Assembly (NCBI GenBank): GCA_018268035.1
Contig: JAFDXI010000125.1
Location: forward strand, 1 to 64,000
DNA length: 64,000 nt
Direction: 5' to 3'
From: Bacteroidota bacterium
Lineage (GTDB): Bacteria > Bacteroidota > Bacteroidia > Chitinophagales > Chitinophagaceae
Under the pieces are notes generated by a model that saw nothing but the letters and a program-made list of their open reading frames with translations, searched no databases and was not told where the DNA came from. The position numbers and the translations under genes were made by a program. This document shows, piece by piece, positions 1 to 64,000 of this stretch. Position 1 is the stretch's first letter. Every line of letters begins with the position of its first letter.

Positions 1-153
1 TTGGATGAACAGTTAAAACCTGTTATTACTAACGATGGCAACAACAGTTATTTTGAACAGGTAGGCAGTAGTGGCGGTTCATCTGTGCAGCAATACAACC
101 CGCAAAGGCCGATAACAAAAAATGGATATGTTTATATTTATGTTTCCAATGAA

Positions 154-202
154 TTGCGCAGCAATCAGCGAGACAATAAAAAAATAAATATGCACGAGCT
201 AA
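154..202 (+). other. 49-bp insertion disrupting the Rhs reading frame
   Basis: Removing 154-202 joins YVSNE (ending at 153) directly to TPNIYTYWDNLQVTH (from 203), the continuity expected of Rhs cores. The extra 49 bp is not a multiple of three and encodes an in-frame continuation that stops at 229-231. It has no obvious inverted repeat and is not a duplication of its flanks; about 2 bp (aa) are shared at the ends. Origin unknown. Confidence 0.65.
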
Positions 203-554
203 ACTCCGAATATTTACACATATTGGGATAACTTGCAGGTTACGCATATACATGGCCATCTCTTGCAGGAAGAAGGTTATTATCCTTTTGGTTTGGAGAT
301 GAAAGCAATAAGTTCACAGGCAGCTATGAAGATGCAAACGCGATATAAATTTAATGGCGGCACAATGCTGGAAACAAGTTTTGATGTGGATTATTATGAA
401 ACTTACTTCAGGCAATATGATGCACAGACAGGGAGGTTTACGGGTGTGGATGCTTTGGCGGAAAAAACTTTTTCAGAAACACCATATCATTTTGGGAGCG
501 ATAATCCTATTAGCTTTAATGACCCAAGTGGAGCTATGAAACAATATAATGAAA
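203..554 (+). repeat. Rhs core copy A
   Basis: First of three related DNA copies of the Rhs core 3' end. It runs from the codons for TPNIYTYWDNLQ to GAMKQYNE. It is near-identical to copies B (1979-2238) and C (2993-3224) over the segment encoding DVDYYETYFRQYDAQ-GRFTG. Homology to copy C stops at 554, where the variable tail begins. Confidence 0.85.
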
Positions 555-1359
555 GTGGAAGGCCGATGAGGGACCGGCCCACCAACTGGAACCCGCAATT
601 GAGGATACTCCCCGAAGAGTACACCAGTTTTTGGGATAAGTACTGGAGCAACCCATTTGCGGCAGCGGAAATGAATGCTAATTTAGGGAGAGGAGATGGT
701 GATGCATTATCTGAAAAAATTGGTTCTTTTACAGTAGACAAATATGGAAATATTTTTACTGTTGGTGCAATAGCCGAAGGATTGTTTCAAGGTTTTACTA
801 ATGCGATAGAGAACACAGATGATAAAGGAAATTGGGAGTTTAATTTTCAATTACAACAATTTGATGTTTTTGACAAAGATGATAAGAAGATGGGGGTCGT
901 AAGTGTTTTAGGCTATGATTATTTGGAATTCGTAAATGAAAAAGGAAGAATAAATAGAGGTTTAGAAATAAAATTAGCTTTTAGTTATTTGACAGATTAT
1001 GAAGGGCGACGTAACCAAAAATGGAACTGGGTTCAGCTTGTTACAACAAATACTCCTTACGGGCATGAAAAAGCAAATACCCCTTATTATGATCCATCTC
1101 TTCCGAAAAATGCTTTTCATTATTATTACCCAGAATCTTCAGTTAGTTTTGGTGACAGGCCATCAAGAGATGAAATTCATGGAAATGTATCCTGGACAGC
1201 TCAACTAAGCTTGGTTGATATGAATGATAAAAGATACTATATTACCTTTAGTTATGGATGGACTTTCATTAATAACGTTTTTACGAAAATACCATTTCAG
1301 CAAATACCAAATTCTACTAAAGCTCCGTGAATCAAATTCGTTTTAATATATTAAAAGTC

Positions 1360-1962
1360 ATGAAATTTATTTTACTTTATTTTATAACTATTTCATTATT
1401 GCAAACAAATAATCTGCAAGGGCAGCAGATGTATTCGCAAACAATTGAAATAAAGATAAAAGTCTTAAAAGATTATGTTGTATCACATGGTATTGCTTAT
1501 TATCAAAAAATTTATAAGGATTATGAATATACTGCCAAAGGAGATTCAGCAAACGAAAAAAGATTCGACATTGAATTATCCATACAAAATAATTCATCAA
1601 AGAACATTTACATATGGTTAATGACTTGTTCATGGACAGACAATTTTCTTATAAATAATAATTATGTTTTTTTTACTGGAGATGATTGCGACAGTAATTA
1701 CCCAACTGAATTAGAAATAAAAAGTGGGCAAAAAAAAGTATATAAAACTACTCTTATCAAATCAATCAAATTTGATTATCCACCAAGTAACACTGTTTAT
1801 AGCAAACAAGTTGAAACAACAAAGTTGGGTTTAATTGTTATCAACGATATATTTAAAAAGAGCAGATCTCAGATAGTAGATTTTAATAAATACAGAACTT
1901 TAATGAATGATAAAAGTAAATGGAAAGTCATTTGGAGTAATCCTTTATATTTATTGAAATAA
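1360..1962 (+). CDS. Hypothetical exported protein, candidate immunity partner of the Rhs tail
   Basis: I do not recognise this family. A GTG at 1327 overlaps the TGA of the Rhs tail by 4 bp, but ATG 1360 starts a clean signal peptide (MKFILLYFITISLLQ, then a QGQQ cleavage-like region), so I chose 1360. The mature part of about 175 residues looks beta-rich (alternating hydrophobics, ELSIQNNSSKNIYIW), like extracytoplasmic proteins, and has no catalytic motif I can see. Its immediate position after the Rhs tail is where an immunity gene normally sits. That role is inference from position only; an exported accessory protein is an alternative. Confidence 0.55.
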   Translation: MKFILLYFITISLLQTNNLQGQQMYSQTIEIKIKVLKDYVVSHGIAYYQKIYKDYEYTAKGDSANEKRFDIELSIQNNSSKNIYIWLMTCSWTDNFLINNNYVFFTGDDCDSNYPTELEIKSGQKKVYKTTLIKSIKFDYPPSNTVYSKQVETTKLGLIVINDIFKKSRSQIVDFNKYRTLMNDKSKWKVIWSNPLYLLK

Positions 1963-1978
1963 AATTAATAATTAAGGA

Positions 1979-2262
1979 CATAACTTGCAGGCCTGTCCGC
2001 CCTCAGGTGGATTACCCACATACACGGCCATCTCTTGCAGGAAGAAGGATATTATCCTTTTGGTTTGGAAATGAAAGCAATTTCTTCTGCTGCCGCGATG
2101 AAACCACAGACAAGATATAAATTCAATGCAGGTACAGAGTTGGAAGCAAGTTTTGATGTGGATTATTATGAGACGTATTTCAGGCAATATGATGCACAGA
2201 TAGGAAGGTTTACGGGAATAGATGTATTGAGTGAAATTTTAATGAAAATGTTACATGTTTAA
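1979..2262 (+). pseudogene. Rhs core fragment (copy B), no start, truncated tail
   Basis: DNA homologous to copy A starts at about 1979 (ataacttgcag) and stops at 2238, just after the codons for GRFTGIDVLSE. The frame then runs six unrelated residues (LMKMLH, V) to a stop at 2262. The usual PYxFGxNNPxxFNDPSG segment is missing. A 20-bp palindromic insert (1992-2011) breaks the frame near the 5' end. There is no plausible start in the Rhs frame except a CTG/TTG near 2035. It reads as a recombination remnant, not as a working gene. Confidence 0.75.
1992..2011 (+). repeat. 20-bp palindromic insert inside Rhs core copy B
   Basis: Compared with copy A, where ttgcagg is followed directly by ttacgca, copy B has 20 extra bases between ttgcagg and ttaccca. 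They contain the arms TCCGCC and GGTGGA (one G-T mismatch) around CTCA, with CCTG/CAGG nested. GC content is much higher than the surroundings, as in REP-like short palindromes. Confidence 0.6.
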
Positions 2263-2295
2263 TAACTTGCCTGAACAGATATTTTGTAAATTCAC

Positions 2296-2823
2296 ATGGT
2301 GAAAAAACGAAAAGGAACAGGACTCGATTTCAAGATTGATAAACTGACTAACTCAATTGAAAACCTTGTGACCGGTGAGGTATTTGATACAGTAATAGTG
2401 AGGTTGATGGAAACTGACATTAAGCAACTAAAGAAAAATGATTGGCAATTTAATTGGCAAAAAGAATTAAAGGACAAGATCAAAGAAGTCTATAAGCTGA
2501 GCACGGTTAATAACCCTATAATAATTCAAGGTCTCATTAGCATTGAAGACAAACATGATCATATATTTATGCACCTCATTGAAAGTTCAAAATTTAATAA
2601 AGGCAAAACGAAGGTATATTTAGGAGTGCCGGGAAATTTAGTTGCTTACGCCTGTAAAGTTTCGTTTGACAAGGGTTATGAAGGCTTTCTTGCTTTTGAT
2701 GCTAAATCATATTTAATAAAACACTATGAACAAATACTTCATGCGACTCATTTTCGGGGATTAAGGATGTTTATTGAAACAAGTGCCGCATTAAGACTTA
2801 TATCACAATATTTCAAAAAATAA
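2296..2823 (+). CDS. GNAT-like acetyltransferase-fold protein of a two-gene module
   Basis: The C-terminal half has a layout I associate with GNAT-type folds: a beta strand (GLISIEDKHDHIFMHLIES), a YLGVPGNLVAYACKVSFDKGYEGFLAFDAKS segment resembling acetyl-CoA-binding motif A, then LIKHYEQ and a final strand RMFIET. N-terminal residues 8-35 (GLDFKIDKLTNSIENLVTGEVFDT) are typical of a small group of Bacteroidota proteins I recall as encoded next to a very short partner gene. The ATG at 2296 is 33 bp past the end of Rhs copy B, and the stop is 4 bp before the next ORF, so the two are probably co-transcribed. Acetyltransferase activity and any toxin-like role are inferences. Confidence 0.6.
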   Translation: MVKKRKGTGLDFKIDKLTNSIENLVTGEVFDTVIVRLMETDIKQLKKNDWQFNWQKELKDKIKEVYKLSTVNNPIIIQGLISIEDKHDHIFMHLIESSKFNKGKTKVYLGVPGNLVAYACKVSFDKGYEGFLAFDAKSYLIKHYEQILHATHFRGLRMFIETSAALRLISQYFKK

Positions 2824-2827
2824 AAAT

Positions 2828-3004
2828 ATGGGACTAATTAAAGAACCAAAAAATATAGATCTGTCAACAAAATCTGAACCGTGGACAGAACAGGAACTTT
2901 CAGACTTTAGAAAAATAATGAATGCTATTAAAAAGAAAAATGCAAAACGTAAAAGCCGGATAATAACTAAGTCAACCGGGAAACATGCATCAATGAAATC
3001 ATAA
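2828..3004 (+). CDS. Small basic protein (58 aa), partner of the GNAT-like gene
   Basis: A short ORF starting 4 bp after the preceding stop: MGLIKEPKNIDLSTKSEP, then WTEQELSDFRKIMNAIKKK, then a Lys/Arg-rich end. The first half looks conserved in style (LIKEPKNID, WTEQEL); the second is basic, suggesting nucleic-acid or partner binding. The last residues MKS and the stop TAA lie in DNA aligning with Rhs core codons (ATG AAA CCA CAG in copy B), and the frame continues open into Rhs copy C. The native C-terminus may therefore have been lost at a recombination junction. Function is unknown; an antitoxin-like role is speculative. Confidence 0.55.
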   Translation: MGLIKEPKNIDLSTKSEPWTEQELSDFRKIMNAIKKKNAKRKSRIITKSTGKHASMKS

Positions 3005-3250
3005 ACAAGATATAAATTCAATGCAGGCACAACATTGGAAACAAGTTTTGATGTGGATTATTATGAAACATATTTCAGGCAGTATGATGCACAGATAGGG
3101 AGGTTTACGGGAGTGGATGCATTGAGTGAAAAAACAATTGCGCAAAGCCCTTATCAGTTTGCAATAAATAATCCGATAATCTTTAATGACCCGAGCGGAG
3201 GAGCTATGAAACAATATAATGAAAATAATTGTGGAAAGAAATTAGCTTAA
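2993..3250 (+). pseudogene. Rhs core fragment (copy C) with short tail
   Basis: Homology to copies A and B begins around ATG 2993 and runs to 3224 through DVDYYETYFRQYDAQIGRFTGVDALSE and NNPIIFNDPSGGAMKQYNE. It ends after nine more residues (NNCGKKLA). It lacks the first half of the core and any sizeable tail. It is in the same frame as the preceding 58-aa gene, separated only by TAA 3002-3004, where copy B has CAG and copy A has CAA. Probably a remnant acceptor site for tail modules. Confidence 0.75.
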
Positions 3251-3334
3251 GTACTACTGAAACCGCCATGTCGTTTCAGCGCACATAGCTATGCTAACAG
3301 GTATTGCGGAGAAGGAAATTATCAACAGAAACCA
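3251..3334. other. Convergent gap with hairpin between Rhs remnant and mutS
   Basis: A perfect 7-bp inverted repeat, CTGAAAC (3257-3263) and GTTTCAG (3273-3279), with a 9-nt loop. No T-run follows on either strand, so it is a weak terminator candidate. One forward frame through the rest reads AHSYANRYCGEGNYQQK without a start codon, which might be a further gene remnant. Confidence 0.35.
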
Positions 3335-5932
3335 TTACTTCAACAAACCTTTTATTTCACTTAGTTTCATCAATGCTTCAACAGGCGTTAACCGGTTGAT
3401 ATCAATAGCAGAAAGCAAATCCCTGATGGCAGCAAATGTTGCTGAATGTTCATCAAAAATAGAAAGCTGTAATTGCGGCGCCGCAATTTTTTTCATATCC
3501 ATTTTTGGGCTCCCTTCCTGTTTGGCTTCCAGTTGTTTTAAAACTTCATTGGCCCTGTCAATCAGTTCCGGCGGCATGCCTGCCATCTTCGCAACGTGGA
3601 TACCAAAACTGTGGGTGCTGCCCCCCGGCGCCAGCTTGCGCAGGAAAATAATTTTATTGCCCACTTCCCTGTTGGTGATATGGAAATTTTTGATGCGGGG
3701 AAATTTATTTTCCAGTTCATTCAGTTCATGATAATGCGTGGCAAATAATGTTTTGGGTGCTGCGGGTGAATGGTGCAAAAATTCAGCAATGCTCCAGGCA
3801 ATGGAGATGCCGTCATAAGTGGAAGTGCCCCTGCCTATCTCATCGAGCAGGATCAAACTGCGTTGCGAAATATTGTTGATGATGCTGGCCGTTTCATTCA
3901 TCTCCACCATGAACGTGCTTTCGCCGCCACTCAGGTTATCGCTGGCGCCCACCCTCGTAAAAATTTTATCTGTCAGTGGGATTTTTGCTGCATCTGCAGG
4001 CACAAAACTTCCCATGTGTGTAAGCAAAGTAATCAACGCTGTTTGTCGCAGCAATGCACTTTTACCACTCATGTTCGGACCAGTGAGGATGATGATTTGT
4101 TGCGTAGCAGGGTCAAGTAAAATATCATTCGCAATATATGATTCACCAGCTGCAAGATTTCTTTCAATCACCGGATGGCGGCTCGCTTTCAGTTCCAGCT
4201 CAAACCCATCATGCAGCAGTGGTTTTTTATAATTGTAATGAATTGCATTCTGAGCAAAACAACATAGACAATCAAGTATTGCCAACACGCTTCCGTTATT
4301 TTGAACAGGTGCAATAAAATCCTGCAGCTCTGTCAAAAGCTTATCAAACATCTCTGTTTCAAGTTGCAGGATTTTATCTTCAGCGCCGGTAATTTTTTCT
4401 TCATACTCCTTTAACTCTGTAGTGATATACCGTTCTGCATTGGCCAGCGTTTGTTTGCGCATCCAGTCAGCGGGCACTTTATTTTTTTGAGAATTGGTTA
4501 CTTCAAGATAATATCCGAATACATTATTAAAACCAATTTTTAATGTAGAAATCCCTGTCCGTTCTGCTTCTCTTTGTTGTATGTTGATCAGGTATTGTTT
4601 ACCGCCACTGGCAATTGTCCTCAACTCATCAAGGCCCGCATCCACATTAGATTGTATCACTCCACCTTTGTTCACTGCAACCGGCGGTGTTTCATTTATC
4701 TCTTTCAGTATTTTTTCTGAAATATACCTGCAGGGATTAATTGCATCAGCCAGTCTCTTTAAATATTCATTAGCAGATGCAGCACAGGCATACTTTATTT
4801 GTTCAGCATATTGCAGGCCGTTGGCAAGTAATACCACTTCTCTCGGATTAATTTTTTTTGCAGGTATCTTGCTCACCAGCCTTTCTATATCGCCACATTG
4901 TTTTACCAGGTGTTGGATTTGTTTGCGCAGGTCGGTTTGTAAAATGAGAAATTCAACAGCATTCAACCTTTCCTGTATTTTCCTGCTATCTTTCAAAGGC
5001 AATAGCAGCCAGCGTTTCAGCAACCTTGCGCCCATAGGGCTCACAGTGGCATCAATCACTTTTAACAGGCTCAACTGTTGTTCATTGCCTGTATTTAATA
5101 ATTCAAGGTTACGGATAGTGAAACGGTCCATCCACAGATAATCTTCTTTTTCCAACCGTTGTATGTTGGTGATGTGTTGAAGATTGGGATGCTCTGTTTC
5201 TTTTAAATAATGCAATACTGCGCCTGCAGCAATAATACCGCAATGCAGTTTTTCAATTCCAAAACCTTTTAATGAATGTGTCTGAAAATGTTTTTGCAGG
5301 TTTTCTGTTGCAAAAGCTTCATCAAAAATCCAGGCATCTAAAGTATAAGTATAAAATTTTGAACCGAATTTTTCTTTGAAAAATTTCTGGTTACTGCGTT
5401 GATAAATTACTTCTGCAGGCTTTAAGGTTTGCAACAATTTATCAGCATATTCCAGGTTGCCTTCAGCAACAAAAAATTCGCCTGTTGAAATATCAAGAAA
5501 CGCCAAGCCAAAAACTGTATCATCACTGAAATGGATACCGGCTAAAAAATTATTGCTGTTATGTTCCAGTAGTTTTTCATTGGTAGCAATACCGGGAGTC
5601 ACCATTTCCGTTACGCCACGTTTTACAATTCCTTTTGCCAGTTTAGGATCTTCCAACTGGTCGCAGATAGCAACCCTGTAACCTGCTTTTACCAGTTTAT
5701 GTAAATAAGTGTCGAGTGCATGATGTGGGAACCCTGCAAGCTCACTGGCTGATGCCGCACCATTATTTCTTTTGGTCAGCGTAATGCCTAATACCTGAGA
5801 AGCTGTAATAGCATCACTACCGAAAGTTTCATAAAAATCGCCCACACGAAACAATAAAATAGCGTCAGGATATTTTTGTTTAATAGCCTTGTGTTGCTGC
5901 ATCAATGGGGTATCGTCTGTGGCTTTTGCCAT
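3335..5932 (-). CDS. mutS: DNA mismatch repair protein MutS
   Basis: The 865-aa product is the mismatch-recognition ATPase that starts methyl-independent or MutL-coupled repair. The mismatch-reading motif F-Y-E (GDFYETFG) is near residue 30. The clamp and connector regions follow, then Walker A GPNMSGKS near residue 620, Walker B LILLDEIGRG near 695, and THYHEL just after. The frame stays open to 5983, but the 17 extra residues (MSGLFIHHH...) are atypical, so I chose ATG 5932 (MAKATDDTPLMQQHKAIKQKYPD), which matches the family N-terminus. Length is normal. It lies about 100 bp downstream of the L,D-transpeptidase gene in the same direction and converges on the Rhs remnants. Confidence 0.97.
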   Translation of the reverse strand: MAKATDDTPLMQQHKAIKQKYPDAILLFRVGDFYETFGSDAITASQVLGITLTKRNNGAASASELAGFPHHALDTYLHKLVKAGYRVAICDQLEDPKLAKGIVKRGVTEMVTPGIATNEKLLEHNSNNFLAGIHFSDDTVFGLAFLDISTGEFFVAEGNLEYADKLLQTLKPAEVIYQRSNQKFFKEKFGSKFYTYTLDAWIFDEAFATENLQKHFQTHSLKGFGIEKLHCGIIAAGAVLHYLKETEHPNLQHITNIQRLEKEDYLWMDRFTIRNLELLNTGNEQQLSLLKVIDATVSPMGARLLKRWLLLPLKDSRKIQERLNAVEFLILQTDLRKQIQHLVKQCGDIERLVSKIPAKKINPREVVLLANGLQYAEQIKYACAASANEYLKRLADAINPCRYISEKILKEINETPPVAVNKGGVIQSNVDAGLDELRTIASGGKQYLINIQQREAERTGISTLKIGFNNVFGYYLEVTNSQKNKVPADWMRKQTLANAERYITTELKEYEEKITGAEDKILQLETEMFDKLLTELQDFIAPVQNNGSVLAILDCLCCFAQNAIHYNYKKPLLHDGFELELKASRHPVIERNLAAGESYIANDILLDPATQQIIILTGPNMSGKSALLRQTALITLLTHMGSFVPADAAKIPLTDKIFTRVGASDNLSGGESTFMVEMNETASIINNISQRSLILLDEIGRGTSTYDGISIAWSIAEFLHHSPAAPKTLFATHYHELNELENKFPRIKNFHITNREVGNKIIFLRKLAPGGSTHSFGIHVAKMAGMPPELIDRANEVLKQLEAKQEGSPKMDMKKIAAPQLQLSIFDEHSATFAAIRDLLSAIDINRLTPVEALMKLSEIKGLLK

Positions 5933-6030
5933 AGCGGCAAATATAGGCAGCACAGCATGGTGATGAATGAATAACCCACTCAAATTATCAACAAAATACA
6001 GTAGGCTTTGGAAATGACTGGTTGTAAATT

Positions 6031-6729
6031 TTATTCACCAACTACCTGCAGTAATACAGGATTTTTCTTTTCATTTAGCCAGCTAATGAGCCTGATGATA
6101 TTATCTCTTTGCATTGCTGTACAACCCGTAGTACCTGAGTGGTTGTTTCGCCATACATGCAGAAAAATACAGGAGCCATCGGCAGCAACAACAGGGTTAC
6201 TATTGTGCAACACCCAGACACCATATTCATATAAGCTGTCTTGCCGGCGCATATATTCAAAACTATTGAAGCTTTGTTGTGCAGTGTCCTGCCTGATTAA
6301 TGTATTGTAATAAACCGATGCAGCATCATCTACACAATAAAAATTAGTATCCACCCGTACAAAAGGCATTTGCAGGTTTTTGAGATTATGATAACTAAAT
6401 ACTTTACCAAGCGGAAAAATTCCTGCAGGTGATTTACCATCACCTTCATGTTTTGTTGGCATTTTGTTGCTCAAAGGAATAATAGTTCCTGCTGCTTTTG
6501 CAAGCCCGTTTTTACCAACAACTACTGCGAAAGAATCAATCAATTTCCATTGGTGCGATACACTTTTTCTCTGGTACAAAAACATTTCACCTTCAACTGA
6601 ATTTACAGATGGTGTTTTTACAAAAATCACCTGGTTACTTTGCCCGAGATAATCATTAAATTTTTCTATTGATTGTGCATTTGACATCATGACAAATACA
6701 ATAAAAAAAAGAGTTAAAAAATATTTCAT
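6031..6729 (-). CDS. Secreted L,D-transpeptidase (YkuD-type, COG3786-like)
   Basis: This is probably a periplasmic enzyme forming 3-3 peptidoglycan cross-links or anchoring proteins to peptidoglycan. It has a signal peptide ([19 protein letters not shown]), the KHEGDGKSPAGIFPLG substrate-cleft segment, and the catalytic HVWRNNHSGTTGCTAM motif near the C-terminus with Cys and His in place. Start choice: a strong GGGGAGG Shine-Dalgarno (complement of 6737-6743) is 7 nt from ATG 6729, which overlaps the tdk stop as TGATG. ATG 6732 is the alternative. Translational coupling to tdk is likely. Confidence 0.85.
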   Translation of the reverse strand: MKYFLTLFFIVFVMMSNAQSIEKFNDYLGQSNQVIFVKTPSVNSVEGEMFLYQRKSVSHQWKLIDSFAVVVGKNGLAKAAGTIIPLSNKMPTKHEGDGKSPAGIFPLGKVFSYHNLKNLQMPFVRVDTNFYCVDDAASVYYNTLIRQDTAQQSFNSFEYMRRQDSLYEYGVWVLHNSNPVVAADGSCIFLHVWRNNHSGTTGCTAMQRDNIIRLISWLNEKKNPVLLQVVGE

Positions 6730-7304
6730 CATACATCCTCCCCTTTTGCAAAACAACTCCTGCATCTTGGTTCATAAATATCAAGTTCACCAATCACTAC
6801 CTGCCCGCTCTGTTTTGTCTTACGATAAGAAATACTGGCAAGATTACCACAATGCACACAGATTGCATGTAGTTTAGTGATAAAATCTGCAACAGCCAGC
6901 AAATCAGGTACAGGACCAAAAGGTTTTCCTGTATAATCCATGTCAAGGCCTGCAACAATCACACGGATGCCATTGGTGGCAAGCTTTTCACAAACAGCCA
7001 CAATACCTTCATCAAAAAACTGGGCTTCATCAATACCTACCACATCTGCATTTTGTGCAAGCAATAATATGTTTTGAGAATGTTGCACCGGCTGGGATTG
7101 CAAAGCAGAAGAATCATGGCTTACTACATTCATATCATGATACCTGTTATCAATTGCAGGCTTAAAAATTTCTGTTTTCAGGTGAGCAATCTCTGCTCTT
7201 TTCATCCGTCGGATCAGCTCTTCTGTTTTACCACTAAACATGGATCCACAGATCACTTCTATCCACCCGCGGCGGTCACCTGAAATATTGGGTTCGATAA
7301 ACAT
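6729..7304 (-). CDS. tdk: Thymidine kinase
   Basis: The 191-aa cytosolic salvage enzyme makes dTMP from thymidine and ATP. It is a type II (TK1-like) kinase: P-loop [10 protein letters not shown] at about residues 20-29, the DEAQFF catalytic/Walker B segment near 90, the lasso region with [22 protein letters not shown], and a four-Cys zinc site (CVHCG... CRSC). Length is normal. ATG 7304 follows a short intergenic region shared with the divergent gene at 7368. The stop overlaps the start of the L,D-transpeptidase gene. Confidence 0.96.
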
Positions 7305-7367
7305 TAAAATAAAGTTACCTTTAGCTTCGTTTTATTAGTTACTGTAAGCCTCAAATGTAAATATCTT

Positions 7368-8054
7368 ATGGAAAAAGTTGATGTATTAATAGAGCGGTTG
7401 ATTGAACAATATAACAGCAAAACCGGAAAAGAGCAATTACGTATTACTGTGCAATTGTTACTGATTGAGCTGGAAAAATCAAAAGAAGAAAGTCATAATA
7501 CGCCACAGGCTGTATCTGTATTTTTCCCTGCAAATACAAGAATCAATACTACCGAAGATGCAGCGCCGGCGCCTTCAATCAAAAAAGAAGAAAAAGTTGT
7601 TGTTGAAGAAAAAAAACAACCTGCTGTAATAACTGAAACCAGGGCTACAGAAACAAATGAAAGGTTTAATTTCTTCGACCCCATGGTGGAAATACCAACA
7701 CTTGCATTAAAACAGCAGGAAATAAATGAAACAATAGCTACGCATGGTGAAAGCCTGAATGAAAAATTAAAATCAAATGCAACTCACAAAGAAGTTGGAA
7801 TTTCTTTAAAGCAAGGGCCGATAAAAGATTTAAGAAAAGCAATTGGCATCAATGACCAATATTTATTTATCAATGAATTGTTCCGGGGCGACCAGACTAT
7901 GTATGAGCGCAGCATCAAAACCATCAACAGTTTTAATATTTATGGTGAAGCTGAATTCTGGATTAAGCGGGAGCTGAAACTAAAATTAGCATGGCCTGAA
8001 AATAATGAAGTGGTTGAATTGTTTGACCAGTTGGTCAAAAGGCGTTTTTCCTGA
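7368..8054 (+). CDS. Conserved hypothetical protein (Bacteroidota)
   Basis: The 228-aa protein has no signal peptide. Residues 1-40 are helical (MEKVDVLIERLIEQYNSK), residues 45-130 are low-complexity, charged and Glu/Lys/Thr-rich, and the C-terminal 80 residues form a compact conserved-looking unit (GPIKDLRKAIGINDQYLFINELF, MYERSIKTIN, WPENNEVVELFDQLVKRRF). This pattern suggests a cytoplasmic adaptor or scaffold with a disordered linker. It diverges from tdk and its end overlaps the convergent glycosyltransferase gene by 20 bp. Function unknown. Confidence 0.8.
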   Translation: MEKVDVLIERLIEQYNSKTGKEQLRITVQLLLIELEKSKEESHNTPQAVSVFFPANTRINTTEDAAPAPSIKKEEKVVVEEKKQPAVITETRATETNERFNFFDPMVEIPTLALKQQEINETIATHGESLNEKLKSNATHKEVGISLKQGPIKDLRKAIGINDQYLFINELFRGDQTMYERSIKTINSFNIYGEAEFWIKRELKLKLAWPENNEVVELFDQLVKRRFS

Positions 8055-8976
8055 AAATGGGTTCAGACTTTGTTTCCTTTCTTATTTGTTTGGCTTCGTT
8101 TATTCTTACAAAGAACCTGTTTAAAATCTCTTTGTAAAGTGCATCATATTTATCTCCGGTAATTTTCTTTAATTTTTTATGATATCGGGATAATTGGTTT
8201 AAGCCTAAAAAATAAGCAACCCAAAAAGGTTTCCGGATATCTAACAACATATATAAAGGGAAAGTACGCATTTTCATCAATAAAAATGCCTCGTCTTTTT
8301 TTCTTGGGTCTCTGTCATGTATTATAGCAACGTCTGGCAAAACACCAATTTTATATTTGAAATATTGAACCCTGGATGCATAATTATTATCTTCTCCATA
8401 ATGATAAAATACCGGATGAAACAAACCGGTTTTTCTTATAGTATATGCAGGAATAAACCATGTGGCTGCAGCAATAAATTTAACCGGCAAAGGCATTTTA
8501 ATTTCACTGTTTTCCTGGTAATTGTAAAAAGAAATATCAGGAATATTTTTAATAGTTCGCGAAATCTGTGCTTTGAATCCTAATTCCAAATCAATACCGT
8601 TTGTGCTTAATTGCATTGGGCTTAAAATTCCAAATTGAGGAAACTTCATGGATGTATTTACCAATGATTCAATACAATCCTTTCTTACGTAAACATCCTG
8701 GTTAACCAGAAAAATATGAGTTGCTCCTAATTTTAAAGCTTCAACAATTCCAATATTATTTGCTGCACCAAAACCCAGGTTTTCTGTTGATTGGAAAAAA
8801 ATTATTTTTTTTAAATATGGTTCAAGCAAGGCTACAGTATTATCAGTAGAACAATTGTCAACAATAATTACTTTTGTGTTGTATGTTCCGGAAAATAAAT
8901 ATGAAAGGCATTTTTCAATCCACCTGGCACCATTGTATGTAACGACAATCGAATATACTTTTGCTTGTATTGGCAT
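8035..8976 (-). CDS. Glycosyltransferase family 2 (rhamnosyltransferase-like)
   Basis: A 313-aa GT-A fold enzyme. It starts with IVVTYNGARWIEKCL, then VIIVDNCSTDNT (nucleotide-binding DN), NLGFGAANNIGI, and LVNQDVYV at the position of the metal-binding DxD-like motif. A GEDNNYASR segment follows near residue 210. This is the profile of bacterial GT2 enzymes that add sugars to O-antigen or exopolysaccharide. Donor and acceptor cannot be told from sequence. It is transcribed with the next glycosyltransferase upstream (11-bp gap). The 3' end overlaps the convergent hypothetical gene. Confidence 0.88.
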   Translation of the reverse strand: MPIQAKVYSIVVTYNGARWIEKCLSYLFSGTYNTKVIIVDNCSTDNTVALLEPYLKKIIFFQSTENLGFGAANNIGIVEALKLGATHIFLVNQDVYVRKDCIESLVNTSMKFPQFGILSPMQLSTNGIDLELGFKAQISRTIKNIPDISFYNYQENSEIKMPLPVKFIAAATWFIPAYTIRKTGLFHPVFYHYGEDNNYASRVQYFKYKIGVLPDVAIIHDRDPRKKDEAFLLMKMRTFPLYMLLDIRKPFWVAYFLGLNQLSRYHKKLKKITGDKYDALYKEILNRFFVRINEAKQIRKETKSEPIFRKNAF

Positions 8977-8987
8977 AAGAGAAATTA

Positions 8988-9848
8988 TTAAACCACACTT
9001 TTAAATCTTTCAGGGATTTTTATTATCAATTTCCAACCAGCCATAGATGGTTTGTTAATTGCATATACCGGTCTGATAAATGATTGAATGTGCCTTGCTA
9101 TTGCCAGCCATTTATCACCGGTATGTGCTTTTAATTTTGTAACAAGGTCTATGGTTTTGGCTCTTTTTTTAATGTGTCTTTCCCTCCCTGTTGCCATCCT
9201 GTCTTTATCTAAGAACCTATCCTGAATCATTTGAAAATCTACAGATCCAAAATGAAAAAGATAAAGATTAGGATCAATAGTAAAATTATATTTCCTTATC
9301 CTGTGAAAACCGGAGCCCCATCTAACTGGCTTTGAAATTACAGAAGGCTTGGTATATCTTGATGAAACCAAAGCAAATTCCCTTTGAGATAGAAAAGGTA
9401 ACCGAGGGTTTAATTTTTTTTCCAATACTAAATGTTGGCCAACATCTATTCCAAGCCCTGATAATGATGTTTTAATATTTTGTGAGCATAAATACTCAAC
9501 AAGAGATTTCCCGCAATTGGGATCAACCACTAAAAACTCATCAGCATCTACACCAATTACCAGTTTATATTGCTTCAATAAATTTGCAGCTGTGTCTGAT
9601 AAGAATCCCAATCTGCGCTTCTCTGCAGCAACCACATGCTCTGCAATTCGTTTGGTATGCTTAATATTTACTTTGCCGGCATTATTAGGTATGGGCTGGT
9701 CTTCCCCGTCAAGAAAAATATATAAGTTTTCCTCCCCTGCCTGTTTGCCATAATAATCAATCCACCGTGTCAGAAAAAAATCATCGTTTCTCGCCATTGT
9801 GATTACGGCAATATCTTTTTTGTTTTCTTCCGGCAATTTTGTGAGCAT
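8988..9848 (-). CDS. Glycosyltransferase family 2-like protein (Glyco_tranf_2_4 type)
   Basis: It has the hallmarks of the subgroup that starts with AVITMARNDDFFLTRWIDYYGKQAGEENLYIF and carries VIGVDADEFLVVDP, a DxDE metal/nucleotide site, near residue 115. The rest includes SGFHRIRKYNF and a basic C-terminus. The frame is open to 9890, but those first residues (MIIFASTIFFIYKS) are unlike the family, and ATG 9848 (MLTKLPEENKKD) seems better; the longer form would add a hydrophobic stretch. Likely role: surface polysaccharide assembly with its neighbours. Substrate unknown. Confidence 0.8.
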   Translation of the reverse strand: MLTKLPEENKKDIAVITMARNDDFFLTRWIDYYGKQAGEENLYIFLDGEDQPIPNNAGKVNIKHTKRIAEHVVAAEKRRLGFLSDTAANLLKQYKLVIGVDADEFLVVDPNCGKSLVEYLCSQNIKTSLSGLGIDVGQHLVLEKKLNPRLPFLSQREFALVSSRYTKPSVISKPVRWGSGFHRIRKYNFTIDPNLYLFHFGSVDFQMIQDRFLDKDRMATGRERHIKKRAKTIDLVTKLKAHTGDKWLAIARHIQSFIRPVYAINKPSMAGWKLIIKIPERFKSVV

Positions 9849-10038
9849 ACTTTTATAAATAAAAAAAATGGTGCTGGCAAATATAATCATATTGGTTTTA
9901 GGTTTTTTGAGCTCAACGATACCATATCATATTCTTAAATATTGATAAGGAATATATTGTTCACTTTTAAATAACTTAACATTATTTCATCAAATCCTTT
10001 CTTTCTTTGTACTTTATCTAATCAGTAACTTGACGGTC

Positions 10039-11028
10039 ATGAAAAAAACTGAATATGCTATTGCAGAACCGCCTATAGATGCAGTAATCACTTGGGTTGA
10101 TGGAAGCAACGAATCAAAAAATAAAGATTTAGAATATTATATCGCAAAAGAAAATGTAGCAAATTCGCCAAACGTTATAAGAAGCAGGTTTGATGCAAGT
10201 GGTGAGATTACTTATTGTATTTTATCCATACTAAAGTTTGCACCTTTTATAAGAAATATTTATATAGTCACAGATGGCCAAAGACCAGATATAGAAACCT
10301 CAATAAAAAAATATTTCCCAGACAGGCTGTCTTCCATTATTTATATTAGTCATCAGGAAATATTTTCCGGGTATGAAGTGTACTTGCCAATATTCAATAG
10401 CCGCGCAATTGAAACAATGCTTTTTAATATTCCTGGTATCTCAGAAAGCTTTATTTACTTTAATGATGATTTCTTTTTGATTAAAGAAATATTACCAGAA
10501 GACTGGAGACAAAACAAAAAGCTTGTTGTGAGAGGGCGTTGGGCACCGATTCCGGTTTTTCGCCTCATTTGGTATCGCTTCTTTGTACCTGCAAAAAAAA
10601 GAAGGGCTTCATTCCATACAGGTCAATGGAACGCTGCCAGAGTAGCCGGATTCAGGGTTCGCTATTTTGTTTTCGAACACACACCTTATGCAGTTTCAAA
10701 AAGTACACTGGCAAATTATTTTAAAATAAACCCTCATGTTTTGGTTAACAATATAAAATACAGGTTTCGAAACCCTGATCAATTCAATCCATGTTCATTA
10801 TCAGCTCACCTATGTTTACTTCAACATAACGTTTTAATAAACAGCAACACAAGTTTATCTTATCTACAGCCTTATAACCGTTCAAAAAATTATATTACTA
10901 ATAAACTTTCAAAGTGTGAAAACGATCCAAATATTAAATTTATGTGTGTTCAGGATTTAAGCTTAGTCGGTTTAGAAAGCAGAATGCAGGTATATAACTG
11001 GCTGGACAAAATACTTGGACTGTCTTAA
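10039..11028 (+). CDS. Stealth-family sugar-phosphate transferase
   Basis: The 329-aa product shows Stealth conserved regions in order: CR1 IDAVITWVDGSN near residue 13; CR2 with RSRFDASGEITYCILSILKFAPFIRNIYIVTDGQRP (about 48-85); then FIYFNDDFFL near 145 and a His-containing CR3-like part. Family members transfer hexose-1-phosphate onto capsular or cell-wall glycans and are related to the eukaryotic GlcNAc-1-phosphotransferase. I chose ATG 10039 over TTG 10030. It diverges from the two minus-strand glycosyltransferases, so the cluster probably builds a phosphodiester-containing surface glycan (inference). Confidence 0.85.
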   Translation: MKKTEYAIAEPPIDAVITWVDGSNESKNKDLEYYIAKENVANSPNVIRSRFDASGEITYCILSILKFAPFIRNIYIVTDGQRPDIETSIKKYFPDRLSSIIYISHQEIFSGYEVYLPIFNSRAIETMLFNIPGISESFIYFNDDFFLIKEILPEDWRQNKKLVVRGRWAPIPVFRLIWYRFFVPAKKRRASFHTGQWNAARVAGFRVRYFVFEHTPYAVSKSTLANYFKINPHVLVNNIKYRFRNPDQFNPCSLSAHLCLLQHNVLINSNTSLSYLQPYNRSKNYITNKLSKCENDPNIKFMCVQDLSLVGLESRMQVYNWLDKILGLS

Positions 11029-11191
11029 ACATGACTATTCCTTTTGCTAATGAAGTTTCTTCCTGTTGAAATTCTTTTTCTGACAAAAACCTATATTCTT
11101 TATCTAAGAAAAGCTTCTATAAAATATTTTATCCATCTTCTATTTTATTCATAAAATTTTCAACTTCATTCCAATACATACTCCATTTCTA

Positions 11192-11199
11192 TAGTTTTG
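11192..11199 (+). promoter_or_regulatory. Candidate -7 box TAGTTTTG upstream of GT2 gene
   Basis: It matches the Bacteroidota consensus TAnnTTTG and lies 22 nt before ATG 11222, a reasonable distance. No convincing TTG-type -33 box is seen upstream. Confidence 0.35.
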
Positions 11200-11221
11200 G
11201 AAACTGATATTTTCTTTTAAC

Positions 11222-12085
11222 ATGAATCATTCCGCACTGGTCTCTATATGTGTCCCCACTTTTAATGGTGCACAATTTTTAAATTCCTCACTTGAATCTA
11301 TTTTAAAACAAACATACACAAATATTGAAGTAGTAATCAGTGATGATAATTCAAAGGATGAAACACTTCATATTGCAAATGAATTTAAACAAAAAGGAAA
11401 ATTTCCTGTTTTTATTCATAAGCATATACCAAATGGTATTGGAGAAAATTGGAATAATTGCATCAGGCAATCAAATGGTAAATATATTAAACTCCTTTTC
11501 CAGGACGATATTCTGGAGCCCAATTGTATTGAAGAAATGGTTAATGCAATTGAAAACTCAGGAAAAAAAATCTGTATTTGTAAAAGAGCATTTATTGTAG
11601 AACTAACCTATTTAAAAAGTAAAAAAATACAGAGATGGATGAGTACATACGGCGACCTCCAAAAAGGAATCACCTTAATTGATGATGGGAGGTACAAATA
11701 CTTAACAAAATCTATTTTCGCTGACAAATGTTTTTTAAAAAAGCCATATAACAAAATAGGAGAACCAATTGTCGGGCTGATAGACAGATCAGTCTTTGAT
11801 GAGATAGGATACTATAATACTTCATTGAAACAAATTCTCGATTATGAATTTTGGTACCGTGCTCTATTAAAATTTGACTTTGTTTATTTAGAATTAATGC
11901 TTGTAAAATTTCGTATTCATTTTTCACAAACCACGCAAAATAATTATAGAAACAGGGTAAGGGAAATCCCTACTTATTTTGATTTTATTGAAAACAATCT
12001 CATTGATTATTTGGATCCAAAAGATAAAAAGAAACGGTTTGCGCATTTTAAAATTCTAATTAAAAAGATATTTACAAAAAAGTGA
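11222..12085 (+). CDS. Glycosyltransferase family 2
   Basis: A 287-aa GT-A enzyme: VSICVPTFNGAQFLNSSLESILKQTYTNIEVVISDDNSKD at the N-terminus, and LLFQDDILEPNCIEEM with the QDD metal motif near residue 98. The C-terminal half includes DRSVFDEIGYYNTSLKQILDYEFWYR, typical of acceptor-side loops in GT2 family members. It follows the Stealth gene by about 190 bp in the same direction but probably has its own promoter. Base composition is visibly more AT-rich than the flanking housekeeping genes. Sugar specificity unknown. Confidence 0.88.
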   Translation: MNHSALVSICVPTFNGAQFLNSSLESILKQTYTNIEVVISDDNSKDETLHIANEFKQKGKFPVFIHKHIPNGIGENWNNCIRQSNGKYIKLLFQDDILEPNCIEEMVNAIENSGKKICICKRAFIVELTYLKSKKIQRWMSTYGDLQKGITLIDDGRYKYLTKSIFADKCFLKKPYNKIGEPIVGLIDRSVFDEIGYYNTSLKQILDYEFWYRALLKFDFVYLELMLVKFRIHFSQTTQNNYRNRVREIPTYFDFIENNLIDYLDPKDKKKRFAHFKILIKKIFTKK

Positions 12086-12187
12086 ATGCTATTAGTTGTG
12101 CTGTTAGTAAATAAATAGTGATTCATAAAAAACCAACATAACTCATTACTTCATTTTATTAATTCAAGTACAATTTATATTTTCAAA

Positions 12188-12772
12188 CTACTTCGATAAA
12201 TCACTTGCAATAGAAATGATTGAATCCTGTTGCACCTGAATGCGAGACATCATAACATCAGCAAAATTTTTTAAATCGGGGTCTTGCAGATGAATGCTTC
12301 CATCAGTAAAAATATCTTTTGCATCTGAATGCCAGTTGAGCAAATAACGGATATATGTTACATCAAATGCTTTCCCTGATTTACTATTCAAATCAACCCA
12401 TTCTTTTTGAGTGGTATCATTTTTTATTACAGAAATATTGATTGCTTTGATGAATGCCAGTTGTTCCAGTTTTTCATTTTCCTTTTCATGATCATCAACT
12501 ATCATGGTGGCAAAATTTATTATCCTTTCTGATGTTGACTTTTGCTGAGCCAAAGTACTCAATGCAATTACTGAAGCATTAGCATTTGCAGCTTGAGTGA
12601 ACCATGTTGAATCATCAAATGAAACAGGAGCCGGGGCCAGTGCTTCCAGTGCAGCAGAATCAGCATTTCGCATTGTCTCACTCCCTGTCTTTGAATTTTT
12701 ATTTGGCGTAAAAATATTACAGGAGAAAAATGAAAACACAACAACACACAATAATAAAACTGATTCTTTCAT
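12188..12772 (-). CDS. DUF4142 lipoprotein
   Basis: About 194 aa. The lipoprotein signal is MKESVLLLCVVVFSFFSCN with the lipobox Cys at about residue 18, followed by a disordered linker. A DUF4142 domain of the four-helix, ferritin-like type comes next (WFTQAANANASVIALSTLAQQKSTSERIINFATMIVDDHEKENEKLEQLA). ATG 12772 is preferred to 12790 because the upstream codons (MMKEFI) precede a complete signal peptide. Family members are envelope proteins of unknown function. It converges with the GT2 gene; downstream of rlmN but separated by about 130 bp. Confidence 0.82.
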   Translation of the reverse strand: MKESVLLLCVVVFSFFSCNIFTPNKNSKTGSETMRNADSAALEALAPAPVSFDDSTWFTQAANANASVIALSTLAQQKSTSERIINFATMIVDDHEKENEKLEQLAFIKAINISVIKNDTTQKEWVDLNSKSGKAFDVTYIRYLLNWHSDAKDIFTDGSIHLQDPDLKNFADVMMSRIQVQQDSIISIASDLSK

Positions 12773-12917
12773 GATAAATTCTTTCATCAAACCGGGAAAA
12801 AATTACAAAACCTTTCAGGATTGCTGTATAAAAATACATGATACGCTTCATTACACATGAAAGGTTAGGGCAACCTTTAAAACTTATTTTCAATGAAGAC
12901 AATAGTCAGAAAATAAT

Positions 12918-13970
12918 TTAGAAATTATCTTTATTAGCCAGTTGGCCGCAGGCTGCATCAATATCTTTACCACGGCTCCTACGCAACCTTGCATTTACAC
13001 GGTTTGCTTCCAGGTATTTCATGAAATGTTCTATAGTAGTATCATCAGGTTTAACAAAAGAAGCTCCGTCTATTGGGTTGTATTCAATAATATTTACGAG
13101 ATCTGCAGGCACCTGCCTGTACAGCTTCACCAACTCTTCAGCGTCTTTTTGTGTATCATTAAAATTCCGGAACAAAATGTATTCAAATGTTACTTCACTT
13201 TTTGTATGCTTATAAAAATAATTCAACGCATCAATGAGCGATTTAATATTATTGTTTTCATTGATGGGCATTATTTCGTTTCGTTTTTTATCATTGGCAG
13301 CATGCAATGACAGTGCGAGTTTAAACCGTACATGGTCATCGCCTAATTTCTTTATCATCTTTGCAATGCCCGCAGTAGAAACAGTAATACGTCGTGGGCT
13401 CATGCCCATACCATCTTCTGCCGAAATTTTATCTATTGCTTTTAAAACATTCGAATAATTCAGTAATGGCTCACCCATCCCCATGAAAACAATATTGCTC
13501 AGCTTCTTGTTATATATCCTTTCTGTTTGAGCATTGATCAAAGCTACCTGGTCATAAATTTCATCAAACGTAAGGTTACGTTCCCGTTCCATTTTCCCTG
13601 TTGCACAAAATTTACAACTCAAACTGCAACCAATCTGTGATGATACACAGGCTGTTTTTCTTTCTTCTGCTGGTATCAAAACACCTTCAACAAAATGATT
13701 ATCGAATGTTTTAAACCTTGTTTTTACTGTTCCATCTGCGCTGTATTGGGTGGTGTCAATAGTCAATGCAGGCAATGAAAAATGTGTTGCTAATTTTATC
13801 CGGAGTTCTTTACTGATATTGGTCATGTCATCAAAACTTCCTGCATGCTTTTGCCAAAGCCATTCATATACCTGTTGGGCACGAAACTTTTTTTCACCTG
13901 CCTCAGCAAAAAAGTTTTGCAATTCATCCAAACTGTAATTTCTGATATTGGGAAGTTTTGAAGCATTCAT
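12918..13970 (-). CDS. rlmN: 23S rRNA (adenine(2503)-C(2))-methyltransferase / tRNA A37 methylase
   Basis: A 350-aa radical-SAM enzyme that methylates C2 of A2503 in 23S rRNA. The CxxxCxxC cluster motif is Cys115, Cys119 and Cys122 (GCSLSCKFC). The methyl-carrying cysteine is Cys341 in DIDAACGQLA. VFMGMGEPLLNY and the SLHAANDKKRNEIMPI segment are diagnostic. ATG 13970 sits only 4 nt from a consensus -7 box, so the mRNA may be leaderless. Length is normal for the family. Confidence 0.96.
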   Translation of the reverse strand: MNASKLPNIRNYSLDELQNFFAEAGEKKFRAQQVYEWLWQKHAGSFDDMTNISKELRIKLATHFSLPALTIDTTQYSADGTVKTRFKTFDNHFVEGVLIPAEERKTACVSSQIGCSLSCKFCATGKMERERNLTFDEIYDQVALINAQTERIYNKKLSNIVFMGMGEPLLNYSNVLKAIDKISAEDGMGMSPRRITVSTAGIAKMIKKLGDDHVRFKLALSLHAANDKKRNEIMPINENNNIKSLIDALNYFYKHTKSEVTFEYILFRNFNDTQKDAEELVKLYRQVPADLVNIIEYNPIDGASFVKPDDTTIEHFMKYLEANRVNARLRRSRGKDIDAACGQLANKDNF

Positions 13971-13974
13971 CGTG

Positions 13975-13982
13975 CAAAGATA
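13975..13982 (-). promoter_or_regulatory. Candidate -7 box TATCTTTG of rlmN
   Basis: The minus strand reads TATCTTTG, a full match to TAnnTTTG, and ends 4 nt before the rlmN ATG. Transcription would then start at or very near the A of the start codon. No clear -33 box was found. Confidence 0.4.
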
Positions 13983-14066
13983 GATGGTATTATTTGTTGA
14001 AATGAATGATGCACAAGGTTTAAAAAGTTTTTACCAAAATGCTGAGATGCGGTGCAGAAAAATGGT

Positions 14067-14930
14067 TCAATACAATGCAAAAAGCTGTTGCAACCTTTCT
14101 CTTGCCGTTGCATCATGTGATGGAATAAAAACCAGTTTATTTTTCTGTGCAAATTTTTTTACTGTATTGTAGGTATTTTGTGCCACCCGGTTATCGGTAT
14201 TATTTCCAGGAAATTTATTTTCATTCAACTGTTGCTGGGAATAGCAGATATCTGCTGCAAAAAACAATGTCGTTTCATCAGTTTTTATGACTACTGATGA
14301 ATGGTGATAAGTATGGCCAGGTGTTTCAACCAGGATAATATCTTTTGATTCAGTGAGGCAATATGCTTTTTCAAAAACATCATATTGTTGATCAAAATCA
14401 ACCTGCACAGGTTTAAACCAGGCAGGGTAAAGTTTTGGCAGATCACCAAAAGGTCTTTCCCATTCGTCTTTATTGACAATAATTTTTGTGTCGCCGAAAT
14501 ACCTGATACCATCAGTATGATCAAAATGCAAATGAGTCAACACTATTGCAGCAACCTTTTCTTTTGAAATATTGAGATGATGCAATTGTTCAATAAGCTC
14601 TTCTTCTTTAGTGATTGAAAATTTGAATTGGGTAGTATCAAACCAATTGGCAATAAAACCGGATGATTTAAAATAATCTTTATCATTCACTGCGGTTATT
14701 TCACCTGCATCAAAAATAAAGATGCCTTCTCTGTGCTCTATTATCAAAACATAAACGGGCATCCAATCAGTAAAATTTTTATCAAACAAAAAAGAAAGCA
14801 TTGCCCTTATCCCCTGGTGCCTGTTTTCTCTAAACTTTGTTTTAACAGCAACAGCACCTGTAGAAATCAAATGAACTTTTACAGGATAATTATCACAATA
14901 CAACTGAACAGTGATTGGAGCAAACATCAT
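14067..14930 (-). CDS. Metallo-beta-lactamase-fold hydrolase, N-acyl-homoserine-lactonase-like
   Basis: A 287-aa protein without a signal peptide. The zinc motif HLHFDHTDG is near residue 156, a further His is in VETPGHTYHH, the bridging Asp is in FFAADICYS, and the last His is in IPSHDATARE. The wide N-terminal segment (VYVLIIEHREGIFIFDAGE) and spacing resemble AttM/AiiA-type lactonases more than glyoxalase II. A lactone substrate is inferred from fold only. It is flanked by rlmN and a DUF4783 gene, with no synthase or LuxR gene in the window. Confidence 0.75.
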   Translation of the reverse strand: MMFAPITVQLYCDNYPVKVHLISTGAVAVKTKFRENRHQGIRAMLSFLFDKNFTDWMPVYVLIIEHREGIFIFDAGEITAVNDKDYFKSSGFIANWFDTTQFKFSITKEEELIEQLHHLNISKEKVAAIVLTHLHFDHTDGIRYFGDTKIIVNKDEWERPFGDLPKLYPAWFKPVQVDFDQQYDVFEKAYCLTESKDIILVETPGHTYHHSSVVIKTDETTLFFAADICYSQQQLNENKFPGNNTDNRVAQNTYNTVKKFAQKNKLVFIPSHDATARERLQQLFALY

Positions 14931-15021
14931 ACAATATTATTTCTATCCATCTAATTGTTTTCAATTTTTTGTATAGTCACATTGACAAATTTACAATTGA
15001 AAAGATATCACTTATAAACAT

Positions 15022-15050
15022 TAAAAAAGGAACCATGGTGAAAGGTTCCT
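15022..15050 (-). terminator. Intrinsic terminator after the DUF4783 gene
   Basis: The perfect stem AGGAACC (15028-15034) / GGTTCCT (15044-15050) has a 9-nt loop and is followed on the minus strand by six T (complement of 15023-15028). It lies about 30 bp past the stop at 15079. Confidence 0.75.
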
Positions 15051-15078
15051 CTTATCAAAAAATTACAATTTACAAAAA

Positions 15079-15441
15079 CTAATTTAACCGCACTGTGATA
15101 ATTAAATTGTCTTTCAACATCACTGTAAGGTTATAACTATTGGTATCGCCAGTAAGTTTGCCGGCGATATACATTGTTCCACTCATCTCCCGCTGAGAGG
15201 TTAATTGAAAGCCGGTAATTTTATTAGCTGAAAAAAACTGGCTTACCGCTGTAGCAGCATCAGCTTTTGGCATGTTTCTTATTTCAGCCTTCATTGGAAA
15301 TTTCACATCCAGTGTTTTATCAAAATGACTGCTAAACTGTGCAGCATTACCTGCTTTTAAAGCAGCTAACACCCCATCGCTACTCTGCGAAAATGCAGTC
15401 AGAGTAAAGAGAATACCTATAATTGTTAATATCTTTTTCAT
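15079..15441 (-). CDS. DUF4783 secreted protein
   Basis: A 120-aa exported protein with signal peptide MKKILTIIGILFTLTAFSQ. The mature domain (VLAALKAGNAAQFSSHFDKTLDVKFP... KADAATAVSQFFSANKITGF... YNLTVMLKDNLIITVRLN) has the NTF2-like alpha+beta look of DUF4783, a family widespread in Bacteroidota and of unknown role. A TATCTTTA box (complement of 15465-15472), one base off consensus, lies 23 nt upstream. A good terminator follows, so it is a single-gene unit. Confidence 0.82.
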   Translation of the reverse strand: MKKILTIIGILFTLTAFSQSSDGVLAALKAGNAAQFSSHFDKTLDVKFPMKAEIRNMPKADAATAVSQFFSANKITGFQLTSQREMSGTMYIAGKLTGDTNSYNLTVMLKDNLIITVRLN

Positions 15442-15547
15442 TTTTTTAAATATTGAACTTCGACTAAAGATAACGGTTATTGTTTAAGTACTATAGTTAT
15501 GTATTTGTGAAATGACATTCAAAAATTTCTTATTTTTCCTACTACAG

Positions 15548-15566
15548 GCTGTAGCTTTGCAGCCAC
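15548..15566. repeat. Short GC-rich hairpin upstream of gpmI
   Basis: GGCTG and CAGCC flank an 8-nt loop (TAGCTTTG) within AT-rich intergenic DNA about 100 bp upstream of gpmI. The loop equals a TAnnTTTG -7 consensus, so it may be part of the gpmI promoter, or a small dispersed palindrome. A second small inverted repeat, CCCG/CGGG, lies at about 15630-15645. Confidence 0.3.
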
Positions 15567-15661
15567 AATATAATCATCAGAACCTTAAAGCAATTTATTA
15601 CAAGGCAATAAAAATTTTTATGGACAATATCCCGATCAAGCGGGAACAGTAAAATATAAAA

Positions 15662-17200
15662 ATGGCACACATGAAAAGCAAACATGCAATTTTAATTATT
15701 ATGGATGGCTGGGGATTGGGAAAAGTATATGCATCAGATGCAATACAACATGCTAAAACACCTTTTGTCAGCAGTTTATATAAGAAGTATCCTAACACAA
15801 CATTAGTTACCTGTGGTGAAGCAGTGGGTTTGCCGGATGGGCAAATGGGTAATAGTGAAGTAGGCCATTTAAACCTGGGTGCCGGCAGGATTGTGTACCA
15901 GGAATTACAACGCATTAATGTAGCCATCCGAGATGGTGAATTTCAGAAAAATGAATTTTTGTTGAATGCCATCCGGTATGCTAAAGAAAATAATAAAAAT
16001 TTACACCTGATTGGCCTTGTGAGCGATGGTGGTGTACATTCTCACATTTCACATGTAAAAGCAATCACTTCCGTTTGCAAAGAACAAAACCTGGAGAATG
16101 TTTTTGTACATGCATTTACTGATGGCAGGGATACAGATCCAAAAAGTGGTTTGGGTTTTTTAAAAGACCTTCAACAACACCTGAACGTTACAACAGGTAA
16201 AATTGCTACAGTAAGCGGAAGGTATTATGCCATGGACCGGGATAAAAGATGGGAGCGTGTAAAACTGGCTTATGATGCTTTGGTAAAAGGAGAAGGTGTA
16301 AAAGCTACTAATGCAATTGCTGCTGTTGAACGATCCTATTCAGAAAATGTAACAGATGAATTTATTAAGCCATCCGTCATTATTGATGAGGCACAACAAC
16401 CTGTTTGTACAATTAAAGATGGTGATGCAGTCATCTGTTTTAATTTCAGGACCGACCGTTGCCGTGAAATAACGATGGCGCTTACTCAACAGGCTTTCCC
16501 TGAACAGCAAATGCAGCCACTTTCATTGCATTATACAACAATGACTGAGTATGATAAAACATTTAAAAATGTTCATATCATTTTTGAAAATGACAACCTG
16601 AATAATACATTGGGTGAAGTAATGCAACAACAGGGAAGGCAACAAATACGAATAGCAGAAACTGAAAAATACCCGCATGTTACTTTCTTTTTCAGTGGTG
16701 GCAGGGAGCAACCCTTTACTGGTGAGAGCAGGCTTTTGGTGCCTTCACCAAAAGTGGCAACGTATGACCTGAAGCCTGAAATGAGCGCTTATGAAGTAAC
16801 AGAAAAACTTTTGCCTGAAATAGAAAAAGAATATGCTGATTTTATTTGCCTGAACTTCGCAAATGCCGATATGGTAGGACATACCGGCGTTTGGGATGCA
16901 GTCATCAAAGCAGTAGAAACTGTGGATGGCTGCGTTGAGAAAGTTGTGACCACTGCTTTGGCTCATGATTATACAATATTCTTAACTGCCGACCATGGAA
17001 ATGCAGATTATGAGATCAATGAAGATGGATCGCCTAACACACAACATTCATTAAACCTTGTTCCATTTTTTATTATTGATAAAGAATGGAAAGGTGAAAT
17101 TCAACCTGGAAAATTAGGCGACCTGGCGCCTACAATTCTTACATTTTTAGGATTACCCATACCAAAAGAAATGACCGGCAATATTCTTGCAAATCCATAA
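15662..17200 (+). CDS. gpmI: 2,3-bisphosphoglycerate-independent phosphoglycerate mutase
   Basis: A 512-aa manganese enzyme of glycolysis that interconverts 3- and 2-phosphoglycerate. Metal ligands are visible at Asp15 (MDGWG) and the nucleophile Ser65 (MGNSEVGH). HAFTDGRDTDP, SGRYYAMDRDKRW and NFRTDRCRE line the transferase domain. DMVGHTG and TADHGNADYE supply the second metal site. The N-terminal start ATG 15662 leaves two extra residues before the common core, and ATG 15671 is also possible. The next gene begins 10 bp after the stop. Confidence 0.97.
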   Translation: MAHMKSKHAILIIMDGWGLGKVYASDAIQHAKTPFVSSLYKKYPNTTLVTCGEAVGLPDGQMGNSEVGHLNLGAGRIVYQELQRINVAIRDGEFQKNEFLLNAIRYAKENNKNLHLIGLVSDGGVHSHISHVKAITSVCKEQNLENVFVHAFTDGRDTDPKSGLGFLKDLQQHLNVTTGKIATVSGRYYAMDRDKRWERVKLAYDALVKGEGVKATNAIAAVERSYSENVTDEFIKPSVIIDEAQQPVCTIKDGDAVICFNFRTDRCREITMALTQQAFPEQQMQPLSLHYTTMTEYDKTFKNVHIIFENDNLNNTLGEVMQQQGRQQIRIAETEKYPHVTFFFSGGREQPFTGESRLLVPSPKVATYDLKPEMSAYEVTEKLLPEIEKEYADFICLNFANADMVGHTGVWDAVIKAVETVDGCVEKVVTTALAHDYTIFLTADHGNADYEINEDGSPNTQHSLNLVPFFIIDKEWKGEIQPGKLGDLAPTILTFLGLPIPKEMTGNILANP

Positions 17201-17210
17201 AATTTAAAAC

Positions 17211-17696
17211 ATGAAACGGATACTTTTGATTTTGATTATCATTATAATTGTATTACAATTTTTCAAATCAGAAAAAAATATTCATCCGGGCATTCAGCCA
17301 AATAATATTGCAGCATTATATACAGTACCCGCTGATATTGATTCAATTTTAGTGAAAGCTTGCAATGATTGTCACAGTAATAACAGCCGGTATCCCTGGT
17401 ATAACAATATCCAACCTGTAGCCTGGTGGATGAAAAGCCATATTGATGATGGGAAAGATGAATTGAATTTTGATGAATTTTCAACTTATAGTTTAGCCAG
17501 GCAGTATCATAAACTTGAAGAAATAAAAGAGCAAATTGAAAAAGATGAAATGCCAATTAAATCATATACCATCACTCACGGAGATGCCAGGTTGACCACT
17601 GCTGAAAAAAATACTTTGGTTACATGGAGTGAAGGCATTCGCAAACAAATGGAAACTAAATATCCTAAAGACAGCCTGATAAGAAAACGCAGGTGA
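17211..17696 (+). CDS. Haem-binding-domain protein (Haem_bd family)
   Basis: The 161-aa product has an N-terminal membrane anchor/signal (MKRILLILIIIIIVLQFF) and a periplasmic domain. The only c-type haem motif is CNDCHS (CxxCH) near residue 57. It is followed by NNSRYPWYNNIQPVAWWMKSHIDDGKDELNFDEF, the signature region of the Haem_bd family. It starts 10 bp after gpmI and may be co-transcribed with it. Probably a small membrane-tethered cytochrome; redox partner unknown. Confidence 0.85.
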   Translation: MKRILLILIIIIIVLQFFKSEKNIHPGIQPNNIAALYTVPADIDSILVKACNDCHSNNSRYPWYNNIQPVAWWMKSHIDDGKDELNFDEFSTYSLARQYHKLEEIKEQIEKDEMPIKSYTITHGDARLTTAEKNTLVTWSEGIRKQMETKYPKDSLIRKRR

Positions 17697-17753
17697 TACC
17701 GTTCATCCATTCATTTGATTGTTCTGCAACATAGTTGGTAAATTGAAATAAAA

Positions 17754-17912
17754 ATGATGGACAGGGCAATTACAAACAGGGAGAGAAAAAAATTTACCGA
17801 TGTGTTTGACCCACTTGATATTTTTCCATACTCAATTGCATTGGTAATGATTGCTGCAGAAATTTATATACTGCACCAGTTTGCCACACTCACCCCACAA
17901 CTTTTTTATTAA
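17754..17912 (+). CDS. Possible small membrane protein (52 aa)
   Basis: ATG 17754 (or 17757) opens a 52-residue frame: a charged N-terminus (MMDRAITNRERKKFTDVF) followed by DPLDIFPYSIALVMIAAEIYILHQFATLTPQLFY, which contains one plausible transmembrane helix. The gap between the haem protein and engB would otherwise be empty. The stop is 36 bp before engB. There is no Shine-Dalgarno sequence. The amphipathic-then-hydrophobic layout looks protein-like, but this could be chance. Confidence 0.35.
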   Translation: MMDRAITNRERKKFTDVFDPLDIFPYSIALVMIAAEIYILHQFATLTPQLFY

Positions 17913-17937
17913 TGAAACAGTAGTGCAGGCTGTGATA

Positions 17938-17945
17938 TAAATTTG
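17938..17945 (+). promoter_or_regulatory. Candidate -7 box TAAATTTG of engB
   Basis: It matches TAnnTTTG and ends 3 nt before ATG 17949, which would give a leaderless or nearly leaderless transcript. Confidence 0.35.
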
Positions 17946-17948
17946 CAG

Positions 17949-18608
17949 ATGGTTATTACAAAAGCTGCTTATCTTATTTCAAGTCCTTCAGTTGAAAAAT
18001 GCCCGAAGGCAGACCGGCCAGAATATGCATTCATTGGCAGGAGCAATGTGGGGAAATCATCTCTGATCAATATGCTATGCAACAATGCAAGCCTTGCCAA
18101 AACATCATCAGCCCCAGGGAAAACACAGCTCATTAATCACTATGATATTATTTCTTCTGCAAAACAATCACAGCAAAAACAGGATAAAAAATTCAAATGG
18201 TATTTAGTGGATTTACCAGGATATGGTTATGCAAAGGTTGCTCAGAAGCAACGTAAGCAATGGAGTAAAATGATTGAAGATTATTTGCGCAAAAGAAAAA
18301 ACCTTATCAACATTTTTGTATTGACAGATGCACGTCATGAGCCTCAGAAAAAAGACCTTGAATTTATTGACAGTCTCGGAGAATGGCAATTGCCTTTCAC
18401 AATTATTTTTACAAAAGCAGATAAAGAAAAACCCGGCGCTGTTCAACGCAACGTGCAATTATTTTTTGCTAAGATGAAAGAAAACTGGGAGTTTTTACCG
18501 CCTTTTTTTGTAACAAGCGCCATCAACAAAACCGGCAAAGAAGAAGTGCTTGATTTTATTTATGACTGCAATAAAGAATTTATAGAAAACAAAAATGAAA
18601 GCAATTAA
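17949..18608 (+). CDS. engB: Ribosome-biogenesis GTP-binding protein EngB/YihA
   Basis: A 219-aa GTPase needed for large ribosomal subunit maturation and normal division. G1 GRSNVGKS is at residues 30-37, G2 lies around TSSAPGKTQ, G3 is DLPGYGYAK near 95, G4 is TKADK, and G5 is TSAINKTG. I used ATG 17949, since the upstream TTG at 17943 is unlikely. It converges with ftsK across a short AT palindrome. Confidence 0.95.
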   Translation: MVITKAAYLISSPSVEKCPKADRPEYAFIGRSNVGKSSLINMLCNNASLAKTSSAPGKTQLINHYDIISSAKQSQQKQDKKFKWYLVDLPGYGYAKVAQKQRKQWSKMIEDYLRKRKNLINIFVLTDARHEPQKKDLEFIDSLGEWQLPFTIIFTKADKEKPGAVQRNVQLFFAKMKENWEFLPPFFVTSAINKTGKEEVLDFIYDCNKEFIENKNESN

Positions 18609-18611
18609 AAT

Positions 18612-18627
18612 CAATATTATAATATTG
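18612..18627. repeat. 16-bp perfect AT-rich palindrome between engB and ftsK
   Basis: CAATATTATAATATTG is self-complementary and sits in the 36-bp gap between the two convergent stop codons. It may be a weak bidirectional transcription end or merely AT-rich sequence. Confidence 0.4.
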
Positions 18628-18644
18628 TAGCAAAGCTTCATTTC

Positions 18645-21260
18645 TTAAATCATATCCAGTTTTTCGTTTAATTCAGCTTCAGTTTTTATATAAACATCCC
18701 TTGCTTTACTACCGAGGTTGGGACCTACAATACCAGCTTGTTCCAACTGATCCATCAACCTTCCTGCCCGGTTATAACCAAGTTTCATACGGCGTTGTAT
18801 CAAAGAGGTGGAGCCCATTTGATTTTGTACAATCAATCGCGCAGCTTCTTCAAACAAAGGATCCCTGTCACTCAGATCAAAGTCTTTGCCTTCCATTTCT
18901 TTTTCATCCACATATTCCGGCAATTGAAAAGCCTGTGGATAGCCCTGTTGATCACTGATAAATTCGCAAACTTTTTCCACTTCAGGTGTATCAACAAAAG
19001 CACATTGCAAACGGGTAAGTTCGCCATTATAACTGATGAGCATATCGCCTTTACCAATCAATTGTTCAGCGCCACCTGTATCAAGGATGGTGCGGCTGTC
19101 AATTTTTGAAGACACTTTAAATGCTATACGTGCAGGGAAATTGGCTTTGATCGTACCAGTGATAATATTTACAGAAGGCCTTTGTGTAGCAATAATCAAA
19201 TGTATGCCTACTGCTCTTGCCAACTGTGCCAACCGGGCAATTGGTAATTCTATTTCTTTACCTGCTGTCATGATCAGGTCTGCAAACTCATCAATCACTA
19301 AAACAATAAAAGGCAAAAACTCGTGTCCTTTCTGTGGGTTGAGTTTTCTGTTGACAAATTTTTCGTTGTATTCTTTTATGTTGCGGCAGCCTGCTTCTTT
19401 CAACAAGTCATACCGGATATCCATTAATGTAGCCAACGCATTTAAAGTATGCACTACTTTTTTTGTATCAGTAATGATAGGCTCTTCTTCGCCGGGAAGT
19501 TTGGCAAGAAAATGTCTTTCAATAACACGATATAAACTTAATTCAACTTTTTTGGGATCAACCAAAATCAGTTTTAATTGAGATGGATGTTTTTTATACA
19601 ACAATGAAACCAGCAGGGTATTGATACCAACAGATTTACCCTGGCCGGTAGCGCCCGCCATCAGTAAGTGAGGCATTGTAGCGAGATCAACAATGAAATT
19701 TTCGTTATCAATTTTTTTACCAATAGCTATCGGAAGTGAGAAATTATTATTCTGAAATTTTTCTGATGACAAGAGTGTTTTCATACTCACCACTGTCTTG
19801 CGGACATTCGGCACTTCGATACCCACAGTACCACGGCCTGGTATTGGCGCAATGATGCGTATGCCCAATGCAGCAAGGCTTAAAGCAATATCATCTTCAA
19901 GGTTTTTAATACGGCTGATGCGCACACCGGGTGCTGGTACAATTTCATACAGCGTAACTGTTGGCCCAACAGTTGCGCTGATGCGCTGAATCTGTATATC
20001 GTAATTTTTTAAAGTTGAAATAATCTGGTTTTTGTTGGCTTCAAGTTCGGCAGGGTCATGCACTATTTTATCAGTGCCATGAGTTTCCAGCAAATCAAGC
20101 GATGGATATTTATAATGACTCAGGTCAAGCGTTGGTTCATAATTAACCGAAAGCCTGTCATTGTTGGCTGATTGTTCTTCTAATTCGGTTACCGGTTGCG
20201 GAATATCTTCAGATAATTCCACACTTTCATTTTCCATCGGGCCTTTTATTTCCAACTCAACTTCATTTTCAGCAGGTGTATTTTTTTTTGGTTTGGATAC
20301 AACAATATTTTCATCAATATGCAATTCTTTTGCACCAGAATCCACAGAAGTATCTTCAGTTTCAGCAGTCATCTCCTGGCTTGTGTTTTTTTCAATAAGG
20401 CCAAGTTGTTCACCATTAGTTTCAACATTGCTATCCGGCATGATCACCACCACATTGCCATCATTATTTTTCAGCCTGTTATTGTTGGTCAATACATTCT
20501 CTTCTTCAGCAGAAAACTTTTCATTTATGGTCATCCCGCTATCATCCGGCACATAGTAAGAAGCATCATATTCTTTATTGAACGTATCGTCTGACTCTGG
20601 TTTTATCTCTACTTCAGTTGCCGGTTTTTTGAAAGGAAGATTTACTTTTTTAGGAACACGGAATGTGGGGTTGAACCTCCAGATAATATATGCTAAAAAG
20701 GTGAGAATAATTATTGCGCCTGTACCAAATTTGCCGAGCAAATTAGTAAGCCAGTCAACCATCAAATCACCGGCTGCACCACCCCATGCAAAATTTCTTC
20801 CAAAGAAAAAAGAAAAAACAACACTGAATACAATTAACCCTGCAATCAGGTAACGCAGGTTGCGTGATAAGCTGAAAATCTTTTTTCCAAATAAAAGGTT
20901 TACACCTAAAACAAAAAAGAAAGTGCAGAATAAAAATGAAGCAATACCAAAACCATCATACATGAACACGTAAGACATGAATGCTCCCAACACACCAAGC
21001 AAATTGTCCACATGCACATCTTTTTTAAATAATATACCAATACCAGATGCAACTTTATCCTGGTCTTGTTGCCAAGTAAAGAAATAAGATATAAAAGCAA
21101 CAAAAAGAAAAATGGCAATGAGTAAACATACTGCACCAATAATTTTTGTAGTGCGTTCATCTTTCACCACTTCTTTTACTGTGACACCGGATTCTTTATC
21201 CGGGTTCAGCTTTTCTGCACTCGGTGTTTTAACAACTGATTTTTTTAACCTGTTCGCCAT
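18645..21260 (-). CDS. ftsK: DNA translocase FtsK/SpoIIIE
   Basis: An 871-aa membrane-anchored pump that moves chromosome termini through the closing septum. About four hydrophobic helices lie in the first 190 residues. An acidic, low-complexity linker (about 215-380) follows, then the alpha domain and the beta motor with Walker A GATGQGKSVG near residue 537 and Walker B IVLVIDEFADLI. ATQRPS follows in the motor. The C-terminal winged-helix gamma domain (FEEAARLIVQNQMGSTSLIQRRMKLGYNRAGRLMDQLE) reads KOPS-like sites. Length is typical for Bacteroidota. Confidence 0.97.
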   Translation of the reverse strand: MANRLKKSVVKTPSAEKLNPDKESGVTVKEVVKDERTTKIIGAVCLLIAIFLFVAFISYFFTWQQDQDKVASGIGILFKKDVHVDNLLGVLGAFMSYVFMYDGFGIASFLFCTFFFVLGVNLLFGKKIFSLSRNLRYLIAGLIVFSVVFSFFFGRNFAWGGAAGDLMVDWLTNLLGKFGTGAIIILTFLAYIIWRFNPTFRVPKKVNLPFKKPATEVEIKPESDDTFNKEYDASYYVPDDSGMTINEKFSAEEENVLTNNNRLKNNDGNVVVIMPDSNVETNGEQLGLIEKNTSQEMTAETEDTSVDSGAKELHIDENIVVSKPKKNTPAENEVELEIKGPMENESVELSEDIPQPVTELEEQSANNDRLSVNYEPTLDLSHYKYPSLDLLETHGTDKIVHDPAELEANKNQIISTLKNYDIQIQRISATVGPTVTLYEIVPAPGVRISRIKNLEDDIALSLAALGIRIIAPIPGRGTVGIEVPNVRKTVVSMKTLLSSEKFQNNNFSLPIAIGKKIDNENFIVDLATMPHLLMAGATGQGKSVGINTLLVSLLYKKHPSQLKLILVDPKKVELSLYRVIERHFLAKLPGEEEPIITDTKKVVHTLNALATLMDIRYDLLKEAGCRNIKEYNEKFVNRKLNPQKGHEFLPFIVLVIDEFADLIMTAGKEIELPIARLAQLARAVGIHLIIATQRPSVNIITGTIKANFPARIAFKVSSKIDSRTILDTGGAEQLIGKGDMLISYNGELTRLQCAFVDTPEVEKVCEFISDQQGYPQAFQLPEYVDEKEMEGKDFDLSDRDPLFEEAARLIVQNQMGSTSLIQRRMKLGYNRAGRLMDQLEQAGIVGPNLGSKARDVYIKTEAELNEKLDMI

Positions 21261-21274
21261 AATAATTACAGTCG

Positions 21275-21282
21275 CAAATATA
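21275..21282 (-). promoter_or_regulatory. Candidate -7 box TATATTTG of ftsK
   Basis: It fully matches TAnnTTTG on the minus strand and ends 14 nt before the ATG. No -33 match was seen. Confidence 0.4.
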
Positions 21283-21394
21283 ACGGAGTTGAAGTTGGTG
21301 ATATTATTTGAAAAGCAGTTGTGTATAATCCATGCAGCAGAAAATATTTATTAACAGGGGAAAACCTGCAATCAAATCAGAATCTAAAAATTAA

Positions 21395-23335
21395 TCATCT
21401 TATTAAAACCAAAGTGCCTTTCTTTATTAATAGAGACTGATCTATAGAAGAAATACCGGCAGCCACCCACACATAAGTGCCGGATGGTTGAGGCATCCCA
21501 TTAACAGTTCCATCCCATCCTTTTGAAGGGTCCTTTGTAGAGAAAATGAGCTGACCCCACCTGTTATAAATATTAAAATACCTGATGGTTGTAATGCCGA
21601 CAGGAATAATCCTAAACTTATCATTTAAACCATCACCATTGGGTGTAAATGCAGTGGGTACATATATTTCAGGACCTTTCACCACTTTCAGATGAATAGT
21701 ATCTGATGTGGCACAACCTACCGGAGTTGATGCAGTTAATGTATATGTTATATCATTATTTAAAGTGGTGATTGGATTGAATATATGTGCATCACTTAAA
21801 CCGGTTGGAGGAAACCATGAATAGAATTCACCACCGCTTGCATTCAATTGAAATGGATAACCCTGAAGAATTGTTGTATCATTACCTGCAAAAGCATTTG
21901 TTCCATAAATGATAACAGGATTAATAATTGTATCTGAAATGCAACCATTGTTTGCAACAGCTACCAGTGAAACATTATATGTTCCGGGTTGTAAAAAAAT
22001 ATGCGTCGGATTTTCATCCGTTGAAAAACTATTATCACCAAAATTCCAATACCATTGTTTAATATGAATTGTATCGTTTAGATTAGATGCATCTAATGGA
22101 ATAGGAGAATCTTTACAACCATCAGATTTTGTGAAACTGATTGCCGGGCTTTGCAACACCTCAAGATGTTTTGAAACAGTATCCGAAGCACAACCTTCTT
22201 TTGTTTTTACAAAAAGTTTCACATCATAATCTCCTAAAGGATAATCTATAGGTACAGGTGACTGATCTGATGAAAACTGTCCATTGCCAAGATCCCAATA
22301 CCAGTAATTCAATGTGCCGGCAATAACTGTGGAAGCATCACTAAAAATAACAGAGCGGCCGGTGCATAATGGTGAATCAACAGTTGAAAAATCAGCTACA
22401 GGAAAAGAGCTGATGACAACCTGTTTTTTAAATGTATCGGACTTGCAACCATCGCCACTCAAAACATTTAATGTCACATCATAAATGCCTGGTGCAGCAA
22501 AATTGTGTGCAGGCGGGTTTTTTTCTGTTGAGGTGGTACCATCACCAAAATTCCAATACCAGTTTGCAATTGAACCAAAAGAAACAGAACTGTCAAGAAA
22601 AGTGAGAGGTGTGCCAATGCAGGTATTTGGGTGTGGTGCCAACTTAAAATTTGCATTTAATGAAGTACACATTTGTTGAACGTTGACAGAGCCGCCGGTG
22701 GCTGAAGTAAAACCCCAATACACCATAGGATTATTATTAAAAATATCAGCAACGATATTTTTCTGAATAGCCAGTCTTCTAATACCATCCATACTTACTA
22801 TCAAAGAATCTGTATCAGGCTGCCAGTTCACTTCCAGGATGTGAAATTTGCAATCCTCAATATTATCGTTTCCTGACAATGCAGTAACAGGACCTGCAAG
22901 ATTATTAGAAGATAAATGATCAAGATCACCATTTGCCTGTATAGCAATATGATCATAAGCAGGGTCATGATCATCAAAATTCTGATAAGTATCAATAGTT
23001 ACACCTAAAGATGGGACAACACCACCAAAACCAAGGCCAGCCCCAACAGTGCCAAGGCTCGTACTGATGGGCTGCAATACAAAAGCGATTCCATCTGCAC
23101 CCCCAACATCAAGGCAACCTAAATTCACATTAAAGAAAAAGTCAAAAGGCATTGTTATATCAATTTTATTCTTATTCCATATTGAGCCGGATTGAAATTC
23201 AATATCTTTAGTGAGGGTATAACAATGACAATTATCCTGGATTGCACTACCATTTAAAACATAAGGACTTTGTGCGTTTGCATCAATGACAAACAACAAA
23301 AACAGTTGTATTAAAAAGCAGAATTTTCTCAACAT
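21395..23335 (-). CDS. Secreted L-type-lectin/PKD protein with T9SS type B sorting domain
   Basis: A 646-aa surface or secreted protein. The signal peptide ends near DANAQ. Residues about 25-230 form a legume-lectin-like jelly roll (GGADGIAFVLQPISTSLG, GLGFGGVVPSLGVTIDTYQN, DHIAIQANGD). Three PKD repeats follow, each with a YWNFGDG-type core, then an Ig-like module. The last 90 residues are a CHU_C/type B Por-secretion domain (PTAFTPNGDGLNDKFRI, IYNRWGQLIFST, WDGTVNGMPQPSGTYVW). Such proteins are exported by the type IX system, and glycan binding or adhesion is the likely role. It has its own promoter box and stands alone. Confidence 0.88.
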   Translation of the reverse strand: MLRKFCFLIQLFLLFVIDANAQSPYVLNGSAIQDNCHCYTLTKDIEFQSGSIWNKNKIDITMPFDFFFNVNLGCLDVGGADGIAFVLQPISTSLGTVGAGLGFGGVVPSLGVTIDTYQNFDDHDPAYDHIAIQANGDLDHLSSNNLAGPVTALSGNDNIEDCKFHILEVNWQPDTDSLIVSMDGIRRLAIQKNIVADIFNNNPMVYWGFTSATGGSVNVQQMCTSLNANFKLAPHPNTCIGTPLTFLDSSVSFGSIANWYWNFGDGTTSTEKNPPAHNFAAPGIYDVTLNVLSGDGCKSDTFKKQVVISSFPVADFSTVDSPLCTGRSVIFSDASTVIAGTLNYWYWDLGNGQFSSDQSPVPIDYPLGDYDVKLFVKTKEGCASDTVSKHLEVLQSPAISFTKSDGCKDSPIPLDASNLNDTIHIKQWYWNFGDNSFSTDENPTHIFLQPGTYNVSLVAVANNGCISDTIINPVIIYGTNAFAGNDTTILQGYPFQLNASGGEFYSWFPPTGLSDAHIFNPITTLNNDITYTLTASTPVGCATSDTIHLKVVKGPEIYVPTAFTPNGDGLNDKFRIIPVGITTIRYFNIYNRWGQLIFSTKDPSKGWDGTVNGMPQPSGTYVWVAAGISSIDQSLLIKKGTLVLIR

Positions 23336-23345
23336 TTGAAAATAA

Positions 23346-23353
23346 CAAAACTA
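23346..23353 (-). promoter_or_regulatory. Candidate -7 box TAGTTTTG of the lectin/PKD gene
   Basis: A full TAnnTTTG match on the minus strand, 10 nt before ATG 23335, implying a leader of only a few bases. Confidence 0.35.
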
Positions 23354-23506
23354 TTTTCAACAAAAAATATTTTGTTCACTCAAGTTCAGCTATAATTTTA
23401 ATATCTCCAATGATCAGCATATAGATATCAAAATAGATCCTCTGTTTTTCTATTTGTATTTTTGATGCAACAAAATTGGATTAAACATAACCCGGTATAA
23501 AATGAA

Positions 23507-23537
23507 GAGGGGCTGATTCAGATTGAACCAACCCCTC
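23507..23537 (-). terminator. Probable terminator of the bamA-skp operon
   Basis: GAGGGG (23507-23512) pairs with CCCCTC (23532-23537), and TTCA/TGAA nest inside. It lies 25 bp beyond the second skp stop. The T-run on the minus strand is imperfect (TTCATTTTAT). Confidence 0.55.
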
Positions 23538-23561
23538 AAAAAATTTGTATTGAATATGCGC

Positions 23562-24158
23562 TTAGTTTTTACCGGACGCAGCACCTGCATCATTTAAAGC
23601 CTGGTTGGGATCAACCAATAAACCTGGAGGCAAAGTCACATTCATTTCTTTTGCTACCAAAGGAAACATGTTCTCGATTGGGAAACCAACTTCATAACTA
23701 TCCGGTTTTAAAATCAAATTATACTTCTTTGTTGTTAATACTTTTTTATAAGCAGCCACCACTTTCTGGTAAAGCGGTGCTGAAAGATTACTACGATACT
23801 GGTCAGATTTGTTCTGAGCAATTTGCTGCCAATATGTAAGCTGCATACCCATTTGTTGTTTTTGCTGGTTGTTATAATCCATCACACTTTTAGGAATACT
23901 TCCTTTAGCTGAGTCAGCCTGAAGTGTACTGTCCAGACGGTGCCATTCACTCAGGTAAACCTGATATTCACTACCTAAAGTATCCCTCTCATATAACTGA
24001 GTTAAACTATCAACAGCACGGTAATCGGGAAGGGCACGTACCATTAAATCAATATCGAAAACTCCAACTTTAAAAGCTGAGCCTGTTTGGGCGTTTATTT
24101 TTGAACCCCCAAAACTTAAAGCAGTAACACAAACTGCTGCTAAAAGAACCTTCTTCAT
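23562..24158 (-). CDS. OmpH/Skp family periplasmic chaperone (second copy)
   Basis: The 198-aa product has signal peptide MKKVLLAAVCVTALSFG... ending near NAQT, then a strand (FKVGVFDIDLMVRALPDYRAVDSL) and a long helical arm. It closes with a strand pair (YNLILKPDSYEVGFPIENMFPLVAKEMNV) and an Ala/Asn-rich tail. It is the more diverged of two adjacent Skp-like proteins; Skp trimers hold unfolded outer-membrane proteins for BamA. It is last in the minus-strand run nadK-DUF6089-uppS-bamA-skp-skp, 27 bp after its paralogue. Confidence 0.85.
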   Translation of the reverse strand: MKKVLLAAVCVTALSFGGSKINAQTGSAFKVGVFDIDLMVRALPDYRAVDSLTQLYERDTLGSEYQVYLSEWHRLDSTLQADSAKGSIPKSVMDYNNQQKQQMGMQLTYWQQIAQNKSDQYRSNLSAPLYQKVVAAYKKVLTTKKYNLILKPDSYEVGFPIENMFPLVAKEMNVTLPPGLLVDPNQALNDAGAASGKN

Positions 24159-24185
24159 TTTTTTATTTGTTTGTTTTATTGGTGT

Positions 24186-24701
24186 TTAATTTTTTATACC
24201 CAATTGTTGCAGTATGTCATTACTACGGTCTAATTTGGGGTCGGCAAATATAACAGTAATTCCTTCACTTTTATCGAGCACAAAATCATAACCATGAGCT
24301 ACTGCCATTTTTTGAACAGCATTATAAACTTTATCCTGAATGGGCTTAACAATTCTTTCCCTTTCAGTAAATAAATCACCGTTATAACCGAATCTTTTTT
24401 TCTGCAGGTCTCTCAATTCCTTTTCTTTATTATACAATTCGTCTTCCCTCTTCTTTTTCAAATCATCACTCAACATATACTGTTCAGCATCATAATTTTT
24501 ATACATGTCATTCAGCTGAGCCTGCAGGTTGTCAATTTCTTTTTGCCATTGGTCACTGATAGCCTGTAACTTTTTATCTGCATCCTGGTATTCAGGCATT
24601 TTGCTTAAGATATATTTAGTATCAATGATGGCATATTTCTGTGCCTGGCTACTTATTGAAAAAGCCACTGCGAGCACTGCTATAAAAACTATCTTCTTCA
24701 T
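24186..24701 (-). CDS. skp: OmpH/Skp family periplasmic chaperone (first copy)
   Basis: A 171-aa exported protein: signal peptide to about SSQAQ, YAIIDTKYILSKMPEYQDADKKLQAISDQW at the start of the body, a charged coiled-coil tentacle (about residues 45-110), and a C-terminal core YDFVLDKSEGITVIFADPKLDRSNDILQQLGI. This layout matches canonical Bacteroidota OmpH. It lies 46 bp after bamA and is probably in the same transcript. Confidence 0.92.
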   Translation of the reverse strand: MKKIVFIAVLAVAFSISSQAQKYAIIDTKYILSKMPEYQDADKKLQAISDQWQKEIDNLQAQLNDMYKNYDAEQYMLSDDLKKKREDELYNKEKELRDLQKKRFGYNGDLFTERERIVKPIQDKVYNAVQKMAVAHGYDFVLDKSEGITVIFADPKLDRSNDILQQLGIKN

Positions 24702-24747
24702 GACAATAAAATTTGGTGATTTTTAATTTTTACCTGTTAAATGTAAA

Positions 24748-27519
24748 TTAATCCGGTTCATAACCCAACATAAAGGTAAACCTGGATGCATCTTTCAGGG
24801 TAGTATTTGGCCCAATGCGGTCTAACCCAATACCGTAATCAAAGCCAAGCAATCCAAACATCGGCAGGAAGAATCTTACACCAACACCAACAGATCTTCT
24901 TAATTTGAAAGGATTATAATCCCTAAAACTGTACCATCCGTTTGCAGCTTCAAAGAATGTTTCCGCATAAATTGTACTACTTGGGTTTAATGCAAATGGA
25001 TAACGCAATTCAAGCGTGTATTTGTTGAATATGGTAAAATATTCTGAAGCGCCCTGTTGATCAGGGTTCACCCGTGGATCTGATGTTTGATAAACAGGAT
25101 AGCCACGTTGTGAAATAATATCGTAACCCAACAATGCATAGCTATTACTCATACCCGCATCACCCACCTGGAAACGTTCAAAAGGAGAAATCTGCAATGC
25201 GCTGTTGTACCTGCCAATATAACCAAATTTTGCAGCCATTTTCAACACAAATTGCTTATTTCTGTCGGGGCCGGAAGGCCTTCCTAAAGGCACATACCAT
25301 TCACCTGAAAAGCGCCACTTGTAATATTCTATCAGGCTATAAGGGTTGGTCTTATTGACAAAATTTTTATCAATCAAGGAATAAGGTGGTGTTGCCTGCA
25401 GTGTCAACAAAAAGTTGGAACCTGTTCTTGGAAAAATCTGCTGGTCTTCAGAAAAACGTTGTAGTGTAAATTTCAAACTGATATTATTAGAAAACCCATT
25501 TCTGAAACCTGGAAGATTGGTTGGGTCAATATAATAATTTTTTAACTGGTAACGTGCATATTCCAGTGATACACCTGCAGAGAAATAATCATCAGGCCAT
25601 TTTAATTGTTTTGACAAGCCAAGAGAAAAACCTGTTGTTCTGAAAAATGAAGTATCAGCAGCCTGCTTTTCATACAAGCCAGTATAGGGGTTGTATGCAT
25701 TAGCAAATTTGGTATCGTAGAAACTCACAGTAAAAGCATTTCTGTGTTTACCACCCAACCAGGGTTCTGTGAAGGATGCATTATAAGAACGATAAGCACG
25801 GCCATTACTTTGAACACGGATACTTAATTTTTGTCCATCGCCAACAGGCAGCGGATCCCAACCTTTTTTATTAAAAATATTTTTGATTGAAAAATTATTG
25901 AATGTAACACCCAATGTACCGGTAACGCCAATGCCACCTCCAAAACCAGCACTCAATTCCAACTGGTCACCTGACTTTTCCTGAACCTGCCAGTTTACAT
26001 CCACGGTACCATTATCCTGGTCAGGTACAATATCAGGAACAATTTTTTCCTGATCGAAAAATCCAAGGTTGGCAATTTCACGTTGAGAACGGATCACATC
26101 TGAACGGCTGAATTTCTCACCTGGCAAAGTTCTCAATTCACGACGGATGACATATTCTTTAGTCCTGTCATTACCACTAATAGTAATATTTTTAAAAGTA
26201 GCCTGCGGGCCTTCATACATTTTAATATTATAATCTATGGTATCATTATATACAGCAGTTTCAGTTGGATCAACATGGAAAAATAAATAGCCGTCATCCA
26301 TATACAATCCGCTGATATCACCGCCTTCAGGAGAGATGTTAAGCCCTAATTTTTTATCAAGGATATCCCTGTTATAGATATCACCTTTTTTAATACCCAA
26401 TATAGCTACCAATAAAGAGTCTGAATATTTTGTTGCATTGCTGAAAGTGATATTGCCAAAATAATATTTATTTCCTTCATCCACTCTCATATAAATATGC
26501 ATTCCATCTTTTGCATTGATGGTGGTATCATCAACTATGGTTGCATCACGATAACCGATAGAATTATAATAAGAGATTACTTTGTCTTTATCTTCTGAAT
26601 ATTTTTTGGAATCAAATTTTGCGGAAGCAAAAGGCTTGAGTTTTATATAGGGTTCAACTACCTCTTTTGTTTTTGTAAAAGAAAGAAAACCCCAGTCATG
26701 TACATAATCTTTGAATTTGTATCGTGCAGTAGTATCATCAATTACTGTTCTGTATTTAGAAGGGAATAAAGTGATATGGCTTTTTTCTTTAGTGCCTTTC
26801 ATCTGGCTTTTCAACTTATCACTACTCACATTATTATTATCAAGAAAACTGATTTCTGAGATCTTTACTTTTGAACCCCTGTCCACATTAAATATAAGGC
26901 GGGATGTATTTTGTGAAGATGTATCATTTATTTCAGTTACGATTACCTGTGCATTACGAAACCCCTTATCAGCATAAAATTTCTTAATTGCATCTACGGA
27001 ATTACGTTTCAGGTTTTCGGTAATAACACGGTTGACTACCAAACCGGTTTTTGGCGCCAGGTCATCTTTTTCACTTTTCTTCACACCCCTGAATTCATAC
27101 ATTGACAGCCTTGGCCTTTCAGTAACATGTACTTCAAGCGTTATATTATCATTAATTAAAGAAGTAATATAAATTGAGATATCACTAAAATAATTCTGGC
27201 TCCATAGTTTGTTGATAGCTTTTGAAAAATTATCACTCCCGGGTATAGTAATTTCATCTCCAACGCTGAGACCTGAAATGGATAATAAAAGATTTTGATC
27301 AAAATAATTATTGCCTGTAACTGTGATACCAGAAACTTTATATTTTTTGGGTACTGTCTGGTTAAAGATATTTAACAGGTCAGGATTAAGTGAAGTAACC
27401 GGAATAGTATCCTGTCGGGATATATCCGACTGTTGGTTTTGAAGTTGTTGAGCTTGTGCTGGCCGGATGCTGAATAAGCAAATAATTGGGATTAAAGCGA
27501 GTGCGGGAAAGTAACGCAT
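24748..27519 (-). CDS. bamA: Outer membrane protein assembly factor BamA
   Basis: About 923 aa from ATG 27519 (MRYFPALALIPIICLFSIRPAQAQ signal peptide); the frame is open to 27591 but the added 24 residues precede the signal. Repeated POTRA domains span residues about 70-500 (e.g. KYKVSGITVTGNNYFDQNLLLSISGLSVGDEI; FKNITISGNDRTKEYVIRRELRTLPGEKF). A 16-strand barrel follows, with the conserved lid-loop region and terminal FTFMLGYEPD. It inserts outer-membrane proteins. The adjoining skp genes supply its clients. Confidence 0.95.
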   Translation of the reverse strand: MRYFPALALIPIICLFSIRPAQAQQLQNQQSDISRQDTIPVTSLNPDLLNIFNQTVPKKYKVSGITVTGNNYFDQNLLLSISGLSVGDEITIPGSDNFSKAINKLWSQNYFSDISIYITSLINDNITLEVHVTERPRLSMYEFRGVKKSEKDDLAPKTGLVVNRVITENLKRNSVDAIKKFYADKGFRNAQVIVTEINDTSSQNTSRLIFNVDRGSKVKISEISFLDNNNVSSDKLKSQMKGTKEKSHITLFPSKYRTVIDDTTARYKFKDYVHDWGFLSFTKTKEVVEPYIKLKPFASAKFDSKKYSEDKDKVISYYNSIGYRDATIVDDTTINAKDGMHIYMRVDEGNKYYFGNITFSNATKYSDSLLVAILGIKKGDIYNRDILDKKLGLNISPEGGDISGLYMDDGYLFFHVDPTETAVYNDTIDYNIKMYEGPQATFKNITISGNDRTKEYVIRRELRTLPGEKFSRSDVIRSQREIANLGFFDQEKIVPDIVPDQDNGTVDVNWQVQEKSGDQLELSAGFGGGIGVTGTLGVTFNNFSIKNIFNKKGWDPLPVGDGQKLSIRVQSNGRAYRSYNASFTEPWLGGKHRNAFTVSFYDTKFANAYNPYTGLYEKQAADTSFFRTTGFSLGLSKQLKWPDDYFSAGVSLEYARYQLKNYYIDPTNLPGFRNGFSNNISLKFTLQRFSEDQQIFPRTGSNFLLTLQATPPYSLIDKNFVNKTNPYSLIEYYKWRFSGEWYVPLGRPSGPDRNKQFVLKMAAKFGYIGRYNSALQISPFERFQVGDAGMSNSYALLGYDIISQRGYPVYQTSDPRVNPDQQGASEYFTIFNKYTLELRYPFALNPSSTIYAETFFEAANGWYSFRDYNPFKLRRSVGVGVRFFLPMFGLLGFDYGIGLDRIGPNTTLKDASRFTFMLGYEPD

Positions 27520-27628
27520 CCGATGCAAATTTTTTTGAATGATTTGTTTTGATTGATAAAATGTAGCCACTGCAATTATAAAAGCGGGCAAATTAGCCTG
27601 AATATTTAAAAGTGTTTGTTAAATGCTT

Positions 27629-28423
27629 CTATGAATGAAGCACTTGTTTTTGTTGGGGAAGTGTTATTTGTTCGTCAGTTTTTCCAAAGCGCCTGCGTCT
27701 TCTTTGAAAATCGAGAATTGCCTCAAAAAGGCATTCTTTTCCAAAGTCAGGCCAGCGGGTAGCAGTAAAATACAATTCAGCATAAGCTAACTGGTATAAT
27801 AAGAAATTACTGATGCGGTATTCACCACTGGTGCGGATGAGTAAATCAGGGTCAGGGAAGTTGCTGGTGGCAAGATATTTTTGAATGGTTTCCTGTTCAA
27901 TTTCATCCGGGTCAAGATTACCATTTTTAACATCTCTTGCAATATTTTTTATTGCATTTAATAACTCCCATCGGCTACTATAACTCAATGCCAATATCAG
28001 GTTAAACTTTGTATTATGGCTGGTTTCCACCAGCGCTTCTTCCAGTTCCTTTTTTGCTACTGGGGGCAAAGTACTCATATCTCCTATCACATGGAGCTTG
28101 ATATTATTCTTATTAAGTGTTGCAACTTCTTTTCGGATAGTATCTACTAATAATTCCATCAAACCATCCACCTCATCTTTTGGCCTGTCCCAATTTTCAG
28201 TACTGAATGCATACAGGGTGAGATAGGGGATATTGAGTTCGGCACATCCTTCCAAAATGTTGCGAACGCTTTCCACACCCTGATAGTGGCCATATAACCT
28301 GTCGTGGCCTTTGTCTTTAGCCCAGCGGCCATTGCCATCCATAATGATAGCAATATGATAGGGCAATTTAGTTAGGTCTATATTTTCTTTTAAATCAGGC
28401 ACAGTAAAATAAATTCCGGGCAA
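27629..28423 (-). CDS. uppS: Isoprenyl transferase (undecaprenyl diphosphate synthase)
   Basis: A 264-aa cis-prenyltransferase making the C55 lipid carrier for peptidoglycan and surface glycans. HIAIIMDGNGRWAK holds the catalytic Asp29. STENWDRPKDEVDGLM, ALSYSSRWE and DLLIRTSGEYRISNFLLYQLAYAELYFT are the family blocks. The start is uncertain: TTG 28423 is the longest, GTG 28402 is an alternative, and no ATG precedes the conserved core. It lies about 110 bp before bamA. Confidence 0.94.
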   Translation of the reverse strand: MPGIYFTVPDLKENIDLTKLPYHIAIIMDGNGRWAKDKGHDRLYGHYQGVESVRNILEGCAELNIPYLTLYAFSTENWDRPKDEVDGLMELLVDTIRKEVATLNKNNIKLHVIGDMSTLPPVAKKELEEALVETSHNTKFNLILALSYSSRWELLNAIKNIARDVKNGNLDPDEIEQETIQKYLATSNFPDPDLLIRTSGEYRISNFLLYQLAYAELYFTATRWPDFGKECLFEAILDFQRRRRRFGKTDEQITLPQQKQVLHS

Positions 28424-28472
28424 AATTAATAAATATGCTGAACCTTGCCTTGATAGAATTTGCTGGCAAATA

Positions 28473-29363
28473 TTATTTTAAACTTGATGGATCAATTGCT
28501 TTAGCAGTAGGGCATTTATATGATGTGAAATTAAATGAAACACCAACATGAAACATAACATAAGCATCTTTTTGTGAACTATTGCCACGCTGTCTTCCTT
28601 TTATCCCAATTGGTGTGCCGGTTTCATAGCTACGGTCCTGGAGGTAATAAGCAGGATATTGGGCTTCCTGTGTGCCATCTGAATGCGTTAAAACAAAAGC
28701 ATCAGGGCCAGCATAAGTAGTGCTCACATCATCCAGGTAATCTGTTGTTGTAAACCTATAACCTATCTCTGCAAAAACATTCATATTCTCATTGATGCTA
28801 TATTTAAAGCCCAATGTTAGCGGGAAACAAACGGCCATATCACCGTATTGTTTTTTTGCAGTATCCACATTCTGACCTTCTGTGCCTAAAGGCCTCAAAT
28901 AATATTTTGTTCCATTTAAATAAGCATAAGGATCATAGGAAAAAACACCGGCGCCTAAAGAAAGGTATGGTGTAAATTTATATCCCCGCACGCCTGGTAT
29001 ATACCTGAAGAAATTAAAATATCCGCTTAAAGAAACTTCCCACACATTAGAATTAAAGCTCAGGTTACGCCGTCTTTGGGTTTCATTTTTACTGTAAATA
29101 TCACTATACCCTAAAAATGCATAATCGCCAGATAGCTCCACTCCAATATAATTATTAAACTGTTTGATAAAATAAATGCCCCCGGAAAATTTGGGTCGGT
29201 TCAACGCAGCCCTGGTGTTAAGGTCCCCAAAATAATGAGCTGCTCCAACAGCAACACCAAATTCACCTTCGTTTACATAGCTGTCATACAATGTGGTCAT
29301 TTGGCTATATCCTGCACCACTACACAATAAAAGGACAAAAAGAAGAAGCTTCCGTAAATTCAT
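28473..29363 (-). CDS. DUF6089 outer-membrane beta-barrel protein
   Basis: A 296-aa protein with signal peptide MNLRKLLLFVLLLCSGAGYSQ. It has porin-like alternating strands: EFGVAVGAAHYFGDLN, FSGGIYFIKQFNNYIGVELSGDYAFLGYSD, NVWEVSLSGYFNFFRYIPG, YLSLGAGVFSYDPY, NVFAEIGYRFTTTDYLDDVSTTY. This family conserves its place between nadK and uppS in many Bacteroidota and is probably involved in, or dependent on, envelope assembly. Exact function unknown. Confidence 0.88.
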   Translation of the reverse strand: MNLRKLLLFVLLLCSGAGYSQMTTLYDSYVNEGEFGVAVGAAHYFGDLNTRAALNRPKFSGGIYFIKQFNNYIGVELSGDYAFLGYSDIYSKNETQRRRNLSFNSNVWEVSLSGYFNFFRYIPGVRGYKFTPYLSLGAGVFSYDPYAYLNGTKYYLRPLGTEGQNVDTAKKQYGDMAVCFPLTLGFKYSINENMNVFAEIGYRFTTTDYLDDVSTTYAGPDAFVLTHSDGTQEAQYPAYYLQDRSYETGTPIGIKGRQRGNSSQKDAYVMFHVGVSFNFTSYKCPTAKAIDPSSLK

Positions 29364-29431
29364 TTAGTTTGAAGATTGTTTTTATAACGCAATTTGTTAT
29401 TTTTTCTTGTGTGCCAATCTATTTTAAACCA

Positions 29432-30301
29432 CTAATTTCTCTTATCAAGCCCCCAGGTTAGTTTATTATGCAGCGTAGAAAGAAAATTGTTTTCATTCAA
29501 TCGCACAAGGTTAATCATAAATTTTTCTTTCTGGATGGCAAGCTGTGCTTTTTTATCTACCAATTCACGCCTTGCATCCATGGCACAGATAAACTGGTCA
29601 CTGCGGCTTTCAATTTCAAAAGAAATGATATATGAATCCGGCACAACAATCGGCCTGACATTCAAGTTGTGTGGTGCTACCGGAGTAATCACAAAACTGC
29701 TGGCTTCGGGGAATACTATAGGCCCGTTGCAACTCATGTTATAACCTGTTGAGCCCGTTGGAGTAGCTACAATCAAACCATCACACCAATAGGTATTTAA
29801 AAACTCACCATTCAGGTAGGTATTTATTTTTATCATCGGCGATATGTCGCGTTTATGCACAGAAAACTCATTTAATCCAAAAGGAGAATCGCCAAACAAT
29901 TTTACATTGGCATCTAAATGTATCAACGATCTTTTGTCAATAACAAACCTTGTATTAATCAATGCATCAACAGCGAGGCTTAAATCATCCTTACCTATAC
30001 TGGCGAGAAAACCTAACCTGCCATAATTAATCCCAAGAATCGGAATATTTTTATTTCGCACCAAAGTAACTGTATCGAGAATGGTGCCATCACCCCCCAG
30101 GCTGATTAAAAAATCTACACTACTGTTCAGTTCACTTTGACCGGAAAAATAACTGATTAAAGTATTATTGCTTTGAACAAAGGCAGACAAAGTATAATGT
30201 AAAATGACTTCAATATTATTTTGAGTAAGGATTGATATTAGTTCTTCTAATTCTTCCCGGATTCCCAGGTCATGCCCACGGCTGTAGATAGCTACTCTCA
30301 T
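29432..30301 (-). CDS. nadK: NAD kinase
   Basis: The 289-aa cytosolic enzyme phosphorylates NAD to NADP. Its GGDGT motif is at residues 69-73. A further NE motif is in FGLNEFSVHK near residue 145, and the TPTGSTGYNMSCNGPIVFPEA segment forms the nucleotide site. APHNLNVRPIVVPDS near 225 completes the signature. Normal length. It starts the operon-like minus-strand series leading to bamA. Confidence 0.95.
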   Translation of the reverse strand: MRVAIYSRGHDLGIREELEELISILTQNNIEVILHYTLSAFVQSNNTLISYFSGQSELNSSVDFLISLGGDGTILDTVTLVRNKNIPILGINYGRLGFLASIGKDDLSLAVDALINTRFVIDKRSLIHLDANVKLFGDSPFGLNEFSVHKRDISPMIKINTYLNGEFLNTYWCDGLIVATPTGSTGYNMSCNGPIVFPEASSFVITPVAPHNLNVRPIVVPDSYIISFEIESRSDQFICAMDARRELVDKKAQLAIQKEKFMINLVRLNENNFLSTLHNKLTWGLDKRN

Positions 30302-30457
30302 CTGGTTATTATTAAAAATTTTTTGGACAAGTGTGAAGCATATAAGAATTTATTTTTTTGAGATACACCTGTTGTCACATTACAGCAAAAATTTTGTTGA
30401 AACAGTTGTTTGCAGCAATAAAGATAACAAGCAAATACATGCACCAAAGGAATGTCT

Positions 30458-31909
30458 TTAAAAATCTGTGCGTATATGAAAAAACAAACCACTATTTCCT
30501 AACTGGTTAAAAGAATAATCAATTTTAAGGACAAGGTCATAAGTTGTTACTATATCAAGACCAAGACCCCAGCTATGCAACAACCGGTTATTTAAAATGC
30601 TGTTACCAGCATCATTGTTGCCAACATAGCCAACATCACTGTAAAGTTTTGCAAAAAATCTGAAGGGTAAATCAATCTTTTTTGTTGCACTGGTTTTAAT
30701 TGTTCTTGATGTATTGAAAATTTCTCTTTGAAGTGTTGCCCTCAATACGGCGCCATAGTCACCATCCATTACATAATATTCATAGCCCTGCATGAATATG
30801 CCACCATTGCCATAACCAAACATCATCTTATTATAAAAGGGTTGTCTGAAAGGCAGGTTAATCATAGCTCCTTCTTTAATCTGTATTTGTGTTTTTGGTA
30901 AAATTGGCTTTGTATAGGATGAAATTAATTGCAGTTGGGTCAGGTTCATCGTATTGCTGAATCCTTTGTGCAGAATAGTTGCAGACGATAAAATACCATT
31001 TGTTGGATAAGCATTATAATCAGCATTATTATACTCAAAAGTATAACCAAAATAAGGGAAAGATTCTTTGGTTTTCCCGTCAAGAAAATAATTTTTATTT
31101 AATGCTTTCACTGTATCAGCAATACTTTCATAACCATATCCTGCAGTGAAAATATGCCTTACATGCAACCCTGGTCTGTAAATATAGCTCGCCTCTGCCC
31201 TGAGGCTTTTCCTCAAATAAAACAAACTGTCTGGCCTGAAAAATTGTTGTTTGCTTGAATCGGTGCCATAATTCAGCTCTCTCTGGTTGCTGTAATTTAC
31301 CAGGAAATTAAAACCATTTTTTAATTTTTTATCAAAAAATGGCATTTCATATTTTACAGCAATCTGTTTGGAATATCCGGTAATCAGCCATAGCGTTAAC
31401 TTGTCGTTTCTGCCTGTAAGGTTCATGTGCTGAGCTTTAATACCATAGTTCAATCTTTTTAAACTATGGTCATAAGTAACCCACCAGGTGTTGAAATTAG
31501 GATCAATATATTTCACAAATGGAATTGGCCATATATACCAACGTTCTTTTACAAATACCGTGATAAAAACAAATTGGCCATACCTGTTTTCAACATATAC
31601 ATCAGCATCCAGAAATAAGCGGGTATTGATGAGCTGCTCCCTGGCCATTAGCATTTCCCTGATAAGATTAGCAGGGCTGATGGTGTCGCCCTGCTTAAAA
31701 GGAATTTCCCTTTGTATAATAAAGTCTTTGGTTTTTTTATTACCATATATCGCAATACTGGCAACAAATAATTTGGAAGGCACTGAATCATTGATTGCAG
31801 TATTGTTACCAGAAAGCACTTTAAATTGTAGAGAATCAGATTGTGCTAATGAAAATGATTTTATCCCTAAAGCAATAAATAAAGTAAGAATTACCCTGAA
31901 TAATTTCAT
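30458..31909 (-). CDS. BamA/TamA-like outer-membrane protein with a POTRA domain
   Basis: About 483 aa from ATG 31909, which begins a signal peptide (MKLFRVILTLFIALGIKSFSLAQ); the upstream 27 residues are rejected. One POTRA-like domain (LFVASIAIYGNKKTKDFIIQREIPFKQGDTISP... LFLDADVYVENRYGQFVFITVFVKERWYIWP) is followed by a barrel with many aromatic-ended strands and a terminal Phe (GLFFHIRTDF). It is smaller than BamA. Family members of this type in Bacteroidota have no assigned role; a specialised insertase is possible. Confidence 0.8.
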   Translation of the reverse strand: MKLFRVILTLFIALGIKSFSLAQSDSLQFKVLSGNNTAINDSVPSKLFVASIAIYGNKKTKDFIIQREIPFKQGDTISPANLIREMLMAREQLINTRLFLDADVYVENRYGQFVFITVFVKERWYIWPIPFVKYIDPNFNTWWVTYDHSLKRLNYGIKAQHMNLTGRNDKLTLWLITGYSKQIAVKYEMPFFDKKLKNGFNFLVNYSNQRELNYGTDSSKQQFFRPDSLFYLRKSLRAEASYIYRPGLHVRHIFTAGYGYESIADTVKALNKNYFLDGKTKESFPYFGYTFEYNNADYNAYPTNGILSSATILHKGFSNTMNLTQLQLISSYTKPILPKTQIQIKEGAMINLPFRQPFYNKMMFGYGNGGIFMQGYEYYVMDGDYGAVLRATLQREIFNTSRTIKTSATKKIDLPFRFFAKLYSDVGYVGNNDAGNSILNNRLLHSWGLGLDIVTTYDLVLKIDYSFNQLGNSGLFFHIRTDF

Positions 31910-32011
31910 GCGTATTGTTGCCCGGCTGGTAAAGCGGTAAAAATAGGGTAACACTGTCAAGATAACTTTATGATGAGGATTTTTTAACAACGCATGTTTT
32001 GTTCAACATAA

Positions 32012-32674
32012 TTATACGTTGAGATAAGACATGAGGTTTTCGAAATTTTCTTTGAGGCTGTTTTCAAAAAATTCATCGCCGAAATAATAACGTATGGTAT
32101 AATCGTAACGTTGAAGCGTGGCTAATACATCTGAAATTTCCGATTTATTTATTTTAAATGTAACAATGAATAAACCGGATACCTGTTCAGTATAAGTATT
32201 AAACTGTGTTACATAAGCGTCATTGGTTTCAACAAGGCGGCATATTTCACCAATAGAAAATTTCTGCATTGGCATTTCCAGCACAAACAAACCTCCGGGT
32301 ACTTCCGTATTTAAAAAAATATTGAGGTGTTGTATTAATGTTTTTTCTGTAACTACACCTGAATATTCCATGTTATCAGTCAAAACAGGCAACACTGATA
32401 CTCCCGATTCACTGACAAGTTTCAATGCAGTCAAAAGATGCTGATTATTTCTAATAGCCAAATGACTAAATTTTCCTGAAAGATGACTAATAGCCAGTTT
32501 ATCATCAGCGGCATCCAGCAAATCGTCCATATTTAATAACCCTTCATAATTATCATTCTGTACAACAGCAATGTGGTTAAGATTATTTTGTTGCATCAAA
32601 TCTATGGCTACACTTATAGTATCAGTCAAACTTAAAGTGGGGATGGATGATTGTATAAATTCAGATACCAACAT
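32012..32674 (-). CDS. CBS-domain protein with ACT-like C-terminus
   Basis: A 220-aa cytosolic protein: two CBS motifs (residues 1-60, FIQSSIPTLSLTDTISVAIDLMQQNNLNHIAVVQ; and 70-125, LLTALKLVSESGVSVLPVLTDNMEYSGVVTEKTLI). An ACT-like half follows (GLFVLEMPMQKFSIGEICRLVETNDAYVTQFNTYTEQVSGLFIVTFKI). Such proteins sense adenine nucleotides. It is found near nadK in many Bacteroidota, suggesting a link with nucleotide or envelope control, which is unproven. Confidence 0.88.
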   Translation of the reverse strand: MLVSEFIQSSIPTLSLTDTISVAIDLMQQNNLNHIAVVQNDNYEGLLNMDDLLDAADDKLAISHLSGKFSHLAIRNNQHLLTALKLVSESGVSVLPVLTDNMEYSGVVTEKTLIQHLNIFLNTEVPGGLFVLEMPMQKFSIGEICRLVETNDAYVTQFNTYTEQVSGLFIVTFKINKSEISDVLATLQRYDYTIRYYFGDEFFENSLKENFENLMSYLNV

Positions 32675-32717
32675 TTGTAATTTCTATTTCCTGTAATTAA
32701 TTTTAAGACAAGAAATC

Positions 32718-33497
32718 TTAAGCCAAAGTTGCAGCATCACTCTTTATTTTTAAAAGAAATGCTTCAAGTATCTTGTTAAATTCTGCTGGTTGCTCCATCA
32801 TTGGTGCATGCCCGCATTTATCAATAAAATGCAATTCGCTATTTGGAATCAATTTGTTGAATTCATGCGCTACAAAAGGTGGGGTTACTGTATCCTGGTT
32901 GCCCCAGATGAGCAGGGTAGGTTGTTTTATCTGGCTGAGTTCTTCACCCAGGTTATTACGAATAGCGCTTTTTGCCAATGCAAGAATGCGTACTAATTGT
33001 AAACGGTTATTACAAATCTGAAATACCTCATCCACGAGTTCGGGTGTTGCAGTGGCAGGATCATAAAATGTAAGCTCTGTTTTTTTCTTGATATAATCAT
33101 GATCGCCACGACGCGGATAAGAATCTCCCATACCACTTTCATATAAACCTGAGCTGCCGGTAAGGATTAACGTTTTTACTTTTTCAGGATGTTTTAAAAT
33201 ATGTACCAGTGCGATATGGCCACCTAATGAATTTCCTAATAAATGATAATTTCCATACCCCTTCCGCTCAATGAATTTAAAAATATATTTAGCAAAACCA
33301 TTTACTGTTGTATGCAAAAGGTCAAGCTCAAACATGGGTAACATAGGCACCACAACACGATGTGATTTCCTGAAATATTCTATTAAATGTTCAAAATTGC
33401 TCAAAGCGCCAAATAACCCATGCAATAAAATCAGCGGCTCACCTTCACCCTCTTCTATAAAATTGTACTTATCCAGTTTTTTTACTTCGTATTGCAT
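32718..33497 (-). CDS. Alpha/beta hydrolase
   Basis: A 259-aa cytosolic hydrolase. Oxyanion-hole HGLFGALSNF is near residue 26, the nucleophile elbow GNSLGG near 92, the acid Asp in WGNQDTVTPP, and the catalytic His in KCGHAPMMEQP. All three catalytic residues are present. Substrate unknown; resembles MhpC/BioH-like esterases in outline. It lies 44 bp upstream of the CBS gene in the same orientation. Confidence 0.9.
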   Translation of the reverse strand: MQYEVKKLDKYNFIEEGEGEPLILLHGLFGALSNFEHLIEYFRKSHRVVVPMLPMFELDLLHTTVNGFAKYIFKFIERKGYGNYHLLGNSLGGHIALVHILKHPEKVKTLILTGSSGLYESGMGDSYPRRGDHDYIKKKTELTFYDPATATPELVDEVFQICNNRLQLVRILALAKSAIRNNLGEELSQIKQPTLLIWGNQDTVTPPFVAHEFNKLIPNSELHFIDKCGHAPMMEQPAEFNKILEAFLLKIKSDAATLA

Positions 33498-33668
33498 TAT
33501 TTAATTATTCTGTGTTGCAAAACTATATTTCCTTCTAACAGGAATATGCTAAAGTAATATTATTTCAAATCTAATCTTTTTATTTTTTATTGACATAAAG
33601 GGTAGTTGCACTATAGAAAAATATTTTCACTGATGAAATTACAGCGATTTTTTATTTCATTATATTTT

Positions 33669-34214
33669 TTACAAATTGTTTGCTGCAATATTTTCAAAGA
33701 AATCAGATAGCTCTTTAAAAATATTTTTGAATATTGGAATAACCTTACCCACAGTATCTACTGCAACAGTGCCAAAGGGTTCAATGATGGAATACGTGTG
33801 TGAGGCGCTGATAGTTTCAGGTTTTATCAATTCCATTTTGGTTAAGTAATACAAAACAATGCTGTAAACAAACAGATAAATGAAAACATATAAGACCACG
33901 CCACCCAGTTTATTTAACCAATTGAGCATAGCCATTTTTATAGCAGCCTGAATAAGGTTGGCCACCCAACGCACTAATATAATGACACCGATTAAAACAA
34001 ATAAAAATGACAGAATAGGCAACCATTGTTTTCCTGTATTAAAAGAATGTTGTAACCAATCAGCAACCAAATATGAAAGCTTCATTGCTGCTGCTACACC
34101 TATTACTATTGCAAGGAAAGAAAAAACAGCAACAATAAAACCACGACTCATCCCTTTAAAAATGGCAATTGCACATAGTATTAAAAAGAAAATGTCAATT
34201 ATCAATAGGATCAA
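33669..34214 (-). CDS. cvpA: CvpA family membrane protein
   Basis: A 181-aa integral membrane protein with four hydrophobic helices (ILLIIDIFFLILCAIAIFKG; GFIVAVFSFLAIVIGVAAAMK; WLPILSFLFVLIGVIILVRWVANLIQ; GGVVLYVFIYLFVYSIVLYYL) and a short cytoplasmic or periplasmic tail. The ...KGMSRGFI... loop and overall topology fit CvpA, associated with colicin V production and envelope stress. It is adjacent to yqeY. Confidence 0.85.
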   Translation of the reverse strand: MILLIIDIFFLILCAIAIFKGMSRGFIVAVFSFLAIVIGVAAAMKLSYLVADWLQHSFNTGKQWLPILSFLFVLIGVIILVRWVANLIQAAIKMAMLNWLNKLGGVVLYVFIYLFVYSIVLYYLTKMELIKPETISASHTYSIIEPFGTVAVDTVGKVIPIFKNIFKELSDFFENIAANNL

Positions 34215-34258
34215 TTTATTTCAAAACGTAAAGCTTGCAGTTTTCTTGTACTACTCAT

Positions 34259-34711
34259 CTATTTTGCCAATAATTCTTTTACAGCTGAAGATATTGCTTT
34301 ACCATCAGCTTTACCTGCAAGTTGCTTTGTAGCCACGCCCATCACTTTGCCCATATCAGCGGATGATGATGCACCAACCTGTGCAATAATTTGTGCAAGT
34401 GCTGCTTTTAATTCTGCTTCACCCATTTGTGCAGGAAGAAATTTTTCTATAATAGCAATTTCTTCTGCTTCTTTTTTAGCAAGGTCATCACGGCTTTGCT
34501 GTTTAAAAATTTCGAGAGAATCTTTCCTTTGCTTCATCATTTTTTGCAACATCTTTAATGCCACATCATCATTTATTTCTCCATTTGCGCCAGGCTCTGT
34601 TTTTGCCTTGATGATTTCTGCTTTTATTGCCCGCAACCCACGAAGGGCAGCTTCATTTTTTGATTTCATGGCTTCTTTCATTTCAGCCATTACCTGTTGT
34701 TCGAGGTTCAT
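34259..34711 (-). CDS. yqeY: GatB/YqeY domain protein
   Basis: A 150-aa protein: MNLEQQVMAEMKEAMKSKNEAALRGLRAIKAEIIKAKTEPG, then the C-terminal helical tail-like domain IAIIEKFLPAQMGEAELKAALAQIIAQ and MGKVMGVATKQLAGKADGKAIS, as in the GatB tail domain. It probably binds tRNA or acts as an aminoacylation accessory. Encoded between cvpA and gldC. Length and motifs are complete. Confidence 0.93.
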   Translation of the reverse strand: MNLEQQVMAEMKEAMKSKNEAALRGLRAIKAEIIKAKTEPGANGEINDDVALKMLQKMMKQRKDSLEIFKQQSRDDLAKKEAEEIAIIEKFLPAQMGEAELKAALAQIIAQVGASSSADMGKVMGVATKQLAGKADGKAISSAVKELLAK

Positions 34712-34744
34712 AATTCTTATTTTTTAAATGACGGTTTTATGCCG

Positions 34745-35083
34745 CTATTGTTTTGTTTGTTTCTCCCTGAATTTTTTATAAAATGTCTTTGCAAAAGTCT
34801 TCATTTCTTCAGAAAGCTCTGTGTCTTTTGTTGCACGGCTATATGTATCGGCCATAGTGCTGATAGTTTGATAAAAAAAATCAGCCATTTCATCCACCAT
34901 CATATCTTTTGTCCAAAGGTCAACACGCATAGCTGTTTTTTCAAGTCCATCCCAAAATGAAAGTATCATGCCTTTAGCTTGTTGTGCAGTTTCAGTTGTG
35001 GTGCCCGTAGCCTCCCACTCTATCAGGTCAGGAATTTTATCTTCACCTAAACCTACATTAATTGTAATTGTTGAGCTATTCAT
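34745..35083 (-). CDS. gldC: Gliding motility protein GldC
   Basis: A 112-aa soluble protein; the segments STITINVGLGEDKIPDLIEWEATGT, AKGMILSFWDGLEKTAMRVDLWTKDMMVDEMADFFYQT and MKTFAKTFYKKFREKQ match GldC. It is part of the accessory gliding set in Bacteroidota; a biochemical role is not established. The start follows the glycosyltransferase stop by about 20 bp, and yqeY follows, so a shared transcript is likely. Confidence 0.9.
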   Translation of the reverse strand: MNSSTITINVGLGEDKIPDLIEWEATGTTTETAQQAKGMILSFWDGLEKTAMRVDLWTKDMMVDEMADFFYQTISTMADTYSRATKDTELSEEMKTFAKTFYKKFREKQTKQ

Positions 35084-35102
35084 ATTTTTATTTGAAAACG
35101 TT

Positions 35103-36197
35103 TTACTGTTGGGCAGCTACTACAAAATACTGCCATAATTTATCTGCAAATTCTTTTCTTTTGAAAGTAGCTGACTTGTCAAATGCAGCTTGCTTCAATT
35201 GAGAATAGAGACTTTCATCTTTATACAATTTAATAATACTGTTGCCAAATCCAGCAGCATTCTTGTCTTTGCAAAATAAAGCTGCATCACCTGCATATTC
35301 TTTTACATCGCTGTTATCAAACGATATAATGGGTAATGAACACTGAAGTGCAATTGCAATTATCTGCAAATCGGGTCTTTGAACATTCATCTGTAAATAT
35401 GAATGTGCAGATGCAAATATGGTGGCAATTTGTGTATCTTCCGTATTCTCGATGAGTTTTACGTCATCCCTGTATTTATAGGTTTTGACTTTTTCAGTGA
35501 TAGCTGTATCAAAATAATCATGTTTAGGTAATACCAACAATTGCATGTTGCTCTCCTGCCATTTCTTAAATTTTGAAAAAGACTGCAATAGCAATACAAA
35601 ATCATCCACGGCATTATCACCTACCACAGATAAAAAAAATTCTTTGTTTTCGGAATAGTTGGCTTTAATCATGAGTTTGTCATGCCATTCATAAGTCCTG
35701 AAAAAACCAGGTGCAGTATAGGGAATAAAATGTGTTTTGGCCGGGTTTATATTATCAGTTACTGAACTCCTGTCTGAATAAATAAAACAACCGCTTGCAG
35801 TTTGCAATGATGCAGCAAAATTTTTTGCAGCATAATTTTCAATCGCATTTAATGTATCCAATTTCTTATTAAGGAGCGCCTCACCTGCAATGATAAACTG
35901 AGGTATATGAATCTTTGACGAGCCAACACCATTCAAATCAATTACCGCCTGCATCTTTGTTTTTCTCAGAATTGAAGGAATTTTTACATGGTATAACCAA
36001 TTGAGCAGCCAGTTGGATTTCTTTTCAATATGAATAAAAATAATAGCATCATCTTCCAGGTGCTGCTGAAATGCAGGGACAGAACTACTCCATGTTTTAA
36101 TTTGATAATTATGCTCTTTTGCCTTTTCTTCAATTAATGAATAAATATATTCAGCATAATCACCACTTTCTGCATGTTCAATAATTGCAATGCGCAT
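35103..36197 (-). CDS. Glycosyltransferase (GT4/GT-B-like)
   Basis: About 364 aa. Start ATG 36197 (MRIAIIEHAESGDYAEYIY) replaces the longer TTG frame. The N-terminal half is weakly conserved (IPSILRKTKMQAVIDLNGVGSSK). The C-terminal half has a Rossmann donor domain: FFLSVVGDNAVDDFVLLLQSF; YLQMNVQRPDLQIIAIALQCSLPIISFDNSDVKEYAGDAALFCKDKNAAGF, the usual GT4 site. No DxD motif is expected for GT-B. Probably acts on surface glycans; acceptor unknown. A consensus promoter lies directly upstream. Confidence 0.8.
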   Translation of the reverse strand: MRIAIIEHAESGDYAEYIYSLIEEKAKEHNYQIKTWSSSVPAFQQHLEDDAIIFIHIEKKSNWLLNWLYHVKIPSILRKTKMQAVIDLNGVGSSKIHIPQFIIAGEALLNKKLDTLNAIENYAAKNFAASLQTASGCFIYSDRSSVTDNINPAKTHFIPYTAPGFFRTYEWHDKLMIKANYSENKEFFLSVVGDNAVDDFVLLLQSFSKFKKWQESNMQLLVLPKHDYFDTAITEKVKTYKYRDDVKLIENTEDTQIATIFASAHSYLQMNVQRPDLQIIAIALQCSLPIISFDNSDVKEYAGDAALFCKDKNAAGFGNSIIKLYKDESLYSQLKQAAFDKSATFKRKEFADKLWQYFVVAAQQ

Positions 36198-36203
36198 ATT
36201 GCG

Positions 36204-36233
36204 CAAAAATAATTTGAAACAGGATTGAACAAA
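36204..36233 (-). promoter_or_regulatory. Full consensus promoter of the GT4 gene
   Basis: The minus strand reads TTTG (36233-36230), an 18-nt spacer, then TATTTTTG (36211-36204), matching the Bacteroidota TTTG-N17-19-TAnnTTTG pattern. The box ends 6 nt before ATG 36197, so the leader is very short. Confidence 0.65.
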
Positions 36234-36506
36234 GAAAAGACATTGTCAATTTTATTTTGAACCATATATCCAACGGATACCAAAACTTTCCTGCCTCTTA
36301 CAATCCATTCATTTTCATTTTGCATACTGATTAAATATTAAAAAGCAATGAACTCTGAATAACAGTTACAATAATTTCTAATAAATGATAATGAAGGAAA
36401 AAAATTCAACCTAATGAACCCGGAAATATTTTAGGAATCAACAACTTTCAATTAAGATTGAATGTGCCAAAATACTAATGTTCATATTGACAATCTTAAT
36501 CAGGAA

Positions 36507-36544
36507 TAAAAAAAAGCTGCCTCAAAATATGAAGCAGCTTTTTT
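36507..36544 (-). terminator. Intrinsic terminator of the first M4 peptidase gene
   Basis: Stem AAGCTGC/GCAGCTT, extended by nearby bases around a short AT loop. The minus strand has a run of T after the stem; the stop codon is at 36561, about 20 bp upstream. Confidence 0.85.
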
Positions 36545-36560
36545 AATAAGCAAGAAAAAT

Positions 36561-39230
36561 TTATTTGGCTACAATAAACTGGCTGCGTGCTATGATGGCG
36601 CCGTTTTGTTCGGCAACAATCATATAAGTACCAGGCAGGATGCGCAAATTATTCAATGAATAATTATTCTTACCCATATTTACATTACTGATATTTTCAG
36701 CTCGTAAAACACGGCCTGTAAGGTCAGTGACTTTAATATTCACTGGCGCTGCTTTTGTAACTTGTAATACAATATTGGCAACTGAAGTCTTTACCGGATT
36801 AGGAGAAACCACCAGGCTGTTCAGATTATTGCTGTTGTCTTTATCTGTTACTGCAAAGCTGGTTAATGCTCCACCTGTGATATTCACAGTATAATCTTCC
36901 ACATCGCCATCAGTAAATGTGCCGCAAGGATTAGTGCGGGCACTACTGTAATGCATTACTATGCGCATGAGGGTAGTACCGCTCAATGCTGTTGAAGGCA
37001 CAGTGAAAGTTTTAGATACCGCACTAGATTTACTGCTAACAGTAATCATTTCACCAGCATCATTCAATGTACCATTATGGTTATAATCAATAAACACCCT
37101 CCAGGCTTCATTATAACTTGAACCTGCAAAACCAGGAGTTAGTGTTATTTTAGCAGAAGCGCCTGCTGTAAGATTTGTGCTCATTGAAGTAAAGTCGGCA
37201 TATCCACCATTATTACCACTGGTGTTATTGATTGAACCCAACACTACTTTATTAATATACTCATAAGATGTATTACCAGATGTTGTGCAATATGTAATAC
37301 CACCAGAAGATTGTGTTGTAAATGAAGCTGAAGAGCTATAAGCGCTTGAGCTAGTACCTGAGCAAACAGTTTGCACCTGGTAGTTATAAGTGGTGCTGGC
37401 AGTAAGGCCTGTTAAGCTGTATGATGCTGAAGTAATTCCACTCACTGTTGTCCATGAAGAGGAAGATGACACTTTGTATTGAAGATTATAGCTTGCTGCT
37501 CCACTCACAGCACCCCAGCTTACTGTTGCTGAAGAAGTAGTTACTGAAGAAGCTGCAAGACCAGTCGGTACATCACAAGTGCTGCCGCCGCCACCACCGG
37601 CAGTTCCTATCCCCACAGCATACCAGGCATTTTCAACCTGTGTTACTTCATTTGAGCTGGCACCATACAAATCAGTTGCCGCATTGATGCAGGCTGTGCG
37701 CCAGTCTGCATATTGTGAAGTAGGTGTAAGATAAGTTGTGTTTGTTCTGTAAATAATCTGGTAAGCTTCACTTAAACCAATACCTGTAACAGCATAAGAA
37801 TTGCCCTTGTCATTGGTGCCGCTGCCGCCATTAACCAACAGATAAAACATGAAATTACCAACACCGCTATTGGTGTGTACACCATAGTTATCAGCGCTGC
37901 TTGATGTCCAATATGTGCCTTTATATGTATCCGGCTGGCCTTCAGCATTAGGATTACTCATATCACGGATTACCCAGTTCATATCATTACTCATAAGCCA
38001 GTTGATATCATTTGGTTTGCTCCAAAACTGTACTGATTTCCCCATTATGTCACTCATGCTTTCGTTCATAGCACCGGGTTCTTTACTATAATTCAAACCA
38101 GATTCAGATTGGGTAACTCCATGTGTCAACTCATGACCAGTAACATCTATGCCGGTAACGCCACCAGGGTTCTGGCTACTGTTAGAGCGTTTGTTAAAGT
38201 TCATTGCGCTGCCATCCCAAAAAGCATTATCTGTATAAGTGGGATCATTTACATAACTATACAATGCTGTACCTGCATTATCATAACTGTTTCTTCCAAA
38301 ATTTGCATAATAGAAAGCATAAGTTTGAGAAACACCATAATGGGCATCTAACGCGGCGATATTGGTGCCGGTCAACGTCCAGTTTGCAGAAGAGCTTGTA
38401 TAATCACTACCGCGGGATGCTTTCTCACCATGCAGCGTGATAATACCATTGCCTTTTGTATAATCCCTTAAACGATAGCTGCTGCCATTGAGGTCGCTAT
38501 GAATAGTCTGAGTGCCACTGTATGCTGTGTTGGCAGTGCCGGTTGCATCAGAGAAAAAGAGTTCATCTTTTTTGCCGAGTACATCGCCGGTTAAAGCATC
38601 AACATAATAATAAGCACGGCTCAATGGTTGCCTTGCATAAACATCCACCTTGTAACAAAGACGTAATTCCCTTGAGCTTACATCATCATTTGGGCTATAC
38701 CACACAAGGCTTGCTTTAGGTGCATAAGATGCATTTTGATCATTCTTCTGCATTTTAATGCGTTGTTCCATGCCATCATCCTGCCATGCATATACTGATG
38801 CGCCAACATGTTTCACTGCAATAGCGATAGCATCCGTTTTAGAAATCTTCTGGGCAACACGGTTACTGATTGTCGGATCAAAATCTGTAACGATAGCACC
38901 ACCAAGGCTTTTTAATAAACCATTTTTTGTATGTACTATATACATACTGTTTTCAACAGGAATACCATTGAAAGTTTGATAATAACGATAATGAATAAAA
39001 CCCAGTTTGTCCTGTTCTGTTTTTGATAAAACAAGATCAGCGTTTTGGTTCAGGTCAAGCAACGATTTTAGTTGTGACCCGTTAAAAGGAATAGATTGGT
39101 TTTTACCAAGCGATGTGAATTGCTTGCTAATACCTCTTTCCCCCCTGATAGCCTTACCCACAAAACTCTGTGAATAAGTGCTACCCATGAGAAAACTTAA
39201 TACCGCAATGGATAGAATTTTTCTTTTCAT
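36561..39230 (-). CDS. Secreted M4 (thermolysin-like) metallopeptidase with T9SS sorting tail
   Basis: An 889-aa exported zinc protease. The signal peptide is at about 1-20. The FTP/PepSY propeptide region is at about 60-240 (FIHYRYYQTFNGIPVENSMYIVHTKNG). The peptidase has zinc-binding HELTHG near residue 364, and GAMNESMSD supplies the third ligand Glu. The M4 C-terminal domain ends near 545. Gly-rich GGGGGS, a fibronectin III module, a GEVED-like domain (VFIDYNHNGTLNDAGEMI... DGDVEDYTV) and a type A sorting domain (SPNPVKTS... LTGRVLR... GTYMIVAEQNGAIIARSQFIVAK) follow. It is a close paralogue of the next gene. Confidence 0.93.
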   Translation of the reverse strand: MKRKILSIAVLSFLMGSTYSQSFVGKAIRGERGISKQFTSLGKNQSIPFNGSQLKSLLDLNQNADLVLSKTEQDKLGFIHYRYYQTFNGIPVENSMYIVHTKNGLLKSLGGAIVTDFDPTISNRVAQKISKTDAIAIAVKHVGASVYAWQDDGMEQRIKMQKNDQNASYAPKASLVWYSPNDDVSSRELRLCYKVDVYARQPLSRAYYYVDALTGDVLGKKDELFFSDATGTANTAYSGTQTIHSDLNGSSYRLRDYTKGNGIITLHGEKASRGSDYTSSSANWTLTGTNIAALDAHYGVSQTYAFYYANFGRNSYDNAGTALYSYVNDPTYTDNAFWDGSAMNFNKRSNSSQNPGGVTGIDVTGHELTHGVTQSESGLNYSKEPGAMNESMSDIMGKSVQFWSKPNDINWLMSNDMNWVIRDMSNPNAEGQPDTYKGTYWTSSSADNYGVHTNSGVGNFMFYLLVNGGSGTNDKGNSYAVTGIGLSEAYQIIYRTNTTYLTPTSQYADWRTACINAATDLYGASSNEVTQVENAWYAVGIGTAGGGGGSTCDVPTGLAASSVTTSSATVSWGAVSGAASYNLQYKVSSSSSWTTVSGITSASYSLTGLTASTTYNYQVQTVCSGTSSSAYSSSASFTTQSSGGITYCTTSGNTSYEYINKVVLGSINNTSGNNGGYADFTSMSTNLTAGASAKITLTPGFAGSSYNEAWRVFIDYNHNGTLNDAGEMITVSSKSSAVSKTFTVPSTALSGTTLMRIVMHYSSARTNPCGTFTDGDVEDYTVNITGGALTSFAVTDKDNSNNLNSLVVSPNPVKTSVANIVLQVTKAAPVNIKVTDLTGRVLRAENISNVNMGKNNYSLNNLRILPGTYMIVAEQNGAIIARSQFIVAK

Positions 39231-39535
39231 AAATGATTGATTGATTTTTTTAATTGAATGGTTAATCCTGGTGTTTTTGCAAGAGATAAGTATCGTGAAG
39301 GAGATATAGTTTTATACATATTTCATGGTATAATTATTTTACCAATTACACTAATGTCAAAATGGTTTGCTCAGTTAGTTTTAATGGATGTAGAGATTGA
39401 CTGGCAGCAGTTAAATCTTTCAAAACAATAAAGTGAAATTAGTACTTTCTCAATATCTCCAAAAAAATATTTGATATTTTTTTAAACCGAAAAAGCCGGA
39501 AAAAATTCCGGCTTTTTAAATCGTTTTTAAAAACA
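39231..39535. other. Intergenic region between the two M4 peptidase genes
   Basis: It contains the terminator of the upstream paralogue (39490-39517). The rest, presumably the promoter zone of the first paralogue at 39231-39480, shows no exact TAnnTTTG box on the minus strand. No gene is seen. Confidence 0.6.
39490..39517 (-). terminator. Intrinsic terminator of the second M4 peptidase gene
   Basis: A perfect 12-bp stem, AAAAAGCCGGAA (39490-39501) and TTCCGGCTTTTT (39506-39517), with a 4-nt loop and T-runs on both strands, 19 bp after the stop at 39536. Confidence 0.9.
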
Positions 39536-42172
39536 CTATTTATCAATTATCAATTGCGACCTTCCAATCACAATACCATTTTGCTCTGCCACAACAAGAT
39601 AAACTCCATTGGTAAGATTGTTTAATCCAGACAATGGAATGGTATTTTTTCCAATATGCCCATTCTTCAATTGCTGAGTTGCAAATGTTCTTCCTGAGAG
39701 GTCTGTTATTCTAATATTCGTATTGCCTTGTTTTGACAAATTTAGTATTGCGGTAGCGGTATATCCCTTTACCGGATTAGGAGATACAGTTAATGAAGAT
39801 GTATTGCCATCTGCAACAATAGAATTGTTATCTGCAAATATCCTTACTGAATAATCTTCAGTTTCACCATAACTCATCACAGCACAAGGATCTGTTTCAG
39901 CACTTCCATACGTCATCTGAACTCTTAACCTTGTTACACCAGGAGTAGCATTTGAAGGCACAACGAAAGGCAGGCTTACAGCTCCGGTTCCATGAACTGT
40001 TCCTATCATTTCACCTGCATCTTTAAAGTCGCCATCATGATTATAATCTATATAGACAGTCCAATATTCATCATAAGCGCTACCAGTAAAACCAGGTGTC
40101 AGTTTAAGTTCATCCTGTCTGTTAACTTTTAATATACCTCCTGCACTAATAAAGTTGCCATAGCCACCATTATTACCACTAACATAAGTTCTTTCTTTTA
40201 ATCCTACACTTTGTATATATTCAAAACTCTGGCTACTGCCATAAGATGTACAATAAACATTTCCCAAACTTTCTGTTGTAAATGTATATGCATCACTATA
40301 ACTACTGTTGGTGTTTGATGAACACTGTGTCTGTACTCTAAATTGATAAGAGAACCCGGGTATTAAATTATTAAGTGTATAAGATGTAGAAGAAATATTT
40401 GAAACAGTTGTCCAGTTTGTTGCAGTGACAAGTTTCCATTGTAAATTATATCCTATACTCACACCAGCGGCAGACCATTGTAAGGTGGCAGATTTCTTTT
40501 TAATATTAGTTGCTGTTAACCCGGAAGGTTTATCACAACCTGAAGAATCTGTGCCGACACCAACTGCATACCATGCATTTTTTACATTATTGGTTTGTGT
40601 GGATGTGGCGCCATATAAATCAGTTGAAGCACTGATGCAGGCAGCTCTCCAATCATCATATTGTGAAATGGGCGTCAGATAAACAGTTTGTGTGCGATAG
40701 ATAATCTGATCAGCGTCATCAAGGCCAATACCGCTTACTGTATAGTTGTCACCATTATCATTTGTTCCTGTACCACCATTCACTAAAAGATAAAACATAA
40801 AATTGCCTACACCACTATTATAATGCACACCACCATTATCACCACCACCGGTGTACCAATATAATCCTTTATAGGTATCAGGTTGTCCAAGTGCATTTGG
40901 ATTACTCATATCACGGATTATCCAGCCCATATCATTACTTAACAGCCAGTTGATATCATTCGGTTTAGCATAAAACTGTACTGATTTGCCCATTATATCA
41001 CTCAGGCTCTCATTCATAGCACCAGGTTCATAAGCATAATTCAATCCACAAGTCTCCTGTGTTACTCCATGTGTCAATTCATGGCCTGTTACATCTATAC
41101 CAGTTACTCCACCAGGATTACCATTAGAGCGTTTATTGAAATTCATAGCGCTTCCATCCCAGAATGCATTATCCAGATAGGTAGGATCATTTACATAACT
41201 ATATAATGCTGTACCCTGATCATCATAACTGTTTCTGTCAAACTTTGCCATATAATAGTTATAGGTTTCTCCAACACCGTAATGGGCATCCATAGCAGCC
41301 TGGTCAAACCCTGTTAAGTTCCAGTTGTTGGATGTGCTGGTATAATCCTGTCCCCTTTTTCCACTTTCTCCATGAACAGTAATCACGCCATCACCTTTTG
41401 TATAATCGCGTAACCTATAGGCATTTGCTCCTGTCTGATCAGAATGTATGGTTTGTGTACCACTATAAGCTGTATTAGCAGTACCAACCGCATCTGAGAA
41501 AAATATTTTGTCATTTTTACCAATAACTTTCCCGGATTTTGCATCAATGAAATAATCAGCTCTGCTCAATGGCTGCAGTGCATACACATCCACTTTATAA
41601 CACAACTTCAACTCTCTTGCTTTAAGTGTTGGTTCAGGATTATAATATACCAATTCAGCTTTTGGGTAAAATGTTGCATTTGGATTTTTAAACTGTGTTT
41701 TCAAACGGCTTTCCATGCTTTTATCCTGCCAGGCATATTCTTTGGCATTCACCTGTGCAATAGCAATAGAGACTGCTTTCTGAGGTGAGAGTGAAGCGCT
41801 CGATTTAGATAAAGCTTCATCATTAAAAATTGTTACAACCGTACCGTTGGCTCCCCTAAAAAAACCATTTTTTGTATGCACTATAAACATTGATTTTTCA
41901 ACAGGCACACCATTATAGGTTTGATAATAACGATAATGAATAAAACCAAGTTTATCACTTTGTTTTTTTTCAAATACCAAATCAGATTGGGTGTTTAAAC
42001 TAAAGAAAGTTTTAGCAGCGCCAGGATTAAACTGAATCTTGGAATTAAGGCTGACCCAGTTGGCCTGTGTGCTTACTCCTTCTTGTGAATTCAGTTTAAA
42101 ACTTTGTGCAAATCCTGTCATTCCCATGCAGGTTGCCGCAATAAGAAGTAAGTGTTTTTTCATGTTATTCAT
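39536..42172 (-). CDS. Secreted M4 metallopeptidase, paralogue with T9SS sorting tail
   Basis: The 878-aa product has the same domain order as its neighbour: signal peptide ending near GFAQ, propeptide, peptidase with HELTHG near residue 360 and GAMNESLSDIMGK, fibronectin III, a GEVED-like domain and a type A sorting domain (SPNPVKGY... NGVYLVVAEQNGIVIGRSQLIIDK). It lacks the poly-Gly linker. ATG 42172 (MNNMKK) or 42163 (MKK) may be the start. It arose by tandem duplication; separate terminators suggest separate expression. Confidence 0.93.
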   Translation of the reverse strand: MNNMKKHLLLIAATCMGMTGFAQSFKLNSQEGVSTQANWVSLNSKIQFNPGAAKTFFSLNTQSDLVFEKKQSDKLGFIHYRYYQTYNGVPVEKSMFIVHTKNGFFRGANGTVVTIFNDEALSKSSASLSPQKAVSIAIAQVNAKEYAWQDKSMESRLKTQFKNPNATFYPKAELVYYNPEPTLKARELKLCYKVDVYALQPLSRADYFIDAKSGKVIGKNDKIFFSDAVGTANTAYSGTQTIHSDQTGANAYRLRDYTKGDGVITVHGESGKRGQDYTSTSNNWNLTGFDQAAMDAHYGVGETYNYYMAKFDRNSYDDQGTALYSYVNDPTYLDNAFWDGSAMNFNKRSNGNPGGVTGIDVTGHELTHGVTQETCGLNYAYEPGAMNESLSDIMGKSVQFYAKPNDINWLLSNDMGWIIRDMSNPNALGQPDTYKGLYWYTGGGDNGGVHYNSGVGNFMFYLLVNGGTGTNDNGDNYTVSGIGLDDADQIIYRTQTVYLTPISQYDDWRAACISASTDLYGATSTQTNNVKNAWYAVGVGTDSSGCDKPSGLTATNIKKKSATLQWSAAGVSIGYNLQWKLVTATNWTTVSNISSTSYTLNNLIPGFSYQFRVQTQCSSNTNSSYSDAYTFTTESLGNVYCTSYGSSQSFEYIQSVGLKERTYVSGNNGGYGNFISAGGILKVNRQDELKLTPGFTGSAYDEYWTVYIDYNHDGDFKDAGEMIGTVHGTGAVSLPFVVPSNATPGVTRLRVQMTYGSAETDPCAVMSYGETEDYSVRIFADNNSIVADGNTSSLTVSPNPVKGYTATAILNLSKQGNTNIRITDLSGRTFATQQLKNGHIGKNTIPLSGLNNLTNGVYLVVAEQNGIVIGRSQLIIDK

Positions 42173-42312
42173 TTTTTGATGTTATATAAAAACTCCCAGG
42201 CTTAGCAACCTGAAAGCAGTTTCCAAATTTGGGAGGAGATAGCTAATGTTAACTTACGACAAAACAGTCAGGAAAAGTAAGGAGTTTTCTTCAATGAAAA
42301 AAATAAAAATGT

Positions 42313-43326
42313 TCATGTACCCGAGATGATTTTTACAGCAATTTCTTTCAGAAACTCACCATTGGCATCAGTGCCACCAATAGCGCTGTTAATGCCTATA
42401 ACTTTCAGGTTATATTCATGTATCAGTAGTATAGCTTTTTCAGCGCCGGAAAAACCATAATTTTTTACAGCAGACAAAGCCTGTTTCGCAGCAAAAGAAT
42501 TATTGTAGAAGTAAGGTTTGAATGCATTTTCCGAATATTCATTCAATGCGGCAACAGTATAAATTTTACTGAAATAATTATATAAGGTAGGAAGGATTAA
42601 CTGTAATGGCGCAGCTTTTGGGTTGCTTTGAAAATATTGAATGATACGGATGGCTTTGGGCAAATTTTTCTGGCTAATGGCATCCTGCAATTCAAATACA
42701 TTAAACTCCTTACTGATGCCTACAAAATTTTCAATATCTTCTTCTGAAATATTTTTTTTCTTATTCAGGTTGACAGATATTTTCTCAACCTCATTTTTCA
42801 AACGGCTCAGGTCATTGCCAATATGATCAACCAACATCACTACCGCCTGGTGGTTGATAGTCATCCCCAGGTTCCCAACAAATGATTTCACCCATTCAGG
42901 CAACTGGTACTCTAAGATTTTTTTTGTAGTTAAAATTTCACCATGTTGTTTTACCAGTTTGGAAAACTTAGTTCTTGCATCTAATTTCTTTTCTTTATAA
43001 CTTACAACAAAGACAGTAGAGGATAAAGGTTTCTGGATATAGTTTTCCAGCATTTCAATTCCTTTCATTTGTTGTGCTTCTTTCAGCAACACTACTTTTC
43101 TTTCACCAAACATGGGATAACCCATGCAGGCATTCACTATGCTGGTCCACTCTGCATCTTTCCCGTAAAATATATTCAGGTTAAATGATGCTTCACTTTC
43201 ATTTAAAATTTTATGCTCTGCATAATCAACTACTTCATCTATAAAAAATGGTTCGTCCCCTTCCAGCCAATAAACCGGTTTAAATTTTTTCTGTTTCCAC
43301 TCCGCAATAATTTTTTCTGCAGACAT
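42313..43326 (-). CDS. holA: DNA polymerase III subunit delta
   Basis: A 337-aa clamp-loader delta. ATG 43326 (MSAEKIIAEWKQKKFKPVYWLEGDEPFFIDEVVDYAEHKIL) gives the normal N-terminus; the extra 71 residues of the open frame to 43539 overlap the divergent dipeptidase gene and are rejected. FVVSYKEKKLDARTKFSKLVKQHG and the C-terminal helical collar (VFELQDAISQKNLPKAIRIIQYFQ... LILPTLYNYFSKIY) are typical. Its role is loading the sliding clamp at the replication fork. Confidence 0.93.
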   Translation of the reverse strand: MSAEKIIAEWKQKKFKPVYWLEGDEPFFIDEVVDYAEHKILNESEASFNLNIFYGKDAEWTSIVNACMGYPMFGERKVVLLKEAQQMKGIEMLENYIQKPLSSTVFVVSYKEKKLDARTKFSKLVKQHGEILTTKKILEYQLPEWVKSFVGNLGMTINHQAVVMLVDHIGNDLSRLKNEVEKISVNLNKKKNISEEDIENFVGISKEFNVFELQDAISQKNLPKAIRIIQYFQSNPKAAPLQLILPTLYNYFSKIYTVAALNEYSENAFKPYFYNNSFAAKQALSAVKNYGFSGAEKAILLIHEYNLKVIGINSAIGGTDANGEFLKEIAVKIISGT

Positions 43327-43461
43327 GCGCCAAAGATAAGCACCACCTCTATTTGCATAAGGTGAGTTATCAACATAAAAACCACTATTGCTATTGACGG
43401 TTGATACCATCATTCTGAGGGATTGCCAATTAGCAGAAAAAATATCCCTATTTTCACACAC

Positions 43462-44640
43462 ATGAAGAAAATATGTTTTATACTCATTGGAATCATCGTC
43501 CTGGCTAATGTTCAGGCACAGGATTATAAAAAACTGCATTTTTCAAGCATACTGGTGGACACCCATAATGATATTATCAGCACCTGCTTGGAAAAAGGCT
43601 ACCGCTTTGACAGTAACCTAACGGGATTGACGCATAGCGACCTGGACAGAATGTTCAAAGGTGGTGTTGATGTGCAGGTATTCAGTATCTGGTGTGATGG
43701 CACACAGCCAAACCCTTTTGCTTTTGCTAACCGTGAAATTGACACATTATATGCCTGGATAAAACGCAACCCTTCTAAAATGATGCTGGTAACAAATTCA
43801 TCACAATTGATGCAGGCAGTCAGCCAACACAAACTCGGTGCTATGATTGGTGTAGAAGGCGGCCACATGATTGAGAATAGCATTGATAAATTAGACAGTC
43901 TTTATGCCAGGGGAACGCGATACATGACCCTTACATGGAATAACAATACTGACTGGGCAACCAGTGCCAAAAATGAAAGTGATACAACGCAACATTTAAC
44001 TCATAAAGGATTGACCGAATTCGGCAAACAGGTAGTAAGGCACATGAATAAAATTGGCATGCTGGTGGACCTGAGTCATGTGGGTGAACAAACATTTTGG
44101 GATGCTATTCACACCACTACAAAACCCGTATTGGTTTCCCATAGTGATGCTTATGCTCTTTGCCCTGTGCCAAGAAATTTAAAAGATGACCAGATAAAAG
44201 CAGTTGCCAAAAACGGTGGCGTGATTCAACTCAACTTTTATTCAGGGTTTTTAGACAGCAGTTTCGATGCAAAAGAACAGGCTTTTGAAGCAAGGCATAA
44301 AGCAGAAAAAGATTCACTGATGAAAGCAGGCAAACAGGAATTTTTTGCAGATAATTATTTGTTTTTAAAATATGCTGATGAAGTTGCAAATATGCGGGCT
44401 CCTTTTCATTTAATCCTTGACCATCTTGATCATATTGTGAAGCTTGCAGGTGTTGACCATGTGGGCATGGGCAGTGATTTTGATGGCATCAGTTTCCCTC
44501 CTCAACAGATGGATGACGTAACCGCATATCCTTTAATTACAAAAGCATTGTTGGAACGCGGTTACAGCAAAACAGATATTCAAAAAATATTAGGCGGTAA
44601 TTTTATCAGGGTGCTGAAAGCAAATGAGGTGAAACAGTAA
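43462..44640 (+). CDS. Exported membrane dipeptidase (M19 family)
   Basis: A 392-aa protein with signal peptide MKKICFILIGIIVLANVQAQ. The zinc-dependent dipeptidase fold shows VDTHNDI (His and Asp ligands), IGVEGGHMIEN (Glu), LVDLSHVGEQTFWD, PVLVSHSDAY (His) and VGMGSDFDG. It probably cleaves dipeptides in the periplasm. ATG 43462 is chosen over 43423 because it begins the signal peptide. It diverges from holA. Confidence 0.93.
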   Translation: MKKICFILIGIIVLANVQAQDYKKLHFSSILVDTHNDIISTCLEKGYRFDSNLTGLTHSDLDRMFKGGVDVQVFSIWCDGTQPNPFAFANREIDTLYAWIKRNPSKMMLVTNSSQLMQAVSQHKLGAMIGVEGGHMIENSIDKLDSLYARGTRYMTLTWNNNTDWATSAKNESDTTQHLTHKGLTEFGKQVVRHMNKIGMLVDLSHVGEQTFWDAIHTTTKPVLVSHSDAYALCPVPRNLKDDQIKAVAKNGGVIQLNFYSGFLDSSFDAKEQAFEARHKAEKDSLMKAGKQEFFADNYLFLKYADEVANMRAPFHLILDHLDHIVKLAGVDHVGMGSDFDGISFPPQQMDDVTAYPLITKALLERGYSKTDIQKILGGNFIRVLKANEVKQ

Positions 44641-44668
44641 TGAACATATTGTTGCTTCACTGATAATA

Positions 44669-45334
44669 CTATTTTACTAAAAGAGGTTGTATTGCTTTTT
44701 GCCAGATAGCATACCCTTTTGCATTCATGTGTAAACTGTCACTTAAAAATATTTCTGGTTTTGTCTGTTGATTATCATTCAACATCAATTTATATACATC
44801 CACAAAATTTGCATGTTTCTGATTGCTGATATACTTCTTAATCAGATTATTTGCTTCCACCATTCCGGGCCAGTATTTTCTACGGCTTGGGCTGGGTTTT
44901 ATTGAAATATATACAACAGGAATATCTCCAAGATGCTGGCGAATCATAGCAAACAAAGTTTTGAACCGGTCATATACAATTTGAGGCATATCCTTCTCTT
45001 CAGCAGTGAAATCATTTTCACCACAATAAATAACTATTTCCTTTGGATGATATGGATAAATAATTTCATCTGCATACCGGATTAAGTCGGGCAATGATGA
45101 ACCTCCAAACCCACGATTGATGATAGGATAACCTGGAAAATATTCCTGAACATCTTTCCATTTGGTAAAAGATGAACTGCCAATAAATAAAATGGCATGA
45201 TGCATTGGCGGATTAATGCTATCACTTTTTTTGAATAACTGTATATCATTGTAAAAAGGTGGCTCCTGAGCAAACAGATGCGTAGAAAAAACAAAACAGA
45301 AGAACAAAACAGAACAGGTAATCCTTTTCATCAT
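44669..45334 (-). CDS. SGNH/GDSL-type esterase-lipase
   Basis: About 221 aa with signal peptide MMKRITCSVLFFCFVFSTHLFAQ; the 22 residues upstream are rejected. Blocks: I IFIGSSSFTKW (Ser nucleophile), II RGFGGSSLPDL (oxyanion Gly), III CGENDF (Asn), V DSLHMNAKGY (Asp and His). All catalytic residues are present. Periplasmic or secreted; similar enzymes deacetylate sugars, but the substrate is not evident. It has its own -7 box and converges with the dipeptidase gene. Confidence 0.9.
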   Translation of the reverse strand: MMKRITCSVLFFCFVFSTHLFAQEPPFYNDIQLFKKSDSINPPMHHAILFIGSSSFTKWKDVQEYFPGYPIINRGFGGSSLPDLIRYADEIIYPYHPKEIVIYCGENDFTAEEKDMPQIVYDRFKTLFAMIRQHLGDIPVVYISIKPSPSRRKYWPGMVEANNLIKKYISNQKHANFVDVYKLMLNDNQQTKPEIFLSDSLHMNAKGYAIWQKAIQPLLVK

Positions 45335-45349
45335 GATAATTTTTATTTT

Positions 45350-45357
45350 CAAAGATA
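45350..45357 (-). promoter_or_regulatory. Candidate -7 box TATCTTTG of the SGNH hydrolase gene
   Basis: A complete TAnnTTTG match on the minus strand, 15 nt before ATG 45334. A TTG at complement 45375-45373 is a weak -33 candidate with a short (15-nt) spacer. Confidence 0.45.
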
Positions 45358-45700
45358 ATGTCAACAAGAAAACAACACATGCTTTGTTTTCTTGATGCAT
45401 TCATTATTTGTAAGAATTTTTTATTTGTTAAAAATTGCAGGTCTGTTTTCAAATAAATTTTCAATCAGATACCAATCAAATTGAGTATTCAGCAATAAAC
45501 GTTACCAATGAAAGTGTATTGAAATCCCATAAGTGAATCGGTTCATTCAATCCCGCAATGCATCTGGAGCTTTAATGGACTTACAATGTTTACCAATTGC
45601 TTTTTACTTACATGCAGGTACCGCTCAGTGGTGTTGATATAACATTTTACTCTTTATCCATTCAATTACTTTATTAATTTTCAATCATCAATTATTTTAT

Positions 45701-45719
45701 ACTTAACAGGCTGTTAAGT
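45701..45719. promoter_or_regulatory. Perfect 19-bp palindrome, candidate operator
   Basis: ACTTAACAG-G-CTGTTAAGT: 9-bp arms around one central G, with no poly-T tail. The size and symmetry suit a dimeric repressor or activator. It lies upstream of the CBM48-like gene in the long divergent region. Confidence 0.5.
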
Positions 45720-45854
45720 TAATTTAGATTACAAACTTTTCCATCTCTTTCGATGTTTTATCAACATGCAGTTAAAAAAAGAAATTATTACAACAGGTTA
45801 CCTTTTATTTGCACGATTATTAACCTTGAATCAATTATTTAAAAATTAAAAATT

Positions 45855-46145
45855 ATGGTACAAAAAACCTATTACAAAACGAAAGATTATTGTAAAGTAA
45901 AATTTACAGTGAGTGTTGAAAATGCTGAAACAATTGAAATTTTAGGTTTGAACAGTGACTGGGAGAATTCTGTTATCATGAGCAAGAAAAAAGATGGCAG
46001 CTTTACCTGTGATATCAACCTTCCAAAAGACAGCAATCACGAATTCAAATATCTTGTAAACGAAACGCTCTGGATCAACGAATCTGAAGCCGACGAAGAA
46101 AAGCAAAATGAATTTGGCGGCACCAACAGCGTAATCAACATCTAA
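45855..46145 (+). CDS. CBM48-like (isoamylase N-terminal/glycogen-binding) single-domain protein
   Basis: The whole 96-aa protein is one early-set beta sandwich: CKVKFTVSVENAETIEILGLNSDWENSVIMSKKKDGSFTCDINLPKDSNHEFKYLVNETLWINE resembles the AMPK-beta/CBM48 core, including the W-N and E-F-K-Y-L-V-N segments. No signal peptide and no attached enzyme. Possible cytoplasmic glycogen or starch targeting, but many of these stand-alone proteins are uncharacterised. Confidence 0.8.
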   Translation: MVQKTYYKTKDYCKVKFTVSVENAETIEILGLNSDWENSVIMSKKKDGSFTCDINLPKDSNHEFKYLVNETLWINESEADEEKQNEFGGTNSVINI

Positions 46146-46240
46146 GAATAAGTCTGTTAACTTATTGTTTTTTTGATTAAGGGTTTATCAGCTTTAAAAG
46201 TTGAAATAGTGTATTATTGCCTGAATATTTGAGCGCAATA

Positions 46241-47419
46241 ATGCAACCAGGCATTTTATTTCCAAAAGTCAAAAGATATTTCTACCTGTTCATTGCAATG
46301 AGCTTGCTTTTGGCTGCCTGCAACCCTGCACAACAAAAGAAAACAGATGAACATAATGAAGATGCAGGCAATGGGTTACTGTTGCCATTTTACAAACTGG
46401 ATTCAGTTAACCCGGTGATGCAACCAGGCAACCTTGAATTTATTTGTCCGATACAACATAAAGCTGTTAAATGGGAAGCAAAAAATGTGTTCAATCCTGC
46501 TATAACCGTAAGGCACGACACACTCTTTATGTTGTATCGTGCACAGGATAGTGCAGGCTGTTCCAGGATAGGTTTGGCCACGAGTATTGATGGAATCCAT
46601 TTTTCAAGAAACCATTCACCTGTATTATTCCCCGCCAATGATGCTTACAAAAAATATGAATGGCCTGGTGGTTGCGAAGACCCACGCCTGGTAGAAGACA
46701 GCTCCGGCACATATTATCTTACATATACTGCTTATGACGGCAATACCGCAAGGTTAATGATAGCAACATCAACTAACCTTTCTCACTGGGTAAAAAAGGG
46801 ACCTTTATTTAAAGACAAAGCTTATGAAAATTTATGGTCCAAATCCGGGTCAATTGTCTCTGCATATATTGACGGAAAAATAATAGCACAAAAAATAAAT
46901 GGTTTGTATTGGATGTATTGGGGCGATAAATATATATGGCTGGCAACTTCAAAAGATTTAATTCACTGGACACCATTACAACAACAAACTGATAAAAATT
47001 ACGATTCAGTTTATGCTCATTATAATATTTCAAATTTAAAAATTGCATTACCAACACGCAAACATAATTTTGACTGCGATATTGTGGAAAGCGGACCACC
47101 TGCGATGTTCACTGATAAAGGAATTTTACTGATATATAACAGCCGCAACATTCCATCTATCGGTGATACAAGTTTACCTGAAGGTACATACACAGTTTCA
47201 CAGGTATTATTTGATAAATACGATCCTGGTAAAGTGATTAAAAGAATGGATCAGTGGTTTATACGACCCGAAAAAAAATATGAGCTGACCGGCGAAGTCA
47301 ATAATGTTTGTTTTGCAGAAGGGCTTGCTGATTATAAAAATAAATGGTGGCTGTATTATGGTACCGCCGATTCAAAAATTGCAGTAGCTGTAAAAAATAA
47401 AAAATATTATGCCTTTTAA
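46241..47419 (+). CDS. GH130-like glycoside phosphorylase/hydrolase lipoprotein
   Basis: About 392 aa. ATG 46241 is chosen over the upstream TTG. The lipobox LLLAACN gives Cys about residue 30 and predicts membrane attachment. The five-bladed propeller shows ENVFNPAITVRHDTLFMLYRAQDS, IGLATSIDGIHFSRN, CEDPRLVEDSSGTYYLTYTAYDG, WSKSGSIV and DCDIVESGPPAMFTDKGILLIYN, as in beta-mannoside phosphorylases/hydrolases of GH130. Substrate is not certain; plain GH43/GH32-like folds are alternatives. The stop overlaps the aldose epimerase start by 11 bp. Confidence 0.8.
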   Translation: MQPGILFPKVKRYFYLFIAMSLLLAACNPAQQKKTDEHNEDAGNGLLLPFYKLDSVNPVMQPGNLEFICPIQHKAVKWEAKNVFNPAITVRHDTLFMLYRAQDSAGCSRIGLATSIDGIHFSRNHSPVLFPANDAYKKYEWPGGCEDPRLVEDSSGTYYLTYTAYDGNTARLMIATSTNLSHWVKKGPLFKDKAYENLWSKSGSIVSAYIDGKIIAQKINGLYWMYWGDKYIWLATSKDLIHWTPLQQQTDKNYDSVYAHYNISNLKIALPTRKHNFDCDIVESGPPAMFTDKGILLIYNSRNIPSIGDTSLPEGTYTVSQVLFDKYDPGKVIKRMDQWFIRPEKKYELTGEVNNVCFAEGLADYKNKWWLYYGTADSKIAVAVKNKKYYAF

Positions 47420-48344
47420 AATTAAAATCAACTCCTCAGGTGTTTTCCCGGTTATTACATTAAAAGATGAATCAAATAACACATCTTTTGAGATATATGC
47501 TTTTGGCGCTTTGTTGAATGCCTTCAATATTCAATCTAAAAATATTGTTGATGGTTTTACCTCACCACAAGATGCAATTGACAATATCACCAATGGTTTT
47601 AAGAGCGCTAAACTCAGTCCTTATGTATGCAGGTTATCAGAAGGCATTTTTGAGTTTAATGGTAACCATTACACCATCGGCAAATTCTTTTTAGCAAAAG
47701 AGGCAATTCATGGATTGTTATTTGATACCATATTTGATATTACAGGGCAACATGCTGATGAAGAAAAAGCATTTGTAAAACTTACCTGTCATTATAAAAA
47801 CATGGAGAGTTATGTTTTTGATTTTACCTGCGATGTTGTTTATACGCTTGAAGAAAACAACAGGCTCACATTACAAACAACCATCAAAAATATAAGCCAG
47901 CAAGATTTACCATTATGCGATGGGTGGCATCCATATTTTACATTGGGTGAGAATATCAACGGACTTTCATTTATGATGAACAGCAATTCAATGCTTGAAT
48001 TCAATGAAAGGCTTTTACCTACAGGCAACATTTTACCCTATCAACAATTCCAGGTTCCTGAAACAATTGGAGATACATTCCTCGATAATTGTTTCCAGTT
48101 GAATAATACTGTTCAGCCTGCATGTGTATTAAAAAATATCACTACTGGTTTACAACTTACCATACAGCCCGATGCTTCTTATCCTTACCTGCAGGTATAT
48201 ACACCACCACACAGGAAGAGTATTGCCATAGAAAATCTGAGTGGTGCCCCGGATGCATATAATAATAAAATCGGGCTTATAATTTTATCACCACAACAGG
48301 AAAAAACATTTACAACAAAATATATCGTTTCAATGCCATCATAA
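47409..48344 (+). CDS. Aldose 1-epimerase family protein
   Basis: A 311-aa cytosolic protein overlapping the GH130-like gene, which implies coupled translation. Galactose mutarotase fold: FEIYAFGALLNAFNI, GLLFDTIFDI, CDGWHPYFTLGENINGLSF (catalytic His), PYLQVYTPPHRKSIAIENLSG near the C-terminus. It would convert alpha and beta sugar anomers released by the upstream enzyme. The 3' end overlaps the convergent ridA gene by 6 bp. Confidence 0.88.
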   Translation: MPFKIKINSSGVFPVITLKDESNNTSFEIYAFGALLNAFNIQSKNIVDGFTSPQDAIDNITNGFKSAKLSPYVCRLSEGIFEFNGNHYTIGKFFLAKEAIHGLLFDTIFDITGQHADEEKAFVKLTCHYKNMESYVFDFTCDVVYTLEENNRLTLQTTIKNISQQDLPLCDGWHPYFTLGENINGLSFMMNSNSMLEFNERLLPTGNILPYQQFQVPETIGDTFLDNCFQLNNTVQPACVLKNITTGLQLTIQPDASYPYLQVYTPPHRKSIAIENLSGAPDAYNNKIGLIILSPQQEKTFTTKYIVSMPS

Positions 48345-48725
48345 ATGCACAACTGCTGTCATGCTAATTTCTACATTCACATTTTTAGGAAGGGTTTTTA
48401 CTGCAACAGTTTCACGGGCAGGATAATCACCATCGAAATAAGTAGCATACACTTCATTCACTGCTGAAAAATGTGACATATCACTCAGAAAAATACTTGT
48501 TTTCACAACATGCTGAAAAGTGATGTCGGCCTCTTTTAAAATAACATTGAGGTTTTGCATCACTTGCCGGGCTTCATCTGCAACACTTCCTTTAACCAGA
48601 TCATTGGTGGCAGGGTCTATTGCAACCTGTCCGCTAATAAATACAAAATCACCTGCTTTTACCGCCTGGCTGTAAGGCCCTATTGGCGCTGGCGCTTTGT
48701 CTGTCCTGATAATTTGTTTGGCCAT
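48339..48725 (-). CDS. ridA: RidA family enamine/imine deaminase
   Basis: A 128-aa trimeric protein that clears reactive 2-aminoacrylate. KAPAPIGPYSQAVKAGDFVFISGQVAID, DEARQVMQNLNVILKEADITFQHVVKTSIFLSDM and the Arg of YPARETVAVKTLPKNVNVEISMTAVV are intact, including the substrate-binding Arg. Length normal. It shares a divergent intergenic region with the next gene, with a -7 box on each strand. Confidence 0.95.
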   Translation of the reverse strand: MAKQIIRTDKAPAPIGPYSQAVKAGDFVFISGQVAIDPATNDLVKGSVADEARQVMQNLNVILKEADITFQHVVKTSIFLSDMSHFSAVNEVYATYFDGDYPARETVAVKTLPKNVNVEISMTAVVHL

Positions 48726-48747
48726 AATCTTAAATTTTAAATTGGAA

Positions 48748-48755
48748 CAAATATA
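48748..48755 (-). promoter_or_regulatory. Candidate -7 box TATATTTG of ridA
   Basis: A full TAnnTTTG match on the minus strand, 22 nt before ATG 48725. No -33 box at normal spacing. Confidence 0.4.
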
Positions 48756-48789
48756 ACCGGCCTTTCATCAATAGCTGTTACACAGGGCT

Positions 48790-48797
48790 TATTTTTG
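48790..48797 (+). promoter_or_regulatory. Candidate -7 box TATTTTTG of the HCDH-like gene
   Basis: A full TAnnTTTG match, 9 nt before ATG 48807, so the leader is a few bases only. Confidence 0.35.
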
Positions 48798-48806
48798 TGC
48801 AACATT

Positions 48807-49433
48807 ATGAATATAATTATTAGGGCAGATGAAGAACAAAAAAGCGAACTACTCCAAAGGGGATTTAATAATAATGTGAACATCCAATGGTTGGGTTCAG
48901 GCGAAAATATTTCCGGAATAAATGCTGATGCAGTCTTTGACTTTCTGTTTGATGATGATAATCCGGCAGCTAATGAAAGGATTGATGGAGTCCCTGTTTT
49001 TGTACATGCAGTAAATTGTACTTGCAGTGATATTGGCCAATCAAATTATATCAGGATGAATGGCTGGAATAATTTTATCAACAGGCCATTGACAGAGTTT
49101 GCTTGTGTGGATAGAAATTCCCAAAATGTTGCAGAAAAAATACTCCAAAATTTAGGTTGGAAATTTGTTTGGGTAAAAGATGATTATGGCCTTGTGGCCG
49201 CAAGGATCTTGGCGATGATCATTAACGAAGCTTATTTTGCCCTTGAAGAAAATGTAAGCTCAAAGGCACAAATTGATATTGCAATGAAACTGGGTACCAA
49301 TTATCCTTATGGCCCATTTGAATGGGGAGAGAAAATCGGGTTAAAACATATTACACATTTATTGCAACGATTATATCAAAATGATGGTCGTTACTCTATC
49401 TCATCATTATTGATTAAAGAATCATCGGAATAA
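48807..49433 (+). CDS. Degenerate 3-hydroxyacyl-CoA dehydrogenase-like protein
   Basis: A 208-aa protein. The C-terminal 85 residues (DYGLVAARILAMIINEAYFALEENVSSKAQIDIAMKLGTNYPYGPFEWGEKIGL) are clearly the HCDH C-terminal helical domain. The N-terminal 115 residues are too short for the Rossmann domain and show no GxGxxG. Where active enzymes have HFFNP, this one has RMNGWNNFINRP, so the catalytic His is missing. It is therefore probably not a dehydrogenase; a binding or structural role is possible. It lies 9 bp before tsaB. Confidence 0.8.
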   Translation: MNIIIRADEEQKSELLQRGFNNNVNIQWLGSGENISGINADAVFDFLFDDDNPAANERIDGVPVFVHAVNCTCSDIGQSNYIRMNGWNNFINRPLTEFACVDRNSQNVAEKILQNLGWKFVWVKDDYGLVAARILAMIINEAYFALEENVSSKAQIDIAMKLGTNYPYGPFEWGEKIGLKHITHLLQRLYQNDGRYSISSLLIKESSE

Positions 49434-49442
49434 AATTTCATT

Positions 49443-50126
49443 TTGGCAATTATCTTAAATATCAATACAGCTTTTGAAAAAGCCTCCATCAATTTAGCCA
49501 TTGATGGAAAGATAATTGCAGAAAAACAAAGTGCTTCTCAAAAAGACCATGCTTCCTTTCTGCAACCGGCTATACAAGTTTTATGTGAAGAGACAAAGAT
49601 TCACTTGCAGGACATCAATGCCATCTCCGTTGTAAACGGGCCAGGTAGTTATACAGGATTGCGGGTAGGTTTATCTTCAGCAAAAGCTTTATGTTATGCC
49701 CTGGCTAAACCACTGATACTTTTAAACTCTCTTGATGTGATGGCGAGGGCAATAAAAAATCAATCCCCACAACTAAAAGGTGATGAATTATTCTGTCCGA
49801 TGATTGATGCCCGCAGGATGGAAGTATTTACAGGGCTTTACAATTTTAATCTGGAACTTATCAGTCCTTATGCATCTGTTATTATTGATTTAAATTTTTT
49901 GGAAAAAGAAAGGGAAAATTCAATAATAGTAACAGGCGGGAATGGAAGCGGGAAGTTCCATGAAATTGTAAAATTTGATAATATTATTGATATAAATCCA
50001 TTATTCTTAACAGAACCTGCGACAATTTTGTCTGAAAATGCATTTCTATCAAAAGACTTTTCTGATATAGTTTACAGTGAACCATATTATTTAAAACAAG
50101 TTTATATCAAAAATCAGCAAGCATAG
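49443..50126 (+). CDS. tsaB: tRNA threonylcarbamoyladenosine biosynthesis protein TsaB
   Basis: The 227-aa ASKHA-fold partner of TsaD, needed for t6A37 in ANN-reading tRNAs. ILNINTAFEKASINLAIDGKII, VVNGPGSYTGLRVGLSSAKALCYAL and CPMIDARRMEVFTGLYN are diagnostic. The start is TTG 49443; no ATG precedes the conserved first strand. Probably co-transcribed with the upstream HCDH-like gene. Confidence 0.93.
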   Translation: MAIILNINTAFEKASINLAIDGKIIAEKQSASQKDHASFLQPAIQVLCEETKIHLQDINAISVVNGPGSYTGLRVGLSSAKALCYALAKPLILLNSLDVMARAIKNQSPQLKGDELFCPMIDARRMEVFTGLYNFNLELISPYASVIIDLNFLEKERENSIIVTGGNGSGKFHEIVKFDNIIDINPLFLTEPATILSENAFLSKDFSDIVYSEPYYLKQVYIKNQQA

Positions 50127-50201
50127 CAGAAACAGGCACAATTTTTTATGTATCATTCGCATTAATAATAATATATTATTCAGGAAAAATTTTTAATTAC
50201 T

Positions 50202-50546
50202 ATGACGAACATTCCCAATCAATTCCTTGTGATTAATGATAAGGAGAGTAGTGAAAACCTGAGATTGGACTTCATTCGCCTTAAAAAAGCCTCCCTGATT
50301 CTTCGGGCATTGAATCATAAGTTAAGACAGCAATTGCTTAAGCTTATTGATGAGCAGGGGAAAATTACCGTTACAGAGATTTATGTAAACCTGCGTTTGG
50401 AACAATCAGTCGTTTCCCAACACCTCGCCATTTTGCGCAGGGCAGGCATTGTCATAACAAAAAGAGACGGTAAATTTATTTACTACTCACTCAATTATAA
50501 TCGTATTAAAGAAATCAACGGTTTCATAGAACAACTGGTAAGTTAA
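50202..50546 (+). CDS. ArsR-family winged-helix regulator without cysteines
   Basis: A 114-aa DNA-binding protein: LRALNHKLRQQLLKLIDEQGKITVTEIYVNLRLEQSVVSQHLAILRRAGIVITKRDGKFIYYSLN is a complete winged helix. There is no Cys in the protein, so neither ELCVCD-type metal sensing nor the BigR/SqrR dithiol switch can operate. The sensed signal is unknown. It is 48 bp before a persulfide-dioxygenase-like gene with its own promoter, so it may regulate that gene (inference). Confidence 0.88.
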   Translation: MTNIPNQFLVINDKESSENLRLDFIRLKKASLILRALNHKLRQQLLKLIDEQGKITVTEIYVNLRLEQSVVSQHLAILRRAGIVITKRDGKFIYYSLNYNRIKEINGFIEQLVS

Positions 50547-50573
50547 ACCCCTCATTCATTCTACCTGTAGTTG

Positions 50574-50581
50574 TATTTTTG
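50574..50581 (+). promoter_or_regulatory. Candidate -7 box TATTTTTG of the MBL-rhodanese gene
   Basis: A full TAnnTTTG match, 13 nt before ATG 50595. The region between this box and the ArsR stop (50546) is short, so an operator would have to overlap. Confidence 0.45.
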
Positions 50582-50594
50582 CATAAATTTTTTT

Positions 50595-52007
50595 ATGCAT
50601 ATACAGCAATTATATACCAATTGCCTGAGCGAGGCTGCATATTATGTAGAGAGCAACGGAGAAGCTGCCATCATTGATCCCTTAAGGGATATTGAAGAAT
50701 ATATAGCGCTTGCCAAAAAAAGAAATGCTGCAATCAAATATATTTTTGAAACACATTTTCATGCTGATTTTGTAAGTGGTCATATTGATCTCAGCAAAGC
50801 TACAGGCGCTCCTATTATTTATGGCCCTGGCACACAAACATCGTTCCCGGTTCATATTGCTCAGGATGGTGAATCATTTCCATTAGGCAATATCACTATT
50901 CAGGTATTGCATACACCAGGTCATACACTTGAGAGTAGTTGTTATCTATTAAAAGATGAAAACAGAAAGGACTATGCCATCTTCACTGGCGATACATTAT
51001 TTGTTGGAGATGTCGGCAGGCCTGACCTTGCTCAAAAAGGAGAATCATTAACTACTTCTGATTTTGCAGGAATCATGTATGATAGTATCCATGAGAAAAT
51101 TATGCCGCTTGCAGATGAAGTAATTGTTTATCCTGCTCATGGGCCAGGAAGTAGTTGTGGTAAAAATCTTGGTGCTAATACTTCCAGTACCGTCGGAAAT
51201 GAAAAACAAACCAACTATGCATTAAAGGCAGAAAATAAAGAGGAATTTATCAAAGCTGTTACCGAAGGCCTGACAATGCCTCCAACTTATTTTCCATTAA
51301 ATGCAAAGATTAATAAAGAAGGCTACGAAAGTCTTGATACCATTTTGGGAACTGCATTAAAACCTTTACAGGTTGCAGACGTGAAAAAACTAATGAATGA
51401 TAACAACATTATTTTTTTAGATACCAGAAATGAAGCTGTATTTACTGCAGGTTTTATTCCAGGTTCAATTTGTATAGGTTTAGAAGGCAGGTTTGCAGAA
51501 TGGGCAGGCAGCCTGCTTCCGTTTGACAAAACAATATTAATCATAGCAGCAATTGGGAAAGAAAAAGAAAGTGTAGTACGATTAACCCGTGTTGGTTTCA
51601 ACAAATTTGCCGGTTACCTTGATGGAGGGTTTCAATCATGGTCCGGTGCCAGTGAACCAATAGATTTAATCATCAATATTGAACCTGATGAACTGGCAAT
51701 GGATATGCCTTTTGATAAAAAACTTGTTGTTGTTGATGTGAGAAGGGAGGCAGAATTTGCAGAAGGGCATGTATCAAATGCATTGAATATTCCATTAGAA
51801 ACATTAATTGATCCAGCCAGCATGGCCAATATAGAAGATAATCAAAATCTGTATTTGCATTGTGCAGCCGGTTACAGAAGTGTGATAGCTGCTTCATTAC
51901 TCAAAAGACAGGGTATTCATAATTTGTACAACATTAATGGTGGCTTCAACAAAATCAGGGATGAAAAAAGTATCAAAATAGAAAAGGAAACGAGCGTATT
52001 GAATTAA
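50595..52007 (+). CDS. Metallo-beta-lactamase-fold persulfide dioxygenase-like protein with two rhodanese domains
   Basis: A 470-aa protein. Residues 1-240 form an ETHE1-type MBL domain (THFHADFVSGHIDL, HTPGHTLESS, FTGDTLFVGDVGRPDL, YPAHGPGSSCG). The first rhodanese domain (about 270-350) has AAIGKEKES where the active Cys loop should be, so it looks inactive. The second (about 370-460) has HCAAGYRS with the catalytic Cys. Likely role: oxidation of glutathione- or protein-bound persulfide and sulfur transfer. Start ATG 50595 chosen over 50571. Confidence 0.88.
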   Translation: MHIQQLYTNCLSEAAYYVESNGEAAIIDPLRDIEEYIALAKKRNAAIKYIFETHFHADFVSGHIDLSKATGAPIIYGPGTQTSFPVHIAQDGESFPLGNITIQVLHTPGHTLESSCYLLKDENRKDYAIFTGDTLFVGDVGRPDLAQKGESLTTSDFAGIMYDSIHEKIMPLADEVIVYPAHGPGSSCGKNLGANTSSTVGNEKQTNYALKAENKEEFIKAVTEGLTMPPTYFPLNAKINKEGYESLDTILGTALKPLQVADVKKLMNDNNIIFLDTRNEAVFTAGFIPGSICIGLEGRFAEWAGSLLPFDKTILIIAAIGKEKESVVRLTRVGFNKFAGYLDGGFQSWSGASEPIDLIINIEPDELAMDMPFDKKLVVVDVRREAEFAEGHVSNALNIPLETLIDPASMANIEDNQNLYLHCAAGYRSVIAASLLKRQGIHNLYNINGGFNKIRDEKSIKIEKETSVLN

Positions 52008-52040
52008 AGTTCATAAATATTTATTCAAGAAAACGCTAAC

Positions 52041-52073
52041 GAAAAAGCCATCGCAAATGCAGATGGCTTTTTC
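52041..52073. terminator. Bidirectional intrinsic terminator
   Basis: A perfect 12-bp stem, GAAAAAGCCATC (52041-52052) and GATGGCTTTTTC (52062-52073), with a 9-nt loop and T-rich ends on both strands, between the convergent MBL-rhodanese and gldJ genes. Confidence 0.9.
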
Positions 52074-52092
52074 TATTTCTAAACCTTTCCTC

Positions 52093-53658
52093 TTATCTTT
52101 TTTGTCTTCTTTTTGGGAAGAAATTACCTGTTTTAATTTTTGGTGATAGCCCTTCAGGAGCACCATAATGAGTCATCGCGCAACGGAAACCAATGGTAGA
52201 AGAGCTTTCATATTCTTCCATGAAACGACGTGCCCCGGGACTCAACCAATAAGGCATATCTAACCAACTTCCACCTTTTACCACACGGCTTTGATCACTT
52301 ATTAACGTTGTTACACCATAACCATAATAAGCACGGCTGGCAGAATCACCATCTAAATAATCTATAGCATAAGCACGTTGATAATTCCTGCGATCAGCTA
52401 AAGATGAATCATCTTCAGGAATCATTTTGATTCTACCCAGGCTATCCCTTAAATTACCTTCTCCACCACTCATATCCACCTTCATAAAGACGTTACCACG
52501 ATAAGGATTTATATCACTTTCATCAAGACCTGTTTCAGGCCTATAAACATCCGCTACCCATTCACTCACATTACCACTCATATTATACAAACCAAAACCA
52601 TTGGGGAAAAATGATGTTACAGATGAAGGAATAGCAGAACGGTCATTCAAACCACCAGCCACACCCATGTAGTCACCATTTCCACGTTTAAAGTTGGCTA
52701 ACATAGCACCTTGCATAGCTCCTTTTTTGGTTGCACGAAGGTTATCATAACCATCATTTTTCCAGGAATAGATTTGTTTATTGGCAATAACTTCTTCTCC
52801 ACGCTTCTTTTCAGATTTACGGGGTGCAGGATTTTCACTTACCAAACCCAGAGCTGCATATTCCCACTCAGCTTCTGTAGGCAGCCTGTAATCAGGAAAG
52901 AGTATACCATCCTCAAAACCAACCCTTGTTCTTGGTCTGCCTTGGGCATCTTGCAAAGGGTTTTTCTTAGGTTTCCCAGGTACTCCATCATATTCTCCCA
53001 TTAAATAAGACTTTGTATTAAAATTATCCTGGCCGCCACCATTCATTTCCTGTTTAATAAGATTTTTATTCTGATATCCGGCTTTAATTAATGCCAGCTC
53101 ATTTACCCTATCAGTTCGCCAGATACAGAAATCATGAGCCTGTCGCCAGGTAACACCAACAACAGGATAATAATTATAAGACGGATGACGAAAATAATAT
53201 TCTACATAAGGTTCATTATAAGCTAACTGGCTGCGCCATACCAATGTATCAGGCTTTGCACCATCTACCACTTTCTGATATTGAGGGTCAGAAAACACGT
53301 TTTCAATCCAATGGATATATTCACGGTAATGAACATTTGCCACTTCTGTTTTATCTATAAAAAATGAGTTTACAGTAACGCGCCTGGGGACATTGTTCCA
53401 GTCACCCATTACATCTTCTTCAGTGGATCCCATAGTAAAAGTACCACCCTGAACAAATACAAGGCCAGGGCCCGTTTTTACTTCTTTTGGTTTCGCCACA
53501 TAATAACCACCCTGGTTTTTATCATTATAATGCCAGCCGGTTACATCACTGGTGCCATCACTTTTCTTCCATGAACTTTTACTCCCTCCCTTATGACAGG
53601 AAGTTGCAAGACCCATTAGCAATAAACAGTATATTGAATTTTTAAGCAGCCTTATCAT
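52093..53658 (-). CDS. gldJ: Gliding motility lipoprotein GldJ
   Basis: A 521-aa lipoprotein (lipobox GLATSC, Cys about residue 21) with a sulfatase-modifying-factor/FGE-like fold. DVTGWHYNDKNQGGY, GPGLVFVQGGTFTMGSTEEDVMGDWNNVPRRVTVNSFFIDKTEVAN, YRLPTEAEWEYAALG, GNVSEWVADVYRP and RVVKGGSWLDMPYWL match GldJ rather than GldK. It is required for gliding and T9SS function in characterised Bacteroidota. The SUMF1-like fold is probably structural here. Confidence 0.92.
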   Translation of the reverse strand: MIRLLKNSIYCLLLMGLATSCHKGGSKSSWKKSDGTSDVTGWHYNDKNQGGYYVAKPKEVKTGPGLVFVQGGTFTMGSTEEDVMGDWNNVPRRVTVNSFFIDKTEVANVHYREYIHWIENVFSDPQYQKVVDGAKPDTLVWRSQLAYNEPYVEYYFRHPSYNYYPVVGVTWRQAHDFCIWRTDRVNELALIKAGYQNKNLIKQEMNGGGQDNFNTKSYLMGEYDGVPGKPKKNPLQDAQGRPRTRVGFEDGILFPDYRLPTEAEWEYAALGLVSENPAPRKSEKKRGEEVIANKQIYSWKNDGYDNLRATKKGAMQGAMLANFKRGNGDYMGVAGGLNDRSAIPSSVTSFFPNGFGLYNMSGNVSEWVADVYRPETGLDESDINPYRGNVFMKVDMSGGEGNLRDSLGRIKMIPEDDSSLADRRNYQRAYAIDYLDGDSASRAYYGYGVTTLISDQSRVVKGGSWLDMPYWLSPGARRFMEEYESSSTIGFRCAMTHYGAPEGLSPKIKTGNFFPKRRQKR

Positions 53659-53958
53659 CTTAACTTAATTGTGCTTTTGAATTTTTACAAACGTCGCAAA
53701 GTTGTAAATATTGTACAATGATAAGGAATTATTAACTGCTTATAAATAACCGAATAAGTTGTTGCCAATTGATCTGTATTATTTAAATAATCCATTTTTT
53801 TCCAGGAATTCAAATTCTTTCAATGATCAGTAATCAAATGCAGGGCAGTCATGCCAAATTGAAAACCTAAAAAATATAACCAGGGGAAAGGATGTCTTTT
53901 TTGTATAAAAGAAATATCTTATTTGTTGAAAAAAATTGCTTGTCATTTTAGAAATTGC
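53659..53958. other. Intergenic region upstream of gldJ and of a small gene
   Basis: A divergent region with no exact TAnnTTTG match on either strand near the starts. No other gene or repeat seen. Confidence 0.5.
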
Positions 53959-54237
53959 ATGTCCCAATATCTTAAACAAAAATCCAATGCTATGTATTTA
54001 CCTCAAATCGTTTGGCTTGAATTTGACTACAAAAACAAGCATTATGAAGGCGAAGCTATCCCGGTAGCCATTGCTTCAAAGGGTGCACTTAATCCTGTCT
54101 TCGAAATTTATTTTGATAACGAATACAGTGGTACCGCTGTTCAGCAAAACAACACCTGGGCGCTGAATAATTTTTTTGAAGAAGGTCTTGCCAAAATAGT
54201 AGGGATGAAATTAATTTCATTTTTACACCGAGATTAA
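53959..54237 (+). CDS. Small protein of a two-member paralogous family
   Basis: 92 aa from ATG 53959 (81 aa from ATG 53992, perhaps the true start). No recognised domain. Key segments: EFDYKNKHYEGEAIPVA, EIYFDNEYSGTAVQQNNTWALNNFFEEGLAKIVGMKLISFL. The layout (DYxxKHYEGEA, then FDNEYSGT, then N-W-x-GL) is shared with the 79-aa protein at 59042-59281, about 5 kb away. Probably a compact beta-rich domain. Function unknown. Confidence 0.65.
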   Translation: MSQYLKQKSNAMYLPQIVWLEFDYKNKHYEGEAIPVAIASKGALNPVFEIYFDNEYSGTAVQQNNTWALNNFFEEGLAKIVGMKLISFLHRD

Positions 54238-54307
54238 GTTTTTATTTCAGCCATCAACAACCGGTCACTCATAAAATATATTGTGAAGTTGACCGGTTGT
54301 TTGCTCT

Positions 54308-55330
54308 TTACATTGAAGTATTCGCTGCTACAGGTTGTATCTTTAAAACTCCTTTCATAAATTTTTCAATCGCCTGCTGTACTTCTAAAAGATCTTTCGA
54401 TTTAATATAACCACCCATGACATGACTACCAACATCTGGCATAGCTGCTTTTACTTTCATGTCAACAGGCGTACCTAACTCACTATACATTTTAAGAATA
54501 GCTGGCACACTCACCACCGTATCCTGGTGTTGATCATCTTTATAATAATATAATACAAGTGAAGGTTGTTTTACTTTTTCAAATGTTGATTTGGTCATCG
54601 TCGTTTCAATCAATTCCTGTAATTGAGTCACAGCCTGCAGAGGATATTGATGATACCAGTATTGTGCATATATCGCAGATGTATCTGTTGAAGTAATATC
54701 ATTTCTTCCTGTGAGCAAATGGGCTATCTGTAAACCCCAGTGGTTATTCAATATAAAAGCACGGTCATCATGCAAAGCAATGTTAGGTGACATCATGATC
54801 AATGCATAGATATCATTGGGATAAGCCGCAGAAAGTTGCAACGACAAAGTTCCACCTGTTGATGTTGACATCAGTATCACTTTTTTGCCCAATTGCCTGC
54901 CAATCTGCAAAGCTTGTTTGGCGCTTTCCCAAAGCGCTTCTGGAGTGATATCAATCATAGGGCTTACAGTGTCTATTCCATGATCCGCTAACCTGCTTAA
55001 ATATAAATTGCAACCAAACTCTTTGGCAATATTGGTATGTATGGGGCTGCCTTCTTCCTGACTGGCAGAAAAACCATGCAGGTAAACAATCGCATATTCT
55101 GTTTTGGTTTTATTAGAATCATACCATACAATCCTTGCTTCATTATCCTGTTTCAAATGATGCAAAGACTCATTACTGTCAATATACTTTTCCAATGATG
55201 CTGCACCGGATGGCACTGTGGGTAAGGTTGCCGAATATACAGGAGTTGGAGGATGTGGCCCGAGCAAATAAACAATTACAAAAACTACCAGCAGAACCAC
55301 AACAATTTTGAACCATGTTTTTTTAATCAT
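54308..55330 (-). CDS. Membrane-anchored alpha/beta hydrolase
   Basis: A 340-aa protein with an N-terminal anchor (WFKIVVVLLVVFVIVYLLG). The hydrolase core shows VYLHGFSASQEEGSP, a nucleophile motif in ILMSTSTGGTLSLQLS, and a C-terminal DVGSHVMGGY with His. The acid residue is probably in YYYKDDQHQDTVV. Faces the periplasm by topology. Substrate unknown; looks like a carboxylesterase/thioesterase relative. Confidence 0.82.
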   Translation of the reverse strand: MIKKTWFKIVVVLLVVFVIVYLLGPHPPTPVYSATLPTVPSGAASLEKYIDSNESLHHLKQDNEARIVWYDSNKTKTEYAIVYLHGFSASQEEGSPIHTNIAKEFGCNLYLSRLADHGIDTVSPMIDITPEALWESAKQALQIGRQLGKKVILMSTSTGGTLSLQLSAAYPNDIYALIMMSPNIALHDDRAFILNNHWGLQIAHLLTGRNDITSTDTSAIYAQYWYHQYPLQAVTQLQELIETTMTKSTFEKVKQPSLVLYYYKDDQHQDTVVSVPAILKMYSELGTPVDMKVKAAMPDVGSHVMGGYIKSKDLLEVQQAIEKFMKGVLKIQPVAANTSM

Positions 55331-55382
55331 ACACAGATGGATTGATAAGTAAATTTAATAACGATTAACCGAAATTTGTAGT

Positions 55383-55607
55383 ATGAATGCACAAACAGGT
55401 AAATGGATTATTGTTGCAGGAATAATTATTATAATAATCGGAACACTGATTTATTTTTTTCATGACAAGCTCGGTTGGCTTGGGAAATTACCAGGTGATA
55501 TCTATATTGAAAAAGAAAATCTCCGGTTTTATTTTCCAATCACCACAATGATTATTATCAGCGTTGTTCTAACAATTTTCATCAACATCTTTAAAAAATT
55601 TTTTTAA
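55383..55607 (+). CDS. DUF2905 small membrane protein
   Basis: A 74-aa protein with two helices (WIIVAGIIIIIIGTLIYFF; ITTMIIISVVLTIFINIF) and the conserved loop LGWLGKLPGDIYIEKENLRFYFP, diagnostic of DUF2905. Function unknown. Confidence 0.92.
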   Translation: MNAQTGKWIIVAGIIIIIIGTLIYFFHDKLGWLGKLPGDIYIEKENLRFYFPITTMIIISVVLTIFINIFKKFF

Positions 55608-55692
55608 AACATCAGGTTGCATATTTCAAACACTTATCTTTAAAAAATTAAACTGCTGTACTAAAATTGCTTAATCACTTTAATTCTTACTA

Positions 55693-56820
55693 ATGCAAGC
55701 GGTAGCCAAAGAAAGGTTCACTGCCCTTGATGTATTCAGGGGGATGACAATTTGTTTAATGATAATCGTAAACACACCGGGCAATGGTGATACCACTTTT
55801 GCTCCTTTAGAACATGCCCATTGGAATGGGTTCACACCCACAGATCTTGTGTTTCCATCTTTTATGTTTGCTGTGGGCAATGCCATGAGTTTTGTAATGA
55901 GGAGATGGAATGAAATGGGTACAGGCGCTGTGCTGGGAAAAATTTTTAAACGTACAATCATCATTTTTTTATGTGGTTATTTAATGTACTGGTTCCCATT
56001 CTTTGAATATAACGAGCAGCATCAACTAATACTTTCTCCAATAGCAGACACCAGGATTTTTGGAGTGTTACAACGCATTGCAATTGCCTACTGCCTCGCA
56101 TCGCTGATGTTATATTTCTGGGGCACACGCACCACACTCATAATAACTATCCTCATTCTTATTTTGTACTGGCCGGTGATGTTGATGTTTGGCACCGGGC
56201 CGGATCCACTCGACATGCACACAAATGCTGTATTGCGTTTAGATACCTGGCTTGTAGGTACAAAACATTTATACATGGGCGAAGGTTTTCCATTCGACCC
56301 GGAAGGTTTGCTCAGTACCTTCCCTTCTGTCGGCAATGTGGTCGCGGGTTATATCGTTGGCAAATATGTGCAGAAGAATGGCAAAACTTTTGAAGGCCTT
56401 GCTAAACTTTTTATGGCGGGTTTCATTTTTATCGTAATTGCATTCTGGTGGAACTATGGTTTTCCTATCAACAAAAAAATATGGACCAGTAGTTTTGTTG
56501 TGCATACCACTGGTTTGGATTGTATGCTCCTTGCCTGCATTATGTATTATTTTGATTTTTTAAAAAAGCATAAAGGCATTTACTTTTTTGAAGTGTTTGG
56601 AAAAAATCCACTCTTCGTTTATCTCGTTTCTGAATTGCTGGTGACTATTTTATACATGATACCTGTCGGGGATACGACACTGTATGAATGGATTTATCAA
56701 AACATTTTCATTCATGCAGGAGCTTATATCGGGTCTTTGCTGTTTGCTATTTGTTACATGCTCACATGCTGGCTGGTAGGTTATTTCCTTGACAAGAAAA
56801 AGATTTATATCAGGGTATAA
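55693..56820 (+). CDS. NagX/HGSNAT-like membrane acyltransferase (DUF5009-type)
   Basis: A 375-aa polytopic protein with about ten helices. The N-terminus RFTALDVFRGMTICLMIIVNTPGNGDTTFAPLEHAHWNGFTPTDLVFPSFMFAVGNAMSF is the family signature, including the conserved His (EHAHWNG) expected to take the acetyl group. In human HGSNAT the enzyme acetylates heparan sulfate glucosamine; bacterial relatives are thought to modify amino sugars. Start ATG 55693; ends before a terminator. Confidence 0.9.
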   Translation: MQAVAKERFTALDVFRGMTICLMIIVNTPGNGDTTFAPLEHAHWNGFTPTDLVFPSFMFAVGNAMSFVMRRWNEMGTGAVLGKIFKRTIIIFLCGYLMYWFPFFEYNEQHQLILSPIADTRIFGVLQRIAIAYCLASLMLYFWGTRTTLIITILILILYWPVMLMFGTGPDPLDMHTNAVLRLDTWLVGTKHLYMGEGFPFDPEGLLSTFPSVGNVVAGYIVGKYVQKNGKTFEGLAKLFMAGFIFIVIAFWWNYGFPINKKIWTSSFVVHTTGLDCMLLACIMYYFDFLKKHKGIYFFEVFGKNPLFVYLVSELLVTILYMIPVGDTTLYEWIYQNIFIHAGAYIGSLLFAICYMLTCWLVGYFLDKKKIYIRV

Positions 56821-56875
56821 TATTATTGTCAAATCATATAGAATAATCATTTAGACAGGTTATTCAATATTAAAT

Positions 56876-56910
56876 AGAGCGCAGCCAGAAAATGCTGCGC
56901 TCTATCTTTT
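56876..56910 (+). terminator. Probable terminator of the acyltransferase gene
   Basis: A perfect 10-bp stem, AGAGCGCAGC (56876-56885) and GCTGCGCTCT (56894-56903), with an 8-nt loop followed by ATCTTTT. GC-rich, about 55 bp after the stop; the T-run is short. Confidence 0.75.
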
Positions 56911-56917
56911 AGATTTG
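56910..56917 (+). promoter_or_regulatory. Candidate -7 box TAGATTTG of the TonB receptor gene
   Basis: A full TAnnTTTG match just after the terminator stem and 21 nt before ATG 56939. The terminator and promoter abut. Confidence 0.4.
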
Positions 56918-56938
56918 TGCTGAAATATTTTGATACGC

Positions 56939-59032
56939 ATGATAAATCGAAGCAAAGTGAAAATGTATTTTATAAGAAGGTTTAGCATATTCAGTTTGAT
57001 TGTTTCAATTTATTTTCTCCATATCCAATCGTCTTTTGCACAATCAGATTCTGTACACTCATTTTTAGATACGACAATCCTTGAACCGGTTACTGTGACT
57101 GCTTTTGGTGGTGCAATCAACTGGAAAGATGCACCGGCAACAGTATCTCTTATCCAAAAAACTGCACTACAGCGTTTGGATAACACTGCCATTGTTCCGG
57201 TTTTGAATACTGTACCTGGTGTGCGCATGGAAGAAAGGAGCCCAGGCAGTTATCGTTTATCTATCAGGGGTAGTTTATTGCGATCCCCCTTTGGAATCAG
57301 GAATATTAAAGTGTATTGGAATGATATGCCGCTTACTGATGCTGGTGGTAATACTTATCTCAACCTCGTGGATATAAGCCAGCTTACATCCATCGAAATT
57401 GCAAAAGGCCCTGCCAGTAGTATGTACGGCGCCAATACCGGCGGCGTTGTTCTATTACATAGTGACCCTTCAGTATTTCAAAAAAAATTCAGCGCAAATA
57501 TTGAAACAGGTTCTTATGATTTATTCAACGAGCAATTAACTTTTAATCATCAAACAAAAAAATTATCATTCAGCTTACAACAAAGTCATTATCAGAATAA
57601 AGGTTACAGGCAACAAAGCGTATCACGTAAAGGTGCTGTACAGGGTGTGATGAATTGGAACATCAATAATAAAGAACAACTATCAGCTTTATTATTTTAT
57701 ACCGACCTGCATTATGAAACGCCCGGCGGCATCACTAAACAACAGATGGATTCTTTACCCACTCTCGCAAGACAACCATCTGGCACGACACCAGGGGCTG
57801 TTCAACAACAGGCGGGAGTTTATAATAAAACAGGTTTTGCAGGTTTAACCCTGCATTCTGATTTTGGAAAAGGCTGGACCAATACTACATCTGCAACCAT
57901 CAGCTACACTGATTTTAAAAATCCTTTCATCACCAACTATGAACATCGTAAAGAAATGAATTATGGTGCAAGGACTGCTTTTGAATGGAATATTTTAAAA
58001 GCAAAATGGATTACAGGATTTGAATGGCAACAGAATATTTCACACATCAATAATTTCGAAAATAATAACGGGAAACCTGGCACCCAACTTTATGATGATG
58101 AAGTGCATGTTATGCAATATTTCGCTTTTACTCAATTAAACATGCAATTTAAATGCTTTACTATCCAGGCTGGAATTAGTGCCAATCAACAAATACTAAA
58201 ATTCAATCGCATTTCTGATCCTGTTTATAATTATTGGCAACATCAAAATACAAAAATTCTATTAGCGCCAAGGCTGAGTGCTTTATATAAAATGAACAAA
58301 AATATTTCAATTTTTGCCATACTTTCCAAAGGATTTTCCCCACCAACACTTGCTGAGATCCGGCCTTCCACCAATCAGTTTTATAACCTTCAACCAGAAT
58401 ATGGCTGGAATTTTGAATGTGGCATTAAAGGAACTTTCCTACACAACAGAATAGATTTCCAGGCTTCTGTTTACTCATTCCACCTCAGCAATGCAATTGT
58501 ACAACAGCAGGACAGCAGTGGTACAGAGTATTTTGTGAATGCAGGTTCAACCCGTCAAAATGGAGTTGAACTTTGGTTGCAGGCACATCTTTTAAAAAAT
58601 AATAACAGGCTCTTCAGGGCTTTGACAATATCTAATAGTTTTTCATTCCAGCCTTATACTTTTGGCGACTATATTTCAGGTGCAAAAAATCTTTCAGGCA
58701 ACAGGTTAACCGGCACGCCCAGATGCGTTAACGTTGTACAGTTTGATATCAATACACAGTTAGGAATTTATCTCAACACCAATTATAATTTTACATCATC
58801 TATCCCTTTATCTGACGACAATGATGTGTATGCTGACAGCTATAATCTCTTGCAGTGTAAGCTTGGTTATATTTTGCAATTAAGAAAAATTGGAATGGAT
58901 TTTTATATTGGTGCAGATAACCTTTTAAATGAAACCTATAGTTTAGGCAATGACCTGAATGCTTTTGGAGGAAGGTATTTTAACCCCGCACCAAAAAGAA
59001 ATTATTTCTTTGGAGTAAAATTTGAATTGTAA
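56939..59032 (+). CDS. TonB-dependent outer-membrane receptor
   Basis: About 697 aa (start ATG 56939; ATG 56963 also possible). Signal peptide ends near FAQS. Plug residues about 45-165 (LEPVTVTAFGGAINWKDAPATVSLIQK; VPGVRMEERSPGSYRLSIRG; SIEIAKGPASSMYGANTGGVVLLHSD). A 22-strand barrel follows, ending RNYFFGVKFEL. There is no CarboxypepD_reg domain and no SusD partner next to it, so it is not a typical glycan-uptake pair; iron complexes or cobalamin are more usual for this type. Substrate unknown. Confidence 0.92.
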   Translation: MINRSKVKMYFIRRFSIFSLIVSIYFLHIQSSFAQSDSVHSFLDTTILEPVTVTAFGGAINWKDAPATVSLIQKTALQRLDNTAIVPVLNTVPGVRMEERSPGSYRLSIRGSLLRSPFGIRNIKVYWNDMPLTDAGGNTYLNLVDISQLTSIEIAKGPASSMYGANTGGVVLLHSDPSVFQKKFSANIETGSYDLFNEQLTFNHQTKKLSFSLQQSHYQNKGYRQQSVSRKGAVQGVMNWNINNKEQLSALLFYTDLHYETPGGITKQQMDSLPTLARQPSGTTPGAVQQQAGVYNKTGFAGLTLHSDFGKGWTNTTSATISYTDFKNPFITNYEHRKEMNYGARTAFEWNILKAKWITGFEWQQNISHINNFENNNGKPGTQLYDDEVHVMQYFAFTQLNMQFKCFTIQAGISANQQILKFNRISDPVYNYWQHQNTKILLAPRLSALYKMNKNISIFAILSKGFSPPTLAEIRPSTNQFYNLQPEYGWNFECGIKGTFLHNRIDFQASVYSFHLSNAIVQQQDSSGTEYFVNAGSTRQNGVELWLQAHLLKNNNRLFRALTISNSFSFQPYTFGDYISGAKNLSGNRLTGTPRCVNVVQFDINTQLGIYLNTNYNFTSSIPLSDDNDVYADSYNLLQCKLGYILQLRKIGMDFYIGADNLLNETYSLGNDLNAFGGRYFNPAPKRNYFFGVKFEL

Positions 59033-59041
59033 ATAGAAGAT

Positions 59042-59281
59042 TTATATTGTAACCAACATAGCAATTATTACACCTCCAATAGTTGCAAGTAATCCACGAT
59101 CAAGATGGCTGTCTGATAGCCATTTACTGTTTGTCTTAATTATAGTCCCGGCAAATTCATCCTGCAGATATACATCGTAAGCAGTACAATCGGCACATTC
59201 CGGCGTTGATGGATAAGCTTCCCCTTCGTAATGTTTTTCTTCATAGTCGAAACATAAGGGAATACTTTGATTTAAGTTCAT
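59042..59281 (-). CDS. Small protein, paralogue of the 53959 gene
   Basis: 79 aa: MNLNQSIPLCFDYEEKHYEGEAYPSTPECADCTAYDVYLQDEFAGTIIKTNSKW, then DRGLLATIGGVIIAMLVTI. It shares DYxxKHYEGEA, a V-Y-x2-DE[FY][AS]GT segment and the N-x-W and GL motifs with the 53959 gene. It adds CADC, a potential metal or disulfide pair, and ends in a short hydrophobic stretch. Function unknown. It converges with the TonB receptor gene, 9 bp apart. Confidence 0.7.
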   Translation of the reverse strand: MNLNQSIPLCFDYEEKHYEGEAYPSTPECADCTAYDVYLQDEFAGTIIKTNSKWLSDSHLDRGLLATIGGVIIAMLVTI

Positions 59282-59516
59282 AACAGTTGTATTAAATATT
59301 TTGTATAGGTACGTAAAACAAGAAAAAGTTTAATTCCAACTTTCAATTTTAATAATTCATTATAAAAACCGTTCATTATAAAATATCCCTCAATCTGGAA
59401 TACTTTTGTTAATCTACGACTATAACCAAAGAATTATACAAACCTATAAGTTTTTTCATTTCATTCTTCCAACCTGATTTAAATATTTGTTGAGATAATA
59501 CCTGTTTAATTAAACA

Positions 59517-60629
59517 TTATAAATAATTCAAATTGGTTGTAGGAGTAATTTTTATTACGGCTTCATACATTAACCGGATTGTATTTTCTATATCATCCCT
59601 GTGTAACATTTCAACCGTTGTATGCATATATCGTAATGGAATGGAAATTAAAACCGATGGGCAGCCATCATTTGCATACGCAAAGCTATCAGTATCCGTT
59701 CCGGTTGACCTGCTTAAAGAACGCCATTGTACAGGTAATTTTTCTTTTTCTGCAATATCCCCCACAAATGAAAGCAGCTTATTATGTACTGCCGGTGCAT
59801 AAGAAAGTACTGGACCCTTACCACAGGAAACATCTCCTTCCACCAGTTTATTGATCATGGGTGTAGTGGTATCATGTGTTACATCAGTTACAATAGCAAC
59901 ATTTGGTTTTATTCTGCGTGCAATCATCTCAGCGCCACGCAAACCAATTTCTTCCTGCACCGCATTGACTACATACAAACTATATGGCAATTTATTTTTA
60001 TGCTGGTGGATCATTCTCGCCACTTCAGCAATCATAAAACCACCTATCCTGTTATCAAATGCACGCCCGATAAAATAATTATTAGACAACTCATCAAATC
60101 CATCCTGGTAAGTAACTACTGCCCCAATATGAATACCCAATGCCTCCACTTCTTTTTTTGACCTGGCACCACAATCCAGAAATAAATTTTCTGGTTTTGG
60201 ATGTGGTTCCTTTGGATCGCTGCCCGAATGTCTCGTATGAATAGCAGGCCATCCGAAAACTGCTTTCACCACACCTTTTTTACCATGTATTAATACACGC
60301 ATTGCAGGTGCAATCTGATGGTCAACTCCACCATTACGTTTCAGGTAAATCAACCCCTGATCATTGATATAATTTACAAACCAGCTTATCTCATCAGCAT
60401 GTGCTTCAATCACCACTTTAAAAGCTGCATCCGGATTTATTACGCCTACCGCAGTACCATACGGATCAACAAATGTTGTATCCACAAATTGTTTGATATT
60501 ATTCAACCATACCTTTTGTCCACTGCTTTCAAAGCCAACTGGTGAAGGGGTATTAATATATGATTTCAAAAAATTCAATGAAGCATCATTAATCCTGTAT
60601 AATGCTTTTTTTACTTGTTTCTTTGCCAT
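59517..60629 (-). CDS. M42 family aminopeptidase (PepA/FrvX-like)
   Basis: A 370-aa cytosolic metalloaminopeptidase. VVIEAHADEISWFV (His/Asp metal ligands near 71), GRAFDNRIGGFMIAEV near 190, VQEEIGLRGAEM (Glu-Glu near 224), IVTDVTHDTT (Asp) and a His in YMHTTVEMLH make up the co-catalytic site. Members form large tetrahedral dodecamers; here the role is likely peptide degradation. Confidence 0.93.
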   Translation of the reverse strand: MAKKQVKKALYRINDASLNFLKSYINTPSPVGFESSGQKVWLNNIKQFVDTTFVDPYGTAVGVINPDAAFKVVIEAHADEISWFVNYINDQGLIYLKRNGGVDHQIAPAMRVLIHGKKGVVKAVFGWPAIHTRHSGSDPKEPHPKPENLFLDCGARSKKEVEALGIHIGAVVTYQDGFDELSNNYFIGRAFDNRIGGFMIAEVARMIHQHKNKLPYSLYVVNAVQEEIGLRGAEMIARRIKPNVAIVTDVTHDTTTPMINKLVEGDVSCGKGPVLSYAPAVHNKLLSFVGDIAEKEKLPVQWRSLSRSTGTDTDSFAYANDGCPSVLISIPLRYMHTTVEMLHRDDIENTIRLMYEAVIKITPTTNLNYL

Positions 60630-60874
60630 ACTTCCTTGACTATTTTAAAAATGCATTCCTGCAACGGGACTGTTAAAGCAATCAACTTTTTAAAGAAAAT
60701 TGAGTGCAGAAAATTAAACAAAAAATATATCCCAATCATTTTCCTTTTATAAATGGATACAGACTGGGATACGTACTGTTGAGATTATTTTAAAAATCAA
60801 AAAAAACAAAGCCTAAATATTTTTTTAACAATAATGGCCTGCAATTTTTTCAATGATTTTTAAAAAATGACTAC

Positions 60875-61381
60875 TTATTTGCCAAGCATATTTTTCAGCG
60901 AATCCATTATTCCTCCACCCTGGCTGTTATTGCTACCTCCGCCTAAACCAAATTTGCTCAACACAGAACCAACATCAAAATTAGAACCTCCAAAATGACT
61001 GAGAATTGATGATAAATCAAAACTGCTATCGTTAGGGTCATTTGTTTTATGCACCAGTTTACCCAATACTGATGGTATCAATGATGAAGCAATACCACCT
61101 GCCTGAGAGTTACTCAAACCAAATTTTTGCATGAGTCTTTCCACCAGGTTACCCTGCATATTTTGAGCCAATGGATTGGATCCAACATTGCTGCCACCAC
61201 TATTAAAAAGCCCCATCACATCAGACATATTGCCCGACTGCACAGCATCTTTTAAAGTGTCCATAATTGAGTGGGTTGCGGTTTCAACTGCAGCATCATT
61301 TTGTTCGTTAGGGATGTCCTTGTTGTCAATAATTGAGCTGCCTGCATGTTCCTTAACAAGCGATAAGATTTGATCAAACAT
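60875..61381 (-). CDS. DUF937 protein
   Basis: 168 aa from ATG 61381 (MFDQILSLVKEHAGSSII); the longer open frame adds no family sequence. SIMDTLKDAVQSGNMSDVMGLFNSGG, LVERLMQKFGLSNSQAGGIASSLIPSVLGKLVHK and a Gly/Ser-rich end with repeated DLSSILSHFGGSNF DVGSVLSKFG are typical of DUF937 (YidB-like). Function not known. Confidence 0.88.
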   Translation of the reverse strand: MFDQILSLVKEHAGSSIIDNKDIPNEQNDAAVETATHSIMDTLKDAVQSGNMSDVMGLFNSGGSNVGSNPLAQNMQGNLVERLMQKFGLSNSQAGGIASSLIPSVLGKLVHKTNDPNDSSFDLSSILSHFGGSNFDVGSVLSKFGLGGGSNNSQGGGIMDSLKNMLGK

Positions 61382-61499
61382 AATTATAGGTTTTAGCTGG
61401 TGAAGATAAGGTTTATACAAAAAAACCATGATTTCATGAGAAATATAACTATTTTGAAAAAATAAATCTTGTCTAAGAACAACCAAAAAAGTTCAATAA

Positions 61500-62471
61500 T
61501 TAATCAAGGCTTTGATTAGCTGTTTTTGCCAGTTTTAATAACCTGTCATATTGCTCAGGAGTCAGGTCATTATAAAAATAATAGACAGGGTCAACAGGGT
61601 TTCCATTCCTATGTACTTCATAATGGCAATGCGGGCCTGTGCTTTTACCGGTACTACCCACATATCCTATTACTTCTCCCCTTTTTACTTTTTGCCCCAC
61701 CCGAGCTTTTACTTTATACATGTGTCCATATAAAGTCTCATAACCAAAGCCATGATTAATCACAACACGGTTACCATAACCTCCATCATTATAACCAGCA
61801 TCAGTAACAATCCCGTCTGCAGTCGCATAAATGGGTGTGCCCAATGGCGCTGCAAAGTCAAGGCCTGCATGGTATTTTGGTACTTTGTACACTGGGTCAA
61901 TACGAGTGCCAAATCCAGATGCAATACGGGTGAGGTCTTTATCACTTACAGGTTGTATTGCCGGTATAGCTGCCAGCAATTTCTCTTTGTCCTTCACCAT
62001 CTTCTCAATCTGGTTGAAACTATTTTCCTGGTAAGCAGCCAACAGTGTAAGTTGGTTGAGTTGTGAGCTGATACCTTTCACCAAATCGGTCTCTCCAAGA
62101 GCTGTGATTTTTTTCTCTTCATTTGATTTTTCCATTTGTTTTAAACGGGCGCTGTCAGGTATGGGTGTAGATTCAAATATTGCACGGTAAACATTATTAT
62201 CCCTGTTTAATAACTCATCCATTTCCTGCTGCAGTTCATTGGTTTGTTGTTGAAGGGCAGCATAATTTTCTTTCAGATCTTCATTCTCCCTTTTCAACAT
62301 AATGGTTTTGGGTGAATCTATATATTTAAAAGCAATAATGACAATAATAACTGCCGTCACGATGGCTGTGGCAAAAAAGGCAAACACTTTCAACAACTTT
62401 ACACGCAATGGCGTTACCAGCTTTTCATACCTCAGGGTATGCGTATTGAAATAATATTTGATTTTTTTCAT
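61500..62471 (-). CDS. M23 family peptidoglycan endopeptidase
   Basis: 323 aa from ATG 62471 (MKKIKYYFNTHTLRYEKL). One transmembrane helix (about 30-55), a coiled coil (ENEDLKENYAALQQQTNELQQEMDELL), then a LytM/M23 domain: YHAGLDFAAPLGTPIYATADGIV (zinc His/Asp), NRVVINHGFGYETLYGHM and GPHCHYEVHRNG (final His ligands). Complete catalytic set, facing the periplasm; trims peptidoglycan for growth or division. Divergent from alaS. Confidence 0.93.
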   Translation of the reverse strand: MKKIKYYFNTHTLRYEKLVTPLRVKLLKVFAFFATAIVTAVIIVIIAFKYIDSPKTIMLKRENEDLKENYAALQQQTNELQQEMDELLNRDNNVYRAIFESTPIPDSARLKQMEKSNEEKKITALGETDLVKGISSQLNQLTLLAAYQENSFNQIEKMVKDKEKLLAAIPAIQPVSDKDLTRIASGFGTRIDPVYKVPKYHAGLDFAAPLGTPIYATADGIVTDAGYNDGGYGNRVVINHGFGYETLYGHMYKVKARVGQKVKRGEVIGYVGSTGKSTGPHCHYEVHRNGNPVDPVYYFYNDLTPEQYDRLLKLAKTANQSLD

Positions 62472-62547
62472 TTGTTCAATGAAATGGGAGCAACTGTTTT
62501 CCAGATTTTTCGATTGCCGGATACTGCTTACATCAAAAAGCAAACAT

Positions 62548-62586
62548 TACCTTTGTTGCCCTCAAAAACTTTGAGCGCCAAAGGTA
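62548..62586. promoter_or_regulatory. Symmetrical divergent promoter between the M23 gene and alaS
   Basis: TACCTTTG at 62548-62555 (plus, towards alaS) and its mirror CAAAGGTA at 62579-62586 (minus, towards the M23 gene) are perfect -7 boxes. Centred between them is CTCAAA-AAC-TTTGAG (62561-62575), a perfect 6-bp inverted repeat. A TTTG at complement 62614-62611 is a possible -33 for the minus direction (24-nt spacer). Confidence 0.55.
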
Positions 62587-62643
62587 GTTTCTGTTCATCG
62601 AAACGATTTGCAAAATTATCAGGCAATTTTTATAATTCAATTT

Positions 62644-64000
62644 ATGACTTCATCAGCAATAAGACAGGCTTTCCTTGATTTTTTTAAAAGTAAGGGACAT
62701 GAAATTGTTCCATCTGCTCCAATTGTTATTAAAAATGATCCCACACTGATGTTCACCAATGCAGGTATGAACCAGTTTAAAGATTATTTTTTGGGAAATA
62801 AAAAACCGCCCTATCAACGCGTTGCAGACACTCAGAAATGTTTGCGTGTAAGCGGTAAACATAATGACCTGGAAGAAGTAGGTGTTGACACTTACCACCA
62901 CACTATGTTTGAAATGTTGGGCAACTGGAGCTTTGGTGACCCCGCTTCACCTGCAGGTGGTTATTTCAAACCGGAAGCCATTGCTTGGAGCTGGGAACTT
63001 TTGACTAAAGTTTATAAAATTGATAAGGATAGGTTATATGTTACCATATTTGAAGGTGATGAAAATGAAGGTTTGCCCAAAGATGAAGAAGCTTATAACG
63101 AATGGGAAAAACATATTGCTGCAGACAGGATACTATTAGGCAATAAAAAAGATAATTTCTGGGAAATGGGCGACACCGGGCCCTGTGGACCTTGCACAGA
63201 AATACATTACGATGGAAGAAGTGATGCTGACAGAAAATCTGTTGATGGCAAAACTTATGTGAATGCTGATAATCCACAGGTGATAGAAATATGGAATAAT
63301 GTATTTATCCAATACAACCGTTTAAAAGATGGTAGCCTCGAACCTTTGCCTCAAAAACATGTGGACACAGGTATGGGCTTTGAACGTTTGGTGCGGGTGT
63401 TGCAAAACAAACAAAGCAATTATGACACCGATGTTTTTACCGGCACTATTTCAGTAATCGAAAAAATTACTGCCATTCCCAACCCATCTGTCAATGGTCA
63501 ATTAGGTGATGACATTTCCAAACGCTCAATTGCATTAAGAGTTGTTGCAGACCATATCCGCGCCATCTGTTTTACTATTGCAGATGGACAACTGCCATCC
63601 AATACCGGTGCAGGTTATGTAATCAGGAGAATTTTACGCAGGGCTGTTCGTTATTATTATTCTTACCTGGATTATAAGCAACCATTACTCTTTCAACTGG
63701 TGGATGTTATTGCCAAACAATTTGAAGCTGTCTTTCCTGAACTCAACAGGCAAAAAGATTTTGTTTCAAAAGTAATTCGTGAAGAAGAAGATGCTTTCCT
63801 GAGAACGATTGATAAAGGGCTTGCCATGCTGAATGAAAAACATTCAGATATATCCGGCGAAGAAGCATTCAAATTATATGATACCTATGGTTTCCCTTTT
63901 GACCTCACCACATTGATAGCACAGGAAAAAGGAATAAATGTAGATGAACCAGGTTTTAAAATTGAACTCGAAAAACAAAAACAACGTTCCCGTGCAGCTA
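62644..64000 (+). CDS. alaS: Alanine-tRNA ligase (5' part, continues beyond window)
   Basis: An open frame from ATG 62644 to the end of the window, 452 codons. The class II catalytic core is unmistakable: [73 protein letters not shown] (motif 2 region), [15 protein letters not shown] (motif 3), [21 protein letters not shown] and [16 protein letters not shown]. The C-terminal editing and C-Ala domains lie outside the window. No frame break was seen in what is present. Confidence 0.97.

Follow-up and report, generated by a model that had tools for sequence, protein, structure and literature searches.

A probable 3'-distal end of an orphan rhs-CT/rhsI array, partly decayed, in a Chitinophagaceae genome

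The left end of a 64 000-nucleotide stretch of a Chitinophagaceae genome (the window: bases 1–64 000 of contig C28 in a 181-contig assembly, window base 1 being the first base of the contig) is best explained, with a probability of roughly 0.8, as the 3'-distal end, decayed in part, of an orphan rhs-CT/rhsI array. That the region belongs to such an array is very probable. Orphan tail arrays have been studied mainly in enterobacteria. The array is of this known kind, a row of orphan Rhs modules; its tails are undescribed and an insert shared by several modules is unexplained.

Three copies of the Rhs core, denoted A, B and C, lie within the first 3250 bases (Table 1). The pieces were mapped on the 1451-aa full-length Rhs protein of the congener G001, which contains DUF6443 near the N-terminus and, by inspection, a signal-peptide-like start; on this protein, B corresponds to residues 1094–1173 and C to residues 1115–1191. 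The three repeats had been noticed in an earlier reading made from the sequence alone (the sequence-only reading), and are confirmed where it placed them, with chance excluded. They match TIGR03696 (Rhs_assc_core): copies A (E 3.5e-9) and C (2.5e-9) score above the cut-off, and B (6e-5) falls below it because it is truncated. The description of the copies as near-identical was too strong: the shared repeats are real, but the identity of the best shared segment is 86% for A and B, 90% for A and C, and 91% for B and C.

Module A is the only intact module of the three, with a 365-aa frame followed by a 211-aa immunity candidate; its 5' part is missing solely because the contig starts there. In copy B, the reading frame is lost within the core and a stop follows 8 codons past LSE. 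In copy C, a stop codon interrupts the 5' part, and the copy ends 16 codons past the NDPSG motif. Both are decayed remnants. The sequence-only reading took them for displaced C-terminal modules, each copy being followed by a different sequence; the 5' part is indeed absent (starts at residues 1094 and 1115) and the following sequences do differ, but neither B nor C has a tail of toxin length and neither is usable as a tail module. The insert of copy B (1992–2011), which resembles an imperfect palindrome, does not occur in the other copies, and as a candidate repeat it was dismissed, one place being found within the window.

Table 1. Features of the window and of the contigs linked to it. Residue numbers refer to the G001 Rhs protein.
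Feature	Contig	Coordinates	Strand	Remarks
Module A, upstream core part	C28 (window)	1–153	+	residues 1031–1081; cut by contig edge; bases 1–125 exact in C144 and C45 ends
49-bp frame-breaking insert	C28 (window)	154–202	+	between residues 1081 and 1082
Module A, Rhs-associated core	C28 (window)	203–538	+	residues 1082–1193
Tail A, candidate toxin tail, about 260 aa	C28 (window)	539–1330	+	no family match
Candidate immunity gene of tail A, 211 aa	C28 (window)	1327–1962	+	by position; signal-like start by inspection
Core copy B	C28 (window)	1981–2238	+	truncated at both ends; own 20-bp insert; no tail
Mobile-looking two-gene unit, not Rhs	C28 (window)	2263–2953	+	between copies B and C
ORFs of the two-gene unit	C28 (window)	2296–2823 (175 aa), 2828–3004 (58 aa)	+	
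Core copy C	C28 (window)	2987–3250	+	5'-truncated; core match about 2987–3214; no toxin-length tail
mutS-like gene	C28 (window)	3335–5983	-	right border of array, not a member
C147 module	C147			core + tail of about 283 aa, then small ORFs, then 535-aa rhs piece
C144 first module	C144			core + HExxH tail (weak Peptidase_M91 match, E 0.006), then 157-aa ORF
C144 middle module	C144			706-aa rhs piece with tail, then 202-aa ORF, then start of a further core

The array extends beyond the contig edge. A genome-wide search with core A, which the sequence-only reading had proposed, yields ten matches, three inside the window and seven outside, the nearest of the latter being two on C144 and one on C147, both short contigs. 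C144 (minus strand) terminates in exactly the 125 bp that open C28, and C147 terminates in the 125 bp that open both C147 itself and C144 (minus). End overlaps of this sort are typical of assembly graphs, so that the likely order of the contigs, judged from these overlaps, is C147, C144, C28. C45 (minus) shares these terminal 125 bp with C144, which gives C28 two possible left neighbors; this could be explained by a missing contig or by a mixture of strains, and short contigs may be absent from the chain. C45 is a 71.6-kb contig with a truncated Rhs core at its end (1–320, minus strand).

Three further truncated modules lie on the two linked contigs; their tails differ, and small ORFs follow each of them. 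Given that the 125-bp overlaps join these modules to the window, its left end is probably the distal end of a longer orphan rhs tail/immunity array. Each array module carries the TIGR03696 core (below the threshold in B). The pieces start at residues 561, 794, 891, 976, 1094 and 1115 of the 1451, the true 5' start of module A and of the first modules of C144 and C147 being hidden by contig edges; the complete cores share an end near residue 1193, and beyond it the four array tails show no similarity to one another. Judged by eye, the C144 middle module ends in a tail that resembles a restriction-endonuclease-like nuclease. The small ORFs behind the C147 tail are a similar pair (140 and 141 aa) plus a third that is shorter; these three related ORFs stand in tandem (C147 1325–2764), resembling a row of immunity genes, and C147 2797–2837 repeats a 41-bp stretch of the tail gene. 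Overall, small ORFs adjoin the four tails of the array and are lacking behind B and C; none of those behind the tails matches a known immunity family.

Tail A and the ORF next to it have no match in Pfam, NCBIfam (where the best hit is at chance level), PADLOC or PHROGs. Among 397 other genomes of the order, tail A has one weak relative, attached to a different truncated Rhs core (in G078), and the ORFs behind the two tails are unrelated to each other; pattern-based scans over 84 980 species genomes and over viral contigs, which reach close relatives only, did not recover tail A. An AlphaFold2 model of the tail, made without an alignment, has a pLDDT of 32. Within the 211-aa ORF, the stretch after an internal ATG (1360) is signal-peptide-like, and such a start in the neighbor suggests that the candidate toxin would act outside the cytoplasm.

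The cores bear marks of exchange. In the C144 middle module, the identity to the sister modules breaks sharply inside the core, from 89–93% in the first 45 bases compared to 53–57%, 67–70% and 45–54% thereafter. Four-gamete conflicts are distributed non-randomly in two of the four sets of copies (p 0.0005 and 0.04), are absent from a third, short set and are random in the set that includes B (p 0.51). Additionally, a 3188-aa Rhs frame in G267 carries a relative of the C144 middle module's tail, and the first part of the same tail is seen again on an Rhs frame of 1476 aa in G170, where it leads into a different end. The mosaic cores and the tails held in common with other Rhs cores speak for past exchange, to which the data give no date. 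Of the recombination with a full-length rhs that the sequence-only reading proposed, only past exchange is visible, and no full-length rhs was found in the assembly.

The same layout is found in relatives. Among 40 related genomes, 23 contain 137 core copies, among them 20 multi-copy clusters on a single strand; wherever a cluster includes a frame of at least 1100 aa (10 clusters), the long frame occupies the first place and no other, an outcome expected once in 23 040 under random order (the product of the cluster sizes). The upstream portion of the protein retrieved 65 named loci, mostly from Chitinophagaceae; there, additional same-strand cores number 22 downstream (14 loci) versus 1 upstream (1 locus), and 17 of the 18 comparable extra tails are unlike the main tail, the eighteenth having 20 residues in common with it. 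Judged from these genomes, this layout is a trait that recurs in the family. The five-core array of the congener G005 (contig C25) has first and last tails that begin almost identically, which suggests duplication of a module. The sequence-only reading had proposed an array of polymorphic-toxin tails, and this interpretation holds up: the overlapping contigs hold further modules, other members of the family show the same layout, and the cores are mosaic.

The array would have grown by duplication and by homologous recombination inside the conserved core, each new toxin-plus-immunity end displacing the old one and the displaced ends staying downstream as spares. By analogy with Salmonella, it would hold spare toxin/immunity ends in store, with module A as one such end, and B and C as worn remnants around a mobile gene pair.

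Whether any spare can be loaded today is a separate matter. No full-length rhs of the array core type was found in the assembly, so that the upstream-contig check proposed in the sequence-only reading brought further modules on C144 and C147 but not the complete gene; residues 1–560 of the G001 protein have no match in the assembly, compared with matches at 74 of 79 loci of relatives in the control. Three modules contain, at one and the same core position, an identical 49-bp insert that shifts the frame by one (C147 72–120 and 4428–4476, and C144, minus strand, near 5069–5021, in addition to the window copy). In module A, the frame entering from upstream runs into a stop codon 27 bases past the insert and the downstream frame opens no earlier than the end of the insert, so that in-frame fusion to this module would seem to need a crossover 3' of the insert, within the ~330-bp stretch of core from 203 to 538. 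Neither G001 nor the C144 middle module has the insert. The recipient rhs not being in the assembly and three modules carrying a frame-breaking insert, ongoing tail switching in this genome, with reloading of the spares, appears rather improbable.

Several explanations of the insert were tried and rejected: programmed frameshifting (by inspection, TAA codons inside the insert close the downstream frame that would be needed), a hairpin (z 0.39) and a dispersed element (of its four places in the genome, every one is in the array). It is highly improbable that the insert has a function, as a spacer, and is not damage; if it had, the frame break at a fixed point of the core in several modules would keep the upstream protein tail-less until a downstream crossover loads a tail in frame, a built-in off state in a tail reservoir.

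The same observations bear on the possibility that the locus is a graveyard in which the full-length gene is lost, all copies are decaying and there is no present role. The missing N-terminal half of rhs, the decay of B and C and the frame-breaking insert in three modules all fit such a history, which we consider possible but not probable. The tail frames of four modules are, however, fully open (365, 387, 378 and 706 aa), and between the core copies synonymous changes exceed amino-acid changes (for example, dN 0.026 and dS 0.19 for A and the first C144 core), although this signature may be inherited from recent function. Moreover, the assembly breaks inside these very repeats, and the main rhs may therefore simply be missing from it.

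The small ORFs behind the tails, two of them similar and in tandem in C147, would also be expected if the orphan modules acted alone, as toxin-antitoxin-like pairs or as stores of immunity against neighbors, with no reloading; in Salmonella, one adjacent orphan rhs is reported to act as a toxin-antitoxin module (PMC7043789). The only evident start before the core of module A is, however, a TTG at 233, and stand-alone action is unlikely.

The unit between B and C has 80% DNA identity and 88% protein identity to a unit in another genus; the 175-aa protein is patchily distributed (54 of 197 genomes of the family) and its 58-aa partner is detectable at 6 of the 11 other loci examined. From its sequence and distribution, the unit looks like a mobile pair, perhaps a toxin-antitoxin pair. 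It is quite doubtful that its insertion split a single core copy into B and C: the two flank the unit and jointly cover core residues 1094–1191, but they overlap by ~145 bp of core at just 91% identity, when close to 100% would be expected of a recent target duplication, and C is closer (95%) to the first core of C144. On the other side of C, orthologs of the mutS-like gene are present in all 8 genomes of the genus, and no rhs was found at the mutS site in the congeners examined. A conserved array site beside mutS was rejected: the 3' side of the gene varies among congeners without rhs, and the genes at the end of C45 do not adjoin mutS in a relative that has both on one contig.

The orphan array preferred here has known counterparts. 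In Salmonella, an orphan tail was recombined onto the main rhs and then used against kin (PMC3967940). As in the orphan rhs-CT/rhsI of Enterobacteriaceae, exemplified by Salmonella LT2 (PMC3967940), the cores are 5'-truncated and followed by different tails and small downstream genes, the modules lie 3' of the main gene (here, as seen in relatives), and the long core homology is a possible substrate for recombination. Unlike that system, the array has the Chitinophagaceae core type, no main gene in the assembly and the 49-bp frame-breaking insert in three modules, and the T6SS sheath gene (VipB, PF05943) was found in none of the 8 genomes of the genus, with a positive E. coli control. Orphan cdiA-CT/cdiI are likewise displaced C-terminal modules in rows with immunity genes, some of them damaged (PMC3150448); the varied lengths of upstream homology and the damaged fragments are shared, whereas the delivery protein there is CdiA and the boundary VENN, compared with the DPxG region of Rhs here. 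RHS toxin cassettes of Bacteroidetes have been described, with HExxH metallopeptidase tails among the kinds listed (PMC3482391): a toxin cassette beside an immunity gene, behind a constant 5' gene body, is common to both, but tail A and its neighbor match none of the four family collections searched. The same genome contains other Rhs modules of a different core type on C121, C78 and C169; the tails on C78 and C169 have HExxH motifs, and that on C169 matches Peptidase_M91 at 1.9e-10. A full-text literature search, which covered a minority of subscription papers, returned no paper on orphan Rhs in Chitinophaga.

A single contig edge can conceal most of such an array. The array described here supplies unstudied candidate toxin/immunity pairs, and a layout that was worked out mainly in enterobacteria is now seen as recurrent in Chitinophagaceae.
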